This document shows, piece by piece, positions 1 to 64,000 of a stretch of DNA of 64,000 nt; positions within the stretch are counted from its first letter, which is position 1; each line of letters starts with the position of its first letter. Location: contig JANQSJ010000010.1 of assembly GCA_028284065.1 (NCBI GenBank), forward strand, positions 422,618 to 486,617. Reading direction: 5' to 3'. Made by a program: the position numbers and the translations under genes. The notes under the pieces are model-generated. The model saw nothing but the letters and a program-made list of their open reading frames with translations, was not told the origin of the DNA and did no database searches. Source of the stretch: Parvularculaceae bacterium (lineage in GTDB: Bacteria; Pseudomonadota; Alphaproteobacteria; Caulobacterales; Parvularculaceae).

Positions 1-13
1 CGATCTTTTCCGC

Positions 14-1072
14 ATGCTCGTGAAGATGTTCGTCGGCGGGGTCTTCCTGATCCTGCTCGTGTCCTGCGGCGCGGCGGCGATCGGCTCCAGCGCCGGCGGC
101 GGACGCCAGGCGGCGGAGAAATCCTCAAGAACGCTCTACGGCGAAGAGGACAGCGAGAACGCGATCCTCCGCGTCGACATTCAGGGCCCGATCCTGACTC
201 ATAAATCGGACGACGCCAGCGGCTTTTTCGGCGGACTGGACGGCGTCACCTATGGCTATGAGGTGAAGGAGCAGCTTCTCGACGCGGCGAAGAATGACGA
301 CGTCGACGCGGTGATGATGTTCGTCTCCACGCCCGGCGGCACCGTCGTCGGCAGCCAGGCGATCCATCAGGGCGTCGAGGCGGTGAAGGCGGCCGGCAAG
401 CCGGTCGTCGCCTATGTGGACGGCCTTTCGGCGTCAGGCGGCGTCTGGTCCACCGCCGCCGCCGACAAGATCTACGCCGACCATGGCAGCCTCATCGGCA
501 GCGTCGGGGTCATTTTCGGGATATTCCCCTATTTCAACGACCCGGTGGCGTTCGACGGCACGCTATTCTCGTCCGGCGTGACGACGCGCGGCGGCATCGA
601 AATGCAGGTGATATCGGCCTCAGAAGGCAAGGATATCTTTAATCCGTTCCGTCCGTTTACGGAGCGGGAGAAGACCCTGCTCGAGGCCGGCACAAAGGAG
701 ATCTACGACGACTTTCTCAATCACGTCGTCGCCAATCGCGGCATGGATCGCGAGGCGCTCATCAATGACTATGGCGCGATGGTCTTCTCCAACGACATGG
801 CCGAGGCGCGCGGCTATATCGACGGCACCAAGAACTTCCAGGAGACGATTCGCTTCATCGCCGCGGAGATCGGCGCCGAGGGCGACGACTGGAAGGTGAT
901 CAGCCCGCCGGAAGAGCAAAAGAGTCCCTTCGAGCAGATGTTTGGCGCGTACCTGTCGGCTATCGACGGCGAGGCGTCGCGCCTCGGGCGCTCCGCAGGC
1001 GTCTGCGCCGACCTCTCCGGCCGCCCGGCGGTGATCTCCTACGAAGCCTATTCAAACGCCTGCGCCCGCTAA
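14..1072 (+). CDS. sppA: S49-family signal peptide peptidase-like protease (SppA-type), possibly 5'-truncated
   Basis: Membrane-anchored serine protease of the S49 (SppA) family, which degrades residual signal peptides and other membrane-proximal peptides. After a hydrophobic N-terminus (residues 5-23) the S49 core shows an STPGG oxyanion-loop motif at 105-109, the nucleophile in SASGG (Ser141) and the general-base lysine in the stretch SEGKDIFNP (Lys206), giving the Ser-Lys dyad of short, single-domain SppA. A VSC sequence at 16-18 could be a lipobox, but the reading frame stays open to the window edge (four more codons, D-L-F-R), so the true start may lie outside and the hydrophobic stretch may be a plain membrane anchor. 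A GC-rich hairpin follows the stop. Confidence 0.85.
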   Translation: MLVKMFVGGVFLILLVSCGAAAIGSSAGGGRQAAEKSSRTLYGEEDSENAILRVDIQGPILTHKSDDASGFFGGLDGVTYGYEVKEQLLDAAKNDDVDAVMMFVSTPGGTVVGSQAIHQGVEAVKAAGKPVVAYVDGLSASGGVWSTAAADKIYADHGSLIGSVGVIFGIFPYFNDPVAFDGTLFSSGVTTRGGIEMQVISASEGKDIFNPFRPFTEREKTLLEAGTKEIYDDFLNHVVANRGMDREALINDYGAMVFSNDMAEARGYIDGTKNFQETIRFIAAEIGAEGDDWKVISPPEEQKSPFEQMFGAYLSAIDGEASRLGRSAGVCADLSGRPAVISYEAYSNACAR

Positions 1073-1082
1073 CAGGGACGCT

Positions 1083-1108
1083 GCGGGCGGCGGCGAACCG
1101 CCGCCCGC
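1083..1108 (+). terminator. GC-rich hairpin after the S49 peptidase gene
   Basis: An 11-bp perfect stem (arms 1083-1093 and 1098-1108) with a CGAA tetraloop sits 10 bases after the peptidase stop codon. The tail GTTCCCC is poor in T, so it may be a weak terminator or an mRNA-stabilising 3' hairpin. Confidence 0.5.
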
Positions 1109-1194
1109 GTTCCCCGCCCCCTTCCGCCTTTCGGGACTTCGGCCTTCGCAGCGCTCACATGACCCGCGGGGCGAAGCCTGATAGGCAAGCGCCC

Positions 1195-2343
1195 ATGAAT
1201 GTAATTGAGACCACGCCCGAGCTGCGGTCGTTTTGCGACACGCTCCGCGGCCAGCCCTTCGTCACCGTCGACACCGAGTTCATGCGGGAGAAGACCTACT
1301 GGCCGATCCTCTGCCTCATCCAGGTCGCCGCCAGCGACGCCGAAGCGATCATCGACCCGCTCGCCGATGGGATCGATCTCGCCCCGCTGCTCGACATTCT
1401 CGGCGACGAAAGCGTCATCAAGGTCTTTCACGCGGCGCGCCAGGACGTGGAGATATTCGTCCAGCTTATGGGTCGGCCGCCAACCCCGCTGTTCGACACC
1501 CAGGTCGCGGCGATGGCGTGCGGGTTCGGCGACCAGGTCGGCTATGAGCCGCTGATGCGCGCGCTCCTCGGCGCGAAGATCGACAAGGGCTCGCGCTTCA
1601 CGGACTGGTCGCGCCGGCCCCTGTCGGAGAAGCAGCTCGCCTACGCCCTGTCTGACGTGACGCACCTGCGCGACGCCTATCCGATTCTGGCGCGCAAGCT
1701 CGACAAGGACGGACGGCGGGAATGGGTCGCTGAAGAGATGGCCGCGCTCGTCGACCCTGCGCTTTACCGCACCGAACCCGACGAGGCGTGGCGGCGCCTG
1801 AAACTGCGCAATGTGCGGCCCGCGGAGATCGGCGCCGTCATGAAGCTCGCCGAGTGGCGCGAGCGCGAGGCGCAGACCCGCGACGTGCCGCGCGGCCGGA
1901 TCGTCAAGGACGAAGCAATCTTCGAAATCGCCCGGATGAAGCCTCAGTCTACGGAGGAATTGGCGCGTGCGCGCTCGCTTCCAAACGGGACCGAGCGCTC
2001 GAAGTTCGGCGCAGCGATCCTCAGCGCCGTGAAGGACGGGAGCGCGATCCCCCGCGACGATCTGCCGAGGATTGAACGCAACCCGAACCGGGCCCCGCCG
2101 CCGCCTGACGTCGTCGACATGCTGAAAGTCGTCCTGAAACGGCAGTGCGAACGCCATGACGTCGCCCCGCGCCTCGTCGCGTCGGCGGCAGACCTCGAGG
2201 CCATGGCCCTCGATCCGCAAGCGGACATTCCCGCGCGCAAGGGCTGGCGGCGCGAGGTATTCGGCGAGCCGGCGGAAAAGGTCATGCGCGGCGAGATCGG
2301 CATGCGCCTCGTCAGCGGCAAGCTGGAGCTTGTGGAGATCTGA
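1195..2343 (+). CDS. rnd: Ribonuclease D
   Basis: 3'-5' exoribonuclease of the DEDD superfamily that trims tRNA and other small-RNA 3' ends in the cytoplasm. The Exo I motif VDTEFMREKTYWP lies at residues 22-34, Exo II is in the FHAARQDVEIF stretch and the DEDDy tyrosine is in the LAYALSDVTHL stretch; an HRDC-type helical region follows (EAWRRLKLRNV onward). At 382 aa it has the normal family length. The start was set at ATG 1195 because the protein begins directly before the exonuclease fold; the upstream in-frame ATG at 1159 adds 12 unconserved residues. It stands alone, convergent with nothing nearby. Confidence 0.93.
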   Translation: MNVIETTPELRSFCDTLRGQPFVTVDTEFMREKTYWPILCLIQVAASDAEAIIDPLADGIDLAPLLDILGDESVIKVFHAARQDVEIFVQLMGRPPTPLFDTQVAAMACGFGDQVGYEPLMRALLGAKIDKGSRFTDWSRRPLSEKQLAYALSDVTHLRDAYPILARKLDKDGRREWVAEEMAALVDPALYRTEPDEAWRRLKLRNVRPAEIGAVMKLAEWREREAQTRDVPRGRIVKDEAIFEIARMKPQSTEELARARSLPNGTERSKFGAAILSAVKDGSAIPRDDLPRIERNPNRAPPPPDVVDMLKVVLKRQCERHDVAPRLVASAADLEAMALDPQADIPARKGWRREVFGEPAEKVMRGEIGMRLVSGKLELVEI

Positions 2344-2497
2344 GGACCTCGCCGGCGCGCCGCGACGTCGCTCACGCATAATTGCTCCGGCATATGCGCC
2401 GCTCGGGGGTCTCCGACCGGGCGAACCGCGGCCGCGTCTAATGAGAACGTGGTTCGAAAATCCTCCCTCCCTACGTAGCGCCCGACCAATCAAAGTT

Positions 2498-2518
2498 TGC
2501 AATTGACTCGCATTAGCA
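2498..2518 (+). promoter_or_regulatory. Fur-box-like operator upstream of the TonB receptor
   Basis: An imperfect inverted repeat beginning TGCAATTGACTC and ending GCATTAGCA resembles alphaproteobacterial Fur boxes (TGCAAATGATTCGCATTTGCA type). The outer TGC and GCA arms and inner TG/CA pairs are symmetric. It lies 45 bases before the receptor start, a position compatible with iron-dependent repression. The match is by eye only. Confidence 0.5.
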
Positions 2519-2562
2519 GAGCTCCTACGCAGCACGCTCAGTCATCTGCGAGGGAGGGGAAC

Positions 2563-4719
2563 ATGCGCCCGGGGCCGTCAACCAAACCTTTGTCCGCGAG
2601 CTTGAAACTGGCGCTCGCCGCGTCGACCTGCCTGTCCGGCGCCGCAACCGCCCAGGACCGACAAAACGACGACGCGGGCGAGGCGATCGCAGACGAGATC
2701 ATCGTGATCGCCGCGCGCACCACCCTGCCGCCCTCCGCGCTGCCGAACACCATCCAGCTGATCGACGCCGCGGAACTGAGGCGCCAGGCGCAGGTGACCG
2801 GCTCCGCGCTGGAGGTGGTCTCCGCGCTTGTGCCCTCCTTCTCCCCGACGCGCGAAAAACTCTCCGGCGCCGGCGAGACCCTGCGCGGCCGCAGCCCGCT
2901 CTTCCTCATCGACAACGTCCCGCAGTCGAACCCGCTGCGCGACGGCAGCCGGGACGGCTACACCATCGACCCCTTCTTCATCGAGCGGGTCGAAGTCATA
3001 TTCGGGTCGAACGCCATCCAGGGGATCGGCGCGACCGGCGGCGTCATCAACTACGTCACGCCCGCCGCCCCGGAAGAGGACGAGGGCTGGACGGGACGCG
3101 CGCTTGCGCAACTGACCGCCGCCGATGAATTCGGCGACAGCGCCGGCTTCCGCCTCGCAGGCCTTGTCGGCCGCGACTTCGGCGCGGTCGATGCGACCTT
3201 CGGGGTCGCGTTCAACTCCCGCGGCGCGTTCTACAGCGGCGACGGCCGGCGCGTCGGCGTCGACGGCGTCCAGGGCGAGGTGCAGGATTCCGACAGCCTG
3301 TCCTTCTTCGGCAAGGTGGGCGTTGATTTCACGCCCTCACGGCGCGTCGAGGTGATGGCCCAGCGTTTCGATCTCGAAGGCGACGGCGATTATGTCCAGG
3401 TCCCTGGCTCAAGGTCCGAGGGAATTCCTTCAACGTCCGTGAGAGGAACGACGCCGGGCGTCATCCCCACAAACGAAGTGACGACGGTTTCGCTGACCTA
3501 CACCGATCAGGATCTCTTCGGCGGAATCCTCAGCGGCCAGCTCTATTACCAGGATTTCGAAGCGGTGTTCGGCGGCGGAGTCTTCGGCACTTTCCAGGAC
3601 CCCGCCATCGATCCGTCAGGGACGCTTTTCGACCAGTCATCGAACAATTCGACGAAGCTCGGCTTTCGCTTCTCCTATGAACGCGAAGTCGCGGCCGTGC
3701 CGGGGTTCCGGTTCATCGTCGGCTTTGACGGCGTCAATGACGAGACGTTTCAATCGCTGGTCGCGACGGGCAGGAACTGGGTGCCGGAAACCGATTTCAC
3801 GTCCCTCGCCCCGTTCGCGCAAGCGCACCAGGCGCTCTGGGACGGCCGCGTGAACCTCACCGCGGGCCTCCGGCATGAGTTCGCGACGTTCAGCGTCGAC
3901 GATTATGAAACGCTCGCCTTTTACGGGCCGCAGCAGGTGGCGGGCGGCGAACCGAGCTTCGGCGAAACGCTTGTGAACTTCGGCGGCACCGTCGAGCTCA
4001 TCACAGGCCTCACGGCCTACGCCTCCTACGCGCAAGGGTTTACGATGCCCGACATCGGACGGGTCTTGCGGGCGATCAACACGCCCGGACAGGACGTCGA
4101 CACGCTGCTCGACGTGGAGCCGGTGATCACCGACAACACCGAGGTGGGGCTTGAGTGGCGCCGCGGGCCCCTTTCCGCCTCGGCCGCGTATTTCTGGAGC
4201 ACCGCCGACAACGGATCTCGGCTCGTCCTTGTGGGCGACGTCTTCGAGGTTACCCGTCAGCGTACGGAAATCGACGGGCTTGAGCTCACCGCCGCCTGGG
4301 AGACGCCGCTCGACGGCCTGTCGCTCAGCGGCGGCTACGCCCTCCTTAACGGCCGCGTCGACATTGACGGCGACGGCGAGGTGGACAGCGATCTCGACGG
4401 CGCGAACATCAGCCCCAACCGGCTGAACTTCGCCGCCGATTACATTTCGGGCCCCTTCAGCGCCCGCGTCCAGACGCGCTCCTTCCTGGGGCGCGACTTC
4501 GAGGGGATCAATTTCGAGGCGGACTTTGACGGCTACACGCTGGTCGATACGTTTCTGCGCTATGGGACATCTGTCGGCGACGTGACCTTCGCGGTCTCGA
4601 ACCTCTTCGACGAGCAGTTCGTCACCTATGACAGCCAGACCGTGCGCACGACCAGCGACACGCGGTTCTTCGCCGGCCGCGGGCGGGTGTTCTCCGTCGG
4701 CTTTGAACGTAGCTTTTAG
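2563..4719 (+). CDS. TonB-dependent outer-membrane receptor
   Basis: Outer-membrane 22-strand barrel receptor for an iron chelate or similar ligand, energised by TonB-ExbBD. The 718-aa product has a signal peptide ending ATAQ (cleavage near residue 31), a TonB-box-like stretch DEIIVIA just after it, a plug domain (about 45-170, with PLFLIDNVPQ, IERVEVIFG and GATGGVINYVTP) and a C-terminal barrel ending in the typical aromatic signature (FSVGFERSF). The ATG at 2563 follows an excellent ribosome site (GGGAGGGGA) and restores the signal peptide. A Fur-like box precedes it and a DUF4198 periplasmic protein follows, suggesting metal-related uptake. The ligand cannot be read from sequence. Confidence 0.9.
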   Translation: MRPGPSTKPLSASLKLALAASTCLSGAATAQDRQNDDAGEAIADEIIVIAARTTLPPSALPNTIQLIDAAELRRQAQVTGSALEVVSALVPSFSPTREKLSGAGETLRGRSPLFLIDNVPQSNPLRDGSRDGYTIDPFFIERVEVIFGSNAIQGIGATGGVINYVTPAAPEEDEGWTGRALAQLTAADEFGDSAGFRLAGLVGRDFGAVDATFGVAFNSRGAFYSGDGRRVGVDGVQGEVQDSDSLSFFGKVGVDFTPSRRVEVMAQRFDLEGDGDYVQVPGSRSEGIPSTSVRGTTPGVIPTNEVTTVSLTYTDQDLFGGILSGQLYYQDFEAVFGGGVFGTFQDPAIDPSGTLFDQSSNNSTKLGFRFSYEREVAAVPGFRFIVGFDGVNDETFQSLVATGRNWVPETDFTSLAPFAQAHQALWDGRVNLTAGLRHEFATFSVDDYETLAFYGPQQVAGGEPSFGETLVNFGGTVELITGLTAYASYAQGFTMPDIGRVLRAINTPGQDVDTLLDVEPVITDNTEVGLEWRRGPLSASAAYFWSTADNGSRLVLVGDVFEVTRQRTEIDGLELTAAWETPLDGLSLSGGYALLNGRVDIDGDGEVDSDLDGANISPNRLNFAADYISGPFSARVQTRSFLGRDFEGINFEADFDGYTLVDTFLRYGTSVGDVTFAVSNLFDEQFVTYDSQTVRTTSDTRFFAGRGRVFSVGFERSF

Positions 4720-4747
4720 CGCGTAATCTTGGGTCTAGCCGCCATCG

Positions 4748-4764
4748 CCGGCGTAAGCCGCCGG
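4748..4764 (+). terminator. Short hairpin after the TonB receptor gene
   Basis: Six-bp CCGGCG/CGCCGG stem with a five-base loop followed by TTTC, 28 bases after the receptor stop. Small stem and short T run make it a weak candidate. Confidence 0.35.
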
Positions 4765-4856
4765 TTTCATAAGGATAATCAGCCCGCCGTTTCCGCTTTA
4801 CGATCGCGCCGCATGGGATAGGTTCCGGTCTCACGCAACGAAGAGACGGAATATCC

Positions 4857-5684
4857 ATGCGGAACCTAATTGGCGGCTTGCTCGCCGCCCTGCTTGTCGG
4901 TCCTGGCCTGCCGGCTTCGGCGCACGAAATGTTTCTGAAGCCGAAGAAGCATGTCATCGCTCCCAATACGGAATTAGTGATCGAACTCGTGAACGGCACG
5001 TTCGAACGAAGCGATAACACGATTGATCGCAACCGAATGCTGGACGTGTCGATTCTCGGCGGCGGCGAGGCCCGTAAAGCCGACGCCGCGGACTGGCGGG
5101 ATGTCGGGGACACGTCGGTCCTGACAAAGGACGTCGGCGCGGCAGGGACGTATGCCGTTGGCGTATCTACGAAGCCCCGCATGATCACAATGGCCGCCGA
5201 CGACTTCGCCCGGTATCTGAAGAATGACGGCGTCGCCGACACGCTTAAGGAGTTCACGGCTTCAGGCCCCAAGGCGGACGTGCGGGAACGATATTCCAAG
5301 CATGTCCGGACAATCGTTCAGGTGGGCGACGAGCGGTCCAGCGACTTTGCCAATGCGTTCGGGTACCCAGTGGAGATCGTTCTTGAGACCAACCCCCATG
5401 ACGCCGCGATCGGCGACGAAGTGGCGTTCAAGGTGCTTCGCAATGGCGAACCCGTTCCGAACCAGCTCGTTTACGCGAGCTACGGCGGGTATCATCAAAA
5501 CAATGATGAAGGCGAACACAAGCGGGCGCAAACCATCCGCACCGACGACGGCGGCCGCGGAAAGTTCAGTCTATCAAAGGCGGCGGTATGGTACCTGACG
5601 CTTATTCACATGCGGAAGCTGGAAAGCGATCCTGAGGCGGACTACGAATCAAATTGGGCGACGGTAACGTTCGAAATCGACTGA
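4857..5684 (+). CDS. DUF4198-family periplasmic protein
   Basis: Exported protein of the DUF4198 family, often found beside TonB receptors or metal-uptake genes; exact role unknown. A signal peptide covers residues 1-22 (LLAALLVGPGLPASA), and predicted cleavage after ASA would leave HEMFLKPKK at the mature N-terminus, so the first mature residue is histidine, as in other DUF4198 members. A beta-rich domain follows, with the C-terminal segment VWYLTLIHMRKLESDPEADYESNWATVTFEI characteristic of the family. The start ATG 4857 has a GAAGAGACGGA-like leader. It lies 137 bases after the receptor in the same direction and may be co-expressed. Function in metal handling is inference. Confidence 0.8.
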   Translation: MRNLIGGLLAALLVGPGLPASAHEMFLKPKKHVIAPNTELVIELVNGTFERSDNTIDRNRMLDVSILGGGEARKADAADWRDVGDTSVLTKDVGAAGTYAVGVSTKPRMITMAADDFARYLKNDGVADTLKEFTASGPKADVRERYSKHVRTIVQVGDERSSDFANAFGYPVEIVLETNPHDAAIGDEVAFKVLRNGEPVPNQLVYASYGGYHQNNDEGEHKRAQTIRTDDGGRGKFSLSKAAVWYLTLIHMRKLESDPEADYESNWATVTFEID

Positions 5685-5779
5685 CGCGGTCGCCGACCAG
5701 AGTTGAAGTTGGCGACAAGCCAATTGGAAAATGCGGTTGGTTGGCGCGGCGCGCCCCGAGGTCAGCGCGACCTTCCGAC

Positions 5780-7321
5780 TCAGCCGGCGCGTTGCGATTC
5801 CGCGGGGGCGTCGACGAAGTCGACTAGAGCCCGCGCATCGAAAGCGTCCGCCAGCGCCGACAGCCGCTTGCGGGCGCTGTCCTGCATCAGGTCGCGGCGG
5901 TCGGCGGGCGCCTCGAAGACGACGCCGTCGCCGTCGCGCCTCAGGGCGCACCCCCGCAATGCGCCGGCGGCCTTGGGCGCGAAGGTCGCCGCAAAGCGCA
6001 TGGCGAGGCCGAGCCGCACCGCAAACGTCCGGGCGTCGTCGTCAAGGAGCGCGTCCACGGGCGGCAGGTCGACTTCCGCGCTGCGGCCTTCGTACCGCGT
6101 CCGCACGGCCGTCGCGAGCATGATGCGCTCTTCGTGGGAGACGCCATAGAGCGACGCCCGCAAGGCGGCGTCGTAGGCCTGGCGTCCGCGATGATCCGGG
6201 TGGAAATAGGCGCCTGTGTCGATCAGCGCGCACGCGGCGTCTACTATCCGCATGCGCATTTTCTTGCCGTCGCGGAAGAGCGGCCTTATCGCCGCCGCCG
6301 CGGCGCGTCCGTATTCGGGCCCCGGACTGAGCCGGCCGGCGAAAAACTCCGCAGCGACGATAAGCGGATCGAGGGCGCGCGCCTCCGGCGGCAGGCCGTC
6401 ATAGATGAGCCCCTCGCGCAGGCCGCCTGCCGACACCACGATCCGGCGCGCCGACGACGCCTCCAGGACTGCGCCGAGAACAATAGCCGCATACGGAATG
6501 GCGTCGATGCGCCGTCGCGGCACTGTGCGGTCGCTTTCCAGGGATTCGCGGCTCTGGCGGGCGACGAAGTCGCAGAGATCAAGGCCCTTGGCCCGCGCGA
6601 TGGCGTATTCATGAAGGATCGGCAGGGGATAGTCGCGGATGCGCATCTCCATGCGCGCCAGCGCGCGCCAGGCGCCGCCGACCGCATAGATGGTGTCGTC
6701 CTTCCCTTCGACAAGGAAACGCGCGCCGGCGACCGCGTCACGCGCGACGGCGCGGGCCCGCTTGATATCGCCGCCGCTCGCGCGCATCAGCGAGAACGCG
6801 CCGATGGGCAGGCTCGCCGCGTCCCCAAGCTCGCCGGCCCGCACCTGCACAAGCTCCAGGCTCCCGCCGCCCATGTCGCCGATAACGCCTTCGGCCCGCG
6901 GCTCAAAGGAAATGACGCCGAGCGCGGCGAGCTCCGCCTCGCGCGCGCCGTCGATGATCTCCACATCAACGCCGATGCCGCGGGCGCGCTCCACGAATTC
7001 CGCGCCGTTTGCGGCGACCCTCAGCGCCGCGGTCGCAACGGCGCGCGTCGGCGGGTCGCCGTATGCGGACAAAAGCCGCCGGAAGCGCGCAAGCGTTTCA
7101 AGCGCCGCCTCCATCGCAGCCGGATTGAGCCGGCCGTCGGGCCCGATGTCGCGGCCGAGGCCGCAGAGCGCCTTTTCATTGACGATCGCGAAGGGCGCGC
7201 GCGCCGGGCCGTCAAAGACGACAAGGCGGACCGAATTGGAGCCAATGTCGATAACGCCGCGACGCAGGGCGACCGCCTCGGCCGCGGCGTTTGAGACAAT
7301 CTCCGCCGGACGCTTGGCCAT
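5780..7321 (-). CDS. ppx: Ppx/GppA-family exopolyphosphatase
   Basis: Hydrolyses terminal phosphates from polyphosphate (and/or pppGpp). The actin-like ASKHA fold is visible: phosphate-1 motif VIDIGSNSVRLVVFD near residues 22-36, the second phosphate loop GDMGGGSLELV, and the AGGLREGLIYDGL segment, followed by an HD-like helical C-terminal half. The 513-aa length is typical for alphaproteobacterial Ppx. ATG at 7321 was chosen because the upstream in-frame start is a TTG without a ribosome site. It lies immediately downstream of ppk on the same strand, making a polyphosphate synthesis/degradation pair. Confidence 0.9.
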   Translation of the reverse strand: MAKRPAEIVSNAAAEAVALRRGVIDIGSNSVRLVVFDGPARAPFAIVNEKALCGLGRDIGPDGRLNPAAMEAALETLARFRRLLSAYGDPPTRAVATAALRVAANGAEFVERARGIGVDVEIIDGAREAELAALGVISFEPRAEGVIGDMGGGSLELVQVRAGELGDAASLPIGAFSLMRASGGDIKRARAVARDAVAGARFLVEGKDDTIYAVGGAWRALARMEMRIRDYPLPILHEYAIARAKGLDLCDFVARQSRESLESDRTVPRRRIDAIPYAAIVLGAVLEASSARRIVVSAGGLREGLIYDGLPPEARALDPLIVAAEFFAGRLSPGPEYGRAAAAAIRPLFRDGKKMRMRIVDAACALIDTGAYFHPDHRGRQAYDAALRASLYGVSHEERIMLATAVRTRYEGRSAEVDLPPVDALLDDDARTFAVRLGLAMRFAATFAPKAAGALRGCALRRDGDGVVFEAPADRRDLMQDSARKRLSALADAFDARALVDFVDAPAESQRAG

Positions 7322-7366
7322 GGCGGTCAACGCCCGACGACGCCGCAGTGGGCCATGACGAGCGGG

Positions 7367-9583
7367 CTATCTGCGCGGCGTGATCGGGCTTGGGGCATTG
7401 TACTGGATCGAGGCGCCGCGGCCGGAAAGGCTTGGATTGATCATCATATAGTGGTGGACATTGAAAGGCGTCACATCTTCGGGCACCTCGACGCGGGCGT
7501 ATCTTCCGTCCGGTTCGAGCCGCCAGCTCTGCGCCTCGTCATTGAGATTGGCGACCATAATCTGATCGAGGATCTGGCTGTGGACGGTGGGGTTCTCCAC
7601 CGGACACAGGACTTCGACGCGGCGGTTCAGATTTCGCGGCATGCAGTCCGCGGAGGAGATGAACACCTTCGCCTGCGGGTTGGGCAGCGGCTTGCCGGCG
7701 CCGAACGCGTAGATGCGGGCGTGCTCCAGGAACCGCCCGACAATGCTCTTGACGCGAATGTTCTCGGAAAGCCCCAGGACGCCCGGCCTCAGGCAGCAGA
7801 TGCCGCGCACGACGAGATCAATTTGGACGCCCGCCTCGCTCGCTTCATAGAGCTTGTCGATAATGACGCCGTCGACGAGCGAGTTCATTTTCATCCAGAT
7901 CGACGCCGGACGCCCGGCGCGCGCATGCCGAATCTCGTCGTCGATGAGGCCGCTCAGCCGCTGACGCAGATCGATCGGCGCGATCGCCAGCTTCTCGAAG
8001 TCGCTCGGCCGGGCGTAACCGGTGATGTAGTTGAACACCTTCGCCGCATCCCGGCCGATCGCGGGATCGCACGTGAAGAGCGAGAGGTCCGTATAGATCT
8101 TCGCCGTGATCGAATGGTAATTGCCGGTTCCCACATGCACATAGGTGCGAATGGCGTCGCCTTCCTGGCGGGCGACGAGCGACAGCTTCGCGTGCGTCTT
8201 GTAGTCGAGAAATCCGTAGACGACATTAACGCCAGCGCGTTCAAGCGCCCGCGCCCAGCGAATATTCGCCTCCTCGTCGAACCGCGCTTTCAGCTCAACA
8301 AGGGCGGTGACATTCTTGCCCGCCTCCGCCGCATCGATCAGCGCCTCGACGATCGGCGAGCGTTCGGAGGTGCGGTAAAGCGTCTGCTTGATGGCGACGA
8401 CGTCGGGGTCGGCGCCGGCCTGTTTCAGGAAACGCACGACGACGTCGAACGATTCATAGGGGTGATGGACGACAATGTCCTTTTCGCGAATGGCGGAGAA
8501 ACAGTCGCCGCCATGCTCGCGGATGCGTTCGGGGAAGCGCGGCTCATAGGGCGAGAACTGAAGGTCGCGGCGATCCTTCGGTATAAGCTCCGACGTCTGC
8601 GCAAGCCCCAGCATGCCGTCAATGACGGTGACGTCGTGCGCGGCAGCGCCGATCCGGTCGATGACGAGCTTGCGCATGTCCTCCGGCATCGATGCCTCCA
8701 TCTTGAGGCGGATGACGTCGCCGCGGCGGCGGCGCTTCAGCATGCTTTCAAAGACGCGGACGAGATCCTCCGCCTCCTCCTCAACTTCCACATCGGAATC
8801 GCGCACGATCCGGAAGGCGCCGCTCGCCTTCAGCCGCATGCCGGGAAAGATATGCCCGACAAAGCGAACGATCAGGCGCTCCAGCGGCAGGAAGCGAATG
8901 GTCTCGCCCTTCGCCCCGCCATCGTCCGTATGCGGCAGACGAATAAAGCGGCGCACATTGTGGGGAAGCGCCAGAACGTTCGTCAGCCGCGAACCGTCAT
9001 TGCGGGTGAGGTCAAGGCACAGGACATGGCCTAGATTGGGGACGAACGGAAACGGATGCGCGGGGTCGAGGGCGATCGGCGTCAGCACGGGAAAGATGTT
9101 CGTCAGGAACTCGTTTTCCGCCCAGGCCGCCTCTTCGTCGGTGAGATCCGTCTCCGAGACCACATGCACGCCGGCCTCAGCCATCAGCGGCTTCAGCGTG
9201 CGCCATGTCGCCTGCTGCCGCTCCATCAGGCCTTGCGTCGCGACATTGATGAGCTTCAGCTGCTCTTCGGCGTTAAGGCCCTCCTGGCTGACGACGTTGA
9301 CGTTTTCGCGCACCTGGCCGCGCAGGCCCGCAACGCGGACCATGACGAACTCGTCTAGGTTGCTCGCCGAGATAGAGAGGAACCGCAGCCGTTCCAGAAG
9401 CGGGTGCTTCTCGTTGGCGGCCTCCTCCAGAACGCGGTCGTTGAAGGCGAGCCAGGAAAGCTCGCGATTGATGAAACGTTCGGGCGCGTCGCGAGCGATC
9501 GCCAGCGCCGGCGCATCGCCCGGGTCGAGCAGATCGGCAGGCCGATCCGGCCTCGTCGCTCCGTCGTCCGCGCCCGCCGTCAT
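7367..9583 (-). CDS. ppk: Polyphosphate kinase 1
   Basis: Reversibly transfers the gamma-phosphate of ATP to growing polyphosphate chains at the membrane. The 738-aa product contains the N domain ([19 protein letters not shown]), head domain and two phospholipase-D-like C domains with [14 protein letters not shown], which carries the autophosphorylated histidine, and the second HxK-like region near [25 protein letters not shown]. The frame stays open about 166 codons upstream, but that part is arginine-rich and unlike PPK, so ATG 9583 before [11 protein letters not shown] was taken. Convergent with nothing; ppx follows 45 bases downstream and hdaA lies upstream, a common alphaproteobacterial order. 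Confidence 0.95.
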
Positions 9584-9735
9584 GCCGCCTCCCGCAGGTG
9601 CTTCGCCCGCATAAGAAAATGCGCGGGTTCCCGGAAAAGCGTAGATGTACCGCGCACTTGGCAAATACATCGTAAGTGGGGACTCGCGCAACGCCGCCGC
9701 GCCGCTGCGCCATGGCGGAAGACGTTCGACTTGAG

Positions 9736-10443
9736 TTAGCTGTCGTCGCCAATCGACGCGACCGCCGCGCCGGCGAGCTTCAGGGTGATCGGCGATTTCG
9801 ACCGCATCGACGCGAGGTCGATCGCCTCGACAAAGGCCGACGCCGCCGCAAGACGCCGCGGCAGGCGGCGGGCGGCGAATTCGATGATCTTCGGGCTGGC
9901 CTCGACCTGCCGGTCTGCGAAAAGCTTCTCCATCACCCTGCGGATAAGGTCTTCGTCGGGTTCGGACATGACGAGGCGCGGGGCGGCGCCAAGCCTGGTC
10001 GCCAGATCGACGACGCCGCCGGCCCACGCCTCTGGCTCGCCCCGGCCGACCAGCGCCAGGCGTCCGCCATTCCTGCGCCACTGCTGAAGCGCCTCAAGCA
10101 GCAGCTCCGGCCGCGCCAATCGCTCAACGCGATCAATCACAAGCGGCGCCGCGTCGGCCGCCGCCGCGCGCATCGCGCCGAGCGCCTCGTCTGCGCCGTC
10201 GCCATCCGAAATGCTGATGAAGCGCGCGCCAAGCGAGTCCGCCGCGATCGAGGCAAGGTGCGTTTTGCCTGCGGATGGCGACCCGCAGATGACAAGAAAG
10301 GGCTCGTCAGACGCCAGCCAGGCGTCGAGAGTTGCGAGATCGGCCGCATTGCCAGGGGTGACGATATAGGACCCGCGGTCCATCGCCGGCGAGCGGGCCG
10401 GCAATCCCAGCGCCAACTGACCGGGGTCAGCAGGCGCGCTCAT
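9736..10443 (-). CDS. hdaA: HdaA, DnaA-related replication-initiation regulator
   Basis: AAA+ protein that with the DNA sliding clamp stimulates ATP hydrolysis by DnaA and so limits re-initiation (RIDA). The N-terminus carries the clamp-binding peptide QLALGLP at residues 9-15, followed by a P-loop [11 protein letters not shown], a Walker B region [10 protein letters not shown] and a sensor-like segment. The 235-aa length matches Hda/HdaA, which lacks the DnaA DNA-binding domain. The start at 10443 puts the clamp motif at the extreme N-terminus as expected. It sits between a DUF2066 gene and ppk on the same strand. Confidence 0.88.
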
Positions 10444-10565
10444 CGCTGCGCGCCGGCTAGTCGCGCGCCGCCTCCGATGCGCCCTTGGCTCCATGACGTC
10501 GTCATTCGCGCGCGTCTCCCCTCGCGCTCGCGACGCCGCTGGCTATCGACTTCAAGGCGTCGCCT

Positions 10566-12089
10566 TCAGTTATCCTGCTCGCGGTAGTTTGCCGGGCTCG
10601 GCTCCATTTCGCCATAGGCCGGGGCGAGCCGGTTCGCCTCTGCGGCGTCGTCCGGCTCAATCCCGCCGAACAGGCCCCTGCGCCCCCGCTGGCGCAGGAA
10701 ACGCTGGCCCCGCGTGCGCGACGCCACATCCGGGGTCGCAAGAAACCATCTGTCGCCCGCTTCCGTCCAAAAGACGATGCCCTGGTTTTCAAGCGCCGTC
10801 GTCAGCCGCGCCGGATCGCCGAACACCCGAATGTCCATTTCCGCGCCGCGCGGCGACAGGCCGGAGATCTGGACCGCGCCCACAAGCGGCGTTTCGATAA
10901 GAGCGCCGCGGATGCGCGCCCAGTCAGCGAGGCCGTCGAAGAACGCCGTCGCCGCCAGGACCGCGTCGCTCGCATGGTCGATGAGCGTCTCCTCTTTCCA
11001 GCCGCTCGCATAGTTCGTGATCGCGCCCTCGATCAGGCGTTCGGCGAGGATTGGGAAGTTGCCGCTGGCTTCGCGTCCCTGAACCGAGGCGATGACGTCG
11101 CCCACCTCGGCGGCGAAGTCGCCGCCAACCGGCGCGCGATAGCCGTAAATGTCCGCCGTATGGCGCGGGTCGAGCCCGGTCTCGATATCGCCGATGAGGT
11201 CGCCGACATAATCGCCGTCCGCGCCGTCCGAAGGCGCTTCGGACAGATCCTCCAGCGGCGGCAGGTCGTCGACCGACGCCGCCTCGCTATAGGCGTTGAG
11301 GAGCCGGACGCTCAGGACGTCCTCGCCGTCCGTCTGGCGCAGGCGCGCATGGGCGACGACCACCTGGCTGACGCGGTACCGCCGCGCCATATCGGCGGCG
11401 GCCTCCACGTCAAGCGCCAACGCGCTATTGGCGGTTATCGTCGCCTCGTCCTCCACATCGCCGTCGGGCGCGACGAAGGGGGTCAATTCGTGTGTGTATG
11501 GGCGCGACTTCCAGGCCGCCATCCAAGGATTGTTCGTCTCCCAGAGATAGACGCCCGAATCGGTCTGCAGGACCGGCAGCACCAGCGCCGTGCGCGTCTG
11601 CGCCTCGCTGTAGGGCAGCGCCGCGCTTTTCAGGAGGCGCCGGACGGCGGCCGGCTTGAAGCGATAGGTGATGAACGCGCGGTAGAGCCGCGAGGAGCTT
11701 TTCTCGTCATAGACTTCGAAGCTCTGCTCCAACGCCACCAGTTGCGGCCCGGAAATCTCGATCGCGCGCTTGACGCCGCCGATCTCCCCATCTGCGAGCG
11801 CCGGCGCGGGCTCGCCCGCGCTGAGCGAAGGCAGATAGCGCCAGTCGGCTTCGGGCGTCAGCCGCCGAAGCAGAATGTCGAGCGCGCGCCGGCGGCCCGT
11901 GTCCTGGGCAAGGTCCTTCGCCCGCGTCGCGGTGTCGGCGCTCGCCTGCACCGGCACCTTCGCGACGACGAACACGCTATCCTCTGCGCGCGCGCCCGAT
12001 GCGGCCGCCAGGGCGGCGAAGGCCGCCAGCGCAAGCGCGGCTACGCGCACCCAGTTGCGCACCCAGTTCGCCATTCGAGTCTCAGACAT
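10566..12089 (-). CDS. DUF2066 domain-containing exported protein
   Basis: Exported protein of unknown function. A signal peptide (residues about 6-33, ending ASGARA) precedes the DUF2066 domain (VFVVAKVPVQASADTATRAKDLAQDTGRR..., roughly 35-240); the rest contains acidic low-complexity sequence and no recognised enzyme motif. It is 507 aa from ATG 12089, which has GGACGGAG about ten bases upstream; an internal ATG at 12074 would also keep the signal peptide. Located upstream of hdaA and divergent from purM, a conserved order in alphaproteobacteria. Role in the envelope is inferred only from the leader. Confidence 0.8.
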   Translation of the reverse strand: MSETRMANWVRNWVRVAALALAAFAALAAASGARAEDSVFVVAKVPVQASADTATRAKDLAQDTGRRRALDILLRRLTPEADWRYLPSLSAGEPAPALADGEIGGVKRAIEISGPQLVALEQSFEVYDEKSSSRLYRAFITYRFKPAAVRRLLKSAALPYSEAQTRTALVLPVLQTDSGVYLWETNNPWMAAWKSRPYTHELTPFVAPDGDVEDEATITANSALALDVEAAADMARRYRVSQVVVAHARLRQTDGEDVLSVRLLNAYSEAASVDDLPPLEDLSEAPSDGADGDYVGDLIGDIETGLDPRHTADIYGYRAPVGGDFAAEVGDVIASVQGREASGNFPILAERLIEGAITNYASGWKEETLIDHASDAVLAATAFFDGLADWARIRGALIETPLVGAVQISGLSPRGAEMDIRVFGDPARLTTALENQGIVFWTEAGDRWFLATPDVASRTRGQRFLRQRGRRGLFGGIEPDDAAEANRLAPAYGEMEPSPANYREQDN

Positions 12090-12343
12090 TGACGCCAATG
12101 CTCCGTCCTTCAATCCGCGCTCACCCGGCTCATCGCCGACGCGCCGCAAGGCCCTGCGCGGCCCAGCTTATAGCCGGCATCGCGCACGCCGAAACCCCTC
12201 GACCAAAGCGGGCAAACGTGACATCCGGTTCGCCTATCGGCTTCCTTTGCCGAACTTCCGGTCAGGAATGAGGCGCCGCCGGGACGGACGGTCCGGCTGG
12301 CGTCACCGTTGGGAAACAGGAGCGGCGGACGCCGAAACGCGGA

Positions 12344-13348
12344 TTGAGCGACGCATATAAGAAAGCGGGCGTCGATATTGACGCCGGAGAGGCGCTGATC
12401 CGGCGCATAGCGCCGGCGGCGACATCGACCGCGCGCGCCGGGGCCGACGGCGCCCTCGGCGGCTTCGGCGGACTGTTCGACCTCAAAGCGGCGGGCTTTG
12501 CGGACCCGATTCTCGTCGCCGGCGCCGACGGGGTCGGCACCAAACTCATCGTCGCCCAGGAGGCGGGCCGCCTTACCGGCCTCGGCGTCGACCTTGTCGC
12601 CATGTGCGCCAACGACGTCCTCGCCCAAGGCGCGGCCCCGCTCTTCTTCCTCGACTATTTCGCGACAGGCGCGCTCGACGTGGATGACGCCGCCGCGGTC
12701 ATCGAAGGCGTCGCCGACGGCTGCCGCCAGGCGGGCTGCGCGCTCATTGGCGGCGAGACGGCGGAGATGCCGGGGCTTTACCGGCCGGGCGAGTTCGACG
12801 TCGCGGGCTTTTGCGTCGGGGCGGCGGAGCGCGGACGCCTGCTCCCCCGCGAGGCCGCGCCTGGCGACGCGCTGATCGCCATAGCCTCTTCCGGTCCGCA
12901 TGCGAACGGCTTCTCCCTTATCCGCAAGGTCACCGCCGATGCGGGCCTGCGCTATCACGACGCCGCGCCCTTCTCGGACGGACAAACCCTCGCAGACGCG
13001 CTGCTTTCGCCGACGCGGATCTACGTGAAATCCGTCCTGCCCCTCATCGCAGACGAGCGCGTGCGCGCCTTCGCCCACATCACCGGCGGCGGACTGACGG
13101 ACAATGTTCCCCGCGCGCTGTCCAAGGCGTTGCGGCCGCGCTTTGACGCGGCGGCGCTCGCCCCGCCGCCGTTGTTCGGATGGCTGCAAGAGGCTGGCGG
13201 ACTGAGCGATGCGGACCTTCGCCGCACGTTCAATTGCGGCGTCGGCGGCGTTGTCGTCGCGCGCGCCGAGGCCATCGACGATATCATCGGACAACTGACG
13301 CAAAGCGGCGAGACCGCCTGGCCCATTGGCGACGTTGTCGCGGCCTGA
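12344..13348 (+). CDS. purM: Phosphoribosylformylglycinamidine cyclo-ligase
   Basis: AIR synthetase, fifth step of de novo purine synthesis: ATP-dependent ring closure of FGAM to aminoimidazole ribotide. The family N-terminus YKKAGVDIDAGEALIRRI, the ATP/Mg loop VAGADGVGTKL, the QGAAPLFFLDYFA segment, GGETAEMPG and the ITGGGLTDNVPRAL glycine-rich loop are all present. At 334 aa it is slightly short of the roughly 345-aa family. No ATG precedes the conserved start, so the TTG at 12344 is used. Upstream 254 bases are shared with the divergent DUF2066 gene. Followed 42 bases later by purN. Confidence 0.93.
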   Translation: MSDAYKKAGVDIDAGEALIRRIAPAATSTARAGADGALGGFGGLFDLKAAGFADPILVAGADGVGTKLIVAQEAGRLTGLGVDLVAMCANDVLAQGAAPLFFLDYFATGALDVDDAAAVIEGVADGCRQAGCALIGGETAEMPGLYRPGEFDVAGFCVGAAERGRLLPREAAPGDALIAIASSGPHANGFSLIRKVTADAGLRYHDAAPFSDGQTLADALLSPTRIYVKSVLPLIADERVRAFAHITGGGLTDNVPRALSKALRPRFDAAALAPPPLFGWLQEAGGLSDADLRRTFNCGVGGVVVARAEAIDDIIGQLTQSGETAWPIGDVVAA

Positions 13349-13390
13349 CTCTCGCCCGCGGGAGTTCTTTACAGGGAGCGTTGAGCCAAG

Positions 13391-14062
13391 ATGGCGAAGA
13401 CCCGCGTCGCCGTCCTCTTTTCGGGACGGGGCACCAACCTTCAGGCGCTTCTGGACGCGTGCGCCGCGCCGGATTTCCCGGCGGAGATCGCCCTTGCCAT
13501 CTCCAACCGTCCGAATGCGGAAGGGCTTGCGCGCGCCGCGAACGCCGGCGTCGAGACGCGCGTCATTGACCATACAGAATTCGGCAAGGGCGATGAGGGT
13601 CGGGCCGCGTTCGAAGCGCCGCTGCAAGAAGCGCTCGACGCCGAAAGCATCGACTATATCTGCCTCGCGGGCTTTATGAGGCTTTTCACGGCCGACTTCA
13701 CGCGCGCCTGGCGCGGGCGGATGATCAATGTGCACCCTTCCCTGCTGCCCGCGTTTCGCGGCCTCAGCGTACACGAGCGCACGATTGAAAGCGGCGCGAA
13801 GATCGCCGGATGCTCCGTCCACTTCGTCTCCAGCGAGGTCGACGCGGGGCCGATCATCGGCCAGGCCGCCCTCGCCGTCCGGCCGGAAGACACCGCCGAA
13901 ACGCTCGCGGAGCGGATTCTTGCGTTGGAGCACGACCTTTATCCCGCCTGCCTGAAACTCCTCGCCGAGGGCAAGGCGCGCCTTGGCGCAAACGACCGGG
14001 TGACGTTCGACGGCGACCTTGCGCCGGACGCAACGATCATGACGCCGATGGCGCCGGGATAG
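13391..14062 (+). CDS. purN: Phosphoribosylglycinamide formyltransferase
   Basis: GAR transformylase, using 10-formyl-tetrahydrofolate to formylate GAR in purine synthesis. The N-terminal substrate loop VAVLFSGRGTNLQALL (residues 6-21), the folate-site HPSLLPAFRG motif with its catalytic histidine, and the SVHFVSSEVDAGPIIGQ stretch containing the catalytic Asp are intact. 223 aa is normal. ATG 13391 has an AGGGAGCG site 12 bases before it. It forms a two-gene operon with purM. Confidence 0.94.
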   Translation: MAKTRVAVLFSGRGTNLQALLDACAAPDFPAEIALAISNRPNAEGLARAANAGVETRVIDHTEFGKGDEGRAAFEAPLQEALDAESIDYICLAGFMRLFTADFTRAWRGRMINVHPSLLPAFRGLSVHERTIESGAKIAGCSVHFVSSEVDAGPIIGQAALAVRPEDTAETLAERILALEHDLYPACLKLLAEGKARLGANDRVTFDGDLAPDATIMTPMAPG

Positions 14063-14216
14063 AGATACCTCTCTGTCGACGGATTATTGAATTTGAGCCT
14101 TCGCAAAGGCGCCTGTCCGACGGGCACGAACAGTTAATGTCGATCTGGACGGCTAAACCAGTCATCAACTTGTCGCCGGCGGCGGCAGCCAAACGCCGAC
14201 GCCAGGCGCTCTGCCC

Positions 14217-14828
14217 TCACGATTGGCGCGGGACAAAAATCTCGCGGAAGGCGCGATTAATGTCGTCAACACGAGCGAGATCCGAACCCGATACCGGAAA
14301 GCTGTGTATAGCCACGCCGTCATTGACATGCATGGTGCAGTTTTGAGTGCGGGGTCGATCATTTACGCGTAAACAGGCGACGTAATAGTCTGCGGTGTCG
14401 CTGGTAATAAAGAAAAGCGGACTACGAAGTTCGGCGGACGGCGTCGCGGTCTTCCACTTCAAACCGTCGAACGTCTTACCTATGCTCGACCGGCTTGGTC
14501 CAAGCGCGCCCGCCCACTCGTAACCGCTGAAGGCCTCCCCGGCCAAAACCTCAGTACGACCCGAAATTTCGAACGGCGCGTTGCCCTTCATTTCAACCCC
14601 CTTCGCGGCGAACAGCTCCCGCCACAATCGGGAGTTTGCGCCCCAATTCGCGTAGTTCCCATTGTCGTCGCGGTTAACGAAGCCGTCCGAGCCTATGGGG
14701 ATGCTGTAGGTGTTGTCTCCGATCCTGATCTTCTCGATCTCGGCGCTGGTGAGCGGCAATACGTCGTCGGGGCCGCAAGCAACGACCGCAAACAATGACG
14801 CCGCTGAAATAACGCGCCTGAAGGTCAT
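14217..14828 (-). CDS. Putative lipoprotein, unknown family
   Basis: I do not recognise this 203-aa protein. From ATG 14828 it has a short signal sequence ending in VVAC (lipobox, Cys18), so it is probably a lipid-anchored envelope protein. The mature part is mixed alpha/beta, has paired-looking cysteines late in the chain (YYVACLRVND, TQNCTMHV) and no known catalytic motif. It is isolated between purN (convergent) and tetR (divergent). Confidence 0.6.
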   Translation of the reverse strand: MTFRRVISAASLFAVVACGPDDVLPLTSAEIEKIRIGDNTYSIPIGSDGFVNRDDNGNYANWGANSRLWRELFAAKGVEMKGNAPFEISGRTEVLAGEAFSGYEWAGALGPSRSSIGKTFDGLKWKTATPSAELRSPLFFITSDTADYYVACLRVNDRPRTQNCTMHVNDGVAIHSFPVSGSDLARVDDINRAFREIFVPRQS

Positions 14829-15091
14829 GTGAGATACCTTATTCTTGCGAAGCGCCAACGCGCTCAGGATCGAATGAAAACTCTAAAGATCCTCTAAGGC
14901 TAACCGACTCTTTGAACCGAACTCGTCCGTACGCCAATGGCGCGTCAATGGTCGTTGCGTTCGCACGTCTTAGCGCGGGCGGCCGCCTGATGCGGGCGCC
15001 TGTCTTAGACGCCGGTTCTTTGCCGATAGCCCTTTTTTCGCGACGGGGCCGCGCCGGAAAACGCCCGCGAGACAATGAACGAAGAGATATC

Positions 15092-15106
15092 TTGACACTG
15101 TCTAGA
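15092..15106 (+). promoter_or_regulatory. Inverted-repeat operator and -35-like element upstream of tetR
   Basis: TTGACACTGTCTAGA contains the symmetric core GACA-C-TGTC, typical of TetR-type operators, and its first six bases match a -35 hexamer. It lies only 20-35 bases before the tetR start, and no Shine-Dalgarno is visible, so transcription may start close to or at the ATG. Repressor binding here would give autoregulation. Read by eye. Confidence 0.55.
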
Positions 15107-15126
15107 TTGCGCCGTACCCTCTTCCC

Positions 15127-15783
15127 ATGACCGTCGCTGAGCGCTCTTCGCCAAACCAACGAAAGCCCGCCTACCATCACGGAGACCTGCGGCGCGCCTT
15201 GCTCGATGCGGCTGAGATTGAACTCACTGAGAACGGCGTGGAGCGGTTTTCCCTGCGGGCCGTCGCAAAGCGCGCGTCGGTCAGCCATGGCGCGCCCGCC
15301 CACCATTTCGGCGACGTAGACGGATTGCTCACAGCGCTAGCGGCGAAAGGCTACGCCCGCTTCATCGCGGCTCAGGACAGGCGCGAACGCCTTGCCGATG
15401 ACGGCCCGAGAGCCAAACTCGCGGCGTCAGGGCTCGGATATCTGGATTTTGCAACGGAACACCCCGCTCTCTTTCGTCTGATGTTCGCATCGGAACGCAC
15501 GGACAAGTCCAATCGAGGTCTGGCGGAAGCCGCAGACGCGGCTTTCGAGAAGCTTGCAAAGCACGTTGAAGCGATCCGGCGTCGCGATCCCCATACGGAC
15601 CAGATCGCCATGGCGGACGTCGTGGCGTGTTGGGCGGTCGCCCACGGCCTCGCCGATCTCTTGATCGCGGAGCGCCTCGGCCGAGCGGAGTTTCTCGCCG
15701 GCATGAGCGAGGTGGAACGCGACGCCTTTTTCGCCGAGATCATTTTGCGCGCCATCCCGCGAAAGCCGGGCAGCGCCCCATGA
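15127..15783 (+). CDS. TetR/AcrR-family transcriptional regulator (WHG-type C-terminus)
   Basis: DNA-binding repressor-type protein, 218 aa. The TetR N-terminal helix-turn-helix is at about residues 17-65 (RRALLDAAEIELTENG, FSLRAVAKRASVSHGAPAHHFGD), and the C-terminal half has the WxxxHGL/WHG-type signature around CWAVAHGLADLL. The ligand is unknown. Its stop overlaps the start of the CPBP protease gene by four bases (ATGA), so the two are translationally coupled, and a palindromic operator lies directly upstream. Confidence 0.88.
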   Translation: MTVAERSSPNQRKPAYHHGDLRRALLDAAEIELTENGVERFSLRAVAKRASVSHGAPAHHFGDVDGLLTALAAKGYARFIAAQDRRERLADDGPRAKLAASGLGYLDFATEHPALFRLMFASERTDKSNRGLAEAADAAFEKLAKHVEAIRRRDPHTDQIAMADVVACWAVAHGLADLLIAERLGRAEFLAGMSEVERDAFFAEIILRAIPRKPGSAP

Positions 15784-16682
15784 CCGACGCGATGGGTGAC
15801 GAACGCCGCAAGGCGTGGAGAACGATTGGCCTGTTCCTTATCCTAACGCTTATCCTGACGAGCGTTTTTGGCGGCCTGATGGGCTATCAGGGCTCAACGC
15901 CGCCGATCCTGATGACCGGCGTCATGTGGTCGCCCGGCGTCGCCGCCATGCTAACCTGCCTCTTAATCGGGCGACCCATCTCCAGTCTTCCATGGCGATC
16001 GGGAAAGTGGGGCTGGCACTGGTTCGCCTGGACGCTGCCGATCGTTTACGGCCTCGCGATTTACCTGCCCGTATGGATGCTTGGCCTTGGCGGAAGCGCC
16101 TTCGGCAACCCGGACACACTTGCCGATTGGACGCGACGGCTGACTGGGAGCGAGGATACGAACCTCTTCGCCTCAGTTGCCTTCGTGGCGATGCTCGGAA
16201 CCGTCGGCATGGTCAGCGCGGCGTCGCGCGCGCTTGGCGAAGAGATCGGTTGGCGCGGCCTCCTCATCTGGGAAATGCGCAAAGTCATGCCGTTCTGGGC
16301 GGTGGGACTGGCGTCGGGCGCGATCTGGGCCGTTTGGCACTGGCCCGCTATTCTGTTTACGGATTATAATGCCGGCGATGGCGGTCTCGTCTTGCAAATG
16401 TTCATTTTCACAATGGCCATTCTGCCGCAGGGCGTCGTCTACGCCTTTATCACCTTTAGGTCAGAGAGCCTCTGGCCGGCCGTTATCCTCCATGCAAGCC
16501 ACAACCTTTTCATTCAGCGCATCTTCACGCCGCTGACCACGAAAGGGCCGGAGTCGCATTTGTTCATCGACGAGTTCGGGATCGTTATGCCAGCGCTTGG
16601 ATGTTTGATGGCGCTCGCCTTCTATTGGTGGGCGAAGGCCAGCGGCGTGGCGGGAGCTTCCGAGCCGCTTCCGCAAACCTGA
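15780..16682 (+). CDS. CPBP-family intramembrane metalloprotease (Abi/Rce1-like)
   Basis: Polytopic inner-membrane protein of the CPBP (CAAX protease/bacteriocin-processing) family. The conserved motif 1 EEIGWRG with its two glutamates is in the fourth or fifth membrane segment, followed by motif 2 VWHWPAILF (His) and motif 3 HASHN (His), so the predicted metal site is complete. 300 aa and about eight hydrophobic segments fit the family. The ATG overlaps the tetR stop. Its likely regulation by the upstream TetR is inference; the substrate is unknown. Confidence 0.87.
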   Translation: MTDAMGDERRKAWRTIGLFLILTLILTSVFGGLMGYQGSTPPILMTGVMWSPGVAAMLTCLLIGRPISSLPWRSGKWGWHWFAWTLPIVYGLAIYLPVWMLGLGGSAFGNPDTLADWTRRLTGSEDTNLFASVAFVAMLGTVGMVSAASRALGEEIGWRGLLIWEMRKVMPFWAVGLASGAIWAVWHWPAILFTDYNAGDGGLVLQMFIFTMAILPQGVVYAFITFRSESLWPAVILHASHNLFIQRIFTPLTTKGPESHLFIDEFGIVMPALGCLMALAFYWWAKASGVAGASEPLPQT

Positions 16683-16697
16683 AGGTTTGACGACGCT

Positions 16698-16723
16698 TTC
16701 AAGGGCCAACTTCAAGGGCCAAC
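16698..16723 (+). repeat. Two tandem 13-bp units in a convergent intergenic spacer
   Basis: TTCAAGGGCCAAC occurs twice head-to-tail just after the CPBP protease gene. No function is apparent; it is probably a slippage duplication. Confidence 0.8.
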
Positions 16724-16816
16724 GCTCTTCCTTCGCCGCTTCGCCGGGAACGGTCAGGCGCGCCGCTCTCCGGCCAGCCTGCCGGTCTTGCGCCGCGGTC
16801 GCCTCGACGCCGCTCC

Positions 16817-17578
16817 TTACGCCATCTTCGATTTCAGCTTCGCGGAAAACGTCAGCACCCGGCGGCCGTTCGCGCCAAGGTCCGAGCCCCCGACGCGCGA
16901 CTTTGAGCGCAGGTCGACCCGCATTCGGCCGTCCTCCGATGGCTGAATGCGGACGATGAAATCGTCGATAAAACCGTACCAGAAGGACGTGTACGCCGCT
17001 TCGATGGCGTAGCCCGCTTCGGTCTCATATTCATCCACCACCTTCATGCCCATTGAGGCCAGAACGGCCGTCGCCGCCGCTGCGACGTCTTCGGCGGGCG
17101 CGTCGAAATAAAGCGGCGCAATCTGCGGGAAAGCGGCGCGCTGGGCGTCCGCGACGGTGACGCCTTCGCCCGCCCGCGGCGCTGGCTCCGCCCCCACATA
17201 GGCGGGCGGATTGCGGCGCGGCAGGTCGGCGGCGGCGATGATCGCCGGCGGATTATCGAAGTCGGTCGTGATGTCATGGATGAACGGGTGCGCGGCGACA
17301 AGCTCGCGCATCTTGACAGGGACGTAGCCACCAACCCCGGAAACGACGAGCGCCAGGAGCGCCAGCGGCGCAAGCGCGCGCATGCGCAGGATCGACAGGA
17401 TGAGCGCCGCCGCCGACGCGGCGGCGCCGCCAAGCGCAAGAGGCGCAGCGGCGCGCATCAGCTTGAAGCCGTCCCCGAATTCCCAAAGCCCTAAACGCGC
17501 CCCTGGCCCTGACAGAATGACGGCCCCGCCGGCGACGATCGCCGCGACGCATGCAATGATAATCAACCAGCGCAACAT
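16817..17578 (-). CDS. DUF1499 domain-containing membrane protein
   Basis: Protein of unknown function with two or three N-terminal membrane segments (residues 4-24, about 45-63 and 68-88) and a C-terminal DUF1499 domain (PFIHDITTDFDNPPAI... to the end). The family signature HDITTDFDNPP is clear, and the tail ends in DLGANGRRVLTFSAKL as usual. The start at ATG 17578 gives the first membrane helix directly (MLRWLIIIACVAA); upstream in-frame sequence is not hydrophobic. Divergent from the PHA-like gene. Confidence 0.83.
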   Translation of the reverse strand: MLRWLIIIACVAAIVAGGAVILSGPGARLGLWEFGDGFKLMRAAAPLALGGAAASAAALILSILRMRALAPLALLALVVSGVGGYVPVKMRELVAAHPFIHDITTDFDNPPAIIAAADLPRRNPPAYVGAEPAPRAGEGVTVADAQRAAFPQIAPLYFDAPAEDVAAAATAVLASMGMKVVDEYETEAGYAIEAAYTSFWYGFIDDFIVRIQPSEDGRMRVDLRSKSRVGGSDLGANGRRVLTFSAKLKSKMA

Positions 17579-17716
17579 GGCGGCGGCCCCCTTTTGAATT
17601 CCCGTTTGCAAACCACTGCTTAGCCTATATGGGCGGCCGGCGCACGCAGGGCCCGCCTTGCGATGCGCCCGCGTCGTGGCCATTTGAAGAAGCGGCCGCA
17701 ACAAGGAGCCGCCCGG

Positions 17717-18034
17717 ATGCCGCGCACCGTCACCATCATGCTCGACCACGACCTCGGAAAGGACGAGGCGCGGCGGCGCATCGACGAGGGCTTCGACAAG
17801 ATCAAGTCGTCGCTGTCGGCCGGCGCGCTCCTGACCTTCGACCGCCAATGGGACGCAGAAGACAGCTTGTCATTCTCGGGTAAGGGCCTTGGCCAACAGG
17901 TCGCCGGCCAGATCGATATTTTCCCCAAGCATGTGCGCATAGAAGCGACCCTGCCATCGCTTCTCGCCTCGCTTGCCGAGATCATCGCCGGCCGGGTGGA
18001 GAGCGAAGGCAAGGTGCTTCTGGAGAAAAAATAG
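17717..18034 (+). CDS. Polyhydroxyalkanoic-acid-system-family small protein
   Basis: 105-aa cytoplasmic protein resembling the PHA_gran_rgn family (putative polyhydroxyalkanoate system proteins). Family-like features are the N-terminal VTIMLDHDLGKDEARRRIDEGF stretch split by charged residues, a central LLTFDRQW strand and the C-terminal VRIEATLPSLLASLAEIIAGRVES. AAGGAG lies eight bases before ATG 17717. No PHA synthesis gene is nearby, so the name reflects family only. Confidence 0.78.
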   Translation: MPRTVTIMLDHDLGKDEARRRIDEGFDKIKSSLSAGALLTFDRQWDAEDSLSFSGKGLGQQVAGQIDIFPKHVRIEATLPSLLASLAEIIAGRVESEGKVLLEKK

Positions 18035-18114
18035 CCCCTCAGCGGCGATTCCCGCTCGCCGGACTCGCGCGTCGCTGGTACCGTCGTCCTGACGTTGCAT
18101 TTCAGGGGGTGATT

Positions 18115-18498
18115 ATGCGCGACCGTCGTCGTCTCGTGAGTTCAGTAGAATTCCCGGCATTCAAATTGGCGATAGTCGCGCGGTCGGCGCTCGCCGCCTC
18201 CTTATTCGCTGTCGGCGCATGCGGCTGCTCCGGCGTCTTCGGCTTTATGCAGGCGGATAGAGGCGCGCCCGCCCCTCAGGTCGTCGATGCGGAGGCGGCC
18301 GGCGTAACGCTTCAGCGAGCGAGCTACACGCCTCACACCGCCGGGGCGGCACCGCGCCGCGCGACTGCGCGGCCGGCGGGTCTCGTTCAGTGCGCGACCG
18401 GCGCCCCGCTTGACGCGCCATGCCGGCGAAGCGCCGATCGCCACAGCTCGTCCGCGCCAACGGCGCTCGACGCCGCGCGCACCTTTACTGACGAATAA
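18115..18498 (+). CDS. Hypothetical small lipoprotein-like protein
   Basis: 127-aa unrecognised protein. ATG 18115 follows CAGGGGG at good spacing. A long N-terminal charged stretch precedes a hydrophobic segment ending VGAC (Cys36), which could be a lipobox, then an alanine- and arginine-rich low-complexity tail. Coding status rests on the ribosome site and signal-like N-terminus. Confidence 0.45.
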   Translation: MRDRRRLVSSVEFPAFKLAIVARSALAASLFAVGACGCSGVFGFMQADRGAPAPQVVDAEAAGVTLQRASYTPHTAGAAPRRATARPAGLVQCATGAPLDAPCRRSADRHSSSAPTALDAARTFTDE

Positions 18499-18646
18499 TC
18501 CGCAATTGAAAGGCATAGGCGCCGCGCGGCGGCGATCGGTCACTGCTTTTGATACGCATACGGCGGATTTCGGTCGCCGGACGCCGTTGGCCGGCGATTG
18601 CGTCGCCAATCAGAAATAGGTCGCCACGCCAGCGCGCCGATCCGGA

Positions 18647-18826
18647 CTAGTTCTCAGAATCGTCGCGGGCGGCCGTCTTCTTCATGTCGCGATCGGTCTT
18701 GATGAAGTCGTAGCCCACAAGCCCCAGAATCGCGCCGAACAGAAGCAGCACCTCAACGAGTCCGATCTGGGACAGCATTCTCAAGATCGCGCCATCGTCG
18801 CCAAAGAGAAAGTCAAAGCCTTCCAT
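18647..18826 (-). CDS. Small single-span membrane protein beside bchO
   Basis: 59-aa product beginning MEGFDFLFGDDGAILRM and ending in a charged tail KTDRDMKKTAARDDSEN. One membrane helix runs from about 21 to 40 (IGLVEVLLLFGAILGLVGYD), predicted N-out/C-in by the positive tail. The ATG is preceded by GGAGAAGG at seven bases, strong support for translation. It lies 96 bases downstream of bchO on the same strand and may be the last gene of the leftward photosynthesis operon. I do not recognise the family; a small assembly or light-harvesting accessory factor is possible but unproven. Confidence 0.6.
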   Translation of the reverse strand: MEGFDFLFGDDGAILRMLSQIGLVEVLLLFGAILGLVGYDFIKTDRDMKKTAARDDSEN

Positions 18827-18922
18827 TAGAGCCTTCTCCGTTTCTTCGAACGAAGCTTAACAGACAAACGAAGGCCACGCAGCGCGCTTTGGCGCCCGGA
18901 CGTCGCCGATACGCCGCGCGCA

Positions 18923-19813
18923 TCAGGCGAGCCCCATCGCTTCGGTCTTGTCGTTGATGATGCGAACGATCGCTTCGGGCGCTTCTTCATGCGCCAGATG
19001 ACCGCAATCCGGCACAAGCGCGTGCTCGGCGTTCTTCATTGCGGAGACGAGGCGCCGCGCGTCGCCCGGCGGCACGGCCCGGTCGTTCGCCGCAGCAATC
19101 ATGACGGCGCGCTGATCAATGGACGGCAGGGCGCGTTCGAGCGCGCCGAGGTCCCAGTTCGCCATCATGCCAAGCGCGCCGGCGATATGGCCTGGCCGCC
19201 TGAGGAGCGCGGCGTAGGCGCCGATCTGTTCTTCAGGCGGCATGGACCCGGTGCTGACGATCAACCGCCGCACGCGCCTCTCATCGCTCGCCCCTTGCGC
19301 AAACATATAGGGCGTAAGCGGATTGAATTGCAGCGCTTTGGCGAATGCGGGAAACATGAAGCGCGCAGGGCCGGGAAAGGGCCTTAGCGCCCCATTGACG
19401 CTTATCAGGAGATCAGCACTCGCATCGCCTTCCAGCGCCATACGGGACATAACCGCCGCGCCGGCGGAGTGGCCGACGACCACCCGCGGCCGGAACGAAA
19501 GCTCGTCAAGCAGCGCCTTGGTCGCCGTCGCGACGCGTTCAAGGCTCGGCGGCCCGGCGCGCGTCGCCCGCGTGAAGCCATGGCCTGGCAGATCGACGTT
19601 CAGCACCTTGTACTTTTCGCTCAAGAGCCGCGCCGCCGGCGCCCAGGAATGGGTCGCCGCGCCGGTGCCATGCAGAAGAAGGAGCGCCGGCCCCTCACCC
19701 ATCATCTGCGCATGCCATTTATAGCCGCCCGCCTCGACGAACATGCTGGCGTCGCGCAAGGGCCAGTTGGCGCCGTCTACGGACCAGTCTGGATAATAGG
19801 CGCCGGCGGCCAT
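18923..19813 (-). CDS. bchO: BchO, alpha/beta-hydrolase of the Mg-chelatase gene group
   Basis: Alpha/beta-hydrolase fold protein always found with bchI and bchD in purple bacteria; proposed to be linked to Mg chelatase, with no proven reaction. Motifs: oxyanion HGTGAATHSW near residues 48-57, nucleophile elbow GHSAG (Ser116) and a C-terminal histidine in CGHLAHEEAPE. 296 aa. The ATG overlaps the bchD stop by one base (TGATG), so translation is coupled. Confidence 0.93.
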   Translation of the reverse strand: MAAGAYYPDWSVDGANWPLRDASMFVEAGGYKWHAQMMGEGPALLLLHGTGAATHSWAPAARLLSEKYKVLNVDLPGHGFTRATRAGPPSLERVATATKALLDELSFRPRVVVGHSAGAAVMSRMALEGDASADLLISVNGALRPFPGPARFMFPAFAKALQFNPLTPYMFAQGASDERRVRRLIVSTGSMPPEEQIGAYAALLRRPGHIAGALGMMANWDLGALERALPSIDQRAVMIAAANDRAVPPGDARRLVSAMKNAEHALVPDCGHLAHEEAPEAIVRIINDKTEAMGLA

Positions 19814-21681
19814 CAGGCGGCCGCCGCGTCGGCGCGGACGGCGTCGCGAATACGCTCCGGGTCGGCCTGCGGCAGCGGCGTGTAGCGCGCGTCCATTGCG
19901 TCAGCGAGGCGCCGAGCGGCGTCGCTCGGCCGGCGCGACGTATCGAGAAAAATGCCCTGCACGCCGGCGGCGGCAAGGCGCGCGGCGGCGTCTTCAGCGT
20001 CAGCCATCGCCTGGGCTCGCCCGCCCTGGCCAGCGCGGTCGACATTTGCGCGCCCGTCAGAGAGGACGACGATCTGCGGCGTACGCCCCTTATCGCGTTC
20101 GGCGCGCGCCGTCTCCGCGGCAAGATCGAACGCCAGCGCCAGCGGCGTGCCGCCGCCGCCCGGCAGGTCCGCAAGCGCCCGCCGGGCGCGCGCCAGAGAC
20201 TGGGTCGGCGCGAGCGCCAAGTCGGCGCTCTGTCCCCGGAAGGTGATAAGGCCAACGACGTCGCGGCGCACATAGCAGTCGGCGAGGAGCGCCTCCACCG
20301 CGCCTTTCGCTTCATTGAGGCGCTGCATCGCCGAAGAGCCGGACGCATCCACCAGGAAAATGATCGATGCGCCCTTTTTCCGTTCCCGGACTTCCACGTG
20401 AAAGTCTGACGGCCGCACCGCGATTCGTGATTCGCCGGCGGGCTTCGGCCTGAGACGGCTCCAGGGCGCGGCGGCGCGCATCGTCGCGACAAGGTCGAGC
20501 CGGCCGCCGCGGCGCGGATCGCCCCGACGCACGCCGATTCGCCGCCCGCCGATGGATGTCCGCCGACGCTCGCCCGCCTTGCCCGACGCGCCCTTCCCGC
20601 CAGCGCCGGCGCGCTCCGCGCGACGCCCGGCGGCGAGATCGAGCGCGTTGGCCAACTCCCCGGCGGCGACGGCGGCCACGATCATCTCCTCCAGCTCGCG
20701 CGGATCAATCTCCTGCTCGCCCTCTTGCGCGTCGCCGCCGTCCTCCGGCGGACGCGGCTCCTCGCTTGAGGGCGGGTCCGATTGGTCCGCGTCCGGTTGC
20801 GGCTCCTCCGGCTGCGGCTCTTCCGGCGGCGGAACCGGAGCCGGCAACGCCGTCGCCCGCGGCCCGAACACGAGGCGGCATCCGACGACGGCGTCTTCGT
20901 CCGTCGCCTGCGTCCGGCCGGCAAGCGCGGCATGGGCGCGCGCGGCGCGGGCGGCGAAGAGCAGCGGCCGGACGCCTGGGACGCCGAGGCCGCGCCCGGC
21001 GGCGTCGATCGCCTGCAATAGCGCGTCGGAGAGATGGACTTCCGCCAAAACGCTCTTGGCGGCGGAGATCTCTTCATCGGTCCACGCCCAGGCGCCCGCG
21101 CTCCGTATGGGAATGAGGTCGAGGGAAATGAAGAAGGCCAGCCGCTCAAGCAGCACGTCCGCCGGCGCCTCCTCGGGGGCGACGCCTTCGTCGAGCGCGA
21201 CCGTGACAAACCGCGTCGGGTCGCTCATCGACACGCCGTCTCGCTCGGCCCGCGCCGCGCCGCTGTCGATCGCCGCCGCGATGGCGGCGTCGACCCGCAA
21301 GGGCTGGCGCTCGGCCATCTTGACGACGATCGCGCCGCCGTCCGCTTCGGCGAGAAGCCCGCGCGCGGTCACCGGCGCGCCCGCGGCGAGGCTGGCGTTA
21401 AGGTCAAGCCCGCCGACCAGCCGTCCATCGTCGGCGTCAAAGGGAATAGGCGCGACGGGGCCGAGGGCGCAGGCCTCGAATGAACGAAGCCAACGATCCC
21501 GAACCGGCCCGGGCTGGGCGCGCAGGCGCACCCCGCCTAGGCCTTCAGGGTCCACGAGCGCCAACGCGCCCGCAAGCGCGGCGTCGCGCCAAGCGGCATC
21601 GGCGGCGGGATCGGCGTTATGCGCGCCGGCGCCTTCCGTCACTGGAAACTCCGTCTGCGCCGCATCCCGATCGCGCGCCAT
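19813..21681 (-). CDS. bchD: Magnesium chelatase subunit D
   Basis: AAA+ platform subunit that pairs with BchI hexamers and, with BchH, inserts Mg into protoporphyrin IX. The 622-aa chain has an AAA-like N-terminal domain lacking a canonical Walker A, an acidic proline-rich linker (residues about 270-320), and a C-terminal von Willebrand A domain with a MIDAS motif in IIFLVDASGSSAMQ (DxSxS). Length and domain order are standard. Twenty-one bases separate it from bchI upstream. Confidence 0.95.
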   Translation of the reverse strand: MARDRDAAQTEFPVTEGAGAHNADPAADAAWRDAALAGALALVDPEGLGGVRLRAQPGPVRDRWLRSFEACALGPVAPIPFDADDGRLVGGLDLNASLAAGAPVTARGLLAEADGGAIVVKMAERQPLRVDAAIAAAIDSGAARAERDGVSMSDPTRFVTVALDEGVAPEEAPADVLLERLAFFISLDLIPIRSAGAWAWTDEEISAAKSVLAEVHLSDALLQAIDAAGRGLGVPGVRPLLFAARAARAHAALAGRTQATDEDAVVGCRLVFGPRATALPAPVPPPEEPQPEEPQPDADQSDPPSSEEPRPPEDGGDAQEGEQEIDPRELEEMIVAAVAAGELANALDLAAGRRAERAGAGGKGASGKAGERRRTSIGGRRIGVRRGDPRRGGRLDLVATMRAAAPWSRLRPKPAGESRIAVRPSDFHVEVRERKKGASIIFLVDASGSSAMQRLNEAKGAVEALLADCYVRRDVVGLITFRGQSADLALAPTQSLARARRALADLPGGGGTPLALAFDLAAETARAERDKGRTPQIVVLSDGRANVDRAGQGGRAQAMADAEDAAARLAAAGVQGIFLDTSRRPSDAARRLADAMDARYTPLPQADPERIRDAVRADAAAA

Positions 21682-21702
21682 GCGCCCGCCTCCCCTCGCG
21701 CC

Positions 21703-22743
21703 TCAGCCGGAAACAGCCTCGGCGAGGGCGCGCTCCACGCGCGTCCCGGCGTCGGCGTCGTCTAGGGGCGCCTTGCGCAAGCGGTGGCGCAGCGCCGGCG
21801 CAGCGATGGCGCGAATGTGGACGTCGCCGACTTCCGATGCCCCTTCAAGGGCCGCCTCGGCCCGCGCCGCGCGCATCAGCGTCAGCTCGCCGCGCAGACC
21901 GTCGGTGCCGAGCGCGACGCACAGCGCCGCCATCCGTGCGAGCGCCGCGTCGGACACCTCAACGCCCTCAATCGCTTCGCGCGCCTCGATAATCCGGCGC
22001 CGGATGGCGAGGTCCTTGCGGCGCCATTTTTTCGCAAACCCTTCCGGGTCGTGCTCGAACTGGTCGCGCCGGCGTATGATTTCGAGGCGCTCCTCAATAT
22101 CGGTCGGCGTACGGACGTCGACGGCGAGCCCGAAGCGGTCAAGCAGTTGCGGGCGCAGATCGCCTTCCTCCGGGTTGCCGCTGCCGACAAGGACGAACCG
22201 CGCCGGATGCCGCACGCTGAGGCCCTCGCGCTCCACCACATTCTCGCCGGACGCGGCGACGTCGAGCAGCACATCGACAAGATGATCCTCAAGGAGGTTT
22301 ACCTCGTCGATATAGAGGAAGCCCTGATGCGCCTCGGCGAGGAGGCCCAGTTGGAACCGCTTTTCGCCATGCACGAGCGCCGCCTCGAGATCGAGCGCGC
22401 CGACAATGCGGTCCTCGGTCGCGCCGAGCGGCAGGTCGACGACGGGCGACGGCTTTGTCGGCCCTTTGTGGCGGCTCGCCTCATCGAGGATTGGGTCGTC
22501 CGAGAGCGGAACTTCCGGCAGGAGCGCGGCGAGCGCACGGATCGCGGTCGACTTGCCGGTGCCGCGATCGCCGAAGGCGAGGACGCCGCCGACGCTCGGA
22601 TCGATCGCCGCGATCAGAAGCGCCCGCTTTAGATCGTCCTGGCCAACAATTGCGGAAAAAGGAAAGCTCGGCACGCAAGTCCTCATATCGTCTGCGTTAA
22701 GACGATACGGAAAAACGCCGCCCCGGGCCAGCGGCTTCTCCAT
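21703..22743 (-). CDS. bchI: Magnesium chelatase ATPase subunit I
   Basis: AAA+ ATPase driving Mg insertion into protoporphyrin IX. Walker A GDRGTGKST at 58-66, Walker B FLYIDEVNLL at 142-150, the HPARFVLVGSGNPEEGDLRPQ region split around the sensor, and an arginine-finger region in LLDRFGL are intact. A loop after Walker A is about 12 residues shorter than in Rhodobacter capsulatus BchI (SDDPILDEASRHKGP replaces a longer stretch). 346 aa; an internal ATG at 22686 would remove only the poorly conserved first 19 residues. Preceded by the small membrane gene at a 54-base gap. Confidence 0.95.
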   Translation of the reverse strand: MEKPLARGGVFPYRLNADDMRTCVPSFPFSAIVGQDDLKRALLIAAIDPSVGGVLAFGDRGTGKSTAIRALAALLPEVPLSDDPILDEASRHKGPTKPSPVVDLPLGATEDRIVGALDLEAALVHGEKRFQLGLLAEAHQGFLYIDEVNLLEDHLVDVLLDVAASGENVVEREGLSVRHPARFVLVGSGNPEEGDLRPQLLDRFGLAVDVRTPTDIEERLEIIRRRDQFEHDPEGFAKKWRRKDLAIRRRIIEAREAIEGVEVSDAALARMAALCVALGTDGLRGELTLMRAARAEAALEGASEVGDVHIRAIAAPALRHRLRKAPLDDADAGTRVERALAEAVSG

Positions 22744-22797
22744 CGCGGCCCCCGCGACAAAGACGCCGCGCAGCGCCGCCGACGCAGCCGCTAGGGC

Positions 22798-23079
22798 TCA
22801 TGTCTCCGCGCCTGTCCGCGGCGCATGTTTGAACAGAAGGAAAAGGCAGGCGGCGTGGGCGGCGAAGCCCGCCGTAAGCGCCGCGCCAAGAACGGCGTCG
22901 CCAGCGCCGGCGACGGCGAGGCGCACCGCGAAGAGGAGCGCGCCGCCGGCTGCGAGGAAGAGCGCCAGCGGAAGCGCAAGCCAGAGCTTGCCTGAACGCG
23001 CGGCCAGAAGGCCAAGCGCAACCGCCTCAAGGACGACGCCCGCAACCACAAGGTCGAGGAGTGCGGGCGTTATGGTCAT
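22798..23079 (-). CDS. Small three-span membrane protein coupled to bchP
   Basis: 93-aa hydrophobic protein with three predicted membrane segments (about residues 5-25, 32-54 and 60-83) and a short cytoplasmic-looking tail KHAPRTGAET. Its ATG overlaps the bchP stop by four bases (ATGA), which argues for a real, co-translated member of the photosynthesis operon. No motif reveals a function; a role beside geranylgeranyl reductase or pigment delivery is speculation. Confidence 0.75.
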   Translation of the reverse strand: MTITPALLDLVVAGVVLEAVALGLLAARSGKLWLALPLALFLAAGGALLFAVRLAVAGAGDAVLGAALTAGFAAHAACLFLLFKHAPRTGAET

Positions 23080-24332
23080 CCGCCCCTGCTGACCGGCGCG
23101 AGGCCGACAAGATGCGCAAGATCCTTGAAAAATATCTTCGCGTGGGCGGCGTGGTTCGCCTTCACAAGCCGCTTGTTCATGTAGGCGTCCCAGGTGAGGC
23201 GTTGCACGTCGGGGTCCTTGCAGATGCTGACGAAGCGCTCGCGCCGCTTGTCGCTGCGGTACCAGAAGTGCTGCATGATCCCGAGAATGAAGAAGACCCT
23301 GCCGTGCTCCTTCATGTAACGCTTGCGCGCCTTGGCGAGCTCGCGCGCATCGCCCGTCTCGAGCGTGGCGTCCACCGCGTCGGCGGCGCAACGCCCGCCC
23401 AGCATCGCGTAATAGATGCCCTCGCCCGACGCCGGCGCGACGCATCCCGCCGCGTCGCCGGCGAGCATGACGTCCTTGCCATTGTCCCACTTCTTGCGCG
23501 GCTTCAGAGGGATCGGCGCGCCCTCGCATCTGATCGTCGCGTCGCCGTCAAAGCCCGACGCTTCGCGCAGATCCTTCACTGCGCCGCGTAAGGAAAAGCC
23601 CTTGTTGGCGCTGCCGACGCCGACGCTCATGGTTTTTCCGTGCGGGAACACCCAGGCGTAAAAGTCTGGCGACAGTTTGCCGTTATAGTGGATGTCGCAC
23701 CGCGCCCCGTCATAGCCGCCGCGCCCGTCCTGCGGCGCCTCGACGACTTCATGATAGGCGAAAACGCATTTCGGATGATCGCCTTCGCCCAGGGTCTGGT
23801 GGGCGACCTTCGATCGCGCGCCGTCGGCGCCGATGACCATCCGCGCGCGCACGCGCCTCAGCTCCTCGTCGGCTTCGCCTTTCTTCACTTTAAAGACGAT
23901 TTCCGCGACGCCGTCCGCGCCCCGTTCAATCGCCACAAAGTGGCCCTTCACCCGTTCCGCGCCGGCCTCCGTCGCGCGCTCGCGCAGCCATTCGTCGAAG
24001 ACCTCGCGATCGACCATGCCGACCGATCCGCCATCGATGGGCATATCGACCTCAACGCCCTTCGGTGAGACCATGCGGGCGCTCGTCGCATGCGCGACGA
24101 GAAGCGAGTCCGGGATATTGAAGTCGCGGATCAGCCTTGGCGGAATTGCGCCGCCGCACGGCTTGATGCGATCGCTCCGGTCAAGGAGCATCACGCGCCT
24201 GCCCTTCTTCGCAAGGTCCTCCGCCGCCGTCGCGCCGGCGGGCCCGCCGCCGACCACCACAACGTCGAAGTCCTCCAGGGCCGAGTGCTGGCCGTTCTCC
24301 GCTTTTACGTCGTCAACCGTCCGTACATCCAT
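23076..24332 (-). CDS. bchP: Geranylgeranyl diphosphate/bacteriochlorophyll reductase
   Basis: FAD-dependent reductase converting the geranylgeranyl tail of bacteriochlorophyll to phytyl by three NADPH-type reductions. The N-terminal dinucleotide fold VVVVGGGPAGATAAEDLAKKG, the PCGGAIPPRL motif, and the second flavin motif VMLAGDAAGCVAPASGEGIYYAM are typical. Start set at ATG 24332, which has GAGG about seven bases upstream; the longer frame begins with TTG. 418 aa. Downstream of the PucC-like carrier and upstream of a small membrane gene. Confidence 0.95.
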   Translation of the reverse strand: MDVRTVDDVKAENGQHSALEDFDVVVVGGGPAGATAAEDLAKKGRRVMLLDRSDRIKPCGGAIPPRLIRDFNIPDSLLVAHATSARMVSPKGVEVDMPIDGGSVGMVDREVFDEWLRERATEAGAERVKGHFVAIERGADGVAEIVFKVKKGEADEELRRVRARMVIGADGARSKVAHQTLGEGDHPKCVFAYHEVVEAPQDGRGGYDGARCDIHYNGKLSPDFYAWVFPHGKTMSVGVGSANKGFSLRGAVKDLREASGFDGDATIRCEGAPIPLKPRKKWDNGKDVMLAGDAAGCVAPASGEGIYYAMLGGRCAADAVDATLETGDARELAKARKRYMKEHGRVFFILGIMQHFWYRSDKRRERFVSICKDPDVQRLTWDAYMNKRLVKANHAAHAKIFFKDLAHLVGLAPVSRGG

Positions 24333-24371
24333 CGTCGCCTCGTCCTTGCTAATTCCCTGTCCCAACGCGAC

Positions 24372-25784
24372 TCATTCGGCGGCGAGCGATTCGCCCGCCG
24401 GCATCATCGGCAATCTCTCGCGGTCGGCCCGCGACGCGCCCACCCGAAGCGCCAGCGCGGCGGCGACGATGAAGGTCGCGCCTTCAAGGGCGAAGACCGC
24501 GCCAAACGCCATCGCCGGATCGCCAAAGGCGGCGCGCATCGCATCGACGCACGCCGCGCCAATAAAGCCGCCGAGCCCGAACGCGACCGCCTGCGCCGCG
24601 CCCCAGACGCCCATGCGCACGCCCTCGCCGGATCGCTCGCCGGCGCTCGCAAGCGTCATCATGGAGCCGATCGCGGCGACCGCGAACGCGCCATTGGCGA
24701 GCCCGAGCGCGAAGACGTTCGCGTTGAGCCGCAGCCCCGCGCCTTCCGACGCCATGCCGGAATAAGCGCCGATCGCCAGACCCGCGAGCGCCGCGGCGGA
24801 CGCCAGGCACCCGGCGACGGTCCATGATCGCATGAAGCTGCCGCGCGACTTGCCGATAGTGGTTCCGACGATCGCAGTGGCGATCATGCCGAGGAGCACG
24901 CCGCCATTCTGAATGCCGGCGAGCGCCGTCGATTCGCCCGGCGAAAATCCGTACACGATGCCGGCGAATGGCTCGAGGATAAGGTCCTGCGCGCTATAGG
25001 CCAGCATGGAGACGAAAACGAAAACAGTAAACCGGCGCGCCTGGGTCTCGCCCCAGACGTCAAGAAGCGCCGCCTTAAAGCCGTTGGCGGACGAAGCCGA
25101 CTTCTCCGCCGCGGCGCCGGTTGGCGGCCGGCGTCGCCCTTCAAGTCCCCAGGTCGCAAGCGCGGACAGCCCCGTCGCCGCGACGGCGACGCCCGCGCAA
25201 ACGGCGACCAGACGCGCCATCGAGAAAGGATCGAGGAGCGCGCCGACAATCCCGGCCGTCAGCACGAATCCGAAAATCATCATGATCCAAACGATCGCCG
25301 CCGCCGCCGCCTTGCGCGCGGGCGGCGTCCGGGCGGCGAGGAGCGCGAGCGCATTCGTTCCCGACGCGCCGACGCCGACGCCGATCACCGTGAAGGCGAT
25401 GAGCGCTGCAATCAGCCCAGCAAGGGATGACGACGCCGTCAGCCACGCGCTGAACGCGGCGCCAACGGCGCCCAGTCCGAGCACCGCGACGCCGCCGACG
25501 ATCCAGGGCCGGCGTTCGCCGCCGACATCCGCGCCATAGCCCCATCGCGGCCGCGACATCTGAATGGCGTAATGCCAGCCGACGAGCGCGCCCGGCACAA
25601 CCGCCGGCAGCGCGAGCTCGACGACCATCACCCTGTTCAGGGTCGAGGTCGTCAGGATGACGATGGCCCCGATGGACATCTGGACGAGGCCGAGGCGCAC
25701 AATATCGAGCCAACCGAAATCGGCGGCGGGACGCGTTGCGCCGTTGTCGCCCCATTCGGCCGCTTGGCTTGCATTCGCCATCAT
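24372..25784 (-). CDS. PucC/BCD-family carrier (Bch2/ORF428 type)
   Basis: Twelve-span major-facilitator-like membrane protein of the BCD (bacteriochlorophyll delivery) family, equivalent by position to ORF428 between bchG and bchP in Rhodobacter. Visible family marks are RLGLVQMSIGAIVILTTSTLNRVMVVEL at the first helices, the DLILEPFAGIVYG motif midway and RMGVWGAAQAVAFGLGG. 470 aa. Thought to help move bacteriochlorophyll to light-harvesting or reaction-centre proteins. GAGGAA precedes the start. It is paralogous to LhaA at 38.9 kb. Confidence 0.9.
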   Translation of the reverse strand: MMANASQAAEWGDNGATRPAADFGWLDIVRLGLVQMSIGAIVILTTSTLNRVMVVELALPAVVPGALVGWHYAIQMSRPRWGYGADVGGERRPWIVGGVAVLGLGAVGAAFSAWLTASSSLAGLIAALIAFTVIGVGVGASGTNALALLAARTPPARKAAAAAIVWIMMIFGFVLTAGIVGALLDPFSMARLVAVCAGVAVAATGLSALATWGLEGRRRPPTGAAAEKSASSANGFKAALLDVWGETQARRFTVFVFVSMLAYSAQDLILEPFAGIVYGFSPGESTALAGIQNGGVLLGMIATAIVGTTIGKSRGSFMRSWTVAGCLASAAALAGLAIGAYSGMASEGAGLRLNANVFALGLANGAFAVAAIGSMMTLASAGERSGEGVRMGVWGAAQAVAFGLGGFIGAACVDAMRAAFGDPAMAFGAVFALEGATFIVAAALALRVGASRADRERLPMMPAGESLAAE

Positions 25785-25845
25785 TCCAATTCCTCAAGCG
25801 CCGATGCGCGGCCCGGGAGGGCGGCGCGATTCGTTCGTATGCCGC

Positions 25846-26763
25846 TTACCCGAGCGAGCGCACCGCGAACGCCGAAATCATCATGCCCGAAACGAAGAGA
25901 AGAACGCCGGTGCCATTGTACCAAGGCGCCTTGGCGCGCGGGTCCTTCAGCAAGGTGGGCATCATGAAGAACTGCGCGACAATGACGCCGATGACCGCGA
26001 GCGCATGAATTGGGCGCCCGAGGGCGAAGAGAATCCCGACCACGACGAACTGCGGCGCGACCATAACCGCGCATGCGAACTTGGCGGCGCGATCCGGCCC
26101 GAGCTGCACCGGCAGCGAGCGCACGCCCATCTGGCGGTCGCCCTCAATCGCCTTGAAGTCATTCAGGGTCATGATGCCGTGGGCGCCAATGGAATAGAGA
26201 ACGGCAAGCGCCAGAATGACCGGACTCGGCGCTGCGGTGACTGCCACCGCCGCTCCCGTGACCCAAGCGATACCTTCATAGGAAAAGCCGACGGCGGCGT
26301 TGCCGTACCATCCGTTCAGCTTCAGTCGCGCCGGCGGCGCGCTATAGGCCCAGGCGAGGATCGCGGCGAGGATGCTGGCGCCGAACGCCCAGGGCCCGAG
26401 CGCCGCGCCGAGCGCCAGCGACACGCCTGTCCAGAAGATCGCGATGTAAAGACCCCAGCGCCCGGGGATCCGCCGGGACGGGATCGGCCGGTCTGGTTCG
26501 TTGATCGCGTCCACATGGCGATCGAACCAGTCATTCACCGCCTGGCTCGCCGCGCAGGACAGCGGGCCGGCGAGGATGACGCCGCCGACGACATAAAGCC
26601 ATCGCCCGTCCGCTGGCCCGCCGGATGAAATCACGCCGCAAGCGAACGCCCACATCGCCGCAAACCATGTGACGGGCTTGAAGAGCTCAAGCACCGCCCC
26701 CGGCTCGGGGTAATTGCGGGGCGCAGACACGCCATGAGCGGCGGATGCATCGGTCGCAGACAT
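25846..26763 (-). CDS. bchG: Bacteriochlorophyll synthase (geranylgeranyl/phytyl transferase)
   Basis: UbiA-superfamily membrane prenyltransferase that esterifies bacteriochlorophyllide a with geranylgeranyl diphosphate. The first prenyl-diphosphate motif NDWFDRHVDAINEPDRPIPS is at about 77-96 and the second is DFKAIEGDRQMGV; about eight membrane helices follow the family pattern. ATG 26763 gives 305 aa; a longer frame starts with TTG inside the PpsR-site region and was rejected. Sits 100 bases downstream of ppsR. Confidence 0.95.
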   Translation of the reverse strand: MSATDASAAHGVSAPRNYPEPGAVLELFKPVTWFAAMWAFACGVISSGGPADGRWLYVVGGVILAGPLSCAASQAVNDWFDRHVDAINEPDRPIPSRRIPGRWGLYIAIFWTGVSLALGAALGPWAFGASILAAILAWAYSAPPARLKLNGWYGNAAVGFSYEGIAWVTGAAVAVTAAPSPVILALAVLYSIGAHGIMTLNDFKAIEGDRQMGVRSLPVQLGPDRAAKFACAVMVAPQFVVVGILFALGRPIHALAVIGVIVAQFFMMPTLLKDPRAKAPWYNGTGVLLFVSGMMISAFAVRSLG

Positions 26764-26793
26764 ACGGATAACGGTATGCGCGCCGTGCGAAAG

Positions 26794-26811
26794 CGTCAAT
26801 CTGGATTGACA
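26794..26811. promoter_or_regulatory. PpsR/CrtJ-like operator upstream of bchG
   Basis: CGTCAATCTGGATTGACA matches the TGT-N12-ACA palindrome with one outer mismatch (C for T) and has perfect inner CAAT/ATTG arms. It lies 30 bases upstream of the bchG start, between ppsR and bchG. Confidence 0.65.
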
Positions 26812-26819
26812 ACATGCAC

Positions 26820-26837
26820 TGACAAATTAGTGCGACA
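26820..26837. promoter_or_regulatory. Second, weaker PpsR/CrtJ-like half-matched site
   Basis: TGACAAATTAGTGCGACA, read on the minus strand, begins TGTCGCAC and ends TTGTCA: one good TGT arm and a degenerate second arm. Its centre is 26 bases from the first site; CrtJ and PpsR often bind paired sites cooperatively. Confidence 0.4.
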
Positions 26838-26863
26838 AAATGGGCGCAGACCGCCAGGGAAGG

Positions 26864-28294
26864 TTATTCGTCGAACCCGAAGCGCTTCAATTTGGAATAA
26901 AGCCCCTGGCGCGACAGGCCGAGGATCTCCGCCGCCGACGCGCGATTATCATCTGCGATTTCGAGCGCCGCATCGATGCAAAGGCGCTCTATGAGGTCGG
27001 TCGATTCGCGGACGATTTCCTTGAGCGGCAAACGCCCGACAAGGTTAGTCACCTGATCCACTGAATTCGGCAATTCCGCGCCCAATTGCGGGCGCGCCTG
27101 CAGCCGGCGCGACGTGTTGCGAATCGCAAAGCCATAGACGGTTTCGTCGCCGGTGGGCGCGGCCACCGCCGACACCTCCACCTCTTCGTCGGCGCCAAAC
27201 CGGTCCTTGATCACCGTCGCAAAGTTCCGCACGACCCCGTAATTCTTGAGGTTCGACATCAGCATGTTCAGCTCCGTCGAAGAGCGCCCAAGCCAATTGC
27301 CGAGGTCGTCGCCGACTGCGCGCCGCTCATCGACGAGATGAATCATCCGCAGGAAGGTCGCGTTCACCGACAGGACGCGCAGGTTCGACGCGGTGACAAC
27401 GATCGCGTCGGGCAGGTGCTCGACGACGCTCCTTAAGTGCTGCTCGCCTTCGGAGTCCTGTCGGAGTTGGCCCGCGTCGCCGCCCTGCATGCGCACGATG
27501 AGCGACACCGAATCATCATGGCGAAAAGCTGACGCGCGCAACGACCAGTCGCCCCGGCGCTTCACGCGCACCTTGGCGAGATCGGCCTGGCCGCTGGCGA
27601 GGGCGCGCTCCAGAAAACGGCCGATCGGGCGCGCCGCCTCCTTTGGAAAGCAATCGCTGAACACGGCGGCGCCTTCCGCAGGCAGATCAAGCAGCATTCT
27701 GGCGGCCGGGTTGGCCTCCCGAATGCGCAAATCGGCGGCGTCAAGGACAACCACCGGCTCGGTCATGGCGTCGAAAAGGTCTCGGTACCGCGCTTCGGCG
27801 TGCCTCAGCCTGTCATATTCGCGCTCCAACTCCTGGTGGGTGCGCACGAGGCGCTGCTGAAGCGTCGCCACCGAGCGCATTTCGCGCCCAAGCGCCATGA
27901 CAAGCGGGCCCTTGCCGATCTTCACAGACGTGTAGTTCACCGGCATGTCGAAGCCGCTGACGGTCGGGTGGCTGAGCTGGCGCCATTTGCCGTCGCCGAG
28001 CCCCGAACCAAGCATCGCGTCGACTTTGGACCGGCTTTCCGGCGTGACGAGGTCGACGAACGCTTTGCCGCGCCAGTCCCCCTCCGCCGCCTCCGCTGAG
28101 ATTTCGCTAAACGCGAGCGCCACGTCGCGCACAACGCCGTCCTCGAGCACGAGGGCGAGGTCCGCGCCGGCCTCCACGAGGCGCGCGACGGCGGCCGCAT
28201 CTAGCGCGGCGAAGAACTGTTTCGAGCCTTTGAAGCCCAATCGGTCCTTTCGTGCGGCCGTTCGCGACGCCATTGCTGCTTCACCGTTCGTCAT
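26864..28294 (-). CDS. ppsR: PpsR/CrtJ photosynthesis-gene repressor
   Basis: Redox-responsive DNA-binding regulator that represses bch, crt and puc genes under oxygen. The 476-aa product shows an N-terminal domain (to about 140), a glutamine-containing linker (LQQRLVRTHQELEREYDRLRHAEARY), two PAS domains (about 170-270 and 290-400) and a Fis-type helix-turn-helix (DDNRASAAEILGLSRQGLYSKLKRF split across 448-472). The HTH cysteine used in redox sensing is kept (Cys439); the only other cysteine is Cys215, in PAS1 but not at the position known from Rhodobacter. It follows aerR by 15 bases. Confidence 0.94.
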   Translation of the reverse strand: MTNGEAAMASRTAARKDRLGFKGSKQFFAALDAAAVARLVEAGADLALVLEDGVVRDVALAFSEISAEAAEGDWRGKAFVDLVTPESRSKVDAMLGSGLGDGKWRQLSHPTVSGFDMPVNYTSVKIGKGPLVMALGREMRSVATLQQRLVRTHQELEREYDRLRHAEARYRDLFDAMTEPVVVLDAADLRIREANPAARMLLDLPAEGAAVFSDCFPKEAARPIGRFLERALASGQADLAKVRVKRRGDWSLRASAFRHDDSVSLIVRMQGGDAGQLRQDSEGEQHLRSVVEHLPDAIVVTASNLRVLSVNATFLRMIHLVDERRAVGDDLGNWLGRSSTELNMLMSNLKNYGVVRNFATVIKDRFGADEEVEVSAVAAPTGDETVYGFAIRNTSRRLQARPQLGAELPNSVDQVTNLVGRLPLKEIVRESTDLIERLCIDAALEIADDNRASAAEILGLSRQGLYSKLKRFGFDE

Positions 28295-28309
28295 AAAAGA
28301 ATCGACGAC

Positions 28310-29104
28310 CTAAACCCACGCCGACGCATCGGCGATTCTCTCAACGACCTCATTCGGCGCGCCGCGCGCGCTGTCGAGAATGAGGTCCGCTCCAATGTCG
28401 CGCGCCGAAAAGGCGCCTTGCGATACGCCGCGCCCGCCGACGAAAACGCGAAGATCGGCGGATCTCGACGCGGCCCTGCACGCCGAAATGAAAGACGCGA
28501 TCTCAGGCGCGCCTATATCATTCGTCGACGAGAGGGCGAGCGCTTCGAAGTTCTCCGACGCAAGCCGCTCCAGCAGCGCGTTCGCATCCGCGCCGCCCGC
28601 AAACGTCACCCGCCAACCCGCGCCGGCGAATGCGTCCGCCGCAAGGCGCAGGCCAAAGGTGTGCTGGTCTCCGGCGACCGTGCCCATCATCACGCGCGGC
28701 CCCGCCCGACCTGGCCGAATGCGCTGAGGCGAGACGCGCCACGTCGGGTCGCGGACAATGCTTTGCAGTCGGCAAAGCCCAATCGACACGTCAGCGAAGG
28801 TAATCTCATCGCGCTCCCATAACTCGCCCAAACGATGCGCCGCCGCCGGCAGCGCGCGATGGACCAGCAAATCTTCCGACGCCCCCTCAACAGCCGCAGC
28901 CTCCAGAACCCGCGCCGCCGCGCCGGCCGCTGGTCCAACGCCATCGTCGAGCAATGCATCGACCAGCGCCTCCAGCTCCGCCAATCCCAACGGAGTCGAT
29001 CCGTCCGGCTGGTCCCCGGCCGCATTCTGGGTCACCGCCCCGGACGTCCCTCGATCCGGCCAACTATCCGAGCCCCTCTCGAATCGCCGGTCTGCGCGCG
29101 CCAT
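28310..29104 (-). CDS. aerR: AerR/PpaA cobalamin-binding antirepressor of PpsR
   Basis: B12-binding partner that modulates PpsR/CrtJ in response to light and oxygen. The 264-aa form has a helical domain with LWERDEITFADVS (Trp96) and a Rossmann-like domain with the DxHxxG cobalamin motif as GDQHTFG (Asp146, His148, Gly151), then ALSSTNDIGAPEI and VFVGGRGVS. Where CarH has WX9EH this protein has WX9VS. ATG 29104 follows GGGGGAG at nine bases. The frame remains open upstream to a GTG at 29311 that also has a GGAG site, so a longer isoform is possible. First gene of the leftward photosynthesis operon. Confidence 0.92.
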   Translation of the reverse strand: MARADRRFERGSDSWPDRGTSGAVTQNAAGDQPDGSTPLGLAELEALVDALLDDGVGPAAGAAARVLEAAAVEGASEDLLVHRALPAAAHRLGELWERDEITFADVSIGLCRLQSIVRDPTWRVSPQRIRPGRAGPRVMMGTVAGDQHTFGLRLAADAFAGAGWRVTFAGGADANALLERLASENFEALALSSTNDIGAPEIASFISACRAASRSADLRVFVGGRGVSQGAFSARDIGADLILDSARGAPNEVVERIADASAWV

Positions 29105-29789
29105 GGGGTCATACTCCCCCTGGTCTCGTATTGGATTTGCGCATTGGTCTTGTCGCGGGAGGCGCCCTGCATGATCCGAAGGAAACTCTTGCGCGTAACT
29201 CGTAAGCCGTCGGTTCGGCTCTGACGCATCAAAAGGCCGGCCAAGCATGTCGCCGCCATCGTAACTCGAGGCGAGCCCATCAAGCTCGGGGCTGGCGTTC
29301 GATTGCTTCACGAGCGCTCCATTCCAATCGGCGACTATTCCAATCGGTAAGCTGCGAATGGCGCCGCATTTTCGCCGTTCGAGTCCTTTGCGCCAAAGTC
29401 CTTTTCACCAAAGTCCTTTTCGGCGGCGGCCGGCGCCCTAAGCGATCCGTCACCAACGGAGAACCAATGGGCCGCCTCCGGCCTTGCAACTCCCTAGCCG
29501 TCTTCGGCGCTTGGGCGCTTTAGGCGCCTGACGCGCTGTTCCGCCCGAGCGATCCGCATCCAGCGGCGTCAGCTTGCCAGGCGTCCTGGCGCTTACCTTA
29601 ACGCCGACCGACCTCAGCCGGCTTAACCCGCAACTGCCTTTCACAGGCCAATGTCGCGGACTCCGTATTCGCCGACTTTAGTACCGCCGGGCTTTCTGCC
29701 GAATTCTCAGATCGCGCTTCCAGATATCGACGCCGGCGCATTCTTACCCTCGCCGACCCGCGACCAAATGTCCGACACCCCGACTGCAA
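29105..29789. other. Long non-coding leader/control region between aerR and the bchF promoter
   Basis: About 685 bases with no convincing gene: the short frames present lack ribosome sites and family-like sequence. The part up to 29311 could encode an AerR N-terminal extension. It also holds three 15-base tandem units and several GC-rich short hairpins. It probably carries the aerR promoter and a long 5' leader. Confidence 0.6.
29378..29422. repeat. Three tandem 15-bp units
   Basis: CCAAAGTCCTTTTCA (29393-29407) and CCAAAGTCCTTTTCG (29408-29422) are nearly identical; a diverged copy (AGTCCTTTGCG core) occupies 29378-29392. The spacing of 15 is neither two nor one helical turns exactly. Possible regulator-binding repeats or slippage products. 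Confidence 0.75.
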
Positions 29790-29823
29790 TGTCAATTTGT
29801 TTAGACGTCAATTTTGGTTGACA
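29790..29823. promoter_or_regulatory. Two overlapping PpsR/CrtJ-like operators in the aerR-bchF divergent region
   Basis: TGTCAATTTGTTTAGACG (29790-29807) and CGTCAATTTTGGTTGACA (29806-29823) each fit TGT-N12-ACA with one outer mismatch and share two bases. The second ends in TTGACA, which could double as a -35 element for rightward transcription of bchF, 247 bases ahead. Repressor bound here could block both directions. Confidence 0.65.
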
Positions 29824-30070
29824 CTTTTTCCGGGCAGGATGTAGCGTGTTGAACAGGCCGGATTTGTTGGGTTTGCGGCAATTGAGGCGGCGTTGGGGCG
29901 AGTCATGGCCGGGTCCTCGGGCGTTCGTCTTTTCAGTCGCTTTGGGCGGATCGGCGCGGTGGCGCTCCCCTGCCACGCGGAGCGGCGACTCAGAAGCCAA
30001 CGGCGCACGGCGAAAGAAAAACGAACGATAAGAATGTCGAATAGCGAAACAGCAAGATAACGGTTGGGAC

Positions 30071-31865
<1,795 letters not shown>

Positions 31866-31866
<1 letters not shown>

Positions 31867-33495
31867 TGAAGCTTGCGGTCTGGACATATGAAGGCCCGCC
31901 CCATGTGGGCGCGATGCGCGTGGCGACGGCGCTGAAGGACGTGCATTTCGTCATTCACGCCCCGCAAGGCGATACCTATGCGGACCTTCTCTTCACCATG
32001 ATTGAGCGGCGGGACGCGCGGCCCCCGGTCACATATACGACGTTTGAAGCGCGCGACCTCGGCGGCGACACAGCGGAAGTCTTCAAGCGGGCGGTCCGCG
32101 ACGCCGTCGATCGGTTCGAGCCCAAGGCGGCGATCGTCGGCGCCTCGTGCACGGCGGAGCTCATTCAGGACGATCCGGGCGGCCTTGCCGCCTCCATGGG
32201 CGTCGGCGTGCCCGTCGTGCCGGTCGAGCTGCCGTCCTACACCCGCAAAGAGCACTGGGGCGCGGCGGAGACTTTCTACCAGGTCTGCCGGCGCCTCGTG
32301 GATCCTGAGCTTCCGCGCGCCTCCGCATCGAACGGCGGCAAGCCGACCTGCAACATCCTCGGGGCCACGGCCCTTGGGTTCCGGCATCGTGACGACATGA
32401 CCGAACTGCGCCGGCTTCTCGAAGACGTCGGCATCGGGATCAATGTAATCGCGCCCTTGAACGCCGGCGTCGATGACCTGCGGCGCCTGGGCGCGGCCGA
32501 TTTCAATGTCGTTCCGTATCCGGAGACGGGCGAGACAACGGCGCGCTGGCTTGAGCGGGACCTGAAACAGCCCTTTACGAAGACGATCCCTATCGGCGTT
32601 TCCGGGGTGCGCGCGTTCCTTAAGGAAGTCGGCGACATTGTCGGCAAGGATATGGCGCCGAGCCTTTCGTCGAACCTGCCGTGGTGGTCGCGCTCGATCG
32701 ATTCCAATTACCTCACGGGCAAGCGCGTTTTCGTGTTTGGCGAGAGCGCGCGCGCAGCGGCGATCGCCAGGGTCGCGCGCGATGAGATGGCGTTCGAGGT
32801 CGTGGGCCTCGGCGGCTACAATCGCGAAGGCGCGCGCGACGTGCGCGCGATGGCGAAGGAACTCGGCGTCGATCCCCTTATTACTGACGACTATCTCGAC
32901 GTCGAAGCGCGCATCGCCGAGCTGCAGCCGGAGATGATCCTCGGCACCCAGATGGAACGCCACATTGGCAAACGGCTCGGCATTCCCTGCGCCGTCATCT
33001 CCGCGCCTGTCCATGTCCAGGACTTCCCATCGCGCTACTCCCCGCATCTCGGGTTTGAGGGAGCGAACGTCCTTTTCGACACATTCATCCACCCGCTTGT
33101 CATGGGGCTCGAAGAGCACCTCCTCGGCATGTTCCGCGAGGATTTCGAGTTCAGCGACGAGGCCGGCCCCTCGCATCTCGGGCATGGCGCGGCGAAGGCG
33201 GCGACGGCTTCCTCGGCGCCCTCGCCTGCAGCCGAAGCGCCGTCAGCGGAAGAAATTGTCGTCTCCGTACCCGAAGCCGCTCAGGAAGCGGCGACTGCGG
33301 AACCGGCCGCCGCCCAACCGACTACGGATGACGCCAGCGACGTCGCATGGTCGTGGTCGGCGGACGCCGAACGCGAGCTGAAGAAAATTCCCTTTTTCGT
33401 GCGCGGCAAAGCGCGGCGCAACACGGAACGGTTCGCCTCCGATCACGGCGTGACAATGATCACCGTCGATACGCTTTATGACGCAAAGGCGCATT

Positions 33496-33506
<11 letters not shown>
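31866..33506 (+). CDS. bchB: Dark-operative protochlorophyllide reductase subunit B
   Basis: NifK-like subunit of BchNB. It begins [20 protein letters not shown] and keeps Asp36 (APQGD), the unusual oxygen-tolerant aspartate ligand of the NB cluster in place of a fourth cysteine, and the cysteine of GASCTAEL. After about residue 430 there is an alanine/proline/glutamate-rich linker and a C-terminal DPOR-type domain ([17 protein letters not shown]). 546 aa. ATG overlaps the bchN stop; its end overlaps the start of bchH by 11 bases. Confidence 0.96.
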
Positions 33507-38156
<4,650 letters not shown>

Positions 38157-38158
38157 TC

Positions 38159-38923
38159 ATGACGACCGTCGCCGATCAAATGGCCCCGGCCTCCGACGCG
38201 CGCTACTCGGCGCGCCGGGCGGAGCTTAAGACTTACTTCGACCGCACGGCCGCGGACGCCTGGGCGAAGCTGACCTCTGACGCGCCGGTGAGCGGGATTC
38301 GCGCAAGCGTGCGCGCCGGCCGCGATGGGATGCGGTCGCTGGCGCTCAGCCGTCTGCCATCTGAGCTTTCTGGCGTGCGCGTCCTCGACGCTGGCTGCGG
38401 TCCAGGGCAATTCTCGATCGAAGCGGCGAAACGCGGCGCCGACGTCACCGCGGTCGACCTGTCGCCGACGCTTGTCGGTCTGGCGCAAGAGCGCTCTGGC
38501 GAAGAAGAGATGCCCGGCCGGATCGCTTACCATGTGGGCGACATGCTGGCGCCTGTGGAGGGGGAGGCGACCGACGCGCCGGCCTACGACTATGTCGTCG
38601 CGCTTGATTCCCTTATCCACTACGACGCCGATCACATCGCCGACGCGCTCGGCCGGCTGGCGGCGCGGGCGCGCCGCGGCGTCGTCGCGACCTACGCGCC
38701 GCGTACGCCGCTTCTGGCGACCATGCATTTTGTCGGCGGCGTGTTTCCGAAGAGCGACCGCGCCCCGGCGATTCAGCCGGTGGGCCCGAAATCGGTCCGT
38801 CAGCGGATCGCCGCGTCGCCTGCGCTAAAGGACTGGTCCGTCGGACGCATCGAACGCGTGAAGTCCGGTTTCTACATCTCAGAAGCGATTGAGCTCGTGC
38901 GCAAGGAGACCGCCGACACGTGA
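38159..38923 (+). CDS. bchM: Magnesium-protoporphyrin IX O-methyltransferase
   Basis: SAM-dependent methylation of the C13 propionate of Mg-protoporphyrin IX. The SAM motif I VLDAGCGPGQFSIEAAKRG and the downstream VTAVDLSPTLV and YDYVVALDSLIHYD stretches define a class I methyltransferase of the BchM/ChlM type; the C-terminal YISEAIELVR is usual. 254 aa. Two bases separate it from bchL; its stop overlaps lhaA (GTGA). Confidence 0.95.
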   Translation: MTTVADQMAPASDARYSARRAELKTYFDRTAADAWAKLTSDAPVSGIRASVRAGRDGMRSLALSRLPSELSGVRVLDAGCGPGQFSIEAAKRGADVTAVDLSPTLVGLAQERSGEEEMPGRIAYHVGDMLAPVEGEATDAPAYDYVVALDSLIHYDADHIADALGRLAARARRGVVATYAPRTPLLATMHFVGGVFPKSDRAPAIQPVGPKSVRQRIAASPALKDWSVGRIERVKSGFYISEAIELVRKETADT

Positions 38924-40398
38924 GCCGTCAGCCGCAGATTGACGTCGCCGACAGGCGCGCGGCCGCAAAGGCCGCCGCGGCGCGCAACCTTGCGGCGCTC
39001 ACGGAGTTCGGCGTGCGGATGTTGCCGTTCGCCGACGCGGCGAGCGATGATCTGCCGCTGCCGCGTCTTCTGAGGCTGTCGCTATTCCAGGTGTCGGTGG
39101 GGATCGTCACCGCGCTTCTTACCGGCGCAATCAACCGCGTCATGATCGTTGAGTTATCGGTCCCGGCGAGCCTCGTTGCGGTGATGGTCGCCCTGCCGCT
39201 CGTTTTCGCGCCTCTGCGCGCGCTCATCGGCCACAAGTCGGACAATCATGTCTCGCACTTCGGCTGGCGGCGCGCGCCATATATCTGGATGGGCGGCATG
39301 CTGCAGTTCGGCGGCCTCGCCATCATGCCGTTTGCGCTGCTCGTTCTGTCCCAAGGCGGCCCGGAAACCGCGTGGCTCGGCATGACCGGCGGCGGCCTCG
39401 CGTTTCTTCTTGTCGGCGCCGGCATGCACACGACGCAGACCGCCGGCCTTGCGCTCGCGACCGATATCGCGCCGCGCGCCGACCGGCCGAAGGTCGTCGC
39501 GCTTCTCTATGTCATGCTCCTCGTCGGCATGGCGCTGGGCGCGGGCGCGTTCGGACTTCTCCTCACGGACTTTTCCGAGTTCCGCCTTATCCGGGTCATT
39601 CAGGGCACCGCGGTGGTCGTCATCGCGTTGAATGTCGCGGCGCTCTGGCGTCAGGAAGCGCAGAACCTCGCCCTCACCGCCGCGGACCGGGAGCGCGACG
39701 ATTTTTCGACGCGCTGGCGCGCATTCATCTCGCAGCCGGACGCCAAGCGAATCCTGATCGGCATCGGCGTCGGCGCGGCGGCCTTCGCGATGCAGGACGT
39801 GCTGCTTGAGCCCTATGGCGGCGAGGTCCTAGCCCTCACCGTCGGCCAGACGACGCTGCTGACCGCGATTTTCGCCATCGGCACCATCGCCGGCTTCGCG
39901 GCCTGCGCGCGCCGCCTTACAAACGGCGCCGATCCCTACCGGCTCGCCGCCGTCGGCGCGCTGGTCGGCGTTATCGGTTTCTCGATTGTCATTCTTTCCG
40001 CGCCGCTGCTCTCGGCGACAGCGTTCCGTATCGGGATTTTCGTCATCGGACTTGGCGGCGGCGCGTTTGCGGTGGCGACGCTGACCGCTGTAATGAACTT
40101 CGCCGACAAGGACGCAACCGGCATTGCGCTCGGCGCCTGGGGCGCGGTGCAGGCGACCTGCGCGGGCGTCGGCGTCGCGGCGGGCGGCGCCATCCGTGAC
40201 ATCGTATCAGCGGCGTCCGCAAGCGGCAGGATTGGCCCCGCCATAGCGGGCGCGAGCGACGGCTATGTCTTCGTTTACCACATCGAAATCCTGCTTCTTT
40301 TCGTCAGCCTCGCCGTAATCGGACCGCTCGCGCGGTACGCCAATGGCGAGGACGGGCCGCGCCGACGCGGCGTTAAACTGTCGGCTTATTCGCAATAG
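38920..40398 (+). CDS. lhaA: LhaA, light-harvesting 1 assembly protein of the PucC family
   Basis: Twelve-span membrane protein needed for LH1 assembly around the reaction centre, in the position of Rhodobacter lhaA upstream of puhA. Family motifs: RLSLFQVSVGIVTALLTGAINRVMIVEL split over the first helices, DVLLEPYGGEVL in the middle, and ALGAWGAVQATCAGVGVA. 492 aa, GTG start coupled to bchM. Sibling of the carrier at 24.4-25.8 kb. Confidence 0.93.
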   Translation: MSRQPQIDVADRRAAAKAAAARNLAALTEFGVRMLPFADAASDDLPLPRLLRLSLFQVSVGIVTALLTGAINRVMIVELSVPASLVAVMVALPLVFAPLRALIGHKSDNHVSHFGWRRAPYIWMGGMLQFGGLAIMPFALLVLSQGGPETAWLGMTGGGLAFLLVGAGMHTTQTAGLALATDIAPRADRPKVVALLYVMLLVGMALGAGAFGLLLTDFSEFRLIRVIQGTAVVVIALNVAALWRQEAQNLALTAADRERDDFSTRWRAFISQPDAKRILIGIGVGAAAFAMQDVLLEPYGGEVLALTVGQTTLLTAIFAIGTIAGFAACARRLTNGADPYRLAAVGALVGVIGFSIVILSAPLLSATAFRIGIFVIGLGGGAFAVATLTAVMNFADKDATGIALGAWGAVQATCAGVGVAAGGAIRDIVSAASASGRIGPAIAGASDGYVFVYHIEILLLFVSLAVIGPLARYANGEDGPRRRGVKLSAYSQ

Positions 40399-40418
40399 GG
40401 CACGAAGGAGAAACGCCC

Positions 40419-41201
40419 ATGATTTTTGGTGGAGAATTCATCAGCGGCATCGACCTCGTCGACATCATGCTGTGGCTGTTCACGCTCTTCTTCTTCGGGC
40501 TCGTCTTCTACCTGCAGCAGGAAAGCCGCAGGGAAGGATATCCAGTTGAATCCGATACGACAGGAGATGTGGAAGAGTCCGGCATCGTCTGGTTTCCGCC
40601 GCCGAAGACCTTCCGCCTGCCCCATGGCGAAGGCGAAGTGACGGTGCCGCACGGGCCGCGCGACGAACGCAAGCACGCGCTGGTGCGCACGGCCCCCTGG
40701 CCTGGCGCGCCCTACGCGCCGACGGGCGATCCGATGCTCGCCGGCGTCGGTCCCGGCTCTTACGCGGAACGCGCCGACGTACCGGACCGCACCACCTCCG
40801 GAAAAACGCGCATTGCGCCCCTTCGGGTGTGCGAAGGCTTCAAACCCTTCGACAAGGACCCTGACCCGCGCGGCATGAATGTCGTCGGCGCCGACGGCAA
40901 GGTCGGCGGCGAAGTCGTCGACCTTTGGGTGGACCGTTCGGAGGCGTTCTTCCGCTATCTTGAAGTGGAAACAGGTACGGACGGAAACTCGCGCCGCGTT
41001 CTCCTGCCGATGACGTTCGTCGTGATCGACAACGCAAAGAAGCAAGTCAAAGTCGATGCGGTGCTGGGCTCCCACTTCGCCAAGGCGCCGCGCACCAAGT
41101 CTCCAGACGAAGTAACGCGCCTGGAGGAAGACAAGATCGCCGGCTTCTTCGGCGGCGGCAAACTTTACGCGACCCAGTCGCGCGTTGAGTCTCTGGTTTA
41201 A
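40419..41201 (+). CDS. puhA: Photosynthetic reaction-centre H subunit
   Basis: Cytoplasm-facing H subunit that caps the L/M core and shapes proton delivery to QB. One membrane helix (IMLWLFTLFFFGLVFYLQQE, about 16-35) precedes the PRC-barrel cytoplasmic domain, with signatures REGYPVE, VWFPPPKTF, PLRVCEGFKPFDKDPDPRG and GGEVVDLWVDRSEAF. 260 aa is standard. GAAGGAG lies about nine bases before the ATG. Confidence 0.97.
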   Translation: MIFGGEFISGIDLVDIMLWLFTLFFFGLVFYLQQESRREGYPVESDTTGDVEESGIVWFPPPKTFRLPHGEGEVTVPHGPRDERKHALVRTAPWPGAPYAPTGDPMLAGVGPGSYAERADVPDRTTSGKTRIAPLRVCEGFKPFDKDPDPRGMNVVGADGKVGGEVVDLWVDRSEAFFRYLEVETGTDGNSRRVLLPMTFVVIDNAKKQVKVDAVLGSHFAKAPRTKSPDEVTRLEEDKIAGFFGGGKLYATQSRVESLV

Positions 41202-41213
41202 GGGAGCGCTGCG

Positions 41214-41924
41214 ATGCCGCTGTTCCATGACGAAGAAATAGACGGTCCTGAAGAGAAGGCGCCTGGCCTGCCTGCGGAGCTTCCCGCAGGCGAAGAGATC
41301 GTCTGGCGCGGGTCGCCGGATGCGCTTGGACTTGCCGTACATGCGCTGCATATTCGGGTCGTCGCGGTTTACTTCGCGGCCCTTGCCGCCCTCGCGGCCT
41401 TCCGGAGAATCCTGGAAGGTGACGGCTTCGCGGCCGCGGCGGGCGGCGCGGGCGCGACGCTGCTCGGCGGCGCAGCGGCAGTAGGGATACTGACGTTTCT
41501 TGCCTTCGCCATGTCGCGCTCGGCGATCTTCACGATTACAACTCGCCGCGTCATTATTCGCCATGGCGCCGCGATCAAGAAGTTTATCAATCTGCCGTTC
41601 CAGCAGATATCTAACGTCTCTATCGCTAGGCGCGGTCGCGTGGGCGACATCGCAATCGACCTCTCCGAGCAGGGCAAGGTCCCATACTACCATCTCTGGC
41701 CATTTGCCCGCCCCATGCGGATCAATCGGCCGACGCCGCTTTTGAGGTCTCTGCGCGAACCGGAGACGGCGGCCAAAGCCCTGGTCGACGCAATGACGGA
41801 ATTTGCGCCCGAGACGGTGAACGTGGCGCCGGGCGCTGGCGGCGCGCCATCTGCGCAGAGGCGGCCGGCGCCGCAGCGTGCCCCCGCAAGCGCACCGCAA
41901 GCCGTAACGCAAGGAGCGGTTTGA
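41214..41924 (+). CDS. puhB: Photosynthetic complex assembly protein PuhB
   Basis: Membrane protein with a PH-like domain that helps build the RC-LH1 complex. The N-terminal LPAGEEIVWRGSPDA, two or three membrane helices (about 45-65 and 78-98), and the PH-like portion ITTRRVIIRHGAAIKKFINLPFQQI are typical; the tail is proline/alanine-rich. 236 aa. Twelve bases after puhA. Confidence 0.92.
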   Translation: MPLFHDEEIDGPEEKAPGLPAELPAGEEIVWRGSPDALGLAVHALHIRVVAVYFAALAALAAFRRILEGDGFAAAAGGAGATLLGGAAAVGILTFLAFAMSRSAIFTITTRRVIIRHGAAIKKFINLPFQQISNVSIARRGRVGDIAIDLSEQGKVPYYHLWPFARPMRINRPTPLLRSLREPETAAKALVDAMTEFAPETVNVAPGAGGAPSAQRRPAPQRAPASAPQAVTQGAV

Positions 41925-41926
41925 TC

Positions 41927-42400
41927 ATGAACCCGCAGTCCGCACAGGGGCCCCGACCGCCTATCATTGATGAAAAGTACCCGATGATGGTCATAGCGGG
42001 CCTCGTCGTCTTCGCCACCGTCATGGTGTTCTTGGTGCGGTACGGCGACATCGGACGCCAGACGCCGATCTCGCAGGAAGTCGTCGAGACCCTCACGCTG
42101 CGCTTCAGCGACGGCGACGATGGCGCAATTGTCGTACGGGACGCCGCCACCGGAGAAGAGACGTTTCGCTACGCCCCGGGCGAAGGCGGCTTCGCGCGCA
42201 CGGCGTTGCGCGCAATGGCCTTCCGGCGCGAAATCGAAGGCCAGGGATCGAGGGAGCCGATGATGCTCCACCGCACCGACAAGGGGCGCTTTATCCTCGT
42301 CGATCCCGTTACGGAACAATCAATCGGCGTCAACGCATTCGGCAAGGATAACGCCGCGCAGTTCGCCGTCCTTTTTGATATGGAGGAATACCGTCCATGA
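41927..42400 (+). CDS. puhC: Photosynthetic complex assembly protein PuhC
   Basis: Single-span protein required for normal RC-LH1 levels in Rhodobacter. A membrane helix (VIAGLVVFATVMVFLVRYG, about 22-40) is followed by a periplasmic domain including LRFSDGDDGAIVVRDA and the family C-terminus FGKDNAAQFAVLFD. AAGGAG is ten bases before ATG 41927; an upstream TTG in frame was rejected. 157 aa. Its stop overlaps the next gene by four bases. Confidence 0.9.
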   Translation: MNPQSAQGPRPPIIDEKYPMMVIAGLVVFATVMVFLVRYGDIGRQTPISQEVVETLTLRFSDGDDGAIVVRDAATGEETFRYAPGEGGFARTALRAMAFRREIEGQGSREPMMLHRTDKGRFILVDPVTEQSIGVNAFGKDNAAQFAVLFDMEEYRP

Positions 42401-42705
42401 CCGCACCTGAACAAGTTTCGGCCGGCAAACGCCGCATCGACACCACCTGCACCATCACGGTGAAGCACACAGAAGAAACGCTGGAAGCGCACGTCGAACT
42501 GCATGACGGGCTATTGCCCGATGTCGGCGACAAGATCACTGTCTATGGCGCGCCGATTTCCGTCGACTACGGACGTGAGATGACGCTCACCCGCCCGGCC
42601 AGCCTCGTGCGCGGCACCGCGCTCGACAAGCTGCGCCTCAAGGTCGGCGCCATGTTTGAACTCACTGAGCTTTACGAAGTCAGCTTTTCCACCGGGAGAC
42701 TCTAA
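42397..42705 (+). CDS. Small conserved-position protein between puhC and acsF
   Basis: 102-aa soluble protein with beta-rich pattern ([68 protein letters not shown]). No family name or catalytic motif recognised. ATGA overlap with puhC and TAATG overlap with acsF make it a certain member of the operon. A small unnamed gene at this place is common in aerobic phototrophs; a helper role for the cyclase or the puh products is inference. Confidence 0.82.
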
Positions 42706-43811
42706 TGACCGCCATCACCGACAGCTATATTGACCCCGAAATCGATCCGCTGGCGCGCAAGGCGGCCCACGAGACTTACAACACGACCGAAGAGGCCGCG
42801 AGCACCACCATGCTGAGCCCGCGCTTCTACACAACCGACTTCAAGGCCATGGACGCCATGGACGTCAGCTCGGTCCGCGCCGAATGGGACGATTTGATCG
42901 CGGAGCTCGCGAGCGACCCGAACAATGGCCACTTCAAGCGGACGAACGAATTCGACAATTGCCTCGACGCCTTGCCCGACGACCTGCGCGACGAATTCGT
43001 CGATTTTCTGGTGAGCTCCCTGACCGCCGAATTCTCCGGCTGCGTCCTTTACAAGGAAATCGTCAAGCACGTCGACAACCCGGACATCAAGGCGCTCTTC
43101 AAATATATGAGCCGGGACGAAGCGCGGCATGCCGGTTTCATCAATTACGTCCTGCGCGACTTCGGTATCGGCGTTGATCTTGGCTTCCTGACGAAGACCA
43201 AGGAGTACACCTTCTTCGGACCGAAGTTCATCTTCTACAGCGTCTATCTGTCGGAGAAGATCGGCTATGCGCGCTACATCACCATCTTCCGGGAGCTTGA
43301 GCGCAACCCGTCCAAGCGGTTCCACCCGATCTTCAAGTGGTTTGAAGAGTGGTGTAATGACGAATTCCGCCATGGCGAGGCCTTCGCGCTTCTGATGAAG
43401 GCGAACCCCAAGCTGCTGCGGGGGCCGAATGTCCTGTGGATTCGCTTCTTCCTGCTCGCGGTCTTTGCGACCATGTACATTCGCGATCACCGACGCCCGG
43501 CCTTCCACGCGGCCCTCGGCGTCGATCCGACGGAATATGACTACAAGGTCTTTAATCTGACCACAGAAATATCCCGCCAGGTGTTTCCCATTGAATTAGA
43601 CGTCAATTGCCCAAAGTTTCGCGAGAAACTGGAGGGTCTGCGCCGTATCGCCGACGACATTGAGGACGGAAAGGCCGACAAGAGCCTCTTTGGCCGGGCG
43701 CGTCAGGCGTTCCGCGGCGCCAAGGCGGCGCTCGCGTTCGCCGGTCTCTATATGCACCCCACCAAGAAGAACGAGCTGCCGTCACGCGTGCGGCTGCAAC
43801 CGATTTGGTGA
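42705..43811 (+). CDS. acsF: Aerobic Mg-protoporphyrin IX monomethyl ester oxidative cyclase
   Basis: Di-iron oxygenase forming ring E of bacteriochlorophyll with O2. Ferritin-like iron ligands are visible in [27 protein letters not shown] and [14 protein letters not shown] (ExxH-type pairs). 368 aa is normal. Start overlaps the preceding stop (TAATG). Presence of AcsF inside the puh operon points to an organism that makes pigment in air; no bchE is seen here. Confidence 0.97.
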
Positions 43812-43853
43812 TGAACGGACCGGGCGACTGAACAACGGATCGAGCGCTGACGC

Positions 43854-44666
43854 ATGGTTTCCGACCTACTTCCACTGTTCGTATTTGCGACCATTGTCTG
43901 GTGGTCGAGCACCGGCGTCGTGCTCTGGCTGACGCGGCGGCCCGCGCGTGCGTTCCCGAGGATCGCGCTCGCGGCCGTCCTGGTCGGCCTAGCGGCGACG
44001 CTCGCAACGTTGGGCGCGCGTGAGGTGGGCGGCGCGGCGGGCGCGTACATCGGGTTTTCGCTCGGTCTCGCGATCTGGGGCGCGCATGAAGTGCTCTTCC
44101 TGCTCGGCTTTGTCAGCGGGTCGCGAAAAACTCCCTGCCCGCCCGGCCTGTCGACATTCTCGCGGTTCCTGGCGTCGACTGAAGCGATCATCCACCATGA
44201 GCTTCTGCTGGCCGGGCATGCGCTTGCGCTGTTCGCATTGAGCGCAGGGGCCGCCAACCAGGCGGCGGCGATGACGTTCGCGCTTCTTTGGGTGATGCGG
44301 CTCAGTTCAAAGCTGATAGTATTCTTCGGCGCGCCGAACATCTCCGAAGAGTTCCTGCCGCGGCATCTGGCGTATCTCGGCACCTATTTCAGCAAGCGTC
44401 AGAATCCAGCTTGCGCGCTTCCGTCGCTCGCCTTCGTCCTGTGCCTGACGCTCGGGTTCGGCGCGAGCGCGCTCGGCGTCGCCAGCGGCGGCTTCGACTG
44501 GACCATCCGCGCCCTACTCGCCTGTCTGGCCGGCCTCGCCCTTTTTGAACACGTAGCGCTAATCGCGCCGGTGCCCGACGCAGCTTTGTGGGCATGGGCG
44601 GCGCGCGAACCGAAAAGCCCATTCACACAAGAAACGTCTCAATCACCGGCTGGAGGAAACCAATGA
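43854..44666 (+). CDS. puhE: Photosynthetic complex assembly protein PuhE (DUF3623)
   Basis: Polytopic membrane protein (about seven spans) of the DUF3623/PuhE family, implicated in reaction-centre assembly and pigment balance. Recognisable stretches are [24 protein letters not shown] split across two helices, [19 protein letters not shown], and [23 protein letters not shown]. 270 aa. It follows acsF after 42 bases and its stop overlaps hemA (ATGA). Confidence 0.93.
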
Positions 44667-45877
44667 ACTACGAAGACTTTTTCAAAGGCCGGTTGCAAGC
44701 GCTGCAGGACGAGGGGAACTACCGCACTTTCGCCGATATTGAGCGAAGGGCGGGGTCGTTTCCGAACGCCGCGTGCCACAATGACAACGCCCCCGACAAT
44801 GTCACCGTGTGGTGCTCCAACGACTATCTCGGCATGGGCCAGCACCCGGACGTTCTGCAAGCGATGCATGAGACGCTCGACTCGTGCGGCGCAGGGGCCG
44901 GCGGCACGCGGAACATCTCAGGGACGAACCACCACCATGTGCTACTAGAGCGTGAACTCGCTGATTTGCACGGCAAGGAAGCGGCCCTTCTCTTCACATC
45001 AGGATACGTTTCGAACTGGGCGACCCTTTCCACCCTCGCCGCAAAGGTTCCAGACTGCGTCGTCCTGTCGGACGCGCTCAATCATGCGTCGATGATTGAG
45101 GGCATCCGCCACAGCCGCTGCGAGAAACATGTCTTCAAGCACAATGACGTCGCCGATCTGGAGAGACGTCTCGGGGACCTCGACCCGGACGCGCCTAAAC
45201 TAATTGCTTTTGAATCCGTCTACTCGATGGACGGCGACATCGCGCCGATTGCGGAGATCTGCGATGTGGCGGACGCCTATGGCGCGATGACGTATCTCGA
45301 TGAAGTGCACGCCGTCGGGCTTTATGGCCCCCGCGGCGGCGGCGTCGCTGAACGCGAAGGCCTGATGGACCGGCTGACGGTTATAGAAGGCACGCTCGGC
45401 AAGGCATTTGGCGTCCTTGGCGGCTATATCGCGGCGTCGGCGGCTTTGTGCGACTTCGTCCGCAGTTTCGCCTCGGGCTTCATCTTCACGACGGCGCTGC
45501 CGCCCGCCGTGGCGGCCGGCGCGTACACCAGCATCCGCCACCTGAAGTCGAGCGACGCCGAAAGACTCGCCCAGCGTGAGCGCGTCGCCGAGGTGCGCGC
45601 CCGACTGCGGCGTATCGGCATCCCGACGCTTGAGAACGAAAGCCACATCGTGCCGGTGATGGTCGGCGACCCGATCAAATGCAAGTGGATCAGCGACTGG
45701 CTGATGGCTAACCACGGCATCTACGTGCAGCCGATAAACTATCCGACGGTGCCAAAGGGGACGGAACGGTTGCGCCTTACCCCGTCGCCCGTGCACTCCG
45801 CAGGCGATATCGACAGCCTTGTCACCGCGCTTTCGGAGATCTGGTCCCAATGCCAGCTTGCGCGATCGGTCGCCTGA
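44663..45877 (+). CDS. hemA: 5-aminolevulinate synthase
   Basis: PLP enzyme condensing glycine with succinyl-CoA, the Shemin route to all tetrapyrroles. The glycine-rich stretch [12 protein letters not shown] (near 76-87), [22 protein letters not shown] and the PLP lysine in EGTLGKAFG (Lys247) are intact. 404 aa. GGAGGAA lies six bases before the ATG and the start overlaps puhE. Placement at the end of the bch-puh superoperon ties precursor supply to pigment synthesis. Confidence 0.96.
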
Positions 45878-45892
45878 CTTTGTCGGAGGTAA

Positions 45893-46051
45893 ATGTTTGA
45901 CTTCTGGCGAGGCGCGCCAGGCGACGCGGATCAACAGGGGAGCTCACTAGCGACCTCTGATCTCTTCGGCGGTCCTCTTGGCAGGCGCCTGGATAGGTCT
46001 TTTCGATCAAAATCCACTGTTTTCAGCAGCTTTGTCGGCTTGACCGCATAA
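45893..46051 (+). CDS. Possible 52-aa protein after hemA
   Basis: A short open frame starting MFDFWRGAPGDADQQGSS and ending STVFSSFVGLTA, preceded by GGAGGT only two bases from the ATG (tight but strong complementarity). It has no hydrophobic span and no recognised family. It lies 15 bases after hemA on the same strand and could be the last gene of the superoperon. Coding is uncertain. The rest of 45878-46171 shows nothing else. Confidence 0.3.
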   Translation: MFDFWRGAPGDADQQGSSLATSDLFGGPLGRRLDRSFRSKSTVFSSFVGLTA

Positions 46052-46171
46052 TTGGCGACAGAGACAGTCCACGCATGCAGCGTGATGTCGTCTTTCCGAA
46101 CATTTGCGCGCGCCAGCGGCGCCCGGTCTTGCCTGCCGGTCGCCTGTCCCAACAGCATCATCGAGGGTTGC

Positions 46172-47281
46172 ATGGGATCCTCTGATGACCTTGCGGCGAT
46201 CAGCGCCGCAACAAGGCGCCGCATCGCCCGACGCGGGCCGGACGGGCGGCTTGACGCCCACTCGCCGCCAAAACAGCGGCGGCAAACAGACAATCAGATC
46301 GAGCGAAGAGGCCACGCGCTGAGCCAGCTGGTAGAGGGCCTTTCGGACGCGGTGGATGCGTTTTTGAGGCGCGCGACGCTGAACCATCGGCATACGAACG
46401 CGAAGTCAAATTCGCCCGCGTCCGGCGGTCGGCGCATTCGGCGAAGTCCATTCATCCCCCTCATCAGCGGAGACGGCTTCTCCGCGCCGTCGCAGGCGGC
46501 GTCTTTTTCGGCAGAGGGGAGCGACGGTCTCGGACTTCGAAACACGGATCAGCTCTTCGAATGGCGCGGCGCAGCCGCCGGCTGGGCCGCGGCCGCGGCG
46601 AATGAGGCCGCGCCCGATTGGCCGCCGCGGCATGAAATTGACGTCCTCGCCAGGTCGGCGGCTCAGCTTGAGCCCTTCGCGCAGGAATTCGAACAGTTGA
46701 GCGCCGTAAAGGTTGTCGCCCAAAATGAAGCGGAGCTTATCCGAAAGGTCGAGCAAGCCGCGCGGCGTTTGGGCGACCTATGGCGTACGGATGAAATCGA
46801 CATGCTCGGCCTGACAGTCGGCGTTATCCGTCTTCAGATGACCGCCCGACAAGCCTTGTGGGGCGCCGGTCGACAGTCGCCATCGGCCGCCGCGACCGCC
46901 TCCATTCTCATTGTCGGCCTTCCGGGAGAACCGTGCGCGCTTGGCCCCGTCCTTGACTCAGGGATACTGTGGCGTCGTGGCTGGCGTCCCTGTTTCCGCT
47001 ATCCTTCGGACTGGCGCTCGCTGTTAAGTCTCTTGCGCAACCAACATTTCGACGTGCTTGACCTGTGCGCCAGCAGCGTTTTCGGGTCGTTGCGCGATGC
47101 GCGCGCGCTTTCCGAGGCCATTGAGGCCGCTCGCGCTGAATCTCGGAATCGCGACCTCAAAATCGTCGTCGGCGGTCGTTTGTTCCATGAACATCACTTC
47201 GCGGCGAATGCGGTCGGCGCTGACTACAGCGTCGGATCGGCCATGGAAATTGATCGCGCCATGCGTCACCTGATTCACTGA
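46172..47281 (+). CDS. AerR/PpaA-like regulator with altered B12-binding motif
   Basis: 369-aa paralog of AerR. The arginine-rich N-terminal 150 residues look disordered; then comes an AerR-like helical domain (ARRLGDLWRTDEIDMLGLTVGVIRLQ, with Trp204 matching Trp96 of AerR) and a Rossmann-like domain ending in LKIVVGGRLFHEHHF. At the cobalamin loop the DxHxxG motif is replaced by GEPCALG (253-258), so the axial histidine is Cys255. ATG 46172 has GAGGG five bases ahead. It follows hemA at the edge of the photosynthesis cluster. It may bind heme, bind no cofactor, or act as a partner of AerR/PpsR; which one is not shown by sequence. Confidence 0.8.
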   Translation: MGSSDDLAAISAATRRRIARRGPDGRLDAHSPPKQRRQTDNQIERRGHALSQLVEGLSDAVDAFLRRATLNHRHTNAKSNSPASGGRRIRRSPFIPLISGDGFSAPSQAASFSAEGSDGLGLRNTDQLFEWRGAAAGWAAAAANEAAPDWPPRHEIDVLARSAAQLEPFAQEFEQLSAVKVVAQNEAELIRKVEQAARRLGDLWRTDEIDMLGLTVGVIRLQMTARQALWGAGRQSPSAAATASILIVGLPGEPCALGPVLDSGILWRRGWRPCFRYPSDWRSLLSLLRNQHFDVLDLCASSVFGSLRDARALSEAIEAARAESRNRDLKIVVGGRLFHEHHFAANAVGADYSVGSAMEIDRAMRHLIH

Positions 47282-47293
47282 CGCGCACTCTCT

Positions 47294-47515
47294 TTATCGC
47301 TCCGCCTGGCCGGCTCCCTCATCTCCCGCCAACGCCGCGTCGTCCACGTCGCCAGCGGGAATCGCGTAGCCGCCGGCGAGCCAGCGATGCAGGTCGATGT
47401 CGGCGCACCGTTTGGAGCAGAATGGCGTATAGTGATCCGCGGTCGGCGCTCCGCATTCCGGACAAATTCCGCCGGCGCGACGCCCTCCCGACGCGTCAGA
47501 GTTCGACGATGTCAT
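47294..47515 (-). CDS. yacG: DNA gyrase inhibitor YacG-like zinc protein
   Basis: 73-aa zinc-ribbon protein; E. coli YacG binds GyrB and inhibits gyrase. The four zinc cysteines are present in CPECG and [11 protein letters not shown], and the family tryptophan stretch [11 protein letters not shown] follows. The start lies 20 bases inside the 3' end of the upstream RNase E/G-like gene, a common alphaproteobacterial arrangement. Confidence 0.88.
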
Positions 47516-48641
47516 GGCGCGCTTCTCCTTTTCGTTCAGTTTGGACGACGTCAAATCGCGCGCCGAAGCGGGCGACAAGCCGGTCGGCCCAGTGCGGCCG
47601 ATCCTCAATATAAGACACAATTTCCTCCGGCGCGCGCAGTTCAAGCCGCGCCGACGGTCGCCGGCGCAGCCGCATTTCAAGCGCGCGCAATGCGGCCTTG
47701 GCGCGCCAGTCGAGCGTGAACTGGCGGCCTGGCCGCGCGGTCTCCGGGGCGTCCGGAGCGATTTCCGTCGCGCACGCCAAGAGAGAGCGGTGGCGGCGCG
47801 GCCGGGTCACGCGGACAAACCCATCCCGTCCTGCGTCTTCGACGCGCCCAAACGTCCGCGCCAGGCGCGATAGGCGCTTGCGCTCTTCAGCCTCCGATAT
47901 AGCGGGAAAGTCGACCCCGACGATGCCGCCAATCGCGCGGCGATCAAGCTCCGCGGCGAGAAACGCCGCCGCCGTCTCAATGAAGGCCAACTCGCCACGG
48001 CCGCGCGCGACCCGCGCATCGGCCGTCCTGTCGACGTCGACCATCGCGCCAACTTCGGTTTCGTCGAAGGTGAAGACGGCGTCGCCCGCCCGCAAAGCCC
48101 TTTGGAGGCTCGCCTCCAAAGTCGCTTCGATTTCATCCGTCCACGCCACGTCGGCTTGCCCGGGGCCCACGATGTCGGCGCGGTCGTCGGGCCAGACGCG
48201 CAATGCCCGCTCGGCCGCGGTGTCGAAGGGGTCAATCCGACCAATCCGTTCAGTCACCCTAACCGCCGCCTCAACGCGCCGGCGCGCTTCGTCGCAGAGC
48301 CCCGCCCGCCAATCGCCATCGAGTTCGACAGCCTTCCGGCCATCGCTGTCACGTCGAACGCGGACGACTATCGGCGCGCCTTCGACTAGCTTCGTTTGCG
48401 CGCGCTTCGCCGTCAGAAACCCGCGTCCGTCTGCGCCGAGGTCAATAAAGGCGCCCCCGAGCGCCGGGGCGAGGTCGACGACCCTTCCCGTCACAATATC
48501 GCCGACGCCCAAGGGCGGCGAAGCTTCCGCTCCATCGCCTTCAGCGGCGCCGAACCAGAATCCACGCACGACGCCGTCAATAGTCCGCGCGACGCGGGTC
48601 TCGGCCGCGCCGGCGTCGATCAACAGGACTGACCGGCTCAT
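47496..48641 (-). CDS. Ribonuclease E/G-family protein (short form)
   Basis: 381-aa RNase E/G-like protein with an N-terminal S1-like region ([31 protein letters not shown]) and a DNase-I-like region with [19 protein letters not shown], corresponding to the metal-binding GG(I)xxIDF segment of RNase E/G. It is shorter than full RNase G and lacks obvious zinc-link cysteines, as is usual for this alphaproteobacterial form next to maf and yacG. Probably acts on RNA; substrate unknown. Overlaps maf by four bases. Confidence 0.82.
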
Positions 48642-49252
48642 CGCGGCGGATCGCCGGTTAGTCCAATCCCCTCAAGCAGGTTCGCCGTCTCGTGAAGCGG
48701 CAAGCCGACCACGTTCGAATATGAGCCGACAATGGCGATCACATGCGCTGCAAAGCGCCCCTGAATGGCGTAGCCGCCGGCTTTCCCGCGCCACTCGCCG
48801 CTTCTCAGATAGTCAGCGATGTGCCGCGACGTCAGACAACGCACCCTCACCCGGGTTTCAACAAGCCGTTCGCAGCGGCGCCCACCAGGAGCGGCGAGCG
48901 CGACGCCCGTAAAAACGCGGTGGGCCCGGCCCGACAGCAGTTGAAGGCACCGCCGCGCAATCTCCGGGTCCTCGGCCTTCGGCAGGATGCGCCGACCGCA
49001 GGCGACGACAGTGTCGGCCGCAAGGACATGGCGGTCCGGCCGGCGCGCGGCGACGACCTGCGCCTTCTCACGCGCCAGCCGCGAGGCGAAAGCCCTCGGC
49101 GTTTCGTTCCTTAAGGGCGACTCGTCAATGTCCGCCGGCTCAATGTCGCCCGGCGCAACGCCAATCTGCTCAAGCAGCGAGGCGCGGCGGGGGCTTGCGC
49201 TCGCCAGCGTCAGACGATCCGCACCCACCAGCGCCTTGGCCTGCGGCGCCAT
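48638..49252 (-). CDS. maf: Maf-family nucleotide pyrophosphatase
   Basis: House-cleaning pyrophosphatase acting on dTTP/UTP or modified nucleotides. Motifs LASASPRRASLLEQIG at 16-31, the catalytic AADTVVACG, and GEWRGKAGGYAIQGRFA near 153-169 are typical. 204 aa. Operon order infA, maf, RNase E/G-like, yacG is conserved in alphaproteobacteria; maf follows infA by three bases. Confidence 0.93.
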   Translation of the reverse strand: MAPQAKALVGADRLTLASASPRRASLLEQIGVAPGDIEPADIDESPLRNETPRAFASRLAREKAQVVAARRPDRHVLAADTVVACGRRILPKAEDPEIARRCLQLLSGRAHRVFTGVALAAPGGRRCERLVETRVRVRCLTSRHIADYLRSGEWRGKAGGYAIQGRFAAHVIAIVGSYSNVVGLPLHETANLLEGIGLTGDPPR

Positions 49253-49255
49253 CCG

Positions 49256-49474
49256 CTATTTGAAACGATAAGTGACGCGGCCCTTGGTCAGGTCATAGGG
49301 CGACATTTCCACAAGCACCTTATCGCCAGCGAGCACGCGGATGCGGTTCTTGCGCATCTTACCCGCCGTGTGCGCAATCAGCTCGTGGCCGTTTTCCAGC
49401 TTCACGCGAAATGTTGCGTTCGGCAGCAGTTCCTCAACGACTCCCTCGAACTCGAGCAGCTCTTCCTTCGCCAT
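49256..49474 (-). CDS. infA: Translation initiation factor IF-1
   Basis: 72-aa S1/OB-fold factor that occupies the ribosomal A site during initiation. The start [20 protein letters not shown] and the end [19 protein letters not shown] are diagnostic. The ATG at 49474 was chosen over a longer frame for the universal IF-1 N-terminus. Confidence 0.97.
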
Positions 49475-49564
49475 CAAATCCCCGAATGCCCCGCCGCGGC
49501 GCTGCGCGTCAGGCGGTGTCAATCTAACGTTCGGCGCGGAAAATGATGGCGCGCGGCCGGAAAA

Positions 49565-50005
49565 TCAAGGCTCGGACAGCTCACTGGCGAACCGGGCCGC
49601 AATTTGGGCTGCGAGAGCATCCCGCACGCGGCGATAACTCTCCATAATCTGGTCGCGAGAACCGCGGGTCAGAGAAGGGTTTTCAGTGTCCCAGAACTCG
49701 ATCTTGTCCGCCGCGACCTGCTCTTTGAGCGCAGCTTCAGCCTCGTGGGTCAACGCGACGAAGAGATCGAACTTGGATAGGTCAGTCGCCGCGAGATCCT
49801 GTGGCGGGCTCGCCGGCGCGGGCGCCCCGACCTCCTCCAGGGTGGCCGGCAGGAACGGGTCCGGCGCGCCTTCATAGACGCCCGCCGACACGGCGGCGAC
49901 CCGATCCTCCGCGCGCGCCGCCGCCGCAGCCTGTCGCAGCAGGATCTCCGCCATCGGCGAGCGCACCGAGTTCTGGTTGCAAACGAACAGCACTGAATAG
50001 GCCAT
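49565..50005 (-). CDS. Low-molecular-weight protein tyrosine phosphatase-like (ArsC/Wzb fold)
   Basis: 146-aa phosphatase with the CX5R(S/T) active loop CNQNSVRS at about residues 9-16 and a general-acid region near FWDTENP. The family also contains thioredoxin-coupled arsenate reductases, so tyrosine phosphatase is the fold-level call. Located between UPF0262 and infA in a conserved alphaproteobacterial block. Confidence 0.86.
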   Translation of the reverse strand: MAYSVLFVCNQNSVRSPMAEILLRQAAAAARAEDRVAAVSAGVYEGAPDPFLPATLEEVGAPAPASPPQDLAATDLSKFDLFVALTHEAEAALKEQVAADKIEFWDTENPSLTRGSRDQIMESYRRVRDALAAQIAARFASELSEP

Positions 50006-50025
50006 GCCGGACTGCCCCCGCGCGT

Positions 50026-50511
50026 TTAGCGCATGTGAAAACTGCAAATCAGCGTAAAAAGCCGCCGCGCCGTATCGAGGTCCATGCGGATTTTGTCTTC
50101 AAGCCGCTCCATAAGGATCTCAGAGCCCTCATTGTGCATCGCTCGGCGCGCCATATCGACAGTCTCGATCTGCGCGGGCGCCGCGTTTCGGATCGCGTCG
50201 AAATAGCTTTCGCAGAGCAGAAAGTAGTCCTTGATGATCTTGCGGAATGGGGTCATCGACAGATGCACTTGCCCGATCGCTTCGCCGCCTGCGCGGCGCA
50301 CATCGAAGACTAGTCGCCTGTCTAGATAGGAGAGGTGAAGCTCGAAAGGTCCGTCGCCGGCGCCTATCGGCTCAAAGTAATTCTCCTCTTTCAGATCGAA
50401 TATCGCGACCTTCCGCTCATGCTCGACATCTGCGGTGGCGGGCGCGAGCGAGCGTTCGTCGAGACTGATCTCGGCGATTCGAAAGTTCGACCTGTCGCCC
50501 GTTTGCGTCAC
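50026..50511 (-). CDS. UPF0262-family protein
   Basis: 161-aa conserved alphaproteobacterial protein of unknown function. Family stretches: RIAEISLDERSL, VEHERKVAIFDLKEENYFEP, HLSMTPFRKIIKDYFLLCESYFDAI and the C-terminus LDTARRLFTLICSFHMR. Cytoplasmic, no enzyme motif. Usually found between hisD and a small phosphatase gene, as here except for the inserted DUF481 gene. Confidence 0.92.
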   Translation of the reverse strand: MTQTGDRSNFRIAEISLDERSLAPATADVEHERKVAIFDLKEENYFEPIGAGDGPFELHLSYLDRRLVFDVRRAGGEAIGQVHLSMTPFRKIIKDYFLLCESYFDAIRNAAPAQIETVDMARRAMHNEGSEILMERLEDKIRMDLDTARRLFTLICSFHMR

Positions 50512-50582
50512 GCGCGCCCCGTCTTCGCCACAAATCCCCTCTTAACCCCATCCGAGATGAAGGTCACCAACGGAAGCAAAAG

Positions 50583-51671
50583 ATGGTTAACGGTAATCGC
50601 GTAAGACCCCCCTCCATGGACCGCTTACTTGCATTTGCGCGGCCGGCGTCGGCCGCCTTCGCCCTAGCCGCATTGGCGGGTTCGCCCGCGATCGCCGCCG
50701 AGGCGCCGCCGGGCCTCGCAAAGGAGCTGATCGACGCGGCGGCCGAGACCGGCGATATAAGCCGTGTACGCATTGTTTCGGAAGAGCTCGCCAAGGTTCT
50801 GCCGGCCTTCCGCGACGAGATCGAAGGCTACGCGGATACAATGGCGAGCGTGATGGCCGCAAGCGCCGCCGCCGCGACCGGCGCGGATGCGCCCACGGCG
50901 GACGCGCTCGAGAACGCCGCGACGGTCGCGGCTGCGGCGCCTACCGAAACGCCGCCGGCCGAAACGCAACCCACCGAATCGAAGCCTGCCGAAGCGCATC
51001 CCGCCGGCGGCGCAAAGAACGGTCTCTTTCGGAACTGGACCGGCGACGCCAATTTCGGCGCGTCATTTGCTTCGGGAAACTCCGACAATGTCGCCATTGG
51101 CGGCGCCTTTGAGGCGAAGCGCGAGCAGGGCAAGCTCGTTCACGATTTTCGCGGCTATTTCGACATCGGCGAAGCGGCAGGCGTCGTAAACCAGCGCCGC
51201 TGGGGCGCCTCCTACAAGCTCGATGTTGCGCTCAGCGAGCGGTCCTACGCCTTCACGCGTTTCGCATATGACGAGGACGAATTTTCAGGCTTCGACTACC
51301 GGTTGTTCGCCGGCGCGGGCGCCGGCTACTTTCTTGCCAAGTCGGAGCCCTTCACCCTCAAGGTCGAAGGCGGCCCTGGCTATCGCTACTCGCCAATCGA
51401 CGATACGCGTGACGTGGACGAGGAAATCGCGCTTTACGCCGGCGTCGATCTCGACTGGGTGATCCGTGAGGGGCTGAAGTTCGAGCAGGACGTCGCCGTG
51501 ACGTGGACCGACCCGACGACGACGACTGAATCGACCACAAGTCTCGCCGCGACAATCGCCGGCGGGCTTACGGCGGGGGTTGCGTTCAGCTATCGGTTCG
51601 AAACCAATCCGCCCGCGGGCCGTCTCAGAGAAGACACGGTGCTGCGCGCGACGCTCGGCTACGATTTTTAG
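50583..51671 (+). CDS. DUF481 outer-membrane beta-barrel-like protein
   Basis: Exported 362-aa protein. A signal peptide ends near AIAAEA; a helical and alanine/proline-rich segment (with repeated PTE/PAE units, about 120-145) leads to a DUF481 domain (FGASFASGNSDNVAIGGAFEAKREQG to the end), a putative outer-membrane barrel ending LRATLGYDF with C-terminal phenylalanine. GGAAG lies six bases before ATG 50583; ATG 50616 is an alternative. Divergent from UPF0262 and interrupts the hisD-UPF0262 neighbourhood. Confidence 0.82.
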   Translation: MVNGNRVRPPSMDRLLAFARPASAAFALAALAGSPAIAAEAPPGLAKELIDAAAETGDISRVRIVSEELAKVLPAFRDEIEGYADTMASVMAASAAAATGADAPTADALENAATVAAAAPTETPPAETQPTESKPAEAHPAGGAKNGLFRNWTGDANFGASFASGNSDNVAIGGAFEAKREQGKLVHDFRGYFDIGEAAGVVNQRRWGASYKLDVALSERSYAFTRFAYDEDEFSGFDYRLFAGAGAGYFLAKSEPFTLKVEGGPGYRYSPIDDTRDVDEEIALYAGVDLDWVIREGLKFEQDVAVTWTDPTTTTESTTSLAATIAGGLTAGVAFSYRFETNPPAGRLREDTVLRATLGYDF

Positions 51672-51729
51672 GCGTCGCGAGGCGGACAATTCAGCGCCCT
51701 GCGCGCCACCCAATTCGCCGGGAAAGGCC

Positions 51730-53031
51730 TTAGTCGCTGTTGCGCAAGAGACGCTTTCGGATCGAGGCGGCGTGTCCCGGCAGTCCCTCCGCGTCGGCAA
51801 GCGTTGCGGCGGCCGGCCCGACGCGCCGCAAGGCCTCGGGCGTCGCGCCGACAATGGTCGTGCGCTTCAGAAACGTCAGCGTCGACAGGCCGGACGCATA
51901 GCGCGCCGCGCCCGATGTCGGCAGCACGTGGTTAGGCCCAGCGAGATAGTCGCCGAGCGCTTCGGGGGCATGCCGGCCAAGGAAGAGCGCGCCAGCATGG
52001 CGCACGCGCGCGGCGAGCGCGTCCGGATCCTCCACTGCGAGTTCCAGGTGCTCAGGCGCCAACGCATTCACAAGCTCGGCGGCGTCTTCGAGGGTCGCCG
52101 TCACAATGATAGCCGAGTTGTCGCGCCAGGCCGCGCCGGCTATTTCGGCGCGCGGGTGCGTCGCCAACTGCGCGTCGATGGCGGCGCTCACCGCATCTGC
52201 GAACGCCGCATCGTCAGTGAACAGAACGGACTGCGACGACGGGTCATGCTCCGCCTGGCTCAACAGGTCCGCAGCGATGCAATCGGGATCGTTCGCGCCG
52301 TCCGCTATGACGACGATCTCCGACGGTCCCGCGACGCTGTCGACGCCGACGCGGCCGAAGACCTGGCGCTTCGCCTCGGCGACATAAGCGTTTCCAGGCC
52401 CGACGATCACGTCGACGGGGGCCATCGGGCCAGCCCCAAAAGCGAGCGCGGCGATCGCCTGAGCGCCGCCGATGCGCCAGACGTCGTCAACGCCGGCGAT
52501 TTCCGCGGCGGCGAGGACAACCGGGTTGTCCTCCCCGCCGGGCGTCGGGACGCACATGGCGAGACGCGCAACGCCCGCAGCTTTGGCGGGGATCGCGTTC
52601 ATCAGCACGCTTGACGGATACGCCGCACGGCCGCCCGGCGCATAGAGTCCCGCCGCGTCCACTGGCGTCCAGCGCCAGCCGAGCGTCAGCCCGTCTTCGT
52701 CCGTAAAGCGATGGTCCGTCGGTCGTTGAATGTCGTGGAAGGCGCGAATGCGCGCTGCGGCGAGTTCGAGCGCCTCGCGGACATTGTGATCGATGTCGCG
52801 CAGGGCTTTCGCACGGGCGTCGGCGTCTACGCGCGCGTCGCCTTCCGAAATGTCGTGACCGTCAAACCGCGACGTATAGCCGGCGATAGCTTCGAAACCC
52901 CTCGCGCGAACGTCGGCGATGATATTCGCCACGGCGTCGCGCACATCCGCTGCGTCGTCCCGATGGGCGGCGGCGAAACGTCGAAACGCCTCATCGAAAT
53001 CCGGCTGATCGAAACGAAGGCGCAGCGCCAT
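51730..53031 (-). CDS. hisD: Histidinol dehydrogenase
   Basis: Last step of histidine synthesis: two-step NAD-dependent oxidation of L-histidinol. GLYAPGGRAAYPSSVLMNAIPA split around the conserved loop, VDSVAGPSEIVVIAD, AEHDPSSQ and the catalytic Glu-His in LAPEHLEL are present. 433 aa from ATG 53031, which has TAGGAG eight bases upstream; the longer frame from 53055 lacks such a site. Confidence 0.95.
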   Translation of the reverse strand: MALRLRFDQPDFDEAFRRFAAAHRDDAADVRDAVANIIADVRARGFEAIAGYTSRFDGHDISEGDARVDADARAKALRDIDHNVREALELAAARIRAFHDIQRPTDHRFTDEDGLTLGWRWTPVDAAGLYAPGGRAAYPSSVLMNAIPAKAAGVARLAMCVPTPGGEDNPVVLAAAEIAGVDDVWRIGGAQAIAALAFGAGPMAPVDVIVGPGNAYVAEAKRQVFGRVGVDSVAGPSEIVVIADGANDPDCIAADLLSQAEHDPSSQSVLFTDDAAFADAVSAAIDAQLATHPRAEIAGAAWRDNSAIIVTATLEDAAELVNALAPEHLELAVEDPDALAARVRHAGALFLGRHAPEALGDYLAGPNHVLPTSGAARYASGLSTLTFLKRTTIVGATPEALRRVGPAAATLADAEGLPGHAASIRKRLLRNSD

Positions 53032-53097
53032 TCGCGTGGCTCCTACTTGCGACATAGCTTAAGAAAGAGGCGTAGCTTCGAGTCTTTTCCAAGACGG

Positions 53098-53559
53098 TCA
53101 AGCATCCGAATGGTCAGGCCTAGACCGGGTCGGCCACGGATCGGAAAGATCGGCGAGCCGCACGGAAAGGCTTTCCACATCAAGTTGGACGGCGCCGCCG
53201 CCCGCAAAATCGAGCGTCACGACGCCTTCTCCATCGTCGCCCGGATCGAAACGCATCGCAAGCAGCTCCACGACGGCGTCGCCGGCGCCATCTCCGTCGC
53301 GCAGATAGCGCCGGCGCACCGCCTTTACGTCATCGAAATGCACCCCTGCGCGCACGCGCGCGTTCGCGCCGCCGTCCTCGCCAGCGCACTCCCAAACGAA
53401 ACGGTTTGCGACGAATGCGAATTGACGCCTTTCGGGTAGGAACGCGAAATCGCCCAGCTTCGCGATCGCGTCCTGGAGCACCGACGACATCGCCGCCAGA
53501 TCGTCCGCATCGATCGCCTTCAGCCGGAGCGGCCGATAGTCCATCAGGCTTGGCGCCAT
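53098..53559 (-). CDS. DUF2948-family protein
   Basis: 153-aa conserved alphaproteobacterial protein, function unknown. The family pattern LKAIDADDLAAMSSVLQDAIAKLGDFAFLP (first part), FAFVANRFVWE and VHFDDVKAVRRR is clear. It sits between murA and hisD, its usual place. Confidence 0.88.
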   Translation of the reverse strand: MAPSLMDYRPLRLKAIDADDLAAMSSVLQDAIAKLGDFAFLPERRQFAFVANRFVWECAGEDGGANARVRAGVHFDDVKAVRRRYLRDGDGAGDAVVELLAMRFDPGDDGEGVVTLDFAGGGAVQLDVESLSVRLADLSDPWPTRSRPDHSDA

Positions 53560-53563
53560 TGCG

Positions 53564-54826
53564 CTACTCGCCCCGTACGCGTTCGATCAGCGCGCCGCAA
53601 CGGGCGAGCTTCTGCTCAAGTCGTTCGAAGCCGCGGTCGAGATGGTAGACGCGATTGACGATGGTCTGGCCTTCCGCGCCCAAAGCGGCGAGGACAAGCC
53701 CCATGGACGCGCGCAGGTCAGTCGCCATCACGGGCGCGCCCTTGAGCCGGTCGACGCCCACGACGCTCGCCAATTGTCCGTTAACGGATATCTTTGCGCC
53801 CATGCGCGCAAGCTCAGGCGCATGCATGAAACGGTTCTCGAAAATAGTCTCCCGGATCGACGAGACGCCCTGCGCGGTCGCCATAAGCGCCATGAACTGC
53901 GCCTGGAGATCGGTCGGGAAGCCAGGGAAAGGCTGGGTGACGATGTCGACCGCGCGACAGCGCTCGCCGCGGCGCGCGACCTTCAAGCCTGCGGGCGTTT
54001 CCTCTATGTCGAGACCGCTTTCCTGCAGCGCGCCGACCGCCGCGCCGAGGAGATCGAGTCGCGCCCTGCGCAACAGAAGTTCCCCCCCAGCGACGCCCGG
54101 CGCCATGGCGTAAGCGCCGGTTTCAATGCGGTCAGGCATCACCTCGTGCGCGGCGCCAGACAATGACGCGACGCCCTCAATGCGAATTTCTGATGCGCCT
54201 GCGCCGTCGATCCGCGCGCCCATTTTGATGAGGCACTCGGCGAGATCGGCGATCTCAGGCTCACGCGCGGCGTTGTGGAGCTCCGTGACGCCCTTCGCCA
54301 ACGTAGCGGCGAGCATTGCGTGCTCAGTGGCGCCGACTGATACAAATGGAAAATCGATCCGCGCGCCGACCAGGCCGTGCGGCGCGCGGGCGTTCACATA
54401 ACCTTCGTCGAGATCGATTTCCGCGCCCATGGCGGCGAGAGCCTTTAGGTGCAGGTCCACAGGCCGCGCGCCGATCGCGCAGCCGCCGGGCAGCGAAACC
54501 TTTGCTTCACCTTCCCGCGCCAGAAGCGGCCCTAACACATTGAAAGAAGCGCGCATTTTGCGCACGAGATCATACGGCGCCACAGTCGACGAAATCGTCG
54601 CAGCGCTGAGTTCCACGCCGTCGCCGTCGCGTTCGGCCGCGACGCCGAGTTCGGCCAGCAAACGCAGCAGCATGTTGACGTCCGCAAGCGCCGGCACGTT
54701 CGATAGGCGCAAGGGCTCAGCCGTTAGCAGCGACGCGGCCATGAGCTTGAGCGCGGAATTCTTGGCGCCGCTTATCGTGACCTCGCCGAAGAGGGGCCGT
54801 CCGCCTATGATCGCTAGCTTGTCCAT
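53564..54826 (-). CDS. murA: UDP-N-acetylglucosamine 1-carboxyvinyltransferase
   Basis: First committed step of peptidoglycan synthesis, adding enolpyruvyl from PEP to UDP-GlcNAc. The substrate lysine in GAKNSALKL (Lys22) and the catalytic, fosfomycin-targeted cysteine in [11 protein letters not shown] (Cys116) are both present. 420 aa with the usual inside-out barrel repeats. Four bases upstream of the DUF2948 gene. Confidence 0.96.
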
Positions 54827-54876
54827 CGCCCGTCTAATTCCAATGCAACTGCGGCTGTCCCATGGCGGATCGCAGT

Positions 54877-55080
54877 CTATTGCGCGTCGAAGTCGTCTTT
54901 ATCTTCGCCGCCCGAAGCAATCCCGCGTTCCTTGGTTCGGACTTCGTCGTCTGTTCGCGCATGGCCGCCGCCGGCGGCCTTTCGCCTCCTGAGATTCTCG
55001 CGCAGCGCCGCAGACAGCCGCGCCTCGCGGCTCGTCGGCGCGGCCCGTCGACTGCGTCCATCTTCGCCGCCATTCGCCAT
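54877..55080 (-). CDS. Small basic protein upstream of murA
   Basis: 67-aa charged protein with the stretch [18 protein letters not shown], a pattern I have seen in small alphaproteobacterial proteins at this locus. ATG 55080 has GGGGCG about nine bases ahead. No function known. It lies 50 bases upstream of murA on the same strand. Confidence 0.6.
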
Positions 55081-55148
55081 GATCGCCCCGTCTAGTCCGG
55101 CAGCCGCGGAGGTCAAGCCGCTTTTTGCGCGCTCGATTATTGCGCGAC

Positions 55149-55181
55149 AAAGAGAAGGGGCGGCGCTGACCGCGCCGCCCC
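55149..55181 (-). terminator. Rho-independent terminator of the Asp-box protein gene
   Basis: Read leftward: a perfect 10-bp GC stem (arms 55172-55181 and 55157-55166, five-base loop) followed by TTCTCTTT. It lies 35 bases past the stop of the 55216-58545 gene. Confidence 0.75.
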
Positions 55182-55215
55182 AGCTTGTTGTCCGCCTGCG
55201 GCTCGCGCCAGTGCG

Positions 55216-58200
55216 CTAGTTCTGGCCGCCCGCTTCGGGGATCAGCCCTGCGCCGGCTGTCGGCCCGCCGGCCGCCACGACCGCCGCCTCAAAGGCCGGC
55301 GCCGTCTCATCCTGCAGTTTGACGAGACGCTTGCGTATGTTCGCAAAGTCCTCTTCTGCGTAGGTCAAGACGTCCCGATGAGTGTTTGTCGGCCCATAGG
55401 TGGCGTTGCCGACCCCAACGGCGACCTTGCTAAGTCGGCTCAGCACCGTCTGCGGCGCTTCCTGACCGACCTCAGCCATCGCCTGATTGCCGGCCATCAG
55501 CTCAACGATATCGTCGAGCTCGGTCTTCATCGCCGACCACTGGATGTCGAGTTCAGCCGGCGCGGAGCGCGTCCGCGACAGCGCGACTTTCAGATCGTCG
55601 AGCCGCCCCTCGAGCCGCTCGACGGCGTCCCCCGCCGCACTGACGCCGCGGTCGAGCCGGGCGACCCGCTCCCAGAACGCCACAACCTCGTCGATCGCGG
55701 CGCCGGCGAGCGCGCCTTCGCGCAGGCGCTCCACCTTGAACGGCTGCGGACCTACGAGCTCCTTCGTTTCGCCGCGCACGCGCGTCGACAGCGAAACAGT
55801 GTAGTCGCCCGGCGCGGCCAGGAAACCGCGGACCTGGTCATCCGGCAATTCCGCGCCTCCTGACACCGCAGACATGGGCGGATAGCGCAGATCCCAGGTC
55901 ACCCTGTGGAAGCCCTTGCCGGTCGGTCCATCAATCCGGCGCACCACCTCGCCCGCCTTGTTGCGCACGGTGAGCCAGACTTTCGGATCTTCCTCCCGGC
56001 GTTCGGCTTCCGCCGCCTCGAAGCCTTGGAAGGGAGTGTCCTCTCCGGCTTCGATCTTCTTTTTTTCCGTCTCCTGACGGGTTTCCTCGAGCGTCTTGAG
56101 GCCCTCCTTCAGATAGTAAGTGAAGGTGGCGCCGTAAGGCGGGTTCGGGGCGCGGAAGTACCCATGCCCCTGGCTGCCCTGCTCGCTGAATGCGAGCGGA
56201 TGCTCCTCCATGTACCACCACGCCTTGCGGCCGGCGAAGAGATGCGCCGGCTTTTCAAGCGCCGCCGCATCGACATTTCTGAGCGCGGAAAAATCATCGA
56301 GGATGAAGAAGCCCCGCCCGAAGCTCGCCGCGACGACATCGTTCTCTCGCCGCTGAATGGTGACGTCACGGAAAGAGATCGTCGGCGCGCCGCCTTCAAG
56401 CTGCACCCAGCTTGCGCCGGCGTCCACCGTGAAGAACAGGCCGAATTCCGTGGCGAGGAAGAAGAGGTCCTTATCCACATGATCCTGGACGATACGCCAG
56501 ACGAGATGGCGCTCGGGCAGGTCCCCGACCATGGCTGACCATGTGCGGCCATAGTCCGTACTCTTGTAGAGATACGGCTTGAAGTCGCCGTATTTGTGAT
56601 TATCGAGCGCCACATAGACCGTCGCCGGGTCATGAAGATCAGCGCGGATGTCATTGACAAACGCCGTGTCCGGCACGCCCGGCAGGCCGCCGACCGGAAC
56701 CTTGCTCCAAGTCTTGCCGCCGTCCCTCGTCGTCTGGATGATCCCATCATCCGTACCGATATAAAGTACGTTCTCGTCGAGCGGCGATTCGCCAATCGAG
56801 GTGATAGTGTTGTACTGGGACATGGCGAGAAAATCCCAACCGGCGTCCCACGACCATTGCCGGCCCATCAGCGGCAGGAGCATCCGGTCTTCATTGCGCG
56901 TCAGATCGCCGGAAATCGCCGTCCACGTGTCGCCGCGATCGTCCGACCGCCATAGCCTTTGGGAGGCGAAATAGATCCGCTTCGGGTCATGGCGCGAGAC
57001 ATAGATCGGCGAGTCCCAGTTGAAGCGTTCCGCCGGTTCGCCGGGCTTCGGCTGCGGCTGGATGTGGACGAACTCGCCGGTCGTGCGGTCGACGCGAACG
57101 AGGTTTCCTTCCTGCCACTCCGCATACATAATGTCCGGGTTCCCCGGCTCCGTCGCCGACTGGTGGCCATCCGCGAAGAGAGTCACGAACCAGTCGGAAT
57201 TGCGGATGCCATGCCGATTCAACGTTCGCGAAGGGCCTCCTTGCGAGTTGTTGTCCTGGGTGCCGCCATAGACGTTGTAGAATGGCTCCGCGTCGTCGAC
57301 CGCGACCTTGTAGAACTGCGTCAGCGGAAGATTGTCGATAAAGCGCCAGGTTTTCTCCCCATCGAGGCTTTCATAGAGCCCGCCGTCGGACCCGAACAGA
57401 ATGAAATCAGGGTCCGTCGGATGGAAGGCGATGGCGTGATCGTCGGAGTGCTTATACTCCATGTTCACGCCACTGAACGTCTTGCCGCCATCTTCGGATA
57501 CTTGGCTGTAATTGCTGACGAGGTAGATTTTATCGAACTGGTGCGGGTGAGCGTAGAGCTCCTGATAATAATGCGGGCCGGTCCCGCCGCTGACGGTGTC
57601 GGACATCTTGGTCCATGACGCGCCGCGATCGGCCGACCGCCACACGCCGCCGGAGCGGCGATTGGTCTCAATCGCCGCATAAAGGACATCAGGGTCCTGA
57701 GGGGAGATCGCGAGGCCGATCTTGCCCATGTCGCCATCGGGCAGACCTTTTGTCAGCTCTTCCCAGGTTTCGCCGCCATCGCTCGAAACATGGATGCCGC
57801 TTTCTGGTCCCCCCGCCATATAGGCCGCAACGGTCCGGTGGCGCTGCCAGGTTGCGGCGTAAATGCGGTCGGGATCGCGGGGATCAATGACAATGTCGGT
57901 AACGCCGGTCCATTCGCCTTTCGACAGTACGTTCTTCCATGTCTTGCCGCCGTCCGTCGTTTTATAAAGGCCGCGTTCCCCGCCAGATGACCAGAGCGGC
58001 CCCTGAGCCGCCACCCAGACGGTGTTCGAATCCTCGGGGTGGACGATGATGGTCGAGATGTGCTCGGACTTTTCGAGCCCAAGCTTCTCCCAACTCTCGC
58101 CGCCATCTTTGGAGCGATAAACGCCGTCGCCGAACGCGATATGTCGGCCGCCATGGTTTTCGCCGGAGCCCACCCAGATTGTATGCGGATTGTTCGGGTC

Positions 58201-58545
58201 AAGCGTCACGTCGCCGATGGAATACGACCCCTGTCCGTCAAAAATTGACTCCCAGGTCGTGCCGGCGTTTTCGGTCTTCCAGACGCCGCCGGAGCCGACG
58301 CCAATGTACCAGTTTGAGGGGTCTTCAGGATTGATGGCGATATCGGCGATCCTGCCCGACATGAAGGCGGGTCCAATGCCGCGAAGCTTAAGGCCCTTGA
58401 AGACCTCAGCCGGCATTCTGGCCTCTTCTTGCGCAGCGCCGGCGTCACTCGCCGACACCTGCGCCGCCGCTCCACCGAGCAGGCACATGGCTGCGGCCGG
58501 GCCAACCCAAAAGGCCGCCGATATTTTAATCCTGATACGTTTCAT
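55216..58545 (-). CDS. Large secreted Asp-box (VPS10/sortilin-like) beta-propeller protein
   Basis: 1109-aa exported protein with a signal peptide (residues about 1-28, AAFWVGPAAAMCLLGGAAAQ). It carries about eleven Asp-box repeats (S/T-x-D-x-G-x-T-W type), for example KTENAGTTW, RSKDGGESW, KTTDGGKTW, VSSDGGETW, RSADRGASW, RSDDRGDTW, TTRDGGKTW and KSTDYGRTW, making one or two seven-plus-bladed propellers, as in proteins annotated glycosyl-hydrolase BNR or sortilin-like. A helical C-terminal third follows (ERVARLDRGVSAAGDAVERLEGRLDDL). No catalytic pair is evident; peptide binding or polysaccharide contact are both possible. GGGTAGAG precedes ATG 58545. Confidence 0.85.
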   Translation of the reverse strand: MKRIRIKISAAFWVGPAAAMCLLGGAAAQVSASDAGAAQEEARMPAEVFKGLKLRGIGPAFMSGRIADIAINPEDPSNWYIGVGSGGVWKTENAGTTWESIFDGQGSYSIGDVTLDPNNPHTIWVGSGENHGGRHIAFGDGVYRSKDGGESWEKLGLEKSEHISTIIVHPEDSNTVWVAAQGPLWSSGGERGLYKTTDGGKTWKNVLSKGEWTGVTDIVIDPRDPDRIYAATWQRHRTVAAYMAGGPESGIHVSSDGGETWEELTKGLPDGDMGKIGLAISPQDPDVLYAAIETNRRSGGVWRSADRGASWTKMSDTVSGGTGPHYYQELYAHPHQFDKIYLVSNYSQVSEDGGKTFSGVNMEYKHSDDHAIAFHPTDPDFILFGSDGGLYESLDGEKTWRFIDNLPLTQFYKVAVDDAEPFYNVYGGTQDNNSQGGPSRTLNRHGIRNSDWFVTLFADGHQSATEPGNPDIMYAEWQEGNLVRVDRTTGEFVHIQPQPKPGEPAERFNWDSPIYVSRHDPKRIYFASQRLWRSDDRGDTWTAISGDLTRNEDRMLLPLMGRQWSWDAGWDFLAMSQYNTITSIGESPLDENVLYIGTDDGIIQTTRDGGKTWSKVPVGGLPGVPDTAFVNDIRADLHDPATVYVALDNHKYGDFKPYLYKSTDYGRTWSAMVGDLPERHLVWRIVQDHVDKDLFFLATEFGLFFTVDAGASWVQLEGGAPTISFRDVTIQRRENDVVAASFGRGFFILDDFSALRNVDAAALEKPAHLFAGRKAWWYMEEHPLAFSEQGSQGHGYFRAPNPPYGATFTYYLKEGLKTLEETRQETEKKKIEAGEDTPFQGFEAAEAERREEDPKVWLTVRNKAGEVVRRIDGPTGKGFHRVTWDLRYPPMSAVSGGAELPDDQVRGFLAAPGDYTVSLSTRVRGETKELVGPQPFKVERLREGALAGAAIDEVVAFWERVARLDRGVSAAGDAVERLEGRLDDLKVALSRTRSAPAELDIQWSAMKTELDDIVELMAGNQAMAEVGQEAPQTVLSRLSKVAVGVGNATYGPTNTHRDVLTYAEEDFANIRKRLVKLQDETAPAFEAAVVAAGGPTAGAGLIPEAGGQN

Positions 58546-58919
58546 CTCTACCCTTTTCCCTCGATGTCGGCGCGAAAGTCGCGCCACTTGCCGCAATGCG
58601 CCTGGAAGCGCGGCCACTCGGCCGGCACGCCATGGCGTCGACGCTCCAAGCGCGCCCCAGGCAGGCGCGGCTTCGCCAATCGTTACACAGCCTGCGCCGG
58701 CAAGACGAGCAGTACGCCCACTGAGGGTAAGAAGACGTTAAGTTTCCCGTAATCCGCGCACATCGCCGGTACGACGCGCCTCCTATTGCGCCCCGTGCGA
58801 GCGCGGCACGATAGGCGCACTGATTGCACATTATTCTTCAGAGAGCGAGCGCCGCGCCCACGCGCATCGCTGTTGCCAAGCGCCGGGGCGCTCGCTAGAA
58901 GCCGCGTCTTCGGGTGCCT
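58546..58919. other. Intergenic region with no identified feature
   Basis: About 370 bases upstream of both the Asp-box gene (leftward) and tRNA-Thr (rightward). Short frames occur but none has a ribosome site plus plausible protein. It must hold the two divergent promoters; none is clear by eye. Confidence 0.5.
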
Positions 58920-58994
<75 letters not shown>

Positions 58995-59109
58995 CGGTTT
59001 TCCATGAAAAACAATAGCTTAAACGCCGCCTTATCGCTCTGAAGACTGTCCGAAAGTGTCGCGATATGTCGTGAACTGACCGTGAACGTCTGGAATTGGT
59101 GGTCAAGAA

Positions 59110-59391
59110 TTGGTCAGAAATTCCCGAGCGCAAAAGGGCGAAAAGATCACCCTCGCCGAGGCCGCGGCGCAGCACTATGGCTTCACTGCGCATTGCCGAA
59201 CCTGCCGCCATAGCTGGCCCATCGGCCGCGCCTGGATTGCGCACCACGCGGCGAGTCAGCCGGACGTGAGGCTTGATGAGGTGGAGAATGGATTGCCCTG
59301 CCCGGCATGCCGCAACAAGGGATGTGATTTGTCCCTCCGCCATGAAGGCGGCGAGGCGCTGACAGGGACGGCGTCAATGCCGGGCGCGTGA
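59110..59391 (+). CDS. Small putative zinc-ribbon protein
   Basis: 93-aa frame with the pairs CRTC and CPAC separated by about 35 residues, plus a third CRNKGC cysteine, suggesting a zinc-binding knuckle protein. The LAEAAAQHYGFTAHC start is helix-like. The only available start is TTG at 59110, so the true start is uncertain. Not assigned to a family; typical of small phage-element proteins. Converges on the gene at 59398. Confidence 0.5.
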   Translation: MVRNSRAQKGEKITLAEAAAQHYGFTAHCRTCRHSWPIGRAWIAHHAASQPDVRLDEVENGLPCPACRNKGCDLSLRHEGGEALTGTASMPGA

Positions 59392-59397
59392 TCGGCC

Positions 59398-59601
59398 TCA
59401 CGTAGCTTTCTGTGGCTCGGTCTTTTCGACCGCGTCCAGATGGCAATCTAACCAGTCCAAATTATCGGCAAGAATCTCACCGCCAAGCGTCGGCCCCCAT
59501 TCCTGCGTGTCGGCGACCAACTGCGAAAACTCTCTTAGCTGCCGCTCAATCGAGCGCAGCATGTAGACGTAGTTGTCATCTATAAAGATCTGTCGCGCCA
59601 T
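59398..59601 (-). CDS. Hypothetical small protein
   Basis: 67-aa acidic, mostly helical protein (MARQIFIDDNYVYMLRSIERQLREF at the start, in two parts). No family recognised. ATG has GAGGCCC a few bases upstream, a leader very like that of the next upstream gene. It lies 9 bases downstream of the 85-aa gene in a leftward mini-operon behind the methyltransferase. Confidence 0.55.
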   Translation of the reverse strand: MARQIFIDDNYVYMLRSIERQLREFSQLVADTQEWGPTLGGEILADNLDWLDCHLDAVEKTEPQKAT

Positions 59602-59610
59602 CGACGGGCC

Positions 59611-59868
59611 TCACGTGTATGTTTCATCGTCGTCAAGAAGCACGTTCGGCCCTGACACTTCCGCGCCGCCGCGATTGTCACCAACCACATGCACGTGTGA
59701 AAGGTTTAGGTTTGACGGGCCGGTCGTGAACTTGAGAGCTTCAATCGCCGCGATCTTGACCTCTCGATCTCCCGAGCACTCCGCGATCTTGACAAGCGCT
59801 TCAGCCATCTTGTCGAACGCGACCTCGTCAATTTTGACGTCGTTTCCAATCTTAATTGCCGTTTCCAT
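59611..59868 (-). CDS. Hypothetical small protein
   Basis: 85-aa protein; a helical N-terminal half (VKIDEVAFDKMAEALVKIAEC and VKIAAIEALKF) and a strand-rich second half (LNLSHVHVVGDNRGGAEV) with acidic tail. No family recognised. Preceded by AGAGGCCCGGC before the ATG. Sixteen bases downstream of the methyltransferase gene on the same strand. Confidence 0.55.
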   Translation of the reverse strand: METAIKIGNDVKIDEVAFDKMAEALVKIAECSGDREVKIAAIEALKFTTGPSNLNLSHVHVVGDNRGGAEVSGPNVLLDDDETYT

Positions 59869-59884
59869 GCCGGGCCTCTCGTAC

Positions 59885-61192
59885 CTATGCGGCGTCTGCC
59901 GCGATTTCGTTCAAAACAAGCTCGCCTGCGCCGGCGCTTCCGCGCGCGGCAAGCCGAGCCGAAAGAGTGCGGATCGCATACGCCGCTTGAAGCGGGACAA
60001 CTCCATTTCCGAGCATCCGAAGTCGGTCCACGCGACCAATGTCCAAGCCGGTGGCCACCCCATCAGCCATTCGACGAAAAGCGGGTTCAAGCTCCGGCGA
60101 CTCGGCGAGACATTCTCGCCATTCTGCGAAGTCAGATGGGCCTGGCGGGAAAAGTCCGCCGTATCTGTCGATAGGCATCCCCCGCCCCCTGCTGGATTGT
60201 TCCGATTGCCCGCACCTCGAGGACTGTGTTTGGCTGTCGGCGTACTCCAGAGCTCTTGCGCCTGTATCGCTAGCGGTTTGCCCGCGCCGTTGCCGTTGCC
60301 GTGTTTCGCTTTGAGTTGTGACGCCCGAGCGTTCCAACTCTCTGGTGTCTCGCCGTCGTTGGGATTGCCCGCAGCTGGTGTCGCCCACATGTCTCGCGCC
60401 TGCCCCTCGAGGGTGGGTCGCTCCTTGTCCGGATCGCCCTCGTCTCGGGTATAACTGCCCCTCGACACTCGAGGCGTCTTCCACAACATCGCGATTGTCG
60501 TCAGACTTTCCTGAGAGCCCTTCTTCCCCCGGCTCCGATCTTGAAATCCGAGCCGCGGTTCGTGTGCCGCCGGCGTTGGCCAATTGATTGCCGCGCCCGT
60601 CAACGGCATTGAGCCGGTCCCGAACTTCTGGTTGGATCCGCCCTTTTCGCCATCGCTCGCGATCGGCGACGGCCATGATGAAGACGCGCTTTCTTTGATG
60701 CGACGCGCCAACTTCTGACGCGCTGAACAGTCCGCCCTCCACGAGGAAACCAAGTCTTTGTAGGTCACGGACGACACGCTCTGCGCCGGCAATTTCGTCC
60801 TCGCCAGCAGACAGCATTCCCTCGACGTTTTCGATGAGGACGCCCCATGCGCCGGACTGCACGATGATGCGTCGGGTTGGCGACCAGAGGTCTCGCTCGT
60901 CATTGCTTCCGAGCTTTCGGCCGGCGGCTGAATGCGGCTGACACGGGATGCCGCCAATGACGAAATCCACCGCACCACGCCACGGTCTGCCGTTGAAGCT
61001 GGTGACATCCGACCAGATAGGCGCGTCAGCCATGAGACCTTGCGCAATCGCGTCGACCAAGTGCGCGACGGCGAAGGCTTCCCTCTCCACGTAACAGACC
61101 GCTCGAGCATCCGAGAAAGCGAGCTCGAATCCAAGGTCGAGCCCGCCACCTCCGGTACAGAGGCTAATGACGTTGAGGGGATGTGTAGCCAC
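59885..61192 (-). CDS. DNA (cytosine-5)-methyltransferase, phage-type
   Basis: C5-cytosine methyltransferase of the phage/mobile-element type, likely protecting or marking element DNA. From GTG 61192: motif I SLCTGGGGLDLGF (10-22), motif IV GGIPCQPHS with catalytic Cys84, motif VI ENVEG (121-125), motif VIII GASHQRKRVF, then a long arginine/glycine/serine-rich variable region (about 180-360) and motif IX/X RLRMLGNGVVPLQAAYAIRTL near the end. No restriction partner is adjacent. A second frame is open across the whole gene. The start is uncertain: the frame continues upstream to an ATG at 61546, but this passes through a separate small gene at 61213-61386. Confidence 0.88.
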   Translation of the reverse strand: MATHPLNVISLCTGGGGLDLGFELAFSDARAVCYVEREAFAVAHLVDAIAQGLMADAPIWSDVTSFNGRPWRGAVDFVIGGIPCQPHSAAGRKLGSNDERDLWSPTRRIIVQSGAWGVLIENVEGMLSAGEDEIAGAERVVRDLQRLGFLVEGGLFSASEVGASHQRKRVFIMAVADRERWRKGRIQPEVRDRLNAVDGRGNQLANAGGTRTAARISRSEPGEEGLSGKSDDNRDVVEDASSVEGQLYPRRGRSGQGATHPRGAGARHVGDTSCGQSQRRRDTRELERSGVTTQSETRQRQRRGQTASDTGARALEYADSQTQSSRCGQSEQSSRGRGMPIDRYGGLFPPGPSDFAEWRECLAESPELEPAFRRMADGVATGLDIGRVDRLRMLGNGVVPLQAAYAIRTLSARLAARGSAGAGELVLNEIAADAA

Positions 61193-61194
61193 AC
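59911..61194 (-). CDS. Overlapping +1-frame open reading frame within the methyltransferase gene
   Basis: A 427-codon frame on the same strand as the methyltransferase, open throughout. Its first 165 residues look like shadow sequence, but the rest shows a repeated W-x-[ST]-P motif (WPSP 174, WPTP 205, WKTP 238, WATP 270, WSTP 316) and a C-terminus LNPLFVEWLMGWPPAWT (369-385) that resembles C-termini annotated on phage methyltransferase-like proteins. It may be expressed by frameshift or internal start, or be a by-product of constraint in the main frame. No own ribosome site was found. Confidence 0.3.
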   Translation of the reverse strand: MWLHIPSTSLASVPEVAGSTLDSSSLSRMLERSVTWRGKPSPSRTWSTRLRKVSWLTRLSGRMSPASTADRGVVRWISSLAASRVSRIQPPAESSEAMTSETSGRQPDASSCSPAHGASSSKTSRECCLLARTKLPAQSVSSVTYKDLVSSWRADCSARQKLARRIKESASSSWPSPIASDGEKGGSNQKFGTGSMPLTGAAINWPTPAAHEPRLGFQDRSRGKKGSQESLTTIAMLWKTPRVSRGSYTRDEGDPDKERPTLEGQARDMWATPAAGNPNDGETPESWNARASQLKAKHGNGNGAGKPLAIQAQELWSTPTAKHSPRGAGNRNNPAGGGGCLSTDTADFSRQAHLTSQNGENVSPSRRSLNPLFVEWLMGWPPAWTLVAWTDFGCSEMELSRFKRRMRSALFRLGLPRAEAPAQASLF

Positions 61195-61212
61195 TGACTA
61201 AACGGGGTTCCT

Positions 61213-61386
61213 CTAAACGAAACGCGCCACGCCACGCGGCGTGAAGCGCCAGTGCGGCGTGCCCGGAGCGCGCTCGATGAAGCCGCGAAGGCGCAGCCAC
61301 GCCCGAAGCCAGAAGCCGCCAAAGCTGCCGACGCAGTCTGGATCTATGCGCCGGCCCTCGGCCTGAAATTCGATTGATGTGTGCAT
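61213..61386 (-). CDS. Hypothetical small protein upstream of the methyltransferase
   Basis: 57-aa basic protein (starts MHTSIEFQAEGRRIDPDC, ends HWRFTPRGVARFV). The ATG has GGAGG at five bases, good evidence for translation. No family recognised. First gene of the leftward element operon; the methyltransferase start lies 20 bases after its stop. Confidence 0.55.
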   Translation of the reverse strand: MHTSIEFQAEGRRIDPDCVGSFGGFWLRAWLRLRGFIERAPGTPHWRFTPRGVARFV

Positions 61387-61546
61387 TGCAGCCTCCAATT
61401 ACGTGCGGGCGGCGGGCTGAACCCCTTCTTGCCGAATGCTCAGGAGACCAAAGGGCCGTATCGCCGTGGTCTCCGCCGGGGCCCTCGCGAGGCGTACCGG
61501 ACCGCCCTCTCTGGGTATTCTTGACTTGCTCATCAGTGTGCTTCAT

Positions 61547-61570
61547 CTTGCCCCTTACGTAAAGGGCAAG
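61547..61570. promoter_or_regulatory. Near-perfect 24-bp palindrome in a divergent promoter region
   Basis: Arms CTTGCCC and GGGCAAG flank a TTACGTAA core; only one base pair (positions 8/17) breaks symmetry. It lies between the leftward small-gene/methyltransferase operon and the rightward recombinase, so it could be a repressor operator, a recombinase-binding site or, with the TTTTTT nearby at 61578-61583, a terminator-like hairpin. Confidence 0.6.
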
Positions 61571-61700
61571 ATAGAGATTTTTTAGGCCGTGCCAAAAACC
61601 CTCCGAAAACAGGTTTTGCAACACCCGATTTTGGGGCGATGTGGGCGGCGCATGGCGCCGGACTCGGCGCCGATGGAGATTCCCGCCATAAGCGCCGGTC

Positions 61701-62369
61701 ATGCTCATCGGCTATGCTCGCGTCTCAACGGAAGACCAGGACCTCGCCCTTCAGATCGCCGCCCTCAAGGCGGCGGGGTGCGAGCGAATCTACGAGGACA
61801 AGAAGTCCGGCAAGGACATGAACCGGCCCGGATGGCGAAAATGTCGGATGGATTTGCGCGAGGGCGACGTCCTTGTCGTGTGGAAGTTGGATCGGCTTGG
61901 GCGCTCTGTTGTCGACCTCATCAACACGGTCGAAGAGCTTCGAAACGAGGGCATCGGGTTCGTCTGCACGACGCAGTCGATCGACACGCGCAACGCCATG
62001 GGCCGCTTTATCTTCAACGTCTTGGCCTCAATGGCCGAGATGGAGCGTGAGATGATATCCGAGCGCACCAAGGCTGGGATCGCGATCGCCAAGGAGGGCG
62101 GGTTCATCCCCGGCGGCCTGCCCCGGATCACGCCGAAGATATGGGAATGGGCGACGGCGAAGATTGCCACGGAGGCTAAGAAGGGTCGCGAGATTTCCAA
62201 CTACGCTCTGCAGGACCAGTGCAAGGCGGAGATCGGCGAGAAGGTGTCATGGAACACGTTCGCGAAGTGGAGAGACCGGCTAGAAGCCGGCGGCGACTAC
62301 CCGGAAGATTGGGCGGCGAAGTTCGCCCAGCACAAGGCGAACAAGAAGCGCGACAAGCGCCGAAAGTGA
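61701..62369 (+). CDS. Serine recombinase (resolvase/invertase family)
   Basis: Site-specific recombinase with the catalytic serine in IGYARVSTEDQ (Ser9), the conserved KLDRLGRSVVDLI and FIFNVLASMAEMEREMISERT helices of the resolvase catalytic domain, and a short C-terminal region with a GLPRITP hinge and an HTH-like end (ISNYALQDQCKAEIGEKVSWNTFAKW). 222 aa. It heads a rightward run of short genes. Likely resolves dimers or moves/inverts element DNA; not the tRNA-targeting tyrosine type. Confidence 0.9.
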   Translation: MLIGYARVSTEDQDLALQIAALKAAGCERIYEDKKSGKDMNRPGWRKCRMDLREGDVLVVWKLDRLGRSVVDLINTVEELRNEGIGFVCTTQSIDTRNAMGRFIFNVLASMAEMEREMISERTKAGIAIAKEGGFIPGGLPRITPKIWEWATAKIATEAKKGREISNYALQDQCKAEIGEKVSWNTFAKWRDRLEAGGDYPEDWAAKFAQHKANKKRDKRRK

Positions 62370-62381
62370 AAGGACCCGCAA

Positions 62382-62609
62382 ATGGCTGAAATCACACAGA
62401 AACTTGTGACGCCGCGCGTGCCGAATTTCATCATGATCGAAGGTCCAACGGGGCGACGACAAGATGGGTTCATCGAAAGCACGAAGGTTTCCATCGCCGA
62501 CTTAGCAGATGATCAGTTGTTGCAGATCGCTGAAGATTGGAAATCTGACCTGATCGCTCGAGCGCAAGACATTCGCCTCGATCGGCGCTTCGACGCCGCA
62601 AACATGTAA
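62382..62609 (+). CDS. Hypothetical short protein 1 of the cassette run
   Basis: 75-aa protein, MAEITQKLVTPRVPNF at the start and a helical acidic end (SIADLADDQLLQIAEDW). No family recognised. Leader AAGGACCCGCA directly upstream; 12 bases after the recombinase. Its MAEI start is shared with the fifth short gene. Confidence 0.6.
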   Translation: MAEITQKLVTPRVPNFIMIEGPTGRRQDGFIESTKVSIADLADDQLLQIAEDWKSDLIARAQDIRLDRRFDAANM

Positions 62610-62622
62610 GGACCGGCAGGCG

Positions 62623-62832
62623 ATGGATGACGCGCGCTTGAAAATCAGCATTAGCTTTGGGTTTGTGGAGCTGCGGCTGGGAGAAGGGCGGCTCACTTTG
62701 ACTGCGGACGAAGCGCGCGCGTGCGGCTGCGCCCTAATAGAAAAAGCGGCGGAAGCCGACGCAGCGCCCGCGGACGGCGGGAACGCCATCCCGGACGGGC
62801 GGAACAATAAACATGGATGCTGCCCTACATGA
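62623..62832 (+). CDS. Hypothetical short protein 2 of the cassette run
   Basis: 69-aa protein with two beta strands (LKISISFGFVELRLGEGRLTL region) and a short alpha helix, ending in a Cys-Cys pair (HGCCPT). Leader AAGGACCGGCA. Its stop overlaps the next start by four bases (ATGA). Confidence 0.55.
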   Translation: MDDARLKISISFGFVELRLGEGRLTLTADEARACGCALIEKAAEADAAPADGGNAIPDGRNNKHGCCPT

Positions 62833-63047
62833 TAACGGACTGCGGCGTGCCCTCCGTTGAGGAAGTCGAGCAAGAGATTTTGGACGAACGCATGATCGAA
62901 CTTGTACGAGCGCGGAGAGACTATCTTGCCGCTCGGCTCAAGATTGAGAACCGCGCGATACGACGCCTCAACTACCTCCAGAGGCGTATCGATCGCGAGA
63001 TAGACGAGAACCAAGACGAAGGACCCGCAGTCGATGGAGCTAGATAA
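62829..63047 (+). CDS. Hypothetical short protein 3 of the cassette run (coiled-coil-like)
   Basis: 72-aa highly charged helical protein (EEVEQEILDERMIELVRARR, then AARLKIENRAIRRLNYLQRR) likely to form a coiled coil. It lacks the repeated leader and instead starts by ATGA overlap with the previous gene. Unknown function. Confidence 0.55.
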   Translation: MITDCGVPSVEEVEQEILDERMIELVRARRDYLAARLKIENRAIRRLNYLQRRIDREIDENQDEGPAVDGAR

Positions 63048-63231
63048 TGACGCTATCGCCTTTGCGATGCGTAAAGCGCGGACCCGACCGCACGAAGCTG
63101 TGGGCTGGTTCCTGCTGAAGCAAGCGGGATACACGCTTGAAGACCTCAAGGCGGCTTGCGCAGACGACGGCTGGGATGGTCCCCCACTTGATTTCCATGC
63201 AATGCCAGACGGAATTTTCGAGACAGAATAA
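63034..63231 (+). CDS. Hypothetical short protein 4 of the cassette run
   Basis: 65-aa acidic protein (MELDNDAIAFAMRKAR start). Leader AAGGACCCGCA lies inside the 3' end of gene 3, which overlaps it by 14 bases. No family recognised. Confidence 0.55.
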   Translation: MELDNDAIAFAMRKARTRPHEAVGWFLLKQAGYTLEDLKAACADDGWDGPPLDFHAMPDGIFETE

Positions 63232-63243
63232 GGACCCTGACGA

Positions 63244-63420
63244 ATGGCTGAAATTTCTCGTGTTGAAAATTGGACGTCGGGATCAGTCACTTGTCCTCGT
63301 TGCGGCAACACCTTCACGCTTTACTTCAATGGCGGCGAGTTAGATGAAGTACGCTGCTGCGGGCTGAAATTTTACCAAGAGGCGATCCGATACGACCTAG
63401 TCATATCGGAAGAAGAATAG
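63244..63420 (+). CDS. Hypothetical short protein 5 of the cassette run (zinc-knuckle-like)
   Basis: 58-aa protein beginning MAEISRVENW with CPRC at residues 17-20 and a CC pair at 39-40, a small zinc-ribbon pattern. Leader AAGGACCCTGA three bases before the ATG. Start similar to gene 1 of the run. Confidence 0.55.
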   Translation: MAEISRVENWTSGSVTCPRCGNTFTLYFNGGELDEVRCCGLKFYQEAIRYDLVISEEE

Positions 63421-63435
63421 AAGGACCCGCAGGCG

Positions 63436-63669
63436 ATGGCTCGTGACTGGTTTAAAGCGCAGCGGCAACAATGGATCGCGGAGACGCTGCACGTTTTCGG
63501 GTTCATCCGGCGCGAACACATCGAGCGCAAATTCGGCATATCGACACCGCAAGCCTCGATCGACTTGCAGACATTTCGACGCGAGAACCCCGGCGCAATA
63601 GAGTACGATTCCAGCGCCAAACTTTACCGGTCGCCCGACTATCCCGATCGGCGCGACGCCGTAGCATAA
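63436..63669 (+). CDS. Short winged-helix-like DNA-binding protein
   Basis: 77-aa protein whose IRREHIERKFGISTPQASID and following LQTFRRENPGAIEYD match a helix-turn-helix with wing, as in the N-terminal part of DeoR/WYL-type regulators. Leader AAGGACCCGCA. It may regulate the element; no ligand domain is present. Confidence 0.6.
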   Translation: MARDWFKAQRQQWIAETLHVFGFIRREHIERKFGISTPQASIDLQTFRRENPGAIEYDSSAKLYRSPDYPDRRDAVA

Positions 63670-63680
63670 GGACCCTGAAG

Positions 63681-63881
63681 ATGGCGCTGACGTACCCTGA
63701 TCGATTCACGCTGACCGCCACCAAAATACCGGAAGGTTGGGGCGTGTCCTGCCTGGATGGCGGGGCGACGGGAAAGACATTGCCCGAAGCACTTCGGAAC
63801 TGCGCCGAGATGCTGGAAGTTACAGAGGGCATGGAAGGTCAACGCAGACTCCGCGATGTGCCGACGGCGCCGGCCAATTGA
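63681..63881 (+). CDS. Hypothetical short protein 7 of the cassette run (HicB-like pattern)
   Basis: 66-aa protein. The strand-strand-helix pattern (FTLTATKIPEGWGVSCLDGGATGKTLPEALRNCAEMLE, in segments) loosely resembles the N-terminal half of HicB antitoxins, but no HicA partner is seen. Leader AAGGACCCTGA one base or two before ATG. Confidence 0.5.
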   Translation: MALTYPDRFTLTATKIPEGWGVSCLDGGATGKTLPEALRNCAEMLEVTEGMEGQRRLRDVPTAPAN

Positions 63882-63894
63882 AAGGACTCTCAAA

Positions 63895-64000
63895 GTGAAC
63901 GATCCTCCGCTTCTCGCTCCAGGTCGGCACAGAATGTCGCTGACCGAGATGCAACGTCTTTGTCTATCAAATGGCCTCGATGTCGAAGCGCGCCGAAGGC
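63895..64000 (+). CDS. Partial gene at the right edge
   Basis: GTG 63895 opens MNDPPLLAPGRHRMSLTEMQ and runs out of the window after 35 codons. Leader AAGGACTCTCA. The APGRH-x-MSLTEM pattern loosely recalls the start of DUF6932-like element proteins; too short to assign. Confidence 0.5.
   Translation, partial: MNDPPLLAPGRHRMSLTEMQRLCLSNGLDVEARRR

Follow-up and report, generated by a model that had tools for sequence, protein, structure and literature searches.

In the multispecific C5-MTases (cytosine-5 DNA methyltransferases) of Bacillus phages, several exchangeable recognition units lie between motifs VIII and IX of a single chain, encoded in a single frame. M.EcoHK31I (YGGCCR), reportedly the subject of Lee et al. 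1995, is organized differently, the gene for its small subunit being located in another frame inside the large-subunit gene. This two-polypeptide enzyme is presented in PMC3404938 as having motifs I-VIII and X in the large subunit, where its predicted recognition domain is also said to sit, with motif IX alone in the small polypeptide. For phage methyltransferases, searches of open-licence PubMed Central papers found no account of nested second-frame subunits.

The locus that is the subject of this work lies in a window of 64,000 nucleotides from a Parvularculaceae bacterium (GenBank assembly GCA_028284065.1, contig JANQSJ010000010.1, positions 422,618 to 486,617), the whole stretch of DNA that was analyzed. 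Comparison of its sequence with that of its relatives suggests that it very probably encodes a nested two-subunit C5-MTase, consisting of alpha (motifs I-VIII and X) and beta (cassettes and motif IX), with nearly coincident starts.

Two frames at one locus

The features of the locus, all on the minus strand, are as follows; the motif names (I, IV, VI, VIII, IX and X) are those customary for C5-MTases.

59885..61192, minus: alpha, 435 aa from a GTG start, the C5-MTase catalytic frame that bears motifs I-VIII and X (PF00145, E 1.6e-24, residues 7-186)
59911..61194, minus: beta, second frame, +1 relative to alpha, with WxTP cassettes and motif IX (427 aa, GTG start)
61190..61194, minus: overlapping start codons GTGTG (beta GTG 61194-61192, alpha GTG 61192-61190), an arrangement that is conserved
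61142..61165, minus: motif I (SLCTGGGG) in alpha
60938..60955, minus: motif IV (GGIPCQ, catalytic Cys) in alpha
60824..60838, minus: motif VI (ENV) in alpha
60686..60700, minus: motif VIII (HQRKR) in alpha
60583..60675, minus: beta cassette 1 (WPSP...), strict family n=19, at ordinal positions 1-4
60484..60582, minus: beta cassette 2 (WPTP...), family n=4 strict, n=10 loose
60388..60483, minus: beta cassette 3 (WKTP...), family n=2 strict, n=15 loose
60250..60387, minus: beta cassette 4 (WATP...), family n=2 strict, n=10 loose
60091..60249, minus: beta cassette 5 (WSTP...) and linker, without a relative at the strict or the loose cut-off
60043..60099, minus: motif IX, encoded in beta as RRSLNPLFVEWLMGWPPAW; the same DNA gives SPELEPAFRRMADGVATGLD in the alpha frame
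59993..60013, minus: motif X (LGNGVVP) in alpha (alpha against phrog_1008 286-323, E 2.7e-6)

Alpha belongs to the C5-MTases by its PF00145 domain and by motifs I, IV (PCQ), VI (ENV) and VIII, and beta begins at a GTG located 2 nt upstream of that of alpha. A preliminary description of this DNA had pointed to a second frame open for 427 codons on the same strand, with five W-x-[ST]-P motifs and the C-terminus LNPLFVEWLMGWPPAWT, and all of these are present; the motifs lie at beta residues 174, 205, 238, 270 and 316, over the main-frame sequences MAVADR, LANAGG, VEDASS, VGDTSC and LEYADS. That description also credited the main frame with complete motifs I-X, and here it requires correction: no motif IX is recognizable in window alpha, and the one that can be recognized is found in beta, after the five WxTP cassettes, so that of the pair IX and X, both encoded at the locus, X is in alpha and IX in beta. 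The two-frame observation itself was real; what had been missed is that the frames probably hold complementary parts of one enzyme.

Beta matches the profiles phrog_27243 (E 2.7e-22) and phrog_1008 (E 1.4e-11), with no match to Pfam on its own and no useful match of its profile to PDB sequences (best E 0.044). Its structure model found no structural match either, an absence that does not constitute evidence for a new fold. Residues 21-62 are predicted as high-confidence helices by AF2 (block means 85-95, model m3fe906818394), possibly forming a small domain, and the N-terminal half that carries these helices is hardly more conserved than the unused frame. In the window (59914-59931, minus strand) and in the betas of close relatives, the C-terminal tail reads QxxLF (e.g. 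PPAQLALFG), which we take to resemble a sliding-clamp binding motif; since only 75 of 214 nested betas have it, no general role is claimed for this tail.

Single-chain and split relatives

The presence of motif IX in the second frame can be explained by two phage relatives that hold the same parts: gp5 of Gordonia phage Phinally (L004), a single-chain MTase whose one frame encodes motifs I-VIII, the PTP cassettes and both IX and X, and the gp79/gp78 pair of phage Twister, with motifs I-VIII in one frame and cassettes, IX and X in the other. Phinally gp5 and 22 viral contigs (among L277-L324) make up 23 single-chain loci, and in 17 of these the PTP cassettes and motif IX are in frame between VIII and X. 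The structure model of one single-chain protein with IX and X in frame (L324) superposes on M.HhaI. Six loci (L288, L292, L296, L297, L321 and L323) have IX and X in frame 0 and cassettes in +1 only; this is a fourth type of arrangement, for which the simple model offers no explanation.

In a tree of 95 catalytic domains, for which 61 nested rows were sampled, the architecture labels require 11 changes by parsimony, a number as low as this being reached in 0 of 200 shuffles. Nested loci occur on either side of the midpoint, and one supported clade unites all 17 single-chain rows with 10 of the 13 split rows.

On the basis of this homology, beta is likely to be the subunit that carries recognition and motif IX. 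It could also be a translated but unrelated overprinted protein that is no MTase subunit, as might be thought from its lack of a Pfam or structural match and from the name 'hypothetical protein' given to its listed homologs; against this, single-chain MTases carry PTP cassettes and motif IX in frame between VIII and X, and window alpha has no recognizable motif IX of its own. We hold this alternative to be highly improbable.

Conservation of the open second frame

When codons were shuffled so as to preserve the MTase protein, beta of the window remained open in 1 of 200 shuffles, and in 0 of 200 with the codon usage of the flanks, so that the openness exceeds chance. At least 1239 beta homologs were present among 7995 scored candidates; most of the 120 homologs listed span the full length of beta at approximately 35-50% identity, and where names were shown they read 'hypothetical protein'. 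In a phage collection, tblastn with beta gave no more than two records at E 1e-5. We therefore turned to viral contigs and to genomes; in the 80 loci found with beta, both frames are open with few exceptions. These loci had been selected by beta, and the search was therefore repeated with an alignment of alpha proteins (a single alpha sequence used as query gave 1 locus), which provided MTase-first sets consisting of the best 80 viral and the best 80 bacterial matches.

One reading offered in the preliminary description was that of a frequently mis-annotated shadow, taken here as a shadow ORF that GC-rich codons hold open and that is widely mis-annotated. It can appeal to the lower stop density that accompanies high GC, to the abundance of Ser, Pro and Arg in the N-terminal half of beta, and to the Synechococcus phages Yong-M2-251 and Ssp-JY39 (L001, L002), whose DNA at the locus is identical over 7,058 bases and of whose records one annotates alpha (cytosine-specific DNA methyltransferase) and the other beta (hypothetical protein). 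In the MTase-first sets, with openness measured as the share of the alpha ORF from the first profile-matched residue and a threshold of 85%, all 160 loci have an open +1 frame and 0 of 160 an open +2 frame. Twenty-three of the 160 have a GC content of 0.43-0.52 with +1 still open, and in one of them (L168, GC 0.44) the longest +1 open run is 518 of 543 while +2 has 56 stops. Of the 129 +1 stops in these loci, 128 are located either no more than 15 codons from the start or no more than 60 from the end; the remaining one is in L240. Homologs with a broken second frame and an intact main frame, which the preliminary description had proposed to look for, are hence absent from these sets at the 85% level; outside them, 6 of 30 other loci (L086-L116, mostly found with phrog_1008) fall below it, namely L093, L096, L108, L112, L116 and the nested L115, where alpha is open and one stop lies midway along beta, an observation that does favor a shadow.

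Within the catalytic domain, nested loci have 79 +1 stops against 488 expected, and 211 of the 236 are free of them. The counts are closer to expectation in the relatives that can do without a full-length beta, both the single-chain (57 against 78) and the split ones (57 against 73).

Initiation or frameshifting

Upstream of the cassettes, with three sets pooled, the beta frame has 0 stops where codon shuffling predicts 407, and the +2 frame 862 where 1039 are expected. Among 240 loci examined, 219 have a conserved Trp, and in 215 of these a start codon immediately precedes it or lies one codon earlier (77/77, 65/68 and 73/74 by set, the Trp not being found in 3, 12 and 6 loci). This Trp overlaps the start region of alpha, often as ATGTGG.

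Programmed frameshifting giving two C-termini had also been suggested; a +1 shift after motif VIII would generate one fused protein, in which the catalytic part is followed by the second-frame cassettes as an alternative C-terminus. Single-chain relatives do exist, and in the split relatives one +1 shift would yield a whole enzyme, the two genes of Twister overlapping at precisely that point; in addition, methyltransferases appear in a list of phage genes known to contain a frameshift (PMC10885494). A shift at motif VIII, however, would need neither the open upstream beta nor the conserved start, which makes frameshifting unlikely: the second frame is open upstream of the junction and has its own start, rather than being needed only downstream of a shift site. 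Furthermore, in nested loci the shifted product would be devoid of motif X, which remains in frame 0. We consider frameshifting improbable, and alternative initiation at the overlapping starts would be the simplest reading.

Selection along the locus

In the codon-position test, differences were sorted within ungapped blastn blocks, the alignment being guided by neither frame. Strict boundaries of the variable region retained 197 of 243 loci and dropped 46 (45 without a recognizable VIII or IX, 1 without WxTP); a looser boundary pattern had included part of the catalytic domain in a Rhodobacterales clade, and the strict boundaries enlarged the effect. Upstream of the cassettes, alpha third positions vary most (0.367, 0.400 and 0.267 in three sets, against 0.220, 0.222 and 0.134 for beta third positions), and in the cassette region the pattern is reversed (alpha 0.211, 0.130 and 0.070; beta 0.322, 0.281 and 0.244).

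The drop in synonymous variation over the overlap that the preliminary description had proposed as a check is present: in the bacterial set, variation at alpha 4-fold sites falls from 0.258 upstream to 0.033 in the variable region (V/N 0.13, 0.09-0.16 over disjoint pairs), and in the two viral sets V/N is 0.46 (0.27-0.67) and 0.24 (0.08-0.77). Protein identity over the variable region follows the same direction, being 0.889 for beta, 0.714 for alpha and 0.707 for the unused frame in the bacterial set, and 0.698, 0.581 and 0.523, and 0.796, 0.639 and 0.619, in the viral sets. For the viral sets, the beta:alpha ratio at third positions has disjoint-pair intervals that extend across 1 (0.86-2.30; 0.80-5.41), so that the clearest statistics are those of the bacterial set, where loci of one Rhodobacterales clade are over-represented. 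Many Rhodobacterales genomes (L218-L276) carry a near-uniform 372-aa alpha across many genera.

These data indicate that selection within the variable region is directed at the second frame. At the C-terminal end, constraint is apparent in both frames. Strong amino-acid constraint on beta is thus limited to the cassette and C-terminal regions, and to that extent the view that the second frame is confined to the variable region stands; it does not stand for the reading frame itself, which has a conserved start and stays open along almost all of the gene. The comparisons establish dual coding, also among the earlier suggestions, through the openness of both frames across loci and the switch of constraint between frames at the variable region. 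The shadow reading, for its part, has to account for second frames that are open even in loci with a GC of 0.43-0.52, with as many as 56 stops in +2, and for synonymous sites of the MTase that are most constrained where the cassettes lie; codon shuffles, openness across the MTase-first sets, the conserved start and the codon-position test all speak against it, and it was rejected as having next to no chance of being correct.

Putative recognition cassettes

With strict boundaries, 191 betas contain 666 cassettes, which include 35 families of at least 3 members, 29 of them occurring at more than one ordinal position. Under a looser clustering, in 96 distinct betas with at least 2 cassettes, a family was repeated within one beta once against 8.1 expected, a value as low as this being obtained in 2 of 2000 shuffles; the largest loose-boundary cluster (619 of 915) mixes in the catalytic-domain segments mentioned above. 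The pattern would fit a set of different, exchangeable recognition units. Cassette order is nearly fixed in the 9 Rhodobacterales loci listed, and phage arrays are shuffled. A Phinally-like contig (L277) has two extra PTP cassettes in +1, upstream of five in-frame cassettes, and one of these +1 cassettes closely matches a frame-0 cassette of another contig (L284).

A putative two-subunit enzyme

From these comparisons we infer that both frames are translated, that their products assemble as a heterodimer and that the cassettes serve as recognition units. In the proposed mechanism, alternative initiation at nearly coincident start codons would lead to translation of two almost fully overlapping frames into alpha and beta, which are predicted to associate as a heterodimer constituting one C5-MTase. 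Alpha would supply catalytic motifs I-VIII and motif X, reading through the variable region in order to reach the latter, its amino acids there being hardly better conserved than those of the unused frame. Beta would supply the WxTP array at the site of the C5-MTase target-recognition domain, followed by motif IX, its cassettes being candidate target-recognition units, possibly several. A broader proposal, for and against which we find the case evenly balanced, is that of a widespread phage and bacterial family in which a catalytic subunit and a shuffled recognition-cassette array share the same DNA in two frames with nearly coincident starts, the cassettes recombining and diversifying in beta while alpha is merely kept open; this would yield a multispecific two-subunit MTase, and its conserved dual coding on the same strand would rank among the longest such arrangements in prokaryotes.

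Genomic context and significance

The window ends at the end of the contig, and a tRNA-Thr gene (58920-58994, plus strand) lies 0.9 kb from the MTase locus; the genes farther to the left (EPSP synthase, histidinol dehydrogenase, Maf) are of an ordinary chromosomal kind. The tRNA gene resembles an integration spot, and a candidate mobile element is likely to be present there. Adjoining the tRNA gene is a 1133-aa protein with Sortilin-Vps10/BNR repeats (55216-58617, minus strand). PMC4626039 describes transcription of two DNA methylase genes, 78 and 77, in the cluster A4 mycobacteriophage Kampy.

If the two-subunit reading is correct, at least 1239 beta homologs, 'hypothetical' where named, would turn out to be the specificity subunits that had been missing from DNA methyltransferases of phages and bacteria, and gene callers that allow one frame per locus would be discarding half of an enzyme. 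The locus also offers a rare case, open to testing, of selection moving between frames within one gene, and the existence of single-chain, split and nested forms makes it possible to see how overlaps of this kind originate.

Comparison with known systems

The single-chain phage MTases (Phinally gp5 and the 22 contigs) share with the window the catalytic domain, PTP cassettes, IX and X; unlike the window, they have IX and X in frame 0 and carry +1 stops in the catalytic domain, at the numbers given above. The array of predicted recognition units between VIII and IX is reminiscent of the multispecific Bacillus-phage C5-MTases, from which the window differs in its use of two frames; those enzymes are not known to carry a WxTP motif. 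The ShiLan domain, as portrayed in PMC11855218, is likewise a second frame inside an actinophage DNA methylase gene, but it corresponds to an inserted, out-of-frame HNH homing endonuclease and not, as proposed for beta, to a part of the MTase. M.AquI, as outlined in PMC3404938, is a C5-MTase split inside the variable region, like the Twister-type gp79/gp78, and has both IX and X in its small subunit, whereas in the window X is in alpha. M.EcoHK31I, to go by the same source, appears to be the nearest precedent: as in that enzyme, window alpha has motifs I-VIII and X without IX, and beta has IX. The location of the recognition region seems to differ, the conserved protein sequence of the variable region being that of beta, as a cassette array, and not that of alpha, as the identities in the bacterial set indicate; in addition, beta begins at almost the same point as alpha and extends over nearly all of its gene. 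Since the variable region is conserved in beta and not in alpha, the locus would be best described as a variant, rather than a member, of the M.EcoHK31I type.
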